Below, piece by piece: positions 1-39,427 of a stretch of DNA of 39,427 nucleotides (position 1 is the stretch's first letter; every line of letters begins with the position of its first letter). A model generated the notes under the pieces. It had not been told where the DNA came from and searched no databases. It worked only from the letters and a program-made list of their open reading frames with translations. Origin of the DNA: Thermodesulfobacteriota bacterium (GTDB taxonomy: Bacteria; Desulfobacterota; Desulfobacteria; Desulfobacterales; JAUWMJ01). Position numbers and translations under genes: made by a program. Location: contig JAXHVO010000094.1 in NCBI GenBank assembly GCA_034189135.1, forward strand, positions 1 to 39,427. Direction: 5' to 3'.

Positions 1-424
1 AGGTAGCCAAGATTTGATTTACTACTGGCTGCCATCATTTTGAACGGTAGTAATTTAATGAACGAACATAACCAACCGGCTGGCTCGTAAAACCATGACT
101 TTTCGTTCAGGCACTATCTAGATTAAAACTCAAAGTTTGCACCTTCCAGCTATCGTAGAGCATGAATTCTTAAAGAGTTGATTCCTGTCTTGACAAATCC
201 CGGCAGATTTTCGTAGGATAAACTCTTTTTTCGGAGGAATCATTTATTTTAATTTCTGAGTTCACTAATATACTAAAGTTTTACACCCTTTATTTACAGG
301 GGTATCTGAATCCTTAACGGGTTGATTCACATCTGGTTTTATATCTTATGTGTGCAGTCAAGGCATCTATTTCTGCAAAACAGGGGCGTGAAACATAAGT
401 ACTATTTAACAAGGGAGCTTTAAA
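1..424. other. Non-coding left edge, leader of the thiolase gene
   Basis: No reading frame with a plausible ribosome site or recognisable protein is visible before the thiolase. The stretch is AT-rich and holds a likely promoter near 190-219, followed by about 200 nt of untranslated leader. The thiolase ribosome site is the AAGGGAGC-like run just before position 425. Nothing else is recognised; the 3' end of an upstream gene may lie outside the window. Confidence 0.5.
190..219 (+). promoter_or_regulatory. Probable sigma-70 promoter for thiolase
   Basis: A perfect -35 box TTGACA at 190-195 is followed after 18 nt by TAGGAT at 214-219, a reasonable -10 box. Transcription would begin near 226, leaving a leader of about 200 nt before the thiolase start at 425. 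This rests on motif match alone. Confidence 0.5.
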
Positions 425-1675
425 ATGAAAGAGGTCGTGATTGTTTCTGCATGTCGAACGGCTATAGGCGCATTCGGCGGAAGTTTGAGGGACAGCAATG
501 CTGCTGTTTTAGCCCAAATTACCATGAGAGAGGCGGTGAAAAGAGCCGGCATAGATGCTGAAATTATAGATGACATACGATACGGCTGTTGCATGGAACC
601 GGTGGACGCCCTTAACGTCACCCGCGTGGGGGCACTTCTTGCCGGTTTTCCGGACACCATTCCAGCGGTAACAATTAACCGTGTTTGCATATCCTCAATG
701 GAGGCGGTCATCTCCGGCATGGCGATGATCCAGGCAGGTATGGCAGATGTGATCCTTGCAGGTGGTGTGGAGCACATGTCCGGAGCACCCTACACCGTTC
801 CTGGCGCAAGATGGGGCTGCCGGCTCCAGGATAGCGTATTTGTCGATTCCATGATCCACGCCCTTCACTGCGGATCACACATTATCCCTCACCCTGAAGA
901 CGGACCGGTAGACGCGGACGACCCCCCTTTAAGTTTTTTCAAGGGAAAGCCCTACATTATGGGACATACTGCTGAATTTATCGCCCAGCACATGGATATC
1001 TCCAGAGAAGAGATGGATGAAGTTGCCTTAAGGAGTCAGAACAGTGCGGAAAGGGCAACAAACGACGGTTCCTTCAGAGATGAAATAGTACCCATGGAAA
1101 TCCCGGTAAAAAAGAAAGACCCCATCGTGTTTGACAAAGACGAACATTTCAGGCCGGGTTTAACCATGGCACAGCTTGCCAAGCTTCCGCCGGCCTTTCT
1201 GCCCAAAATCGGCAAGGTGACTGCAGGAAATTCCAGCGGTATCAATGACGGATCTGCGGGCATGGTAATCATGTCTGCGGAAAAGGCGAAATCTCTGGGA
1301 ATTCATCCGCTGGCCAGAATAAAGGCGGTGGGAAGGGGTGCGTGCCATCCTTCAGTTATGGGGCTTTCTCCTGTGCCTGCGGTAAAGGATCTTTTTACCA
1401 GGAGCCGTTTAAAAATGGAAGATTTTGAACTCATAGAGCTCAATGAGGCCTTTGCTGCTCAATACATCGGCTGCGAAAGGGATCTCAACCTAAACAGAGA
1501 GATCACCAATGTAAACGGGTCCGGAATCGGTCTGGGCCATCCTGTGGGTGCAACAGGCGCCAGGATTATGGTGACTCTAATACATGCCATGAAAAAAAGA
1601 GGTAAAACTCTCGGTCTTGCCACCCTTTGCGGCGGCGGGGGTGTATCGATGGCTTGTGCATTAGAGATTGTATAA
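425..1675 (+). CDS. Thiolase (acetyl-CoA C-acyltransferase family)
   Basis: This 416-residue protein has the length and motifs of degradative/biosynthetic thiolases, which condense or cleave acyl-CoA and acetyl-CoA. The N-terminus (VIVSACRTAIGAFGG) is typical. The acyl-accepting cysteine lies in VCISSMEAV near residue 89, the conserved histidine in GLGHPVGATGAR, and the second catalytic cysteine in LCGGGG near the C-terminus. VCISS instead of the common VCGSG is a mild deviation. The ATG is preceded by AAGGGAGC. It is followed 67 bp later by alanine dehydrogenase in the same orientation, so co-transcription is possible. The chain length of its substrate cannot be told from sequence, so no symbol is given. 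Confidence 0.93.
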   Translation: MKEVVIVSACRTAIGAFGGSLRDSNAAVLAQITMREAVKRAGIDAEIIDDIRYGCCMEPVDALNVTRVGALLAGFPDTIPAVTINRVCISSMEAVISGMAMIQAGMADVILAGGVEHMSGAPYTVPGARWGCRLQDSVFVDSMIHALHCGSHIIPHPEDGPVDADDPPLSFFKGKPYIMGHTAEFIAQHMDISREEMDEVALRSQNSAERATNDGSFRDEIVPMEIPVKKKDPIVFDKDEHFRPGLTMAQLAKLPPAFLPKIGKVTAGNSSGINDGSAGMVIMSAEKAKSLGIHPLARIKAVGRGACHPSVMGLSPVPAVKDLFTRSRLKMEDFELIELNEAFAAQYIGCERDLNLNREITNVNGSGIGLGHPVGATGARIMVTLIHAMKKRGKTLGLATLCGGGGVSMACALEIV

Positions 1676-1742
1676 AAGTATGGGTGATACATTCATAAGA
1701 TCGAATTTTTAAACAATCCAAATTAACAAAAAGAGGTGTAAG

Positions 1743-2855
1743 ATGATCGTAGGAATCTTAAAAGAAATCAAGGCTGAAGAAAACCGTGTCTCCATGACAC
1801 CGGCAGGAGCGGAAGTGATAAAACAAAATGGGCATACGGTTTTGGTGGAAAAAACAGCAGGTATGGGAAGTGGTTATGAAGACAACGCATACCTCCAAAT
1901 CGGAGCGGAGCTAATCGATACGCCGGAAGACATTTATAAGCGTGCCGATATGGTGATGCATGTTAAAGAACCCCTGCCTCCGGAGTATGATCTTATCAGA
2001 GAAAATCAGATCGTTTTTACCTATCTTCATCTGGCAGCAGCGGAAGAACTGACCCATGCGCTAATTAAGAGTAAAAGCGTCAATATTGCCTATGAAACCA
2101 TACAGAAAGAAGACGGGTCCCTACCCCTGCTCACCCCCATGAGCGAAGTGGCCGGTCGTATGGCAATCCAGCAGGGAGCAAAGTACCTTGAAATGGCACA
2201 TGGCGGGAGAGGCCTTCTCTTGGGCGGTGTTCCCGGAGTCAATCCAGGGACGGTATTGGTGATCGGCGGTGGAGTGGTCGGAACCAATGCCGCCAAGATG
2301 GCCTGCGGCATAGGTGCCAAGGTTTACATCCTCGACTTCAACCTTGACCGGTTGCGCTATCTTAGCGATATCATGCCGGCCAACTGTTTTCCTTTAATGT
2401 CAAGTCCGGCTACTATCCGAAAACTGGTTAAAGAATCCGACGTTGTGGTAGGTGCTGTCCTTATTCCAGGGGCAAAAGCGCCGAGACTGATCACCAAAGA
2501 AATGCTGAAAACCATGAAAAAGGGGGCTGTAGTCGTGGATGTGGCTATAGATCAGGGGGGATGCTTTGAAACATCAAAGGCAACCACGCACTCGGATCCG
2601 ATCTATACGGTAGACGGCATTATTCACTATTGCGTTGCCAATATGCCGGGGGCGGTACCCAAAACATCCACCAATGCGCTGACAAATGCCACATTACCCT
2701 ATGCCGTTGAAATAGCAAACAAGGGCTGGAAAAAAGCGATACAGGAAAATGCGGAGATCAAACCCGGCGTAAATGTTGCCATGGGTAAAGTGGTTTACCA
2801 AGGGGTTGCGGATGCATTTGGCCTTAAGTGTACTCCTGTTGATGATTTGTTATAG
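1743..2855 (+). CDS. ald: Alanine dehydrogenase
   Basis: The 370-residue protein matches NAD-dependent L-alanine dehydrogenase, which interconverts alanine with pyruvate plus ammonia. Diagnostic segments are the start [20 protein letters not shown], the substrate-site lysine in HVKEPLP and histidine in FTYLHLA, the Rossmann motif [11 protein letters not shown] near residue 180, and the catalytic aspartate region [10 protein letters not shown]. Length is standard for the family. An AGAGG ribosome site lies just before the ATG. Its neighbour 195 bp downstream is alanine racemase, so the pair would let the cell oxidise D- and L-alanine or supply D-alanine for the wall. Confidence 0.96.
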
Positions 2856-3050
2856 ACGCTAGGCCATATCATATTGACATGTTGTTATTTCTTTCAGCCG
2901 GCATGTTGTTTCTATACTTCAACATTATGTCACCAGTGACGTGTTCCGGGTTGTAAGCTGTTCGTGGGGAATAATTCTTTTTAATACCACTAACACGAAA
3001 TTCCCCACCGGCAACATGGACACAGCCATTGTCTTTGGAGGTATTTTTTT

Positions 3051-4199
3051 TTGGAATCTCCCATTGTTTGGGCAGAAGTTGATCTGAATGCCATCGATCA
3101 TAATGTACGTGAGCTAAGGCGTATGACCAACCCTTCCGCTCGCCTGATGGTTGCCGTAAAAGCGAATGCATACGGACATGGCATTATTGAAGTGGCCAGG
3201 CAGGTACTGAAAAATGGGGCAGATGCGCTTGGGGTGGCAAGAGTTGGCGAGGGAATTCGGATTAGAGAGGCCGGCATAGATGCCCCTGTTCTGGTTTTTG
3301 GATACTCGCCGCCATCTGAAGCAGCCAGGTTATATGAGTTTGACCTGATCCAGACCGTCTATTCCTATGAAACAGCTCGGGCACTTTCCGACACGTCCTC
3401 TTCTCAGGATATTAGAAACAAGATTCATCTTAAAGTGGATACCGGCATGGGAAGACTAGGACTCCTGCCGGACAGCCGTCGCGCCGCTCCTGCTGACAGC
3501 GCGGTTGAAGAGGTTAAATCCATCGCTGGGCTTTCCGGTCTTAAACTGGAAGGAATATTTACTCACTTTGCCACCGCCGACTGGTCCGACAAGTCATATG
3601 CTGAACAACAGTTTCAGATTTTTGTAAAATTTTTAGACCAGCTTCACCAGGAAGGAATAAAATTCAGTGTAAGACATGCAGCCAACAGCGGTGCGATTAT
3701 AGACATGCCGCAAACCCATCTTGACATGGTGAGGGCGGGCATCTCCATTTATGGTCTCTATCCGTCTGATGAGATAGATAAAAACCGAATAAAACTTCTG
3801 CCCGCCATGTCTTTAAAAGCAAAGATTATTCACCTGAAGAAAGTACCTGCCGGCTTTATGGTCAGCTACGGCATTACCCATGAAACCAAAAAACCGACCA
3901 CCATTGCCACCATACCCATCGGTTATGGGGACGGATTCAGCCGTCTGATGTCATCTAACGGTCATATGCTTGTACACGGGCAAAGGGCCCCCATTATTGG
4001 CCGCGTGTGCATGGACCTTACCATGATTGATGTCGGACATATCCCGGAAGTTGAAATCGAAGATGAGGCGGTTGTTTTCGGCCGACAGGGGAACGCATTT
4101 ATTTCAGCCGATGAGATTGCAAGTTTTACTGACACCATCAACTATGAGGTGGTCACCCGGATATCGAATCGTGTACCAAGGATGTATTTGAATCGTTAA
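3051..4199 (+). CDS. alr: Alanine racemase
   Basis: A PLP-dependent fold-type III racemase of 382 residues that interconverts L- and D-alanine for peptidoglycan. The PLP lysine is in VAVKANAYGHG near residue 38, and the catalytic tyrosine is in MVSYGITHET. Other family blocks are VDTGMGRLG, HAANSGA, RAGISIYGLYP and RVCMDL. The start is a TTG at 3051 with a strong GGAGGT eight bases upstream; no in-frame ATG precedes the PLP motif at a suitable place. The 195-bp gap before it shows no other gene. Confidence 0.94.
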   Translation: MESPIVWAEVDLNAIDHNVRELRRMTNPSARLMVAVKANAYGHGIIEVARQVLKNGADALGVARVGEGIRIREAGIDAPVLVFGYSPPSEAARLYEFDLIQTVYSYETARALSDTSSSQDIRNKIHLKVDTGMGRLGLLPDSRRAAPADSAVEEVKSIAGLSGLKLEGIFTHFATADWSDKSYAEQQFQIFVKFLDQLHQEGIKFSVRHAANSGAIIDMPQTHLDMVRAGISIYGLYPSDEIDKNRIKLLPAMSLKAKIIHLKKVPAGFMVSYGITHETKKPTTIATIPIGYGDGFSRLMSSNGHMLVHGQRAPIIGRVCMDLTMIDVGHIPEVEIEDEAVVFGRQGNAFISADEIASFTDTINYEVVTRISNRVPRMYLNR

Positions 4200-4273
4200 C
4201 CAGACAATGGATCGGGGAGTTTCTCATAAATGGCCTTTTTTGTAAACCATTTGAGCTTTAATGATTGTTAGTG

Positions 4274-4512
4274 GTTCGTCCGGAGAAGCGCCCATTTGCC
4301 CGTATCAGCCTTAACAAATAAGACCAGCACTCTGTACACGCCCCCTATCTTCTCAGTTAAATCCATACAGGCAGAGACGATCAACGCTGCCGTGGGGTTC
4401 TGTTCTATGGGGCTGGTTCAAATCGAATCTCAGCGAGATAGCTGCCGTACGCCAGTTTCTCGAAATGATTGTTAAGGCTGATACGGGCAAATGGGCGCTT
4501 CTCCGGACGAAC
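4274..4512. repeat. Element with perfect 44-bp inverted termini (MITE-like)
   Basis: Positions 4274-4317 and 4469-4512 are exact reverse complements over 44 nt, enclosing about 150 nt with no open frame. The arrangement resembles a miniature inverted-repeat transposable element or a trimmed insertion sequence. No convincing target-site duplication is visible next to the ends, so mobility is inference. It fills most of the convergent gap between alr and miaA, and may also act as a hairpin terminator for either gene. Confidence 0.6.
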
Positions 4513-4567
4513 TGAGTAGAGATTGAAATAGTCCCCGACCCCTCAACCAGTTAAGATGATATTTTTT

Positions 4568-5500
4568 TTATGATTGCAGAAAATCCTTCACTCTTATTGT
4601 GATATCTTCTGTCTGATCCGGTTCTTTCCACACAATCTCAGAATCTGCATTGAACCAGGTCATTTGGCGCTTCGCATATCTTCTTGTGTCTCTCTTCAGC
4701 GTCCTTAAAGCCTCGTCCCACGAAAGACGTCCTTTGAGAAAGTCTGCCATATGTCTGTAGCCGATGGACTGCATGGATTTGAGGTTTTCCGCATAGCCCC
4801 TGTTGAGAAGATCCTTGACCTCATCCACAAGCCCTTTTTCTATCATTGCATCGACTCTTTGGTTTATTCGATCATAAAGTGCCTTTCTTTCCGTTTTCAA
4901 GCCGATTTTAATCACCCGGTATCGTTTATCCGTAAAACCGTGATCTTGCTGGTGCTTTGAAATCGTTTTCCCGGTTGCTTCAACCATTTCAAGTGCCCTT
5001 ACTATTCTGTATGTGTCATTGGGATGAATTCTATCCGACGCATCCGGATCGCATGCGGCCAACCTGTTATGGAGGAAGGCGGTTCCGAATATGGCAGCCT
5101 CTTGGTTTAATCTTTTGCGTATGTTCAGGTCCACAGTTCGGGCATCGAAAAGGCCATGGGTGAGAGCCTTTATATATAGCCCGGTACCTCCGACAACCAG
5201 CGGGGCAATACCACGGGTATGTAGTTCTGCTATCTTTTCATGGGCTCTGTGGGTGAATTTTGCCGCATCAAAATTTTCATCCGGATCAACGATATCTATT
5301 ATATGATGACGAACCTGACTTTGTTCCTCCGGAGTTGGTTTAGCGGTACCGATATCCATATAATTGTAGATTTGCATTGAATCTGCGCTGACTATTTCAC
5401 CGTTCACCTCCCGGGCAATTTTAATCGCAACAGATGTCTTACCGATTCCCGTGGGACCACATATAATAATCACTTCTGGTTTTATCTCGGTTGAATTCAT
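4568..5500 (-). CDS. miaA: tRNA dimethylallyltransferase
   Basis: MiaA transfers a dimethylallyl group to A37 of tRNAs reading UNN codons. The 310-residue protein has the P-loop GPTGIGKT at residues 15-22, the block VSADSMQIYNYMDIGTAKPT, the HHIIDIVDP segment, the GGTGLYI motif and the C-terminal QSIGYRHM and TRRYAKRQMTWF motifs. Length is usual. It is transcribed leftwards and diverges from hdrA across a 520-bp gap. No downstream partner is visible on its strand; the inverted-repeat element follows its stop. Confidence 0.96.
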   Translation of the reverse strand: MNSTEIKPEVIIICGPTGIGKTSVAIKIAREVNGEIVSADSMQIYNYMDIGTAKPTPEEQSQVRHHIIDIVDPDENFDAAKFTHRAHEKIAELHTRGIAPLVVGGTGLYIKALTHGLFDARTVDLNIRKRLNQEAAIFGTAFLHNRLAACDPDASDRIHPNDTYRIVRALEMVEATGKTISKHQQDHGFTDKRYRVIKIGLKTERKALYDRINQRVDAMIEKGLVDEVKDLLNRGYAENLKSMQSIGYRHMADFLKGRLSWDEALRTLKRDTRRYAKRQMTWFNADSEIVWKEPDQTEDITIRVKDFLQS

Positions 5501-6021
5501 TTTTTTGGTCTTTTCGTTTCCTGGTAATCTTTTTCACCTGCCTTTTCTCAACACAAAGGCGTTAAAAAGACAAAGAAAAAATAAAAGATCTCCATATTAA
5601 AAGAATTTTATTCGATGGACCCACCTAAATCAAAATGATAAATGGGGGATTGAAGAAAAGTTACAATTATGATTTCGGTTAATTAAAGCCCAATTGATCC
5701 ATCGCAAAGCCGATGCTTATTCAAAAAAAATTCACTATAACTTTAAGTTTTATTGACAAGTTATAAATCGGCATATATTAGAATTCATTTTAATCTTAAT
5801 TTCAAAACAGCCCAAAGTTTTCCAGCGAACCTCAGATCATGGTTCGAGAAAGCCTAAGGAATTCATAACCCCTTTTCCCGATCGGGTCAAAGACAAGATT
5901 TTTTCTTGGCTCATGCCTGTGCGAGATTGATGGTTTGGCTGATAAAATAATTATGTCATATTCATAAGATTAAAGTGAACCATTGGTGTTTGATCTAATT
6001 TAACAAAGGAAATTAATTAAG
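5501..6021. other. Divergent intergenic region and long hdrA leader
   Basis: This 521-bp region separates miaA and hdrA. It holds a promoter for hdrA and about 235 nt of untranslated leader. The leader contains a 6-bp hairpin (CGAACC at 5826-5831 with GGTTCG at 5841-5846), a CCCGATCGGG palindrome near 5878 and a CAAGA/TCTTG hairpin. None matches a riboswitch class I can recognise. No open frame is supported. Confidence 0.45.
5753..5781 (+). promoter_or_regulatory. Probable sigma-70 promoter for the hdrA operon
   Basis: TTGACA at 5753-5758 is followed, with a 17-nt spacer, by TATTAG at 5776-5781 inside an AT-rich run. This is the best sigma-70 site in the gap and points at hdrA. Predicted transcription starts near 5788, giving an unusually long leader. 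Confidence 0.5.
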
Positions 6022-9000
6022 ATGGCAAAAAAAGTAACAGGATCGGTAATGGTTGTAGGCGGAGGTATTGCCGGTATGCAGTCGGCACTTGATTTAGCCA
6101 ATTCCGGGTATTATGTTCACCTGGTAGAAGAATCTCCGTCCATTGGCGGGGTAATGGCTCAGCTTGACAAGACATTTCCCACCAATGACTGTGCCATGTG
6201 AATTATCTCGCCAATACTGGTCGAGGTCGGCCGGCATTTAAACATCGAACTTCATACCTGTTCAAGTATAGAAAAGATCGAAGGTGAAAAGGGCAATTTT
6301 CAAATCACCCTTACCAAAGCACCGCGTTTTGTGGATTCGGATAAATGCACCGCTTGCGGTGATTGTACGGAAGTCTGTCCGGTGGAACTGTCCAGCGAAT
6401 ATGACGAGGGTTTGGGCGACAGAAAGGCTATTTATAAAAAATATGCCCAGGCCATTCCCGGTGGATTTGCCGTACAGAAGACGGATAAGGCTCCCTGCCG
6501 TTTGGCCTGCCCTGCGGGTTTGAATGTTCAGGGGTATGTCCAGATGGTGGGACAGGGGAAATATAAACAGGCGCTTGAAATTATAATGAATGACCTGCCG
6601 CTGCCGGGGGTACTTGGCAGAATTTGTCCCCATGGCTGCGAAGACGCCTGCCGCAGGTGTGAGGTGGATGAACCGGTTGCCATCCGCGACCTCAAACGAT
6701 TGGCTGCGGATCAATTTGATCCTCGGGACATAGAAGTCAAATGCCTGCCGACCAGAAAAGAAAAGGTGGCCATTATTGGGTCCGGTCCTGCCGGGCTTTC
6801 CGCGGCCTATCAGCTGGCGCGAAAAGGAATTTTATCCACTATTTTTGAAGCATTGCCCGAAGCAGGGGGAATGCTTAGGGTCGGTATTCCTGCACACCGA
6901 CTGCCGAGAGAAGTGCTGGATAAAGACATTGAAGTGGTGACCAATCTGGGTGTAGAACTCAAGACCAATACCCCCCTTGGTGCGGAACTGACGGTGGAAG
7001 ATCTTTTCAGTCAGGGGTATGAGGCGGTGTACCTGGCCATCGGAGCTCACAAGGGAATCGAGCTTGGAGTGCCGGGTGAAAAGGCAGCCGGTGTTCGACA
7101 GGGAGTTGATTTTTTAAGAGAGGTCAACCTTTCCGGTAAAGCCGATGTGGGAGAAAGGGTCGGCATCATCGGAGGAGGTAACGTGGCCATTGATGTGGCC
7201 CGTTGCTCGGTTCGGCTGGGGGCAAAAGAGGTCAGTATTATTTATCGCCGGTCCCGTGCGGAGATGCCTGCCTGGGAGGAAGAGATTCTGGCCGCAGAAG
7301 ACGAAGGGGTCAAGCTCACCTATCTTTCTGCCCCGCAGGAGGTGCTGGTCGAAGATGGCAAGGTGGTGGGTCTGCGATGTGTTCGCATGGAACTGACCGA
7401 GCCCGATTCATCAGGACGAAGGAAACCGGTTCCCATACCGGGAAGCGAATATGATATTAAGATTGACCAGCTCATACCGGCTATTGGCCAGAGGCCGGAC
7501 CTTTCGGCCATAGAAGATATAACCGACTTGGAGTTTTCCAGGTGGGGAACGACCGAGGTGAACACCATCACCTATGCCACGGGCCGTAAGGGTGTTTTTG
7601 CCGGTGGGGACGTACAAACAGGTCCATGGGTGGCCATTGGAGCGATTGCAGCCGGCAAGGAGGCAGCGGAATCTATTGTCCGTTATATAGACGGCCGGGA
7701 TATGGTTGCAGGCCGTGAGCCGATCACCAAAGATGACCCGGTTTATCGACCGATTCCAAAGGATGAACTACCTGCAGCCAGGGCAAAGATGCCTGAACTG
7801 GGGCTAAAACAGCGCAAAGGCAACTTTAAAGAGGTTGAGCTGGGATACACTGAGGCGGAGGGACAGGCTGAGGCAGGACGCTGTCTAAACTGCGGCTATT
7901 GCTGTGAGTGTTTTCAATGTGTGGAGGCATGCAAAGCCGAAGCGGTGACCATTGAGACCCATGCCGAAAAGGAAAAAAACGTATCCATCGATGTCGGCAG
8001 TGTGATATTGGCACCCGGATTCAAATCCTTTGATCCGTCAGATATTGATACCTATAACTACGCCAACTATCCCAATGTGATCACCTCCATCGAGTTTGAG
8101 CGGATTCTTTCCGCCACCGGACCCTTCCAGGGACATCTGGTCCGACCGTCTGACCGAAAGGAGCCTAAAAAGATCGCCTGGTTTCAATGCATCGGTTCCA
8201 GAGACTTAAACCGGTGTGACCATTCCTACTGTTCATCGGTTTGCTGTATGTATGCCATTAAAGAGGCGGTTATTGCCAAAGAGCATGCCGGCAACGGCCT
8301 GGACTGTGCCATATTTTTCATGGACATGCGTACCCCTGGTAAGGATTTTGAGAGATTTTATGAGTCAGCCAGAGACCAGCACGGTGTCCGCTTTATCAGA
8401 AGCCGTGTACATACCATAGATCCGGCCGGCGAAGATGACCTTACTGTTCGTTATCTGACTGAAAACGGAGAACTTCAATCCGAGAACTTCAGCCTGATCG
8501 TTTTATCAGTCGGCTTGCAGACTCCACCTGAACTGATTGAACTTTCAAACAAGCTGGGTATTGAACTGACTGATGGCAACTTTTGCAAGACAGATTCCTT
8601 TGAACCGGTGACGACCTCAAAGGAAGGAATTTATGTCTGCGGAGCCTTTCAGGGGCCTAAAGATATTCCTCAGGCCGTGGTTGATGCCAGTGCAGCTGCA
8701 TCCGCTGCCGGTGAAATACTCAGTGATGCGCGAAATACCACCACCAAAACTGCCGAAATCATTCCCGAAACAGACATTACCGGCCAGCGGCCAAAAATCG
8801 GCGTTTTTGTCTGCAAATGTGGTATTAATATCGCCGGCGTGGTTGATGTGCCGGCGGTCACTGAATACGCAGCCTCACTTCCCTATGTGGAGTATGTGAC
8901 CAATAACCTCTTTACCTGTTCCCAGGATACGCAGGATTCCATGGCCCAGATTATCAAGGAGAAAGGATTGAACCGGGTGGTGGTGGCCGCATGTACACCC

Positions 9001-10467
9001 AAAACCCATGAGCCACTGTTTCAGGAAACCCTTATTAATGCCGGTTTAAACAAGTACCTGTTTGAAATGTGCAACATACGTAATCAGGATTCATGGGTGC
9101 ATAAAGATAATCCAGATCTTGCCACTGAAAAAGCAAAGGATCTTGTCCGCATGTCTATCTCCAAGGTTGCCCTTATGGAACCCCTTGAGGAGGCCGAACT
9201 TGCGGTAAATCAAACCGCCATGGTTTTAGGAGGCGGCATATCAGGAATGGCTTCAGCCAGAAGCCTCGCCAGACAAGGGTACGAAACCCATATCATTGAA
9301 AAAAGCTCAAGTCTTGGCGGACAGGCTTTAAACCTTTATCACACCTATGATGGTGGAGACATACAGGAAAAACTTGCAAAGCTGGTGGATGAAATCACAA
9401 AGGATAAAAAGATTCATGTTCATCTAAATACAACTATTACTGAAGTTGATGGCTTTGTCGGCAATTTTAAATCGACTCTTTCCAATAATGGTGATGGTGA
9501 GGTTTTAGAACACGGCATAGCGGTACTTGCCACCGGTGCCAAACAATTAGAGCCTGACGAGTACAGTTACGGGCAAGATCCCAGGATCTTATCAAGTCTT
9601 GAGCTTGACAGAAAATTTATCGAAAATGACCCTGTAATCGATTCACTGAATACAGCAGTATTTATTCAATGTGTGGGATCCAGAGAACCTGACAGACCAT
9701 ACTGCAGCCGGGTTTGTTGCACCCATTCCATTGAAAATGCCCTTGAACTTAAAAAGCGAAACCCGGACATGAGCATCTTTATCCTTTACCGGGATATAAG
9801 AACATACGGTGAGCGTGAATACCTGTATAAAGAGGCAAGGGAAAAAGGAATTATCTTTATCCGGTACTCCCTGGAAAACAAACCCAAGGTAAAGGTGGCT
9901 AAAGATTTTATTAAAGTTACCGTTTTGGATCATATTTTGGACCGGACAATAGAAATCAGCGCAGACATGGTAACACTGGCTTCGGCCATTATCCCCAACC
10001 GGGATGAAAAACTTGCTAATTTTTTCAAGGTACCGTTAAACGATGATGGATTTTTTATTGAAAGGCATGCCAAGCTAGGGCCTTCTGATTTTGCCACCGA
10101 TGGTATCTTCCTGTGCGGCATGGCACATTATCCAAAACCCATTGATGAATCCATCGCCCAGGGTAGAGCGGCCGCATCCCGTGCAGTAACTCTTTTAGCC
10201 CAGGAAAAAGTATATACCAGTGGCATAGTGGCTAAAACGGAGCCGCCCATTTGTAGTTCTTGCGGTGTCTGTATTTCCATATGTCCATACTCAGCACCTT
10301 CTTTTACCGAAGAAGGCCCATTTTCCGGCAAAGCCGAGATCAATCCGATTTTATGCAAAGGCTGCGGACTTTGCGTGGCATCCTGCCGGTCAGGAGCCAT
10401 TCATCTTAAAGGCTTTGATAACGACCAGATTTTTGCTCAGATATATGCAATGAATGAAGCGATATAA
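6022..10467 (+). CDS. hdrA: Selenoprotein HdrA-type flavoprotein with inserted GltD module
   Basis: Reading through TGA at 6199-6201 as selenocysteine gives 1481 residues. Order: first HdrA FAD motif (GGGIAG, 13-18); TNDCAMU with Sec60 where HdrA has cysteine; a ferredoxin motif (C109, C112, C115, C119); a GltD-like NADPH oxidoreductase insert (about 159-613) with its own FAD motif GSGPAG and NADPH motif GGGNVA; a cysteine-rich cluster (621-637); the rest of HdrA with CIGSRD...YCSSVCC; a second HdrA copy from about 925 with GGGISG and CVGSRE...YCSRVCC; and two C-terminal [4Fe-4S] motifs. HdrA proteins are cytoplasmic flavin electron-bifurcating subunits. ATG 6022 with AAAGGA upstream is chosen because an internal start after the TGA would delete the FAD motif. 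First gene of the hdrA-flx-dsrC operon. Physiological substrates are inferred only. Confidence 0.92.
6199..6238 (+). promoter_or_regulatory. Bacterial SECIS element of hdrA (UGA plus hairpin)
   Basis: TGA at 6199-6201 is followed by a hairpin. The arms 6213-6222 and 6229-6238 pair over ten positions with one A-C mismatch and two G-U pairs, closing a six-base loop (GAGGTC). The loop G-T at 6226-6227 lies 25 nt past the UGA, in the range expected for bacterial SECIS recognition by SelB, and resembles the AGGUC loop of E. coli fdhF. Pairing was worked out by hand. Confidence 0.85.
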
Positions 10468-10695
10468 CCGGTTACGGGTTACGTGTTGCGAGTTGTAAGT
10501 AAAAATGTAAAACATATTGCGTGCGGCTGCAAATTGGGTTTGCACAAACTTGGTTTGTAAGCGTTTTTCGTTTTGCCAGAGGTTTGCACTATTATTTCTG
10601 CCGGGTTGGCAGATATAATAATCTGTGTCTCTCTGTGTAAATCTGTGGATAAAAAAACAAATTATAATCGATGAAAGCTTAAAGGAGAAATTTAA

Positions 10696-11127
10696 ATGTC
10701 CGATTGGGAACCTAAGATTGTCGCATTTTTATGCAACTGGTGCAGTTACGCTGCTGCAGATCTCGCCGGTGTGGGCAGAATGCAATATCCACCGAATATC
10801 AGGGTCATCCGCATTCCCTGTACGGGAAGCATGAATCCCAAGTTTGCCCTGGCTGCCCTGCGAGAAGGTGCGGACGGAGTCTGGGTATCCGGGTGACATC
10901 CCGGAGAATGCCATTACCTGGAAGGTAATTACTACGCGCGACGAAAATTTGCACTTTTTCAAAACCTTATGGAACATATGGGAGTTGAACCGGGCCGTAT
11001 TCAGTTTTCATGGGTCTCTTCCGCTGAATCGACCAAATTTGTGCAGGTGGTAAACGAGGTCATCGAAGCGGTGAGGGTCCTTGGACCGAACAATCATTTT
11101 ATAACCAAAGAGGCTAAGGCAGCTTAA
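10696..11127 (+). CDS. mvhD: Selenoprotein MvhD/FlxD [2Fe-2S] subunit
   Basis: Translation through TGA at 10894-10896 gives 143 residues of the MvhD/FlxD family, the small iron-sulfur protein that passes electrons to HdrA. The family cysteines are C13 and C16 (FLCNWCSY), C42 (IPCTGS), position 67 in VSG-U-HPGECHY, where homologues have cysteine, and C72. The downstream part ([29 protein letters not shown]) continues the family alignment without any shift, so the TGA is not a true stop. The start ATG has an AAAGGAG ribosome site. It ends one base before the next gene. Selenocysteine at this position is known in methanococcal VhuD, and MvhD-like BamF is also reported as a selenoprotein. Confidence 0.93.
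10894..10929 (+). promoter_or_regulatory. Bacterial SECIS element of mvhD (UGA plus hairpin)
   Basis: After TGA at 10894-10896, ATTACC (10913-10918) and GGTAAT (10924-10929) form a perfect 6-bp stem with loop TGGAA. The loop guanines at 10920-10921 lie 24 nt past the UGA, almost the same distance as in the hdrA element. The stem is short but well placed. Confidence 0.8.
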
Positions 11128-11128
11128 C

Positions 11129-12076
11129 ATGTTAAATTATATTGATAAAATAAGGGAAATATCAAAAGGGCTCTTGGAAAACCAAACAGTCGATATAATC
11201 ATCGGTTTTAAAAAAGGAACCATGCCGATGATGAATGAACCCTGTGTGATAAAAAGTCCGAAAGATGTGGACGAGCTCGTATGGGACAGCAACTGCGGAA
11301 TCAATCTGGCAAACTACTTAACCGACAGAAAGGAAAAAATAGGTATTATTGCCAAAGGGTGTGACAGCCGAAATATCGTTACCCATATCATTGAGAACAA
11401 GATAAAAAGAGAGCAGCTTGTGATCATAGGTGTACCTTGCAGGGGAATGATTGACAAAAACAAAATAACCTCCATGTTTGAGGGGGAAATCAAACAGGTC
11501 ACCGAGCAGAACGGAAATGTCATCGTAAAGGGTAGTGGCTTTGAAGAAAGCTTGAAAAAGAATGATGTGCTTCAACAAAACTGCTCGCTTTGTATTCATA
11601 GAAACCCGGTTATTTATGATGAACTTGTTGCAGATCTGGTTGAAGAACAAAAGGACTTGGATCGATACGAGGATGTGCGAAAAATAGAAGCTTTGTCTCC
11701 TAAAGAAAAATGGAATTATTTTAACGATCTTCTTTCAGCCTGTATCCGGTGCTATGCATGCCGAAATGCGTGCCCGCTATGCTACTGCCCCACCTGCTTC
11801 GTGGACGAGTCACGGCCTCAGTGGGTGGGCAAAAGCGACGATTCAATAGACACACGGACCTTTCATTTTTTAAGGGCATACCATTGTGCCGGCAGATGCA
11901 CGGACTGTGGTGCCTGTGAACGTGCATGTCCGGTGGGGATAAACATGCGAATGTTCACCAGAAAGCTTGAAAAGGATTGTTTTGAGCAGTATGGATGGGA
12001 AGCGGGTATGTCTCTTGATGAACGACCGCCACTGGATACATTCAGACCTGAAGATCCCAATGATTTTATAAAATAG
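11129..12076 (+). CDS. flxC: FlxC-like dicluster [4Fe-4S] protein
   Basis: A 315-residue cytoplasmic protein. The N-terminal half resembles the FrhB/FdhB (coenzyme F420 hydrogenase/formate dehydrogenase beta) fold, with cysteines in SNCGIN, AKGCDSR, GVPCRG and NCSLCIH. The C-terminal half has two ferredoxin-type motifs: C205, C208, C211 and C215 (CIRCYACRNAC), followed by an extra CYCPTC, and C257, C260, C263 and C267 (CTDCGACERACP). It starts one base after mvhD and so is translationally coupled. The order hdrA-flxD-flxC-flxB-flxA of known Flx/Hdr operons supports the name; the assignment by position is inference. Expected role: electron relay between the FlxA flavin and HdrA. Confidence 0.75.
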   Translation: MLNYIDKIREISKGLLENQTVDIIIGFKKGTMPMMNEPCVIKSPKDVDELVWDSNCGINLANYLTDRKEKIGIIAKGCDSRNIVTHIIENKIKREQLVIIGVPCRGMIDKNKITSMFEGEIKQVTEQNGNVIVKGSGFEESLKKNDVLQQNCSLCIHRNPVIYDELVADLVEEQKDLDRYEDVRKIEALSPKEKWNYFNDLLSACIRCYACRNACPLCYCPTCFVDESRPQWVGKSDDSIDTRTFHFLRAYHCAGRCTDCGACERACPVGINMRMFTRKLEKDCFEQYGWEAGMSLDERPPLDTFRPEDPNDFIK

Positions 12077-12119
12077 TAAACCAAATGAAAACCAAAACCA
12101 ATGAATTGAAGGCAAAAGT

Positions 12120-13163
12120 ATGAAAGTCATAAAAATTGACAAAAAAGATTGGACCGCTGGACTTGAAAAGTCAAAAAGTGCTTACCGTCTGATTGCTCCT
12201 GTTAAACAGAAGACTAAACCATTTGCCGAATTTAAAGAACTTGATAAAGGCCAGAAGCCGGATTTAACCACTTTAAACACGGTAATTTCACCTAAATCCA
12301 TTGCGTTTCCCCAGTCTGAAGTTATGTTTGAATATAACACCGACGAAAAGAGTGAAGATTGTAACCTTTTGAAAAGGCCGGCGAAAGACTATTCTCCGTG
12401 TGCGGTCATTGGTATTCGACCTTATGATGCAGCAGCCTTTCTTCTGGTTCAAAAGAACTTTGACACACCGGATTATAGAGACCCTTATTGGTGTGACGCT
12501 TATGAAGCCTGTACATTTGTCGGCCTGGCAATAAACGATCCCGATCATTCAGACTTTAGTACCAGTACAAAATCAGGCCCCTTTGACGAAAGCGGTTTGG
12601 ATGTGCTTTTGGTTGACATGACAGATCACTTCCTGGCAAAAGTGATTACGGAAAAAGGAGATGACTACCTAAAAGCAGCCGGTTGGACGGAAAAGGCGGA
12701 TACTGATGCGGCGATCAAACAAATTAATGAAGTGAAAAATAAAGCGGAAGCTAAAATCTCATCAAAGATTGCCTTTGACCAGATTGAAAAAAAATCGATC
12801 ATGGAGCTTTATGAAGCCGATTTTTGGGAGGATGTGGCCTTTGCCTGCATCAACTGCGGTACATGCACATATCTTTGTCCAACCTGCTGGTGTTTTGACA
12901 TCCAGGATGAAAATCATGGCAAATCAGGAAAACGGTTTAAAAACTGGGACAGTTGCATGTATCCATTATTTACTCACCACAGCTCCGGACACAATCCAAG
13001 AGGTACCAAACTTGCGCGTGTCCGACAGCGATTTATGCATAAGCTAAAATATTTCTTGGACAAGTATGAAGACGGAATTATGTGTGTCGGCTGTGGTCGG
13101 TGTGTCCGTTTTTGCCCAGTAAATATTGATATTCGCAAAGTTTGTGAATTGATGAATTCCTGA
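12120..13163 (+). CDS. flxB: FlxB-like [4Fe-4S] dicluster protein
   Basis: The 347-residue protein belongs to the family containing AsrA (anaerobic sulfite reductase A) and the beta subunit of sulfhydrogenases. The N-terminal domain has GIRPYDAAA and the DPYWCDAYEACTFVGLA segment. Two [4Fe-4S] motifs follow: C243, C246, C249 and C253 (CINCGTCTYLCP) plus CWC, and C322, C325, C328 and C332 (CVGCGRCVRFCP). NWDSCMYPLFT between them is a family hallmark. It lies 43 bp after flxC and before the FAD/NAD subunit, an arrangement also seen in AsrAB. It probably hands electrons from FlxA to the iron-sulfur chain. Confidence 0.78.
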   Translation: MKVIKIDKKDWTAGLEKSKSAYRLIAPVKQKTKPFAEFKELDKGQKPDLTTLNTVISPKSIAFPQSEVMFEYNTDEKSEDCNLLKRPAKDYSPCAVIGIRPYDAAAFLLVQKNFDTPDYRDPYWCDAYEACTFVGLAINDPDHSDFSTSTKSGPFDESGLDVLLVDMTDHFLAKVITEKGDDYLKAAGWTEKADTDAAIKQINEVKNKAEAKISSKIAFDQIEKKSIMELYEADFWEDVAFACINCGTCTYLCPTCWCFDIQDENHGKSGKRFKNWDSCMYPLFTHHSSGHNPRGTKLARVRQRFMHKLKYFLDKYEDGIMCVGCGRCVRFCPVNIDIRKVCELMNS

Positions 13164-13269
13164 AGAGCCGTTTTCAACTTTTTAGGAATATATCAAAATT
13201 AAGACCCAAAGAGACCTTTGGAAAACATAAGTTTGGCAAAGGTATAGATTAAAAAAACGGAGGGAAGCC

Positions 13270-14115
13270 TTGCAAAATCCATATTTACCCTATCCTGTTC
13301 GCATTGATGATATTAAGATCGCAACCGAGGATAAGAGTCTTAAAACCTTTAAGTTTATTTTTACAGACCCTGAAGACGAAAATAAATTTTCCTATAATGC
13401 CGGGCAATTTGCTGAACTTTCTGTTGCCGGAATGGGTGAAATACCCATAGGGATCGCATCCTCACCAGTGGAAAAGGGATTTGTCATGTTTACTGTGTTT
13501 AAAACCGGAAAGGTGACATCGTATCTCCATTCCATGAAAATTGGTGACATCATGGGCATACGCGGTCCACTGGGAAACTGGTATCCCTGGGATGCCTTGG
13601 CGGGAAAAAATGTGGTTATTATCGGCGGGGGCTTTGCATTTACAACGCTTCGCTCATCGATTGTTTACATGCTTCATCCTGATAACCGTAAGAAATTTAA
13701 TGATATTCATGTGATATACGGTGCCCGAACTCCCGGCATGCTTCTTTACCAAGATGAACTTGCTGACTGGGAAGCACGAGACGACATTCACATGCATATT
13801 ACTGTTGACGGGACCGATGATCCTAAATGGAAATATAATATCGGGTTTGTACCGACTATTACCGAACAAAAGGCACCCCAAGGTGATACAAATACATACG
13901 CTATCGTCTGCGGGCCTCCGATTATGATTAAATTTACTTTGCCTGTTCTGGAAAAACTTGGTTATGCACACGACCACATCATCATGTCACTGGAAAATCG
14001 GATGAAATGCGGTATTGGTATGTGTGGCAGATGTAATATTGGAAAAGAACTTGTATGCAAGGATGGTCCTGTTTTTACTCTGGACGAATTGAACCAAACG
14101 CCAGGGGAATATTAG
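13270..14115 (+). CDS. flxA: FlxA-like FAD/NAD(P)H oxidoreductase
   Basis: A 281-residue ferredoxin-NADP reductase-type subunit (AsrB/HydG/PyrK-like). The FAD domain is shown by YNAGQFAEL and GEIPIGIASSP, the nucleotide domain by VVIIGGGFAFTTLRS and VCGPPIM, and the C-terminal [2Fe-2S] site by LENRMKCGIGMCGRCNIG...VCKDGP. It would oxidise NADH or NADPH and feed the Flx iron-sulfur proteins. The start is a TTG at 13270 with a strong GGAGG a few bases upstream; no ATG occurs before the FAD domain. It is 106 bp after flxB and 127 bp before dsrC. Confidence 0.85.
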   Translation: MQNPYLPYPVRIDDIKIATEDKSLKTFKFIFTDPEDENKFSYNAGQFAELSVAGMGEIPIGIASSPVEKGFVMFTVFKTGKVTSYLHSMKIGDIMGIRGPLGNWYPWDALAGKNVVIIGGGFAFTTLRSSIVYMLHPDNRKKFNDIHVIYGARTPGMLLYQDELADWEARDDIHMHITVDGTDDPKWKYNIGFVPTITEQKAPQGDTNTYAIVCGPPIMIKFTLPVLEKLGYAHDHIIMSLENRMKCGIGMCGRCNIGKELVCKDGPVFTLDELNQTPGEY

Positions 14116-14138
14116 ATCAATTTTTTATGTTTTTAATA

Positions 14139-14167
14139 TTGACAATGCAAAACCAGTATTATAAAAG
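14139..14167 (+). promoter_or_regulatory. Possible internal promoter for dsrC
   Basis: TTGACA at 14139-14144 precedes a run TATTATAAAAG; the best -10 candidates (TATAAA at 14160, TAAAAG at 14162) lie 15-17 nt away. It sits between flxA and dsrC and could allow extra dsrC transcription, since DsrC is normally very abundant. Spacing is not ideal. Confidence 0.35.
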
Positions 14168-14242
14168 GACAAGCTTAAACCTATAGGGAAGATTAAAGGC
14201 AGCGAGCCAAAAATAATGACTATATTAAAGGAGGACGATTAA

Positions 14243-14560
14243 ATGCCAGAAGTTGAATTTGGAGGAAAAACATTTACTGTGGATGAAGACGGATTCATCG
14301 ATTCTTACGAAAATTGGTGTGATGAATGGGTCCAATGGGTAAAACAAGAAGAAGGTATTGAAGAGCTGAATGAAGAACATGAAAAAGTGATTAAGGTTCT
14401 TCGTGAGTATTATGAGAAAAACGGAATTGCCCCCATGGTTCGGATCCTTTCCAAGGTGACCGGTTTCAAACTGAAACACATCTATGAACTTTTCCCGTCA
14501 GGACCGGGTAAGGGAGCATGTAAGATGGCCGGTCTTCCGAAACCGACTGGATGCGTTTAA
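14243..14560 (+). CDS. dsrC: DsrC sulfur-carrier protein
   Basis: DsrC carries sulfite-derived sulfur on its two C-terminal cysteines as a trisulfide during dissimilatory sulfite reduction. The 105-residue protein has the family core (DEDGFIDSYENWCDEW, PMVRILSK) and the flexible tail with both redox cysteines: C93 in GACKMAG and the penultimate C104 in PKPTGCV. It is therefore a complete DsrC and not a TusE-type protein with a single cysteine. An AAAGGAGGA ribosome site precedes the ATG. It closes the hdrA-flx operon and is followed by a strong terminator. Its place next to an Hdr-type complex fits the idea that the DsrC disulfide/trisulfide is the Hdr-like substrate (inference). Confidence 0.96.
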   Translation: MPEVEFGGKTFTVDEDGFIDSYENWCDEWVQWVKQEEGIEELNEEHEKVIKVLREYYEKNGIAPMVRILSKVTGFKLKHIYELFPSGPGKGACKMAGLPKPTGCV

Positions 14561-14597
14561 TTCAAAAGCAGTGATCAGGTTTATCAGTTTAAAAAAA

Positions 14598-14625
14598 GCC
14601 CTGCCCCAAAAGCAGGGCTTTTTTT
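14598..14625 (+). terminator. Intrinsic terminator after dsrC
   Basis: AGCCCTGC (14598-14605) and GCAGGGCT (14613-14620) form a perfect 8-bp GC-rich stem with a 7-nt loop, followed at once by five T residues. It ends the hdrA-flx-dsrC transcript; the next gene begins only 14 bases later. Confidence 0.93.
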
Positions 14626-14638
14626 GTTCGGGGGGAAA

Positions 14639-15040
14639 ATGACTCTTTCAGTGAAATCAAAGATGAGGACACAATTTATTGATATTACATCTGAAATAAA
14701 GAAATCAGTCGGATCTTCCGGTGTTTCTCAAGGTTTGTTAATGTTGTATGTGCCGCATACCACTGCGGCAATTACCATCAATGAAAGTGCAGATCCTTCG
14801 GTCGCCTCGGATATTATGATGGTTTTAAATAAGGTTGTTCCCTGGAAAGCCGATTATGGCCACCTTGAAGGAAATTCACCGGCGCATATAAAATCGACCC
14901 TGGTGGGTGCTTCGGAAGTAATTGCCATTGAAAACGGTAGCCTTGTACTTGGCACATGGCAGGGCATATTTTTTTGTGAATTTGATGGTCCTCGAACCAG
15001 AAAAGTCCATATGCGGCTGCTCAAAGGGGAGTTTATTTAA
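14639..15040 (+). CDS. yjbQ: YjbQ family (UPF0047) protein
   Basis: A 133-residue protein of the YjbQ/UPF0047 family, trimeric proteins associated with weak thiamine-phosphate synthase activity whose main role is unsettled. Family marks are FIDITSEI, the PHTTAAITINE block, the GHLEGNSPAHIKS histidine segment and the C-terminal GTWQGIFFCEFDGPR. The ATG at 14639 is chosen because it gives the usual family N-terminus; a TTG at 14624 would lie inside the dsrC terminator. A run of G residues upstream is a close-set ribosome site. Its TAA overlaps the ATG of the next gene by one base. Confidence 0.9.
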   Translation: MTLSVKSKMRTQFIDITSEIKKSVGSSGVSQGLLMLYVPHTTAAITINESADPSVASDIMMVLNKVVPWKADYGHLEGNSPAHIKSTLVGASEVIAIENGSLVLGTWQGIFFCEFDGPRTRKVHMRLLKGEFI

Positions 15041-15495
15041 TGCCCCTGATAGATGATATCAACAGAGCCATACTTAACTCCATCCAGTCTGATTTCCCCC
15101 TGACGTCGCGTCCCTATCTGGCAATTGCCAAAGATCTCGGTCTTACGGAAGATGATGTTTTGCAGCGGTTGAATCGTTTAAAAAAAGAAGGCATTATTCG
15201 AAGAATAGGCGGTAATTTTGTTCCGGAAAAACTGGGTTTTATAAGCACCCTGTGTGCAGCCAGGGTTCCTGAAAACAAAATAGACTTATTTGCCGAAACT
15301 GTCAATCGATATCCCGGCGTGACTCACAATTATCAGCGCAATAATGAATTTAATATCTGGTTTACCTTTATTGCACCTTCCATGGATGAAATATACGATA
15401 ACCTGGACAAAATACGGCTTGAAACCGGAATCAATGATATTATCAATCTGCCTGCAACGAAAGTGTTTAAAATTAAGGCGCAGTTTGACCTGTAA
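15040..15495 (+). CDS. ahbA: Siroheme decarboxylase subunit (AhbA-like)
   Basis: This 151-residue Lrp/AsnC-like protein belongs to the AhbA/AhbB/NirDLGH family that removes acetate side-chain carboxyls from siroheme in the alternative haem route of sulfate reducers and archaea. It has a winged-helix N-terminus (DINRAILNSIQSDFPL, LNRLKKEGIIRRIGG) and the family segment GVTHNYQRNNEFNIWFTF with the substrate-site histidine and tyrosine. STLCAA after LGF suggests the AhbA rather than the AhbB branch. Starts at the stop of yjbQ (TAATG). The partner subunit is not in the window. Confidence 0.8.
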   Translation: MPLIDDINRAILNSIQSDFPLTSRPYLAIAKDLGLTEDDVLQRLNRLKKEGIIRRIGGNFVPEKLGFISTLCAARVPENKIDLFAETVNRYPGVTHNYQRNNEFNIWFTFIAPSMDEIYDNLDKIRLETGINDIINLPATKVFKIKAQFDL

Positions 15496-15660
15496 TATCT
15501 ATCTATAAAACAGATGTTTGATAGGTCAGTCGTGGGTCGTCCATTGCACGTTGCAAGAAAAAGGGGGGTCTCCTGTTGTTAAGTAAATTTACTTTTTACC
15601 GAAGTAAACGCTTTATAATCAACTGACTACATGCCACGGGCAACATATCAATACTAAAAA

Positions 15661-16473
15661 ATGAAAAACATTCGTATTGCAGCGGTGATCTCCAATTCAC
15701 CTGTAGGGCAAATCAGACAAAATCTTGTCGCTATGACCAGGCGGGTAAAGGAGGCCAAAAAGAAACGCGCCGCTATTATCTGTTTTCCAGAAATGAATAT
15801 TACCGGTTACAGCACCCGAAAAAAAATAGTTGATTCAGCTCAATTTGTCCCGGGTTCCGTCACAAATGCGCTTGTAGACCTGGCGAAAAAAGAAAGTATG
15901 ATTATCCTGGCAGGCCTTGCAGAAAAAGATAACCAGGGACGAATTTTTGCTTGTCATCTGGTGATAACCCCTCAGGGTATTTCAGGGGTTTACAGGAAAT
16001 TGCACATTGCACCGCCGGAACGGAGAATTCTTTCGGTCGGAAAAAATATTCCGCTGTTTGAGGCCCTTGGTGTCAAATTTGGAATACAGCTTTGCTACGA
16101 TTCCCATTTCCCCGAGCTTTCCACCCGAATGGCCTTAAAGGGTGCGGATATTATTTTTTTCCCTCACGCATCCCCGCGGGGAACACCCGAAGAAAAATTC
16201 AGTTCCTGGATGCGACACCTGACTGCCCGCGCTTATGATAACGGCCTGTTTGTGGTGGCGTGTAACCAGACCGGTGAAAATAACAAGGGGCTCAGTTTCC
16301 CGGGCATTGCTATGGCCATTGGTCCATCAGGAAATGTGATTGATAAAGATGTTAACGGAAGAGAAAATATGATGATCATTGACCTGAAAGGCGGTGATTT
16401 AGCAACAGTAAGAAACCATAAGATGAGATATTTTTTGCCGAACAGGAGATCCGATCTGTTTAATCTTCCGTAA
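15661..16473 (+). CDS. Carbon-nitrogen hydrolase (nitrilase superfamily)
   Basis: A 270-residue nitrilase-superfamily amidase with the full catalytic triad: E44 in CFPEMNITGYS, K113 in YRKLHIAPPE and C145 in LCYDSHFPELS. The superfamily hydrolyses amide or nitrile C-N bonds. Similar stand-alone members act on omega-amides, N-carbamoyl compounds or deaminated glutathione, and the substrate cannot be chosen from sequence. A 165-bp gap with no other feature precedes it. Its TAA stop overlaps the left arm of a palindromic element. Confidence 0.9.
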   Translation: MKNIRIAAVISNSPVGQIRQNLVAMTRRVKEAKKKRAAIICFPEMNITGYSTRKKIVDSAQFVPGSVTNALVDLAKKESMIILAGLAEKDNQGRIFACHLVITPQGISGVYRKLHIAPPERRILSVGKNIPLFEALGVKFGIQLCYDSHFPELSTRMALKGADIIFFPHASPRGTPEEKFSSWMRHLTARAYDNGLFVVACNQTGENNKGLSFPGIAMAIGPSGNVIDKDVNGRENMMIIDLKGGDLATVRNHKMRYFLPNRRSDLFNLP

Positions 16474-16576
16474 GCGTTCATAGGCACCTTATCTGCGCGT
16501 GATCATGACAACCGGCATAGTAGATGATAACTGATCGCCATGATCACACACATCTGTAGAACCTGTGAACGCTTAC
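16470..16576. repeat. Nested palindromic intergenic element
   Basis: The outer arms GTAAGCGTTCA (16470-16480) and TGAACGCTTAC (16566-16576) are perfect reverse complements of 11 nt. An inner pair TGATCATG (16500-16507) and CATGATCA (16539-16546) is nested inside. The element begins on the stop codon of the hydrolase gene. It looks like a REP/MITE-type insertion or a structured transcript end; no T-run follows. Confidence 0.55.
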
Positions 16577-16664
16577 AGGACTCGGATTGTGCAACCTTTT
16601 TACTTCAAATGGGTGTGAACCGGTACAATCTTCCTTCGTCAACCAATCTAAAAAGGAAATAGAT

Positions 16665-17813
16665 ATGACTAAAAAAGGGGCATTATCAGGAATAAAAGTT
16701 CTGGACCTGTCACGCCTTTTGCCGGGTCCATACTGTTCCATGATTCTGGCAGACCATGGTGCAAGGGTCATCGCCATAGAGGATAAACGGTTTATGGACG
16801 ACGGGCTTTTTTTTGGCCAGATATACAGAAACAAGGAACATATGACTTTAAATCTAAAACCCGAAGAAGGGAAAGAAATATTATTTCGTCTGGCTAACGA
16901 TGCAGACGTCATTCTTGAAGGTTTTCGACCAGGTGTGGTGCAAAGCCTCGGGGTTGACTATGACACCGTTTGTAAGGTGAATCCAAAAATAATCTACTGC
17001 TCTATTTCAGGGTACGGTCAGACCGGGCCATATCGTAAGCGGGCAGGCCACGATGTGAATTACCTGAGCGTATCCGGTGTTCTTGATCTTATCGGCCAGG
17101 CAAATCGCCCACCCCACATCCCCGGGATCCAGGTGGCGGATGTTGCAGGAGGGGGGATGAACGCAGCCATCGGAATCCTTATGGCCTTGTTTGCGCGGGA
17201 AAGAACCGGAAAGGGCCAGTATATCGATATATCAATGACTGACGGACTGGTTGGGTTTATGCCTACCGCCTTTTTTTTGAAACAGATGACAGGGCAATTT
17301 CCCCAACGGGGTGATTCAATGCTATCCCATAGATACGCCTGCTATAACACCTATGAGACCGCTGATGGAAGATATATTTCCGTGGGCAGCCTTGAACACC
17401 GTTTCTGGAAAAAACTTTGTGAGTTCCTTGAAGTGCCAGAATACATACCCCTTCAATATGATGAGAATCGACGTGAGGAGCTAATTGAATTTATGAAAAC
17501 GACGTTTTTAAAAAGGACATTTGCCCAATGGAAGAAAGAATTGGCAGGCATTGATGCCTGCTGCGAACCGATTCAAAATTTTGCAGAAGTCTTGAAAGAC
17601 CCCCTTTTCCGTGATCGGGAGATGATCGTTGAAGTTGCCGGCAAGGATGGGGAAAAAACGCCAACCATTGGCATTCCTGTCAAACTGAGCAAAACTCCCG
17701 GGTCAATCAATACCCCGCCGGTTGACTTTGGTGAAAACACAGAAGCGATACTCAAGGAACTTGGATACTCAACCAAACAAATTAATAAACTGGCTGACAA
17801 TAAGATCATCTAA
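16665..17813 (+). CDS. CaiB/BaiF family CoA-transferase
   Basis: A 382-residue family III CoA-transferase, which moves CoA between carboxylic acids through an aspartyl intermediate (some members act as acyl-CoA racemases). Typical segments are GIKVLDLSRLLPGPYCSMILADHGARVI, LEGFRPGVVQSLGVDY, YCSISGYGQTGPYRKRAGHD, and ADVAGG with the likely catalytic aspartate near residue 165. The ATG at 16665 has AAAAGGA upstream and gives the family N-terminus; a TTG start 26 codons earlier would lie next to the palindrome and add unrelated residues. Substrate is unknown. It may act with the upstream hydrolase, but nothing shows this. Confidence 0.92.
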   Translation: MTKKGALSGIKVLDLSRLLPGPYCSMILADHGARVIAIEDKRFMDDGLFFGQIYRNKEHMTLNLKPEEGKEILFRLANDADVILEGFRPGVVQSLGVDYDTVCKVNPKIIYCSISGYGQTGPYRKRAGHDVNYLSVSGVLDLIGQANRPPHIPGIQVADVAGGGMNAAIGILMALFARERTGKGQYIDISMTDGLVGFMPTAFFLKQMTGQFPQRGDSMLSHRYACYNTYETADGRYISVGSLEHRFWKKLCEFLEVPEYIPLQYDENRREELIEFMKTTFLKRTFAQWKKELAGIDACCEPIQNFAEVLKDPLFRDREMIVEVAGKDGEKTPTIGIPVKLSKTPGSINTPPVDFGENTEAILKELGYSTKQINKLADNKII

Positions 17814-17861
17814 TAACTCGCGCAAAAATCACTTTGGGTTTTCAGCTATAGAGACACCTGT

Positions 17862-18920
17862 ATGCTATCTAAATTTCACCTATTTAATACTCTTGAACAC
17901 ATTGGTCGGCTGGGTGTTATGCGTATCGGGCAACGCAAAAGGGCATGTATTGACATACTGCTTATTATCAGCCTGGTCTTTGTTGATCTGTGGTTTTTAA
18001 AACCGTTTGGGTTTAAATTGACCAGTGCGCTGGTATATTTAGGATTAGTTGTTCTGATGGCGTGCATCTTTTTGCGCATCAGGAAATTACCGTATCTGTC
18101 ACAGTTACCTCGTCAGACATTACCGCGCATTTCTGCTGTAGTGGCGATAGCAACAGTGATACAGGTGGCCCTTATTCTTATTTGCGCTTATATGGCCGGG
18201 GTGCTTGAAGCAGAGCTGACCTGGGCCTCGTTTGGTAAACCACCATCCAGGCTACCGTCGTGGGCAGTTGAAAAGGTAATTACCGTTACTGTACAGCAGG
18301 TTGGGTTGCAACTGGTTTTTTTTCCGCTATGTTTTGAGATATTAAACAGCAAATGGGCGTCTGCTTTGATCGGGTCAGGATTATTCGCACTTCTTCACGC
18401 ACCAAACCCGCTTCTTATGATAGGTACCTTCATAGCTGGGCCGGTCTGGTTCTGGCTTTTTTTATACGGAGGTCGCCTGATTCCGATCGTGCTTTCACAT
18501 ATCATCCTGGCTTCTTTCCTGCGGTTTGCGATTGTAAGCCATGTGCATCTGGGTCTTGGGGTTGGTGCCCGGGCTTTGCCTAAACTCTGTGTTGTTTGGT
18601 GGTTAGACAATTACAATTTATGGCCCGCTATAAGCCGATACAGCTCAAAGGAATATTTTAACAATCAAGGAGGAACAAATGAGCGGTTTATTCATGGCTG
18701 TTATCGCGACATTCTTGGTCGAAATGAATCTGAAGCAGAAAAAAAACGGATATTTACCGAGATGCAATATCGAACCCGCAAAGAACTTGTGATTGGTTTT
18801 TTTACTCATCCCGAGTACATCCGGAAAAAAAACCTGTCTTTTCCCGGCTCGCAATGTTCCTGGTATATGAAGCCAAAATACAAAGTGAGGAAGTTGAAAA
18901 GACCCGACAAATCCCGATAG
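17862..18920 (+). CDS. Membrane protein: degenerate CPBP domain plus DUF4214
   Basis: A 352-residue protein with about seven to eight hydrophobic segments in residues 25-250. The region resembles CPBP/CAAX intramembrane proteases: a glutamine-rich stretch (TVQQVGLQLVFFP) lies where the Glu-Glu motif is expected, followed by FALLHAPNP and LSHIILASF, which match the two histidine motifs. The loss of the Glu pair suggests it is not an active peptidase. The soluble C-terminus (about 275-330) has CYRDILGRNESEAEKKRIF and GFFTHPEYI, which match DUF4214, a small helical domain. No obvious ribosome site precedes the ATG. It stands alone before ilvD. Function unknown. Confidence 0.65.
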   Translation: MLSKFHLFNTLEHIGRLGVMRIGQRKRACIDILLIISLVFVDLWFLKPFGFKLTSALVYLGLVVLMACIFLRIRKLPYLSQLPRQTLPRISAVVAIATVIQVALILICAYMAGVLEAELTWASFGKPPSRLPSWAVEKVITVTVQQVGLQLVFFPLCFEILNSKWASALIGSGLFALLHAPNPLLMIGTFIAGPVWFWLFLYGGRLIPIVLSHIILASFLRFAIVSHVHLGLGVGARALPKLCVVWWLDNYNLWPAISRYSSKEYFNNQGGTNERFIHGCYRDILGRNESEAEKKRIFTEMQYRTRKELVIGFFTHPEYIRKKNLSFPGSQCSWYMKPKYKVRKLKRPDKSR

Positions 18921-18997
18921 GTCGACCAAGCTATCTCAGGCATAATGCTTTCGATCAACAAGCTAAAAGAGTTACTATGGCCATGGGAAAATAAGCC

Positions 18998-19026
18998 TTG
19001 ACAAAGTTTCGCATGTTTAATATTGT
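18998..19026 (+). promoter_or_regulatory. Sigma-70 promoter for ilvD
   Basis: TTGACA at 18998-19003, a 17-nt spacer and TATTGT at 19021-19026 form a near-consensus promoter. Transcription would start about 40 nt before the ilvD ATG. No leader peptide or attenuator of branched-chain amino-acid type fits in this short leader. Confidence 0.75.
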
Positions 19027-19074
19027 GCAAAAAGTTTAATGATATTATGTGGGCTTGGAAAAAGGAGAGTGTGG

Positions 19075-20748
19075 ATGAAAAAGCGAAGTGATTTGATGAC
19101 CAAAGGGCCGGAAAGGGCACCCCATCGCTCCTTGCTGAGAGCAGACGGTTTTTCGGACCGGGAGCTTAACAGGCCGATTATCGGAATTGCCAATTCGTTT
19201 AATGAAATTATACCCGGGCATATCCATCTGGACAAGCTGGTTGAATCTGTAAAGGCAGGGATCTATTCTGCCGGAGGAACACCCATGGTGTTTAATACCA
19301 TAGGTGTTTGTGACGGTATTGCCATGAATCATGAGGGAATGAAATATTCGCTTGTCAGCCGTGAATTGATTGCGGATTCCGTGGAAATTATGGCAATGGC
19401 TCACCCTTTTGACGGCCTCGTGCTAATCGCCTCGTGCGATAAGATCATTCCGGGAATGCTCATCGCCGCTGCCAGATTAAATATTCCTTCCATTTTTGTT
19501 TCCGGAGGGCCCATGCTTGCCGGCAGAGTTTTAGGAAAAAATACGGGACTCGATAAGGTTTTTGAGGCGGTGGGACGCTTTGCCATAGGAAGTATTTCTG
19601 AAGATGAACTGCTTGAATATGAATGTAAAGCATGTCCGGGTTCCGGTTCCTGTTCAGGGATGTTTACAGCCAACACCATGAGTCATTTATCCGAGGCGCT
19701 GGGCATGTCACTTCCTTTTAACGGAAGTGTACCGTCTGTTTTTTCTGAAAGGGTTTTGCTGGCAAAACAAACCGGAGTCACAGCGGTGGAACTGGTAAAT
19801 AAGGATATCAAACCGAAAGATATTATGACCAAAGAGGCTTTTTATAACGCCATTGCACTGGATATGGCGTTGGGAGGCTCAACCAACACCACCCTTCATA
19901 TTCCTGCAATTGCTTATTATGCTGATGTGAACATCACCTTGAAGGATTTTGATCGTTTTACAGAGAAAATTCCCCATCTGACCACCCTGGCCCCTTCCGG
20001 ACCACATCATGTAGAAGATCTGTTTTATGCTGGAGGAGTGCTGGCAATTTTAGCAGAACTTCGAAAAGCCAAGCTGATTAACGATCGGCAGATGACGGTT
20101 TATGGTAAATCCATCGGAGAAATGCTGGATGAAATTCGAGCCGGCATAAAAGATTCGTCAGTCATTCGTCCTGTGGAGAATCCTGTTCATGAAACCGGAG
20201 GCCTGGCTGTTTTAACAGGGAATTTGGCACCGGATGGAGCCATTGTCAAACAGGTGGCTGTGGCTGATGAAATGCTTCGGCATTCAGGCCCGGCACGTGT
20301 TTTCGACAATGAAGAAGACGCTGTATCTGCCATTATGAGAAAGCGAATACAAAAAGGAGAAGTCATTGTGATCCGTCATGAAGGCCCCCGGGGCGGTCCG
20401 GGAATGAGGGAAATGTTATCTGCCACGTCGGCGGTCGCAGGTATGGGGATGGATAGAAAGATAGCTCTAATTACCGACGGTCGATTTTCCGGTGCCACCC
20501 GAGGGGCTTCTATAGGACACATTTCTCCTGAAGCTGCCGCAAAGGGTCCGATTGCGATTGTCCGGGATGGAGATATTATCCATATTGACATTCCAGGTAA
20601 AAAGCTAAATATCCAGATTTCAGATGAAGAAATTCGCCACAGAACGGCCGAATTGTCTGAATTCGAACCAAAGATAAAAACCGGCTGTTTGGCCAGGTAT
20701 GCTAAAATTGTATCCAGTGCGAATAAGGGAGCGGTTTTTCCTAAGTAG
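19075..20748 (+). CDS. ilvD: Dihydroxy-acid dehydratase
   Basis: IlvD dehydrates 2,3-dihydroxyisovalerate to 2-oxoisovalerate (and the isoleucine counterpart) with an iron-sulfur cluster. The 557-residue length is standard. Cluster cysteines are in ASCDK and [17 protein letters not shown]; other family blocks are [27 protein letters not shown] and [12 protein letters not shown], with TDGRFSG near the C-terminus. The ATG at 19075 follows AAAGGAG; an earlier ATG would overlap the promoter. Its product is the substrate of PanB, encoded 4.4 kb downstream, as well as the precursor of valine and leucine. Confidence 0.96.
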
Positions 20749-20777
20749 TTTCCTTTCATAAATGGCATCTTTCGGCC

Positions 20778-20870
20778 CAGAACCGCGTTCTCGCTTTTTT
20801 GCAATCCTCGACGTAGTTATACTACGCCTCCGGTTGCAAAAACGCTGCGGCCTTGTTCTGAACCAGATAA
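20778..20870. repeat. Palindromic element after ilvD
   Basis: A large imperfect palindrome centred on GTAGTTATACTAC near 20820. CAGAAC at the left pairs with GTTCTG at the right, and TTTTTTGCAAT pairs with GGTTGCAAAAA. It resembles in design the two related elements at 26026 and 33927 (tract of T, TACT core, arms pairing outward) but differs in sequence. It lies just after the ilvD stop and could double as a transcript end. Confidence 0.5.
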
Positions 20871-20970
20871 GCGCAGACTTCGAAATCTACCATTTCTGAA
20901 AGGATACTAAGCGAAATTTAAACCAATGGTTTTTATATAGTCTAAAATCAAAATTAATGGAGGCCGTATC

Positions 20971-21948
20971 ATGAAAAAATTAATAATAATGATGGTGTTA
21001 GGTACGTTTATTTGTTTTACCACCACCGCAATGGCTGCAATGAAAATCAAGCTTGGTGTTGTAACCAAACCTGGTAGTGCCCAGAACATTGCGGCGGAAA
21101 AGTTCAAAGAGCTGATCGAACAGCGTTCAAAAGGCAAAATCAAAGTCCAGATCTTTCACTCTGCATCCCTGGGAAATGAAACTGAAATTCTCCAGCAGGT
21201 TCAGATGAACACGGTTCAGATGGCAATTATTACCGGTGGACCATTTGACACCTTTGATCCCGTTGCCAGGGTGATTAACTATCCATTTCTTTTTAAAGAT
21301 AATGCACAGGCCGATGAAATTCTGGATGGGCCACTTGGGGCCGAAATATTGAAAAGTCTTGAAAGTTCAGGATTTAAAGGACTTTGTTTTTCGGAAAACG
21401 GCTTCAGGAACCTAACCAATAACAAACATGAAGTAAAAAGTCCGGCAGATATCAAAGGACTCAAAATCAGGGTCATGGCCTCGGCAATTCATAAAGCCAT
21501 CTGGAAGGCGCTTGGGGCAAACCCGACCCCCATGCCATGGCCGATTTATACCGAACTGGAGCAGGGTGTAATCGATGGCCAGGAAAATCCTCTATGGGTA
21601 ATGGAGGTGTATAAGTTCTATGAAATACAAAAATATATGACCTTATCCCGCCATGTCTATTCGTATCATATTGATGTTGCTTCTCTTAAATGGTGGCAAA
21701 CTCTCGATTCAAAAACCCGGGATATGGTTCAAAAAGCAATGCATGAAGCAGCGGTATTTCAGCGAAAGCAAAACCGGGATAAAGATGCCGCACGGCTGAA
21801 GTTTTTAAAAGAAAAGGGAATGCAGGTCATTGAAAATCCGGATATAGCTGCATTTCGTGACAAGGTGGCCAATCTGAAGGATATGGATTTGTACGGCGAT
21901 CCCAAAGTGAAGACCATGCTTATAAAAATGCTTGAGGCCACGAAGTAG
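20971..21948 (+). CDS. dctP: TRAP transporter solute-binding protein DctP
   Basis: A 325-residue periplasmic binding protein of a tripartite ATP-independent periplasmic transporter. It has a signal peptide (KK at 2-3, hydrophobic core, TAMA cleavage region near residue 22), then KIKLGVVTKPGS and the family motifs FKELIEQRSKGKIKVQIFHSASLG and the conserved arginine in KGLKIRVM, which binds the substrate carboxylate. GGAGG precedes the ATG. Together with DctQ and DctM it imports an organic acid driven by an ion gradient. The substrate is not evident, but the neighbouring panE-type reductase suggests a keto or hydroxy acid (inference). Confidence 0.94.
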   Translation: MKKLIIMMVLGTFICFTTTAMAAMKIKLGVVTKPGSAQNIAAEKFKELIEQRSKGKIKVQIFHSASLGNETEILQQVQMNTVQMAIITGGPFDTFDPVARVINYPFLFKDNAQADEILDGPLGAEILKSLESSGFKGLCFSENGFRNLTNNKHEVKSPADIKGLKIRVMASAIHKAIWKALGANPTPMPWPIYTELEQGVIDGQENPLWVMEVYKFYEIQKYMTLSRHVYSYHIDVASLKWWQTLDSKTRDMVQKAMHEAAVFQRKQNRDKDAARLKFLKEKGMQVIENPDIAAFRDKVANLKDMDLYGDPKVKTMLIKMLEATK

Positions 21949-21950
21949 CG

Positions 21951-22062
21951 AAAAAAAAGGCAGAAGGCACAAAGGCAGAAGGGAAGGACCGGATGCTAAG
22001 ATCATTTATTTTTTCCTCCTTCTGCCTTTGTGCCTCTGTGCCTTCTGCCTTTCCCACTGCCT
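21951..22062. repeat. Inverted repeat between dctP and dctQ
   Basis: The left arm is built from two AAAGGCAGAAGG units (about 21954-21983). The right arm (about 22014-22051) carries their reverse complements with one extra GAGGCAC unit. It can form a strong hairpin in the dctP-dctQ spacer. It could protect the dctP message or reduce read-through, favouring excess binding protein. The GGCAGAAGGC word recurs near 31798. Confidence 0.55.
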
Positions 22063-22124
22063 CTTTACTTTTATAACCAGATAGTATTATAAAACGACAC
22101 TTTTTTCCTAAAGGCGAGGATTTT

Positions 22125-22610
22125 ATGCACACCCTTGAACGATTAAGTCGCTCACTGAATCATTGGATCGAATATTTTCTTTTCGGTCTTGGCTTTACCA
22201 TGGCCATCATTGTGGCTGTCCAGGTTTTTTTCCGGTATGTGTTGAATCAATCCTTATTCTGGTCCGAAGAACTTGCACGTTTTATTCTGGTATGGCTTAC
22301 TTTTTTCGGGGCTTCGGTGGCATATTATCGGCAGGCCAATCCGGGGGTTGATTTCCTGTATGCGAAGATGTCTCCTTCAATCCGGAAAGCATCCACCGTA
22401 TTGATTCATCTTGTTTCAATCGTTTTATTTTGCGTCATGATCTTTTACGGATGTCAATTTGCCTATTTTGTCCGGTTGCAGATATCACCGGCCCTTCAGC
22501 TGCCCAAATGGATGATATTTAGCATTATTCCAATGAGTGGTCTTGTTTTTCTTCTTCACGGCCTCACATTTTTGCTCAATGAGTTTAAAAGAGGCAGTCG
22601 TGACAACTGA
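22125..22610 (+). CDS. dctQ: TRAP transporter small membrane subunit DctQ
   Basis: A 161-residue inner-membrane protein with four hydrophobic segments and the family signature FFRYVLNQSLFWSEELARFILVWLTFFGAS, seen here at about residues 35-64. It forms the membrane domain with DctM. AGGCGAGG precedes the ATG. Its last codons overlap the start of dctM, which implies coupled translation. Confidence 0.92.
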   Translation: MHTLERLSRSLNHWIEYFLFGLGFTMAIIVAVQVFFRYVLNQSLFWSEELARFILVWLTFFGASVAYYRQANPGVDFLYAKMSPSIRKASTVLIHLVSIVLFCVMIFYGCQFAYFVRLQISPALQLPKWMIFSIIPMSGLVFLLHGLTFLLNEFKRGSRDN

Positions 22611-23880
22611 AATCCTCATCCTCTCCCTGATTTTTCTTTTTGCAATTAACACGCCGATTGCAATTGCCATCGGCGTGGCTTCGATTCTGGCAATATTTGT
22701 CCAGGGAGACTTTACCATGATGATGGTGGTACAGCGAATGTTCAGTGGAACAGACTCCTTTCACCTTTTGGCTGTTCCTCTTTTTATGTTTACCGGGACT
22801 CTCATGGAAGCCGGTGGGATCAGCCGCAGGATCATCGATTTTGCCAATGCACTGGTGGGATGGCTTCCGGGAGGGTTGGCGGCAGTGACAATTGTTTCCG
22901 CGATGTTTTTCGCCGGTATATCCGGTTCCGCTGCTGCGGATGCCGCTGCTGTGGGTGCCATCCTGATTCCGGCAATGAAAAAATCAGGCTATGAATCCGA
23001 TTTTGCTGCAGCGGTTCAGGCATCCGGAGGCTCCATTGGTGTAATCATACCCCCTTCAATCCCCATGATAATCTTTGGATTTTTAACCGGGGCTTCCATC
23101 GGCCAACTTTTTGCCGCCGGTATTTTTCCCGGTGTTCTTATCGGGCTGTCTCTCATCGGGGTCGCAACCTATCTTTCAGCGAAAAAAGGCTATGTATCCA
23201 CAACCGGTTTTTCTCTAAACGAAGTCTGGCGCACATTTAAAAGATCATTTCTTGCCATGGGCGCGCCGATTATCATTCTCGGCGGTATCCTTTTTGGAAT
23301 ATTCACTGCCACAGAGTCGGCTGCCGTGGCCGTGGTCTACGCGCTTATTGTAGGTGTATTCGTGTATCGAAAGATCAAGATTAAGGATCTTGTTCATTTA
23401 TTCAAAGACGGTTCAATTACATCTTCGATTGTTATGTTTATCATTGCCACAGCGTCTGTTTTCAGCTGGATTGCAGCCATCGAAGACATCCCTGCCCGGC
23501 TGGCAGGCACATTGCTTACTTTGACTGAAAACCCGATTGTTTTGTTGCTGCTGATTAACATGGTTCTTCTCATTGCCGGTACATTTGTAGAAACCACCGC
23601 CTCATTGATTCTACTTGTACCCATGATTACGTCGATGCTCCCTTCCCTTGGCATTGATATGATTCAACTTGGAGTCATTGTGGTGGCAAATCTTGCCATC
23701 GGAATGCTCACACCCCCAATGGGAATTTGCCTAATCGTGTCTTGTTCAATTTCAGGAGATAGCCTTTCAGCCATCAGTAAACGGATTTTACCATTTCTGG
23801 GAATTTTAGTGATTGATCTTCTAATCATTACCTTTTATTCACCCCTGACCATGTGGATGGCGAAGTTAATGACAAAATAG
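22600..23880 (+). CDS. dctM: TRAP transporter large membrane subunit DctM
   Basis: A 426-residue, highly hydrophobic transporter subunit with about eleven to twelve membrane segments. Family blocks include LAVPLFMFTGTLMEAGGIS, FFAGISGSAAADAAAVGAI and the PPSIPMIIFG loop, with LTPPMG near the end. The GTG at 22600 is chosen because translation from it begins TTEILILSLIF, matching the usual DctM N-terminus, and an AGAGG lies just upstream. An ATG at 22579 is an alternative that adds seven residues. It overlaps dctQ by 11 nt and is followed 15 bp later by panE, so the four genes probably form one operon. Confidence 0.93.
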   Translation: MTTEILILSLIFLFAINTPIAIAIGVASILAIFVQGDFTMMMVVQRMFSGTDSFHLLAVPLFMFTGTLMEAGGISRRIIDFANALVGWLPGGLAAVTIVSAMFFAGISGSAAADAAAVGAILIPAMKKSGYESDFAAAVQASGGSIGVIIPPSIPMIIFGFLTGASIGQLFAAGIFPGVLIGLSLIGVATYLSAKKGYVSTTGFSLNEVWRTFKRSFLAMGAPIIILGGILFGIFTATESAAVAVVYALIVGVFVYRKIKIKDLVHLFKDGSITSSIVMFIIATASVFSWIAAIEDIPARLAGTLLTLTENPIVLLLLINMVLLIAGTFVETTASLILLVPMITSMLPSLGIDMIQLGVIVVANLAIGMLTPPMGICLIVSCSISGDSLSAISKRILPFLGILVIDLLIITFYSPLTMWMAKLMTK

Positions 23881-23895
23881 TAAAGGAGTAAAATT

Positions 23896-24810
23896 GTGAA
23901 AATTGTGGTCGTCGGTGCAGGAGCCATGGGGAGTCTTTTCGGAGCACTTCTGGCTGAGTCGGGTGAAAATGTCCGGCTATATGATATATGGGAAGAACAT
24001 GTTAAAGCCGTTAATGAAAAAGGTCTTGGAATTGAACGTGACGGGAAAGTCCGCACGGTTAAGATAGATGCAACCACGGATAAAAAACAGATCGGAAAGG
24101 CAGACCTTGTTATTATTTTTGTCAAATCGACCCATACTGATGTGGCTGCCATGATAGCCTGCGAAATCCTGCAAAATAAGGGCTTTGTATTGACACTTCA
24201 GAATGGAATGGGTAATGCGGACATAATAGCCCAAGTGATTGATCCTGAGCGAATCATCGCAGGGACCACATCCCACGGGGCCACTATGCTTGGGCCGGGG
24301 AATATCCGTCATGCAGGAACCGGACAGACCTTAGTCGGTATATGGTCTGACAGCGAAAAAGCAGGTATTGGGAAAATCGTCGATGTATTCAACAAAGCAG
24401 GTATTGCCACCGAAACGGTGGATGATGTGCGAAAGGTGATTTGGGAAAAACTGCTGGTCAATGTGGGCATTAATGCGATTACCGCCTTAACCGGAATTAA
24501 AAACGGTATGATTCTTGACCTTACCGCTACCAAAGATCTATCCCGCGTTGCTGTGGAAGAAGCAATGGAAGTCGCTAGGTCACAGGGTGTCAAGGTGGCG
24601 GATAACACAGTTGAGCATGTTTTCCGGGTGGCCGAAGCTACCGGGGTCAACCGTTCATCCATGGGACAGGATGTTGATAATAAACGCCAAACCGAAATCA
24701 GTGTCATTAACGGAGCGGTAGTAAGGGAAGCTCAAAAACATGGTATTCATGTGCCGGTGAATCGAACCTTAACCGCCTTGATAGAAACGATGCAAGCACA
24801 TTATGAATAG
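23896..24810 (+). CDS. panE: Ketopantoate reductase family (2-dehydropantoate 2-reductase)
   Basis: A 304-residue NADPH-dependent 2-ketoacid reductase. The N-terminus has the Rossmann motif VVVGAGAMGSLFGALLAE. Further marks are FVKSTHT, LQNGMGN and the catalytic-lysine segment VIWEKLLVNVGINAITALTG, and the C-terminus has the MGQDVDNKRQTEISVINGAV block. The start is GTG at 23896 with AGGAG seven bases upstream. Because ilvD and panB flank it, a pantothenate role is reasonable. Because it directly follows the TRAP genes, it could instead reduce the imported ketoacid. Paralogues of this family with other substrates are common. Confidence 0.87.
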   Translation: MKIVVVGAGAMGSLFGALLAESGENVRLYDIWEEHVKAVNEKGLGIERDGKVRTVKIDATTDKKQIGKADLVIIFVKSTHTDVAAMIACEILQNKGFVLTLQNGMGNADIIAQVIDPERIIAGTTSHGATMLGPGNIRHAGTGQTLVGIWSDSEKAGIGKIVDVFNKAGIATETVDDVRKVIWEKLLVNVGINAITALTGIKNGMILDLTATKDLSRVAVEEAMEVARSQGVKVADNTVEHVFRVAEATGVNRSSMGQDVDNKRQTEISVINGAVVREAQKHGIHVPVNRTLTALIETMQAHYE

Positions 24811-25186
24811 TTGTGGGTCATCAACAAAAGAGTTGTTAGGATCATAAGGGTACAAGGATTAAAGGGGTCATGGGTTCGAGGGAAACGATTAAGGATTATA
24901 AATTTGACAAAAGTCTTATCAATTATGTTTAGAAATTTATAAAATAACAAAAAGATTTCCAAATGAAGAAAATATGACCTGATTCCGCATTTAAGGGGAA
25001 GTTGGCCCGCCATAGTTAGACGGAAATGCACTCATAATATCGAACAAAGAAAAGCGCTTGACCCCTTGAAGCCCTGAATCCTTGAACCCTTTACATCAAC
25101 CTATATAGAGAATAACCTCATTTATATCCTGTTAGCCATGTGTAAAATAAAATGAAAACAGAAAAACAATTTAAGGAGAATCACCT
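24811..25186. repeat. Gene-free region with imperfect inverted repeats
   Basis: No gene is supported in these 376 bp. A segment at about 24845-24885 (words AAGGGTACAAGGATT, AGGGGTCA, TTCGAGGG) is an imperfect reverse complement of 25056-25097 (TTGACCCCTTGAAG, AATCCTTGAACCCTTT). The two arms enclose about 170 bp of AT-rich DNA. This looks like another interspersed palindromic element. The panB ribosome site AAGGAG lies just before 25187. Confidence 0.45.
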
Positions 25187-26038
25187 ATGAGCGATAAAAA
25201 AGTAACCGTTCTTGATGTGAAACAGGCGAAGAAAGACGGGCGCAAGCTGGTTATGGTAACTGCATATGACTATCCTTTCGGGTTGATGGCGGATGAGGCC
25301 GGCGTCGATATCGTCCTGATTGGCGATTCCCTGGGTATGGTAGTCATGGGACTGGAAGGCACTGTTGAAGTGACTATGGACCACATGATTCATCATATCC
25401 GGGCAGTTGTTCGCGGTTGTAAGCGACCGCTGGTAGTGGGGGATATGCCGTTTATGAGCTATAACACTTCTATTCGAGATGCGATCATAAACGCCGGTCG
25501 CCTGATGAAAGAGGGCGGTTGCGATGTGGTTAAACTGGAGGGAGGGGTTGACTTTGCTTCGACTGTCGAAGCAATTGTAAAAGCCGGCATACCGGTTCAA
25601 GGACACATCGGCTTGACTCCTCAGACAGCCAGCGCTCTAGGAGGGTTTAAGATGCAGGGAAAAGACGCCAGGGCAGCCATGCGAATTATCGACGATGCCA
25701 AAGCACTGGAAGATGCCAGCGTATTTTCCATGATCTTGGAAGCTGTTCCCGCTCCACTGGGAAAACTGGTGGCAAAATCGGTCAGCGTGCCTGTCATCGG
25801 GATCGGCGCAGGTGTTGATGTGGATGGTCAGGTACTGGTCACCCATGATATGATCGGGTTATTTAACAAATTCGTGCCTAAATTCGTCAAGCAGTATACT
25901 AAAATAAGGCCGACTATTATCAATGCCATCAAAGCTTACAAAGATGAAGTTGTTGAAGCATCATTTCCCGGTCCTGAACATTCTTTCAAAATGTCTGATA
26001 ACGCCTTGGAGCAACTTAAAAAATTGATGACGTCGTAA
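25187..26038 (+). CDS. panB: 3-methyl-2-oxobutanoate hydroxymethyltransferase
   Basis: PanB adds a hydroxymethyl group from methylene-tetrahydrofolate to 2-oxoisovalerate, giving ketopantoate. The 283-residue protein has VTAYDYPFGLMADEAGVDIVLIGDSLGMV, with metal-binding aspartates, HHIRAV, VVGDMPFMSY, the catalytic glutamate in VKLEGG, HIGLTPQ and IGIGAG. Length is slightly above average. TAAGGAGA precedes the ATG. The last four codons and stop lie inside a palindromic repeat, so the C-terminal residues LMTS may have been set by that insertion. Confidence 0.96.
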   Translation: MSDKKVTVLDVKQAKKDGRKLVMVTAYDYPFGLMADEAGVDIVLIGDSLGMVVMGLEGTVEVTMDHMIHHIRAVVRGCKRPLVVGDMPFMSYNTSIRDAIINAGRLMKEGGCDVVKLEGGVDFASTVEAIVKAGIPVQGHIGLTPQTASALGGFKMQGKDARAAMRIIDDAKALEDASVFSMILEAVPAPLGKLVAKSVSVPVIGIGAGVDVDGQVLVTHDMIGLFNKFVPKFVKQYTKIRPTIINAIKAYKDEVVEASFPGPEHSFKMSDNALEQLKKLMTS

Positions 26039-26152
26039 AAAGACTCATCTACTGCGTTGTAACGGTTTTTCAGGAACTCGACATACTACTTGTATAGTCT
26101 CGTCCCTGAAAAACCGTTACGCCTTGTATATGAGCCTTTTTACGACGCCATC
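26026..26152 (+). repeat. Long palindromic repeat, copy 1
   Basis: About 127 bp form a large imperfect palindrome: GTCGTAAAAAG at the left pairs with CTTTTTACGAC at the right, and GTAACGGTTTTTCAGG pairs with CCTGAAAAACCGTTAC, around a TACT/TATA core. A second copy in opposite orientation lies at 33927-34053 with roughly nine-tenths identity by eye. Copy 1 overlaps the end of panB, and copy 2 touches the end of the sigma-54 activator gene, so the family seems to sit at gene 3' ends. Confidence 0.8.
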
Positions 26153-26258
26153 CATCTCTTACTTTTTATGAATTCATCAACCTTTAGCATTTTATATTGA
26201 CTTGTGCAGTTGCCACTATTAAATTATTTATTAGTCGTTCACAGCTTCAAACATGAAT

Positions 26259-26321
26259 CTTGAAATTAGAAAGTAGAAATTCGGGAGGTCAAATTCCCAA
26301 TTTCTACTTTCTAATTTCAAG
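26259..26321. repeat. Perfect 23-bp inverted repeat upstream of tilS
   Basis: The arms 26259-26281 and 26299-26321 are exact reverse complements (CTTGAAATTAG...), separated by 17 nt containing a short GGGA/TCCC pair. The AT-rich stem lies 30 bp before the tilS ATG. It may be a transcript end for panB, a small repeat element, or a leader structure of tilS. No T-run follows. Confidence 0.6.
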
Positions 26322-26350
26322 TCGTAACCGCCTACAAGAAATAGCTATTC

Positions 26351-27850
26351 ATGCCTTCTTCACCCAAGAGTGACGGTAATAATCCTATCGAAAACAAAAT
26401 ACTCCGAATTGTAGAACAAACAATTAAAGCTCACAGAATGTTTGAGACAAAGGATTCCGTCCTTGTCGGTGTTTCAGGTGGGCCCGATTCCGTGGCTCTT
26501 CTTCACCTTCTTCTTAAAATCGCTTCAGGACTTTCTCTCACCCTGGGTATTGCTCACCTAAATCATGGCATTCGCGGCATTGATTCAGACCGGGATGCCG
26601 AGTTTGTGAAATCCCTTGCCGGAAAGCTCGAATTGCCCTTTTATATTAAAAAAAAAGATGTCTTAAGCTATAAAAAAAATCACAAGCTTTCGCTGGAAGA
26701 GGCTGCCAGGAGGGTTCGATACGATTTTTTGTATCAAATTGCCGGAGAAAATAAGTACCATAAAATCGCTCTGGGTCACCATGCCAATGATAATGCGGAG
26801 CTGGTGCTTATGTATCTTTTCAGAGGCAGCGGGCCATCCGGTATTTCCGGCATACCACCGGTAAGGGATGATTTGCGTCAATATGGCAAAATAGTCCGTC
26901 CTTTATTAGGATTAACCAGGTATGAAATTATGGATTACCTGACTGCCAAAAAGCTGGAATATGTGACCGACATATCAAATGAAGATACAAAATTTCTTCG
27001 AAACAAGGTTCGCGGCGAATTAATCCCCTTATTAAAAGAATCATACAACCCCAGAATCATTGAAACGGTGAATCGCCTTTCATCGATTGTCAGATCTGAT
27101 GAAGAATGGATTGAGGAGATGATTGCTCCTTTGTATGAAGATATTATTTTATATTCAAAAGAAAAAGAGATCGCCCTTTCAATCCCCAAAATGGTTCGAA
27201 TCCATAAGGCTGCCCAGAGGCGAATCATACGCAGAGCGGTTGAAAGCATAAAAGGGGATTTAAGGCGCATTACCTTTTTCCATATTGCCTCTGTTATCAA
27301 ACTTTTAGAAAGAGGTCCTGCTTTTGGAAGTCTCGATCTTCCAGATACCATCACGGTCACCAGAAAAGAGGACACCCTTTATATTTGGTCAGGTAAAAAA
27401 AGGCGTTCAAGAATTAACACCCACCCTGAAAATATGGAAAGACCTATTTTCGAGTACACCATTCATAAGCCAGGTCTAAAACCGGAATCTTTGTGTATTA
27501 AGGAAACAGGGTATCGTTTAAGCTTCCGTATCATCAGCGCCAGCAATATGGCAGACATCCAAAATGCTGGACAACAGGTGGCTTTTTTTGATATGCACAG
27601 TCTGACTTTTCCCTTGGTGGTGAGAAATGTTCGTCCGGATGATCGTTTTACCCCTTTGGGGATGACCGGCTCACAAAAGCTTAAAAAGTTTTTTATCAAT
27701 AACAAAATTTCCAGAGGCAAGCGAGCCAACTGCCCTGTTCTTGTTAGCGCAGATAAAATTATCTGGGTAGTCGGCCACAGGCAGGGTAATTTGGGTAAAG
27801 TGACCCAATCCAGCGGAAACGTGCTTAAAGTTCAGCTTTCACTTGCCTAA
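26351..27850 (+). CDS. tilS: tRNA(Ile)-lysidine synthase
   Basis: TilS attaches lysine to C34 of the CAU-anticodon tRNA(Ile) so that it reads AUA. The 499-residue protein has the PP-loop SGGPDS at residues 42-47 (VLVGVSGGPDSVALLHLL), HLNHGIRG, a HHANDNAELVLMYLFRGSG segment and a C-terminal domain with VRPDDRFTPLGMTGSQKLKKFFI. Length suits the long form with the C-terminal tRNA-binding domains. It is followed by ftsH, the tilS-ftsH order common in many bacteria. Confidence 0.95.
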   Translation: MPSSPKSDGNNPIENKILRIVEQTIKAHRMFETKDSVLVGVSGGPDSVALLHLLLKIASGLSLTLGIAHLNHGIRGIDSDRDAEFVKSLAGKLELPFYIKKKDVLSYKKNHKLSLEEAARRVRYDFLYQIAGENKYHKIALGHHANDNAELVLMYLFRGSGPSGISGIPPVRDDLRQYGKIVRPLLGLTRYEIMDYLTAKKLEYVTDISNEDTKFLRNKVRGELIPLLKESYNPRIIETVNRLSSIVRSDEEWIEEMIAPLYEDIILYSKEKEIALSIPKMVRIHKAAQRRIIRRAVESIKGDLRRITFFHIASVIKLLERGPAFGSLDLPDTITVTRKEDTLYIWSGKKRRSRINTHPENMERPIFEYTIHKPGLKPESLCIKETGYRLSFRIISASNMADIQNAGQQVAFFDMHSLTFPLVVRNVRPDDRFTPLGMTGSQKLKKFFINNKISRGKRANCPVLVSADKIIWVVGHRQGNLGKVTQSSGNVLKVQLSLA

Positions 27851-27895
27851 TTGACAATGATGATTACATTTATAGACTGGAAATTGTGATTGACG

Positions 27896-27912
27896 TCCCG
27901 CCAATGGCGGGA
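27896..27912. repeat. Short perfect hairpin between tilS and ftsH
   Basis: TCCCGCC (27896-27902), a three-base loop AAT and GGCGGGA (27906-27912) form a compact 7-bp hairpin. No T-run follows on the plus strand, so it is a weak terminator at best and may be a REP-like unit. Confidence 0.5.
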
Positions 27913-27989
27913 GAAAATAAGTAGACTGCGAAAAGTATCGCTTGGTAGTGATATTATGGCGGATACAGTCAAATAGGAGGGAACATCTT

Positions 27990-29849
27990 TTGAACCCGTT
28001 TTATAAAAATCTATCTTTATGGCTGGTCATCACACTGATGATGATTATGCTGTATAATCTTTTCAATCAACAGCACCTTTCAGAAACCAATATCAGTTAC
28101 ACCGAATTTCTTTCCATGGTGGAAAATGAACGTGTGGCAGAAGTGATTCTACAGGGACAGGAGCTCATCGTAACGGATAGCAACCGGAATCGTTTTAAGG
28201 TATTTGCCCCTCAGGATCCTGATCTGATTAAAATTCTCAGGGAAAAAGGCGTGACGATTCAAGCCAAACCCCCTGCAGAATCGCCATGGTATATGTCCGT
28301 TCTTGTGTCATGGTTTCCCATGATCGTACTCATCGGTGTATGGATATTTTTCATGCGGCAAATGCAGGCCGGAGGCGGCAAAGCCCTTTCTTTTGGGAAA
28401 AGCCGTGCCCGTTTGCTTTCAGACCAAATGGAGAAGGTGACATTCGAAGATGTGGCCGGAATAGATGAAGCAAAAGAAGAGTTGGGTGAAATTGTTGAAT
28501 TTTTGAAAGAACCCAAGAAGTTCACGCGTCTTGGCGGACGGATTCCAAAAGGTGTGCTGCTGATGGGGCCTCCGGGAACCGGTAAAACCTTGTTGGCCCG
28601 TGCCATTGCAGGGGAAGCGGATGTTCCGTTTTTCAGTATCAGCGGCTCTGATTTCGTAGAAATGTTTGTCGGAGTGGGTGCCTCCCGTGTCAGGGATCTT
28701 TTTGTACAGGGTAAAAAAAATGCGCCCTGTATTATCTTTATTGATGAAATTGATGCGGTGGGAAGACATCGGGGTGCCGGGCTTGGCGGAGGCCATGACG
28801 AGAGAGAACAGACCTTAAACCAGCTTCTGGTTGAAATGGACGGATTTGAATCCAATGAAGGCGTTATCCTGATATCTGCGACAAACCGACCCGATGTGCT
28901 TGACCCTGCCCTTTTACGCCCGGGGCGATTTGACCGCCAGGTGGTTGTTTCCCTGCCGGATATAAAGGGCCGGGAACTCATCCTCAAAGTTCATATGAAA
29001 AAAACCCCCATTGCCCCTGATGTTGACCAGGTTGTTCTGGCAAAAGGAACCCCGGGTTTTTCAGGAGCCGACCTTGAAAATCTGGTCAATGAAGCCGCTC
29101 TTCTGGGTGCCAAAAGGAATAAGGAAAAGATTGACATGGCAGACTTTGAAGATGCCAAAGACAAAGTTTATATGGGCCTGGAACGAAAGTCGAAAGTCAT
29201 CAAAGAAGAAGACAGGAAGGTGACGGCATACCACGAGGGTGGTCACGCACTGGTTGCCCGATTTTTGCCGGAAACAGATGCGGTTAATAAGATCACCATC
29301 ATTCCCAGGGGTCGTGCGGCAGGCATTACCTGGTTTTTGCCCGAAGAAAGGGATTTTAAATATAAGGACCAGCTAGAAAGTGAACTGTCGGTTGCCTTTG
29401 GCGGGCGCGTGGCTGAAGAGATTGTATTTAAGCGTATCAGTACCGGAGCAGCCAACGATATCAAGCAGGCAACGGATCTTGCCCAAAGGATGATACGAAG
29501 CTGGGGAATGAGTGAAAAGCTGGGCCCACTTTCCTATGCAAAAAATGAGGAGCAAATTTTCCTGGGGCGAGAGATCGCTCAGCACAGGGATTACTCTGAT
29601 GAAACAGCCCGAAAGATTGATGATGAGATCAACAGCCTGATCGAATCCACTTACCGCCATGCCAAAAAGGTTTTAGAAGAAAACCTGGATATCCTTCACA
29701 AACTGGCCGAACTTTTGCTTGAGAAAGAGACGGTTCAGGGAAAGGAGCTGGACGAACTTATTTTTTCCATGCGACCGGGAATACAGCTTCCTTCAAAAAG
29801 ATCTGAAGACCAGGCTGAAAACCAAGACTCCGAACAACCTTCCATTTAA
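27990..29849 (+). CDS. ftsH: ATP-dependent zinc metalloprotease FtsH
   Basis: FtsH is a membrane-anchored hexameric AAA+ protease for membrane and short-lived proteins. From the TTG at 27990 it has 619 residues: a first membrane helix (about 8-25), a periplasmic domain, a second helix (about 100-122), Walker A GPPGTGKT (193-200), Walker [12 protein letters not shown], the second-region-of-homology RPGRFDRQ, and the zinc motif HEGGH at 415-419. A strong AGGAGG ahead of this TTG decides the start; an upstream in-frame codon would add a charged, non-family extension. The folP ATG follows 14 bp later. Confidence 0.96.
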
Positions 29850-29863
29850 AGATATTTTAAGTT

Positions 29864-30730
29864 ATGAACATATTCGACCTTTCCTGGAATTCCCACCATC
29901 TTGAAATCGGTAAACGAACGTTGATTATGGGAATTGTCAATGTGACGCCTGATTCTTTTTCTGATGGAGGGATTTTCTTCAACTGCGATGATGCGGTGGC
30001 CCATGGCGAAAAAATGGTTGAAGACGGTGCGGATATCATTGACATCGGGGGAGAATCGACACGCCCCTTTTCAGATTCCGTATCTGCCCAAGAGGAAATC
30101 AGGCGGGTTATTCCTGTCATTAAAGAACTTGCAAAACGTGTGTCGGTTCCCATTTCCATCGATACAACCAAAGCAACAGTAGCAAAAAGAGCTCTTGAAG
30201 CAGGGGCTTCCATGATTAATGATATCGGGGCACTTCGGCTCGACCCAGATATGGCTTCTGTTGTCTCGGAGCACGGGGTGCCGGTTATACTGATGCATAT
30301 GCTGGGAACTCCGAAAACCATGCAGAACTTTCCTGAGTATGATGACCTTATTAAGGAAGTTAAATCATTTCTTGCCGATGCCATTAACAGGGCTGAAAAA
30401 AGTGAAATTCCAAAGACTAAAATAATCATCGATCCCGGAATCGGTTTTGGAAAAACAGTTGAACATAACCTTATTTTGTTAAAGAATTTGCACGAATTTT
30501 TATCTTTAGGCGTTCCTGTCTTAATTGGATCTTCAAGGAAAGCATTTATCAGAAAAATAATCAAAGATGAAACAGCTCAGGATATCAGCCCGGATTTGCC
30601 GGTGGTGGAAACAGGCACCCAGGCTAGCATTGCGGCGGCAATTTTTAATGGTGCTCACATCGTGAGGGTACACGATGTGGCAAATACCCGTGCAACAGTA
30701 AAAATAGCTGATGCCATCAAACATGTATAA
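29864..30730 (+). CDS. folP: Dihydropteroate synthase
   Basis: FolP joins para-aminobenzoate to dihydropterin pyrophosphate in folate synthesis. The 288-residue protein has the pterin-binding motifs MGIVNVTPDSFSDGG and DIGGESTRP, SIDTTKATVAKRALEAGASMIND, the IDPGIGFGKT block, GSSRKAFI and a C-terminal VRVHDV. It is 14 bp after ftsH, the usual ftsH-folP arrangement. In many related genomes the next gene is cdaA; here it is not. Confidence 0.96.
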   Translation: MNIFDLSWNSHHLEIGKRTLIMGIVNVTPDSFSDGGIFFNCDDAVAHGEKMVEDGADIIDIGGESTRPFSDSVSAQEEIRRVIPVIKELAKRVSVPISIDTTKATVAKRALEAGASMINDIGALRLDPDMASVVSEHGVPVILMHMLGTPKTMQNFPEYDDLIKEVKSFLADAINRAEKSEIPKTKIIIDPGIGFGKTVEHNLILLKNLHEFLSLGVPVLIGSSRKAFIRKIIKDETAQDISPDLPVVETGTQASIAAAIFNGAHIVRVHDVANTRATVKIADAIKHV

Positions 30731-30837
30731 AGGGATAGACGTACCTGTCTTCGTCTCTTCTCACGGCGTAACCCGAAGGCAAAGCCTGATCGGATACTTT
30801 TATCTTCTAATTTTAACGTTAGTCGACGCTTACGTTG

Positions 30838-31776
30838 ATGCCGGACAAAAATACCAGGCCAGAGATTATTAATATTTTTCGCCAAAAAAAAATAAAGTGG
30901 CTCATTGTTTGCCTTGTCATCGGCGTAGGCGGCTATTTTTTACGGCCCTCTTCTTTTGATGAAACCGACCTATTACTTCCTGTGGGTGTTGATAAAATCC
31001 CTGCAGGATTGACCATAACCGGTTTTTCGCCAAAAAATATTGAAGTTCGAGTTCGTGGGCCCAAATCTGCAATTAAAAATATTGGTAAGCTGAAGCTGAG
31101 ATATACAGCCGATTTATCCAATGTGTCCGGAGGAATTCATTCCATTCCGCTAAATCTTAAAAGTGTTGGCTTTCCCAAGAAATTTTCGGTTATAAACGTC
31201 AATCCAGCTTTCATTGAGGTGGTCGCAGATATTGAAATATACAAAAAAGTTCCTGTTGAAGTTTCCTATACCGGTGAACCTGCTGCGAACTTCTTTGTTT
31301 CTGATGCCTTGGCAGAACCATCTTCGTTAATCTTGCGTGGGCCTAAAAAGTTCCTTCACCCTCTAGAAAAGGTTTTAACCAAATCCGTTGATATCAACGG
31401 AGCTGTAAAATCCTTCAAAAAAGAAATCACCCTTGATCTTCCCGAAATGATTGATATCGTTTTCCCTAGCGGAGTACTTCATGCCGAAATATTTTTAAAA
31501 GAAAAATTTGCCATAAAAAAAATCAGCAACATTTCTGTAGAGGGAAAAAATACAAAATACCCATATAGTATTACACCTCTATCAATAAATATTGAAATAA
31601 AAGGGCCTGTAAATATACTCGAAAAACTTAAGGTTAAAAAAGAAATTAAGGTGTATGTTGATCTTAAAGGATTGAAACCGGGCATTTACGTCAGACGTGC
31701 GGCCATTACTCTGCCGGTAAAAACCACCCTGGCCGGTGTAGAGCCCGAAATATTTACAGTGAAAATTGGTCAATAA
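30838..31776 (+). CDS. YbbR/CdaR-like protein
   Basis: A 312-residue protein with one N-terminal membrane helix (about residues 20-38, KWLIVCLVIGVGGYF) and an extracytoplasmic part made of about three YbbR-type repeats, seen as recurring VEVSYTGEP, RGPKKFL, VDINGAVKS and IKGPVNILEKL segments. CdaR regulates the diadenylate cyclase CdaA in bacteria that have both. The ATG at 30838 is preferred over the adjacent TTG; no good ribosome site is visible. It follows folP by about 107 bp, where cdaA would normally stand. Confidence 0.8.
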   Translation: MPDKNTRPEIINIFRQKKIKWLIVCLVIGVGGYFLRPSSFDETDLLLPVGVDKIPAGLTITGFSPKNIEVRVRGPKSAIKNIGKLKLRYTADLSNVSGGIHSIPLNLKSVGFPKKFSVINVNPAFIEVVADIEIYKKVPVEVSYTGEPAANFFVSDALAEPSSLILRGPKKFLHPLEKVLTKSVDINGAVKSFKKEITLDLPEMIDIVFPSGVLHAEIFLKEKFAIKKISNISVEGKNTKYPYSITPLSINIEIKGPVNILEKLKVKKEIKVYVDLKGLKPGIYVRRAAITLPVKTTLAGVEPEIFTVKIGQ

Positions 31777-31797
31777 TGGTAATTGTTCAGGTGGATA

Positions 31798-31927
31798 GGC
31801 AGAAGGCTGAAGACTGTTAGGAAAAAGAGGAAATATAACTCGTTCTGCAAGCATGTTTGGTGCAAAAAACAGCTGTTTCAGCCGAAATACGGCAATATGG
31901 CTCTTCTGCCCGCTTCAGTCTTCAGTC
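31798..31927. repeat. Imperfect inverted repeat upstream of coaX
   Basis: GGCAGAAGGCTGAAGACTG (31798-31816) is matched by the reverse complement of CTTCTGCCCGCTTCAGTCTTCAGTC at 31903-31927, with one unit duplicated. The GGCAGAAGGC word links it to the element at 21951. A small GACTAC/GTAGTC hairpin follows at 31944-31959. No gene occurs in this gap. Confidence 0.5.
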
Positions 31928-31983
31928 TAAACACCTTTAGCCTGACTACGTAAGTAGTCACCAATAATGAAGGGATACCAGCT

Positions 31984-32748
31984 ATGCTTCTTGTTATAGA
32001 CATTGGAAATACAAACACGGTAATCGGTGTTTACGATGGCAACCACCTGATAATGGATTGGAGAATTCGAACCGAAAGAAATACCACAGAAGATGAATTT
32101 AATCTCCTTATTACCGGTCTTTTTGCCGGCAGCGGGATTCGGCCAAAGGAAATCGACCGGACCATTATTTCCAGCGTTGTACCGCCCATGGTAACCATCC
32201 TGAATCATTTTTGCGTTAAATATTTGGGATATTCACCGCACTGGGTTGATGCTGCATCCTATACCGGCATGCCAATTCCTTACTACAATCCTGAAGATGT
32301 TGGAGCAGACAGGATTGTTAATGCAGTGGCCGCATTTGATAAATACCATTGTAGCTTAATTGTGATAGATTTTGGAACAGCCACAACCTTTGATGCTATT
32401 TCTGAAAAAGGAGAATATCTTGGCGGAGCCATAAGCCCTGGTATCATGATTGCTTCAGAAGCGCTGTTTAGGAAAGCATCCAAACTTCCCAGGGTTGAAA
32501 TATTTGTTCCTCCTGAAAGTGTAATCGGAAAGGATACAGCCGGTAGTATAAAAGCTGGTATTATTTACGGATATGCAGGCCTGGTGGATGGGATGGTAAA
32601 ACGAATGAAAGCGGAGATGGGAACAGACCCCCGAATAATTGCCACTGGAGGTCTGGCAGAACTCATCCATAAAGTCTCTGAGACAATCGAAGCAGTTGAA
32701 CCGGCTTTGACTCTTGACGGGCTTAAAATTATCAGCAACCACCTTTGA
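31984..32748 (+). CDS. coaX: Type III pantothenate kinase
   Basis: CoaX phosphorylates pantothenate, the first step of CoA synthesis, without feedback inhibition by CoA. The 254-residue protein has the ASKHA phosphate motif VIDIGNTNTVIGVYDG, ISSVVPP, the NPEDVGADRIVNAVAA segment, VIDFGTATTFDAI, GGAISPGI and IATGGLA. Length and motifs are complete. With ilvD, panB and panE upstream it fits a CoA-supply theme, although panC, panD and later steps are not in the window. Confidence 0.96.
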   Translation: MLLVIDIGNTNTVIGVYDGNHLIMDWRIRTERNTTEDEFNLLITGLFAGSGIRPKEIDRTIISSVVPPMVTILNHFCVKYLGYSPHWVDAASYTGMPIPYYNPEDVGADRIVNAVAAFDKYHCSLIVIDFGTATTFDAISEKGEYLGGAISPGIMIASEALFRKASKLPRVEIFVPPESVIGKDTAGSIKAGIIYGYAGLVDGMVKRMKAEMGTDPRIIATGGLAELIHKVSETIEAVEPALTLDGLKIISNHL

Positions 32749-33183
32749 AATTCAAGACCTCTTTATTCACATTTCCTTAAGATAGTCAGTTACCTTCATC
32801 ACAACCATATTAAAAAATCAGATTATTGAGATTAATCAACCTTCAATTTTCATGTTTGCCGAAAGATAGCTGGATTAGCAAAAAAATGAAGCCAAAGAGC
32901 AAGGAAACTGGTTTTCTCGAAATCATTTTTATATGTAAAAAATTGGATGCCATTGGGTTCCATTATTGCTTTGTCTGTGGGAAATATGAAATATTTTACA
33001 TACTTTTTAGGCAATTGTGAAATTATTTACATAATAATGAAGCTGGATTTGTGTAACACTTATCAACGATAAAAGGTATCATCTTAATAGGCATTAAGCT
33101 ATAATAGCATAACTGATTAAAATTATAAATAAAATTTAAACGGGCAAATTAGTCAAAAAAATAATACCAGTGCTTGATCTAAC
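32749..33183. other. AT-rich gene-free region upstream of a sigma-54 promoter
   Basis: No gene is supported; a 64-codon open frame at 32826-33020 lacks a ribosome site and has no family features. Two copies of TTTACATA occur at about 32994-33002 and 33026-33034, followed by GTGTAACACTTAT. They lie 150-190 bp upstream of the sigma-54 promoter, where activator sites usually are. The role of these words is inference. Confidence 0.4.
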
Positions 33184-33198
33184 TGGCATATCTCTTGC
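33184..33198 (+). promoter_or_regulatory. Sigma-54 promoter for the PEP-CTERM gene
   Basis: TGGCATATCTCTTGC carries the invariant GG and GC of the -24/-12 consensus with exactly the required spacing. Transcription would start near 33209, about 50 nt before the ATG of the PEP-CTERM gene. Sigma-54 promoters are known to precede many short PEP-CTERM genes in organisms with PrsR-type activators. Confidence 0.85.
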
Positions 33199-33260
33199 TG
33201 ATATCTATTCCAAAAGTGTTTAATATTTTGAAATTTGATTTTTGCAAGAGGAGAGATTGC

Positions 33261-33482
33261 ATGAAGAAAGTTTTAATTGTTTTGCTTGTTTCAATTTTAG
33301 CAATCGTTTTAATAAATTTTGTTTTCACCGGAAACGTTTTTTCATTACCTCCCCCCAATCTAATTAGCACTTTTTATAAAGATTCTAACGTCTCCATTCC
33401 CGAACCTGCCACAATGTTTCTGCTTGGCATAGGTCTGATTGGTATAGCTGGTTTCGGAAGAAAGAAACTATTTAAAAAGTAA
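33261..33482 (+). CDS. Small PEP-CTERM sorting-domain protein
   Basis: A 73-residue exported protein. The N-terminus is a signal peptide (KK at 2-3, hydrophobic 4-23). The C-terminus is a complete PEP-CTERM sorting signal: PEP at 47-49, a hydrophobic stretch (TMFLLGIGLIGIAG) and a basic tail (GRKKLFKK). Such signals are processed by exosortase, usually in organisms making exopolysaccharide. The mature part would be only about 20 residues, so it may be structural or a matrix component. An AGAGGAGAG ribosome site precedes the ATG. A sigma-54 promoter and a strong terminator make it a single-gene unit. Exosortase itself is not in the window. Confidence 0.88.
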   Translation: MKKVLIVLLVSILAIVLINFVFTGNVFSLPPPNLISTFYKDSNVSIPEPATMFLLGIGLIGIAGFGRKKLFKK

Positions 33483-33504
33483 TAAAAACATTATTAAAAT
33501 GCAT

Positions 33505-33550
33505 AACAAAAAAGCCGTTCGGAGAAACACCCGAGCGGTTTTTATTTTTG
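33505..33550. terminator. Bidirectional terminator between convergent small genes
   Basis: CCGTTCGG (33515-33522) pairs with CCGAGCGG (33531-33538), an 8-bp stem with one G-U, extended by flanking A and T runs. On the plus strand a T-rich tract follows. On the minus strand the A-run at 33505-33513 gives a T-run. It serves the PEP-CTERM gene and the opposing repeat-protein gene. Confidence 0.85.
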
Positions 33551-33565
33551 TAAAGTTTTCCTGTC

Positions 33566-33841
33566 CTAGCTACCACGACGATCTGTGTTATTTCTTCTTT
33601 CCGGAATATGGAGAGAATATTGAAATTGCCTACGATTTCCGACTGCCCGCCGCCCAACGCCTCTTTTTTCCGCGATATGATATGTATAATCAAATTTACG
33701 GCGTTCTCTTGCTTTCCATCGATTGCTACTTCTTCTTTCCGGAATACAAAATGAATACCTGAACATTCGACACTCCCGGCTTGTTCTAATACTTCGGAAT
33801 CCAGAGCTCTTTAATTTTGGCATTATAAAGTGATTTCTCAT
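33566..33841 (-). CDS. Small basic protein with three 23-residue repeats
   Basis: The minus strand encodes a short basic protein whose C-terminal two thirds consist of three consecutive 23-residue units with the pattern RRxFxYSxHIPERRxxxxRR (units begin CRMFRYS, RRKFDYT and RRQFQYS; the second has IAEKR for IPERR). It ends just before a bidirectional terminator, which supports this strand over the mirror-image open frame on the plus strand. I recall similar IPERR...DRR segments in other deltaproteobacterial proteins, but assign no function. The start is uncertain: ATG at 33841 or 33823, neither with a strong ribosome site. Confidence 0.6.
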   Translation of the reverse strand: MRNHFIMPKLKSSGFRSIRTSRECRMFRYSFCIPERRSSNRWKARERRKFDYTYHIAEKRGVGRRAVGNRRQFQYSLHIPERRNNTDRRGS

Positions 33842-33926
33842 AACGATTATTAATAGATCAGGAAAATTAAAGGAAAAGCGCAAGATTTAGAATTTTGATG
33901 AACGCGTAAAAAGCCTTTAATCGCCG

Positions 33927-34053
33927 GATGACGTCGTAGAAAGGCTTATATACAAGGCGTAGTGGTTTTTCAGGGACGAGACTATACAAATAGTATGTCG
34001 AGTTTCTGAAAAAACGCTACAACGCAGTAGATGAGACTTTCTGCGCCGTCATC
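33927..34053 (-). repeat. Long palindromic repeat, copy 2
   Basis: The reverse complement of this segment aligns end to end with the element at 26026-26152, with only scattered substitutions. It is itself an imperfect palindrome (CGTCGTAGAAAGGCTTATA with its complement at the far end; TTTTTCAG around the core). Its right end meets the stop codon of the minus-strand sigma-54 activator gene. Dispersed intergenic repeat; no protein. Confidence 0.8.
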
Positions 34054-35101
34054 AGAATTTTGGAGGACGTTCGATATTAAGATCACTGATCTTATATAAT
34101 AGCGTCTTATAACTTATTTTCAAAATTTTGGCGGCTTTGCTTCGATTCCAATCTGTCCTGCCCAAAACATAAGAGATCGCCTCTTTTTCAACCTTGTCAA
34201 GAGTCCTTTTCTTTATTTCTTTAAGGGAAAATGAGTCAAGATCAGGTGGAGAACCGACTGCAGAATTGAGTATATCAGAGACAATTGAATGCTCTTTTGA
34301 AGATGTCTCTGCAACTGCCAAATCGTCTGTGGCATAGCTGCTGTGTGTAAGTTCACTAACAATTTCTTCCCAATTGCCCATCACCAGAATTCGTTTCAGC
34401 ACATTCTGAAGTTCTCTAACATTTCCAGGCCAATGGTATTTTTTCAGCTTTTCGATTAAGCTGTAATCGGGCTTTACCTCAGTATTTTTAAATCGAGGCG
34501 AGTATTTTCTTAAAAAATGATCTATCAGAACCGGGATATCTTCCGGTCTTTCGCGAAGAGGGGAAATATAGATTTTTATAATGTTCAGCCGAAAGTACAG
34601 GTCTTCCCTGAACTTTTCATTTTTAATGTCTTTCTCAAGTTCATGGTTGGTGGCGGCTAATATCCAAGTATCTGTTTTTAAATCTTTTTCAGAGCCCAAG
34701 CGGGAAAATTCCCCACTTTGAAGAACATGGAGAAGTTTTGCTTGAAGAGAAATGGACATATCGCCGATTTCATCCAATAGTAAAACTCCTCCATGAGCCA
34801 TTTCGAATTTTCCGCGTCTTCTGCGTTCAGCTCCGGTAAAAGCTCCCTGTTCAAAACCGAAAAGTTCACTTTCAAGCAGCCCGTCCGGTAGTGCAGCGCA
34901 GTTGATTTTAACAAAGGGCTTTCCTTTCCTGGGTGACTTCTGGTAAAGGTTTTGTGCAACCACCTCTTTGCCGACACCACTTTCTCCGCAAATAATTATA
35001 TTCAAACCTGTGTCGGCAACGTGATTTATAAGCTCTTTTGTTTTAACTAAATTAGCGCTTACACCGATTAAGGGAGAAATTTTTTGCAAATTGTTATTCA
35101 T
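34052..35101 (-). CDS. Sigma-54 interacting AAA+ activator with Fis-type HTH
   Basis: A 349-residue activator lacking its own receiver. The central AAA+ domain has Walker A GESGVGKE (39-46), the sigma-54-contacting GAFTGA loop (86-91), Walker B GGVLLLDEIGD with D110, the arginine segment FREDLYFRLN and WPGNVREL. The C-terminus carries a Fis-family helix-turn-helix (DWNRSKAAKILKISYKTLLYKI). The upstream gene, three bases away, encodes a lone receiver, so the two may act as a split NtrC-type regulator. It is the likely activator of the nearby sigma-54 promoters (inference), as PrsR is in PEP-CTERM systems. Confidence 0.92.
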   Translation of the reverse strand: MNNNLQKISPLIGVSANLVKTKELINHVADTGLNIIICGESGVGKEVVAQNLYQKSPRKGKPFVKINCAALPDGLLESELFGFEQGAFTGAERRRRGKFEMAHGGVLLLDEIGDMSISLQAKLLHVLQSGEFSRLGSEKDLKTDTWILAATNHELEKDIKNEKFREDLYFRLNIIKIYISPLRERPEDIPVLIDHFLRKYSPRFKNTEVKPDYSLIEKLKKYHWPGNVRELQNVLKRILVMGNWEEIVSELTHSSYATDDLAVAETSSKEHSIVSDILNSAVGSPPDLDSFSLKEIKKRTLDKVEKEAISYVLGRTDWNRSKAAKILKISYKTLLYKISDLNIERPPKF

Positions 35102-35104
35102 ATA

Positions 35105-35488
35105 TCAAGCCCTATTTTTTCTTGAAAGTAAATCAAGAACGAAACCTTCCAGTTCATCAAGCTGTAATGGCTTTGACAGTATCAGGTCGGCATTTGCTTC
35201 TGAAGCCAGTGATTCGGGATGTTCACCCCATCCTGTAATTGCGATGACCGGCGTATCGGGATTTTTTTTCTTTATAATAGAGATAACAGCAACCCCGCTG
35301 ATATTGGGCATTACAAGATCAGTTATTACCAGATCAAACCCTTTTTTATCAGATTCGAACAGTTTAAGTCCGTCAAGGCCGTTAAGTGAAGAGACAACCT
35401 CATAATTTTTCTTACTGAAAAACGCATGAAGCATGGTTAGGGTTTCTTCGTTGTCGTCAATAATGAGCAATTTGTATGGTTTATCCAT
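35105..35488 (-). CDS. Stand-alone response-regulator receiver
   Basis: A 127-residue CheY-like receiver with the acidic pair D11/D12, phosphoacceptor D57 (LVITDLVMPNISG), T85 (VIAITGW) and K106 (LSKPLQ), with no output domain. It is the first gene of a two-gene minus-strand unit with the sigma-54 activator, separated by three bases. No histidine kinase is encoded in the window. The receiver probably controls the activator by contact, or belongs to a phosphorelay encoded elsewhere. Confidence 0.9.
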   Translation of the reverse strand: MDKPYKLLIIDDNEETLTMLHAFFSKKNYEVVSSLNGLDGLKLFESDKKGFDLVITDLVMPNISGVAVISIIKKKNPDTPVIAITGWGEHPESLASEANADLILSKPLQLDELEGFVLDLLSRKNRA

Positions 35489-36130
35489 TTTTAGCCTCTT
35501 ATTGGGTTATTGTTTGCAACCCCGGAGGAATAACTCCTTGGGATTCTACCCGATGGAATAAAAATAAATTCAATTGGACCCCGATATGGTAGATTTACGC
35601 TATAATATCGGCTGACAAGCCCGCTTTGCTTCCACAGACAGAGTATGCTATTTCCAATTACATTGAATTCTAGTCTTTCGTCATTTGCCTTATTAAAATG
35701 GCTATTGAATATGATAAACCGATAGGTTGCAGTTAAATTAGATTATAGAGCGTTTTGGGATGTATAATGTTCACATTTGGTGAATACCATGGTGGTATCA
35801 ACCTCTGAATTCAGGTTTCAACAGGAAACCATGAGCATAGTAGTTAATGTGCTCTCTAAATTTTATAAAGTATTTACATGAAATTAGCAAGTATATTATT
35901 TGAAATGAGTTGGCATAACTTTACACAATATTAATGAAATAATATTCACATTATAGGAAAATATTTTCTCATTATTTTACTAATCAAATCAACAAATGAC
36001 AAATCAATTTAATTTTAACAAAAAATTATCTATATTGAAAGCATTATTTTATCAATAAATAGCAACACTTTTCGAATAGTATTGATCATATTTGTTTAAA
36101 AATCGGGTTAATTGATAATATTCTGCATTT

Positions 36131-36145
36131 TGGCATAGGACTTGC
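36131..36145 (+). promoter_or_regulatory. Sigma-54 promoter without an adjacent gene
   Basis: TGGCATAGGACTTGC has the GG/GC dinucleotides of sigma-54 promoters in exact register and shares the TGGCATA-N4-TTGC form with the promoter at 33184. The start point would be near 36156, about 565 bp before the next gene. It could drive a long leader for the polysaccharide operon or a non-coding RNA. Confidence 0.75.
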
Positions 36146-36406
36146 TTTTGCAATTCGCACCTTAAGCTTGCCGTACTTTAAAAATTAAATGCCTTAGTAA
36201 ATAATTTTAAAAGAAGATTACGTATCATGCTTTTTTTCACCGAAGAGTCTCAAAGTACGCAAAGAATCTTTTTTTATTGTTTTCCGCTGAGCCCCGCTAT
36301 CTGAAGCTGGATAAAAGGGCGGAAAGCTATAAGGAATTCATCTCTATGAGAAAAAATTAGATATAAAAACATGTAGTTGTAACAATATAAATGCTGATTG
36401 ATTTTT

Positions 36407-36456
36407 CTTTGCCGTCCTTCCTGTCCGCCGGTAATTTTGGTGGATCAACGGCAAAG
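36407..36456 (+). other. Stable hairpin in the regulatory region
   Basis: CTTTGCCGT (36407-36415) pairs perfectly with ACGGCAAAG (36448-36456). Inside, TCCGCC and GGTGGA add a second 6-bp helix with one wobble. It is preceded and followed by AT-rich sequence. It lies 250-300 nt downstream of the orphan sigma-54 promoter and could be part of its transcript. No known RNA family is recognised. Confidence 0.45.
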
Positions 36457-36721
36457 AAATAAATTTCTTACTTTGCGAACTCAGCGTCTTGAGCGAAGCC
36501 CCGCTTAGCGCGGGACAAGCCGGGCGGTTAAAGAAACCTATATGGAATACGCTATGTTATGTATATAGCCATGGATAGGCTTACAGTCCATTGCAATAAG
36601 GGTTGAATGATGAAAAACTCTTTTTTCCCTATGAGCTGTTCATGCAACTGACTACAAACAACCGACAACAAACAAGTGTCAACAAGCAATTTATCCTCTT
36701 CTAATAAGATTAGAGAAAAAA

Positions 36722-37711
36722 ATGTTAAACAAGTGCCCAACGATAGTCGGGAACAATCCGGAAATAGTTAAAATAAGAGAGATGATTCCGGAACTTAGCC
36801 GTTCCAGCGAAACGGTTCTTCTAAAAGGTGAAAAAGGGACGGGCAAAGAACTTATTGCAAAAGTTATACAGCACAAGTCCGCCAGAGCGAAAAATCCGTT
36901 TATAAAAGTAAACTGTTCTGCATTATCAAACCAAATGTCTGAAATTGAACTTCTCGGGAGAAATGTAAAGGCGATTAAAGATTTAAAGCAGCGTAAAAAG
37001 GGAATTTTTTCAGTTGCAGACACAGGAACTCTCTTTTTCAATGAGATTGGACAGTTGCCGCCTGCGTATCAGGCTGAACTTATGATTCTGAAAGAAAACC
37101 TTATGTCAAAAACCATGGCTAAAACAGAAGAAAAAGTTGACGTCCGAGTAATTGCCTCTACCAGTACTGATCTTGAGTCATTAGTTCGGAAAGGAGCTTT
37201 TCTGCAAAAACTTTATTACAGACTAAATGCGGTCAGCATAATAATACCGCCACTGAGATACAGGTTGGAGGATATACCATTTATAGCTGATTTTTTTACT
37301 GATAAATACTGTGCAGAATTAGGCAAAAAACATTTCAAGTTGTCGCAAAAAACAAAAAGTGAATTTTTCAATTATCATTGGCCGGGTAATATTTTGGAAC
37401 TAGAGAACCTGGTAAAAGGTGCAGTGGCACTCGGTAATGAAGATCACTTAATTTTTCAACATAAATGGAAAGACAGGAAAAATGAATATACACATAATTT
37501 TAATGAGTTAACAGATATAAAAAAACATAAAAAGAGTTCAGGCGATTTACCCTTAAAGGATATTTGCAGGGAAATTATTGCGCAGGCAGAACAGAAACTT
37601 TTGAAACAGGCCCTTGAGAAGACAAACTGGAACAGAAAAAAGGCAGCAATGATGCTGCATATCAGTTACAAGTCACTGTTGAACAAAATAAAGGCATACA
37701 ATCTTACCTAA
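36722..37711 (+). CDS. Degenerate sigma-54-activator-like regulator
   Basis: A 329-residue protein with the fold of sigma-54 activators but altered key sites. Walker A is intact (GEKGTGKE, 36-43). The GAFTGA loop is gone: after IELLGRN comes VKAIKD at about residues 82-87. The Walker B aspartate is replaced in LFFNEIG (N107 where DEIG is expected). The sensor and RLNAVSIIIPPLRYRLEDI region, WPGNILELENL and the C-terminal Fis-type helix-turn-helix (NWNRKKAAMMLHISYKSLLNKI) are kept. It therefore should bind DNA but not remodel sigma-54. It lies 16 bp before the chain-length gene, so it probably regulates that operon. Confidence 0.88.
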   Translation: MLNKCPTIVGNNPEIVKIREMIPELSRSSETVLLKGEKGTGKELIAKVIQHKSARAKNPFIKVNCSALSNQMSEIELLGRNVKAIKDLKQRKKGIFSVADTGTLFFNEIGQLPPAYQAELMILKENLMSKTMAKTEEKVDVRVIASTSTDLESLVRKGAFLQKLYYRLNAVSIIIPPLRYRLEDIPFIADFFTDKYCAELGKKHFKLSQKTKSEFFNYHWPGNILELENLVKGAVALGNEDHLIFQHKWKDRKNEYTHNFNELTDIKKHKKSSGDLPLKDICREIIAQAEQKLLKQALEKTNWNRKKAAMMLHISYKSLLNKIKAYNLT

Positions 37712-37727
37712 AAAGGACTATAAGAAA

Positions 37728-39278
37728 ATGCGAAATCCCACAGAAACAATTAAACCTAAAGAGATCATCGAGATAGTTTTAAGACGCCGCTGGTACATTA
37801 TCATACCGTTTTGCTTATTAATGATTGCAGGGATATGTGCCGTATTTGTTCTGCCTAAGATTTACACTTCAAGCACCTTAATTCTAATACAATCTCAGAA
37901 AGTGCCTGAAGAATTTGTCCGGTCTCTTGTTTCTGCTGATCTTGATTCCAGAATAAATACCATATCCCAGCAAATAAAAAGTCGTACAAATCTTGAAAAG
38001 ATAATAAAAGAATTCAACCTGTTTCCCAAGCCGGAACATGACCAGATTTTTATAGAAGACAAAGTTGAGGCGATCCGTGACCGAATTTCAATTGATCTTA
38101 TAAGAGAACGCCGCAGGACTTCTGCGGATGCTTTTTCGATTTCCTTCAAAGGAAGGGACCCCGAAGCGGTTAAAAATGTAACCAACGCTCTTGCCAATTA
38201 TTTTATACAGGAAAATCTTAAATTCAGGCAGGACCGGGTAATGGGGACCAATGTCTTTCTTCAGAATCAGCTGAGTACTATGAGAAACAGACTTGAGGAA
38301 CTTGAAAAAACAATAAAGAATTACCGCGAACGAAACATGGGGAGTCTTCCTGAACAGCTTGAAACCAATTTAAGGATACTTGACAGGTTACAGGCGCAGC
38401 TCGGTGAGAAGCAAGAAAGTCTTAGGGATGCAAAGAACAGACTTGCTATGTTGGAAAACCAGATACCAAGTATAACTGAAACCCAGACTTCAGAACATAC
38501 AGTTCAACCGGGAATCGGAGATTCTTCAGATCCCGAACAAATAAAAGAACAGCTTACCAGTCTTAAATTAAGATATACTGATAAGCATCCTGATGTTATA
38601 AGGCTTACAAAGACTCTGGCAGACCTTGAGGCAGCCGGAAAAAACGGCGCAGAATCGCCCACAGGATTGTCGCGCCTCAGTGCTTCTGACAGAAGACAGT
38701 ACGAAGAGATAAAAAGGGAAATAAAGACCCTGGAAGAGGATATTTTAGAAACTACTAACCAAATACAGGCTATTGAAAAACGGGTTGAGAATACTCCGAA
38801 AATGGAACAGGAGCTTTTATCTTTAAAAAGGGATTATGATAATATAAACGAAACATACAATTCTTTATTAGCCCGTAAGCTCGAAGCCGAGATGTCGGTT
38901 AACATGGAAAGCAAGCAAAAAGGTGAACAGTTCCGAATAATAGACCCCGCCAGGAAAGCGGAAAGACCGAGCGAACCTGATCTGAAAAAATTGTTTATTC
39001 TTTTTATCGCAGCCGGTTTAGGTATAGGTGGTGGCCTGGTTTTTCTGCTGGAGTATCTCGATTCTTCATTCAAAACCCCGGATGATATTGAATCGCACCT
39101 TGACCTTCCCGTTCTTGCAACTGTTCCAGCAATACTTCATCCCAGAGATGTAAGAATGAAAAGACTCAATCAGGTACTAAGTATTTTTTTTATTATTGTA
39201 ACCATTGCATTGCTGGCCGGATTTACTTTTGTTTCACTATCAGGCTTTGACCTGGAGAGCCTTAAAAACATTACATAA
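37728..39278 (+). CDS. Wzz/GumC-type polysaccharide chain-length protein
   Basis: A 516-residue inner-membrane polysaccharide co-polymerase. It has a cytoplasmic start (TIKPKEIIEIVLRRRW), a first membrane helix (about 23-42), a large periplasmic part with long coiled-coil stretches (about 180-260 and 330-400), and a second helix near 425-445, followed by the family segment YLDSSFKTPDDIESHLDLPVLATVPAI and a third hydrophobic helix near 490-510. The proline-rich region before the second helix (DPARKAERPSEPD) is typical. No C-terminal tyrosine kinase is fused. With the PEP-CTERM gene nearby, it resembles the chain-length proteins of exosortase-linked exopolysaccharide clusters. AAAGGA precedes the ATG. 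Confidence 0.88.
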   Translation: MRNPTETIKPKEIIEIVLRRRWYIIIPFCLLMIAGICAVFVLPKIYTSSTLILIQSQKVPEEFVRSLVSADLDSRINTISQQIKSRTNLEKIIKEFNLFPKPEHDQIFIEDKVEAIRDRISIDLIRERRRTSADAFSISFKGRDPEAVKNVTNALANYFIQENLKFRQDRVMGTNVFLQNQLSTMRNRLEELEKTIKNYRERNMGSLPEQLETNLRILDRLQAQLGEKQESLRDAKNRLAMLENQIPSITETQTSEHTVQPGIGDSSDPEQIKEQLTSLKLRYTDKHPDVIRLTKTLADLEAAGKNGAESPTGLSRLSASDRRQYEEIKREIKTLEEDILETTNQIQAIEKRVENTPKMEQELLSLKRDYDNINETYNSLLARKLEAEMSVNMESKQKGEQFRIIDPARKAERPSEPDLKKLFILFIAAGLGIGGGLVFLLEYLDSSFKTPDDIESHLDLPVLATVPAILHPRDVRMKRLNQVLSIFFIIVTIALLAGFTFVSLSGFDLESLKNIT

Positions 39279-39427
39279 TCAGCTGAAAATATTTGTAGCA
39301 TTTACATTTAATTACAGAGCTAAACCCCCAGCTAAGCTGGGGAGAATGGCAAAAGCTATGCTGAGTATTTAAAAAATGCTCCTTTTGGATTAAAGGTAAC
39401 AGCGCTGATTCTGTGACCAAAATCCAA
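39279..39427. other. Right edge with a small perfect hairpin
   Basis: Only 149 bp remain after the chain-length gene. CCCCAGC (39326-39332), loop TAA and GCTGGGG (39336-39342) make a 7-bp GC hairpin without a T-run. No gene start is supported before the window ends; the operon presumably continues beyond. Confidence 0.5.

Follow-up and report, generated by a model that had tools for sequence, protein, structure and literature searches.

A regulator stands at the head of an XrtA-type exopolysaccharide operon in the DNA analyzed here, a 39,427-nucleotide contig of a Thermodesulfobacteriota bacterium that we call the window. It has the domains of a sigma-54 activator of the NtrC family (a bEBP) and lacks most of the motifs with which such an activator works, and it is referred to below as the pseudo-bEBP. 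What would such a protein do in front of this operon, a short distance from an intact activator? The features on which our answer is built are collected in Table 1.

TABLE 1 Features of the pseudo-bEBP locus in the window
Feature	Position	Strand	Residues	Basis or remark
Pseudo-bEBP ORF	36722..37711	+		329 aa, ATG start; NtrC-family AAA+/Fis-HTH, without receiver domain
Walker A, GEKGTGKE, intact	36827..36850	+	36-43	Coordinates derived from residue numbers
L1 loop, KAIKDL in the place of GAFTGA	36956..36994	+	79-91	Alignment
Walker B, TLFFNEIG, Asp replaced by Asn107	37028..37051	+	103-110	Glu108 retained
Fis-type HTH, recognition helix ISYKSLLNKI	37571..37705	+	284-328	HTH_8
XrtA-system chain length determinant, next operon gene	37728..39278	+		TIGR03007, 319.7 bits, above cut-off
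Stand-alone receiver, divergent	35105..35488	-		PF00072, 76.6 bits
Partner, intact receiver-less bEBP	34052..35101	-		GAFTGA, LDEIG, Arg fingers, sensor II
Small PEP-CTERM protein (...SIPEPATMFLLGIGLIGIAGFGRKKLFKK)	33261..33482	+		Start codon inferred; probable target of the same regulator
Sigma-54 promoter of the pseudo-bEBP/exopolysaccharide operon, TGGCATAGGACTTGCT	36131..36146	+		Position matrix
Second sigma-54 promoter, before the PEP-CTERM gene, TGGCATATCTCTTGCT	33184..33199	+		Position matrix
Candidate enhancer site 1, TTGGCATAACTTTACACA	35910..35927			-221 from promoter 36131
Candidate enhancer site 2, AATGAAATAATATTCACA	35933..35950			-198 from promoter 36131
Candidate enhancer site 3, TAGGAAAATATTTTCTCA	35954..35971			-177 from promoter 36131
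Candidate enhancer before the PEP-CTERM promoter, TATGAAATATTTTACATA	32985..33002			Motif matrix
Candidate enhancer before the PEP-CTERM promoter, TGTGAAATTATTTACATA	33016..33033			Motif matrix

The operon-heading regulator keeps the bEBP fold and has lost most catalytic motifs

Pfam matches above the cut-off to Sigma54_activat (PF00158, 149.9 bits), AAA_lid_14 (56.7 bits), and the Fis-type HTH_8 (41.0 bits), together with an unaltered Walker A, agree with a previous sequence-only reading of this DNA, in which the AAA+ frame, the Walker A, and the DNA-binding domain were retained. That reading also had the Walker B Asp exchanged for Asn, as we find, and the loop that contacts sigma-54 absent, which stands for the GAFTGA motif and not for the loop itself, since in the alignment with bEBPs the loop has its normal length. 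An AlphaFold model (mean pLDDT of 75) retained the bEBP fold, with loop residues 80 to 92 unordered (pLDDT below 50), and a fold search gave NtrX, NtrC4, ZraR, and PspF as the top solved relatives, with VpsR lower in the ranking. The alignment further showed the first arginine finger (FLQKLYYRL versus FRxDLYYRL) and the sensor-II Arg (WPGNILEL versus WPGNVREL) to be gone, and of five catalytic features examined, the window's copy lacks four in all. The protein thus has the PF00158 domain, the lid, and the Fis-type HTH of a sigma-54 activator without its GAFTGA, Walker B Asp-Glu pair, and arginine fingers/sensor-II Arg. Judged by these motifs, it is very probably incapable of activating sigma-54 promoters alone, and the retained Walker A hints that it may still bind a nucleotide.

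Such losses are uncommon in the same genome, where a PF00158 profile search found 38 matching stretches and which has roughly 35 bEBPs; among 29 others, the Walker B Asp-Glu pair was present in 28 and the Walker A Lys in all. Another GAFTGA-less bEBP, with a receiver and an AAA+ domain, was seen on contig C65 of this genome, G000 (64472-65143, locus L202). Its loop region is shortened, its Walker B Asp-Glu is intact, its arginine finger is gone, and it apparently has no HTH; it adjoins an intact 329-aa bEBP.

The pseudo-bEBP belongs to an old clade derived from intact activators

A scan of genome contigs for orthologues returned mostly ordinary paralogues. By position, 26 orthologues were found within one order, in many families, and they are distinct from the other bEBPs of the window's genome and of related genomes. 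GAFTGA was present in one of the 26 and the Walker B Asp-Glu pair in three, with no member having both, whereas the Walker A Lys was retained in 24; the arginine-finger pair, like Walker A, was mostly retained across the clade. The motifs were lost in differing combinations from member to member. The copy of the same genus, for instance, has LDEIG and no Walker A Lys, and the Walker B Asn is confined to the window's lineage, unlike the clade-wide degeneration. The earlier expectation that ATP hydrolysis and sigma-54 activation fail is therefore very likely correct, for the clade as well as for the window's copy. That these proteins still activate sigma-54 promoters by some unusual route is extremely improbable: the one member with GAFTGA (L181) and the three with the Walker B pair speak for it, against the lack of any member with both and the four features gone from the window's copy.

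In a tree built from an alignment that omitted the loop and Walker B columns, the 23 pseudo-bEBPs included formed one clade (UFBoot 100/SH-aLRT 99) and 20 partner activators a separate one (100/100). The partners all have both GAFTGA and the Walker B Asp-Glu pair. The sister of the pseudo clade was a group of six intact receiver-bEBPs (96/89), of which five belong to another genus, g41, and the sixth to a further Desulfobacterales contig, L100. At least three of these head the same XrtA exopolysaccharide operon, and two adjoin the same stand-alone receiver and partner, which indicates that the pseudo-bEBP most likely derived from an intact receiver-AAA+-HTH activator at this locus. Intact receiver-activators were replaced by the degenerate form, in which the receiver, too, is usually degenerate. 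A recent one-off mutation is ruled out by the age of the clade.

Six of the eight members first aligned have an N-terminal receiver-like domain, which Pfam barely recognizes or misses. This domain is absent from the window's copy and from its genus-mate, and no receiver remnant was found in the leader at 36147-36722. In the pseudo-gene leader of the same-genus locus L180, the stretch between the promoter and the start codon is bounded by 16-bp inverted repeats (GAGACCTTTGCAAAAT...); relatives encode the receiver-like domain here, and the stretch may be a MITE-like insert.

The DNA-binding end is strongly constrained and the motor part is not

Within the pseudo clade, identity was 0.11 in the loop, 0.34 at Walker B, and 0.61 in the HTH, versus 0.78, 0.83, and 0.74 among the partners. 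When the window was compared with its genus-mate, dN/dS was 0.13 to 0.17 for the pseudo gene, which shows purifying selection, 0.095 for the partner, and 0.12 for the chain-length gene, and the dN of the HTH of the pseudo gene was 0.05. On these comparisons, strong constraint lies on the DNA-binding end and not on the motor part. The clade is fast-evolving, and some parts may be under relaxed selection.

These values bear on whether the gene is a decaying remnant with no regulatory role. Its loop and Walker B drift almost freely, its receiver is degenerate and lost altogether in the window's genus, and several lineages have no copy, all of which a remnant would explain. We nevertheless consider this very unlikely in view of the open frame kept in 26 genomes of many families, the HTH at 61% identity, the dN/dS of 0.13 to 0.17 versus 0.095 for the partner, and the fixed operon position. 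The open frame, the dN/dS, and the conservation likewise disfavor a pseudogene.

The pseudo-bEBP heads its operon and accompanies an intact partner

The pseudo gene was correctly placed directly before the chain-length gene by the earlier reading, with a gap of 16 bp, and the arrangement is conserved. In the contexts inspected, nearly all orthologues are codirectional with the XrtA chain-length gene and lie immediately 5′ of it, and in many loci genes for the XrtA tyrosine kinase, a sugar transferase, and export come next. Window positions 33569-33883 (minus strand) and locus L219 encode small basic proteins with many ERR..DRR repeats, the one at L219 being downstream of a sigma-54-like site with an enhancer.

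A competent activator was also expected nearby, and the divergent bEBP of Table 1 has its motifs intact. This partner was present in 22 of the 23 pseudo-bearing genomes and in 111 of the 366 others (Fisher's exact test, 2.7e-10, with the kinship of the genomes ignored). In some genomes it is not adjacent to the pseudo gene (e.g., G043, G041, and G057). Conversely, many partner-bearing genomes have no pseudo gene, which is missing from several lineages, and this indicates that the pseudo gene is dispensable.

The recognition-helix segment of the partner, ISYKTLLYKI, is nearly the same as that of the pseudo-bEBP, and all 29 other bEBPs examined from this genome lack it. The description of the two Fis-type tails as very similar holds for this segment and not for the tails as a whole, which are 42% identical, less than the 44% of a further bEBP encoded in this genome. 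The pseudo-bEBP probably recognizes the enhancers that the activator uses.

Sigma-54 promoters and tandem palindromes precede the operon and the PEP-CTERM gene

We scored sigma-54 sites with a purpose-built position matrix for the -24/-12 elements. In the window, this bore out the two sigma-54 promoters named in the earlier reading, both of them strong and near the pseudo gene. The one at 36131-36146 lies 591 bp 5′ of the start codon, upstream of the region that encodes the receiver-like domain in relatives. Nearly all pseudo genes were preceded by a strong predicted promoter in the same orientation, and sites scoring at least 13 numbered 34 in the real context DNA versus 6 in shuffled DNA (690 kb), with more than half of the 34 preceding a pseudo gene. 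At L180, we also observed a promoter similar to the PEP-CTERM one, with an enhancer at 12431 (minus strand).

Exact counting of gapped palindromes upstream of the promoters revealed no enhancer. When the regions upstream of 20 promoters were searched by EM, the palindrome TGTGaAAwnntTTtCaCA emerged with a log-likelihood of 105, versus 31 to 36 in three shuffles. The matrix was trained on the pseudo-gene loci, which makes its scores at those loci circular, and independent support therefore comes from the spacing, the position, and the sites before the PEP-CTERM gene. At least two sites were present in 16 of 21 loci, and neighboring sites were 20 to 24 bp apart, or two helical turns, in 23 of 36 cases; the three tandem sites of the window (35910-35971) are spaced by 21 to 23 bp. 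The best sites lay mostly at -152 to -222. Across the genome, the enhancer accompanied 5 of 87 sigma-54-like sites, two of the five being in the window, versus 1.4% of random 350-bp segments.

Loci without a pseudo gene suggest who uses these sites. L297, which has lost it, retains the promoter with a weak enhancer site, and L313, which has the partner and no pseudo gene nearby, has a strong one, making the partner the likely user of the enhancer.

Two further observations concern these palindromes. At L285 (G000 C112, near 34043, minus strand), a sigma-54-like site has two strong enhancers (-128 and -105) and no clear downstream gene, and it possibly serves a small RNA or a missed small gene. 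Several loci other than the window (L183, L187, L190-L192, L195, and L196) have extra enhancer-like sites at -60 to -120, and these promoter-proximal sites could be the pseudo-bEBP's own.

A non-hydrolyzing antagonist of the partner as the preferred reading

We regard it as about an even chance that the pseudo-bEBP is a non-hydrolyzing feedback antagonist, acting at shared enhancers or in mixed rings. The conserved operon position, the co-occurrence with the partner, the common recognition helix, and the tandem enhancers of one type fit a competitor or a mixed-ring antagonist, and co-occurrence with an intact partner is what the mixed-ring form in particular would predict. Under such a scheme, the stand-alone receiver and the intact partner would switch on the two sigma-54 promoters, that of the exopolysaccharide operon and that of the PEP-CTERM gene, from the tandem enhancers. 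The pseudo-bEBP, by now a DNA-binding, possibly ATP-binding pseudo-enzyme, would be made as the first product of the sigma-54 operon and would then return to the same enhancers, where it could compete for the sites or join the ring of the partner as a dead subunit, and polysaccharide output would be capped. We infer, in other words, that the partner drives both promoters and that the pseudo-bEBP binds these sites, meets the partner, and acts negatively. A pure DNA-binding plug would be too simple, given the Walker A retained in 24 of the 26 orthologues. Counted against antagonism are the low overall identity of the HTH tails, the dispensability of the pseudo gene, and the partner's position away from it in some genomes.

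The same retained parts could serve the opposite purpose, with the pseudo-bEBP as a positive helper that, bound to the enhancer or as part of mixed rings, recruits or stabilizes a partner supplying the ATPase and the GAFTGA loops. HrpR and HrpS, which depend on each other and form one heterohexamer (PMC5263251), offer a precedent among bEBPs, and the arginine-finger pair and Walker A kept by most of the clade, like the near-constant presence of the partner, would suit such a role. Yet both HrpRS members are activators, whereas none of the 26 orthologues has both motifs, and the window's copy also lacks the first of the arginine fingers as well as the sensor-II Arg. Moreover, L297, L306, and L311 have the operon with the partner and run it without a pseudo gene. 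A helper is quite unlikely on this balance.

The main rival to antagonism, which we judge rather unlikely, is that the pseudo-bEBP has ceased to use sigma-54 and regulates sigma-70 promoters, activating or repressing them in response to nucleotide binding or to a second messenger. GAFTGA-less bEBPs that regulate without sigma-54 have been described, namely the NtrC proteins of Caulobacter and Rhodobacter capsulatus and VpsR of Vibrio cholerae (PMC10274813). VpsR controls exopolysaccharide and matches the pseudo-bEBP both by sequence (PDB 7v2b, 3.8e-36) and by fold; the retained Walker A would also suit such a regulator. However, a sigma-54 promoter and enhancers of a single type precede the host operon, the recognition helix resembles that of a sigma-54 partner, and no sigma-70 target of the pseudo-bEBP is known. 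In the tree, which has no VpsR, its nearest relatives are sigma-54 activators encoded at this same locus, and the likeness to VpsR is therefore probably convergent.

Relation to known systems

With no GAFTGA and altered catalytic motifs, the pseudo-bEBP resembles VpsR as an atypical, exopolysaccharide-linked NtrC-family protein, but VpsR acts on sigma-70 promoters (PMC10274813), whereas here a sigma-54 promoter, enhancers, and an intact partner are found. The Caulobacter and R. capsulatus NtrC proteins likewise regulate despite the loss of GAFTGA (PMC10274813); they differ in having kept a phosphorylated receiver, and Caulobacter NtrC requires the Walker B Asp, while the window's copy has no receiver and an Asn. 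HrpR/HrpS also place two bEBPs jointly at one sigma-54 promoter (PMC5263251), both of them activators, unlike the pair here, in which one is predicted to be catalytically dead.

Sigma-54 control of PEP-CTERM genes is known from PrsK/PrsR (PMC1569441; PMC9850573). The 3′ end of their upstream motif, TTTACA (PMC1569441), occurs in some of the sites here, although that motif lies about 63 nt upstream and the enhancers here near -150 to -220. An assignment of the pseudo-bEBP to PrsR is rejected: against TIGR02915, it scored 211 bits and the partner 284.5 bits versus a cut-off of 502.6, and the search of the window's genome with the PrsK (TIGR02916) and PrsR profiles gave nothing above the cut-off, leaving the genome without a PrsK. 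DVUA0057 of Desulfovibrio vulgaris is also a sigma-54 response regulator of PEP-CTERM genes and lies in an exopolysaccharide operon, and the sections of its description drawn on here report no degenerate partner (PMC3333781).

In the literature searched, we found no conserved family of operon-heading pseudo-bEBPs, each paired with an intact sister, behind a sigma-54 promoter. Single GAFTGA-less bEBPs were known already. With slightly less than even confidence, we propose that this order-wide family, descended from sigma-54 activators, consists of built-in antagonists of the sister activator, each encoded at the head of the operon that it holds back, and that sigma-54-driven exopolysaccharide output would thereby be self-limiting at the enhancer. 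If true, a dead AAA+ subunit would here serve as a regulator in nature, and the family would offer a natural test of the number of dead subunits that the ring of a sigma-54 activator tolerates. Where a genome lacks PrsK/PrsR, its XrtA/PEP-CTERM loci may have a regulator of the kind suggested here, and the enhancer sites are directly testable.
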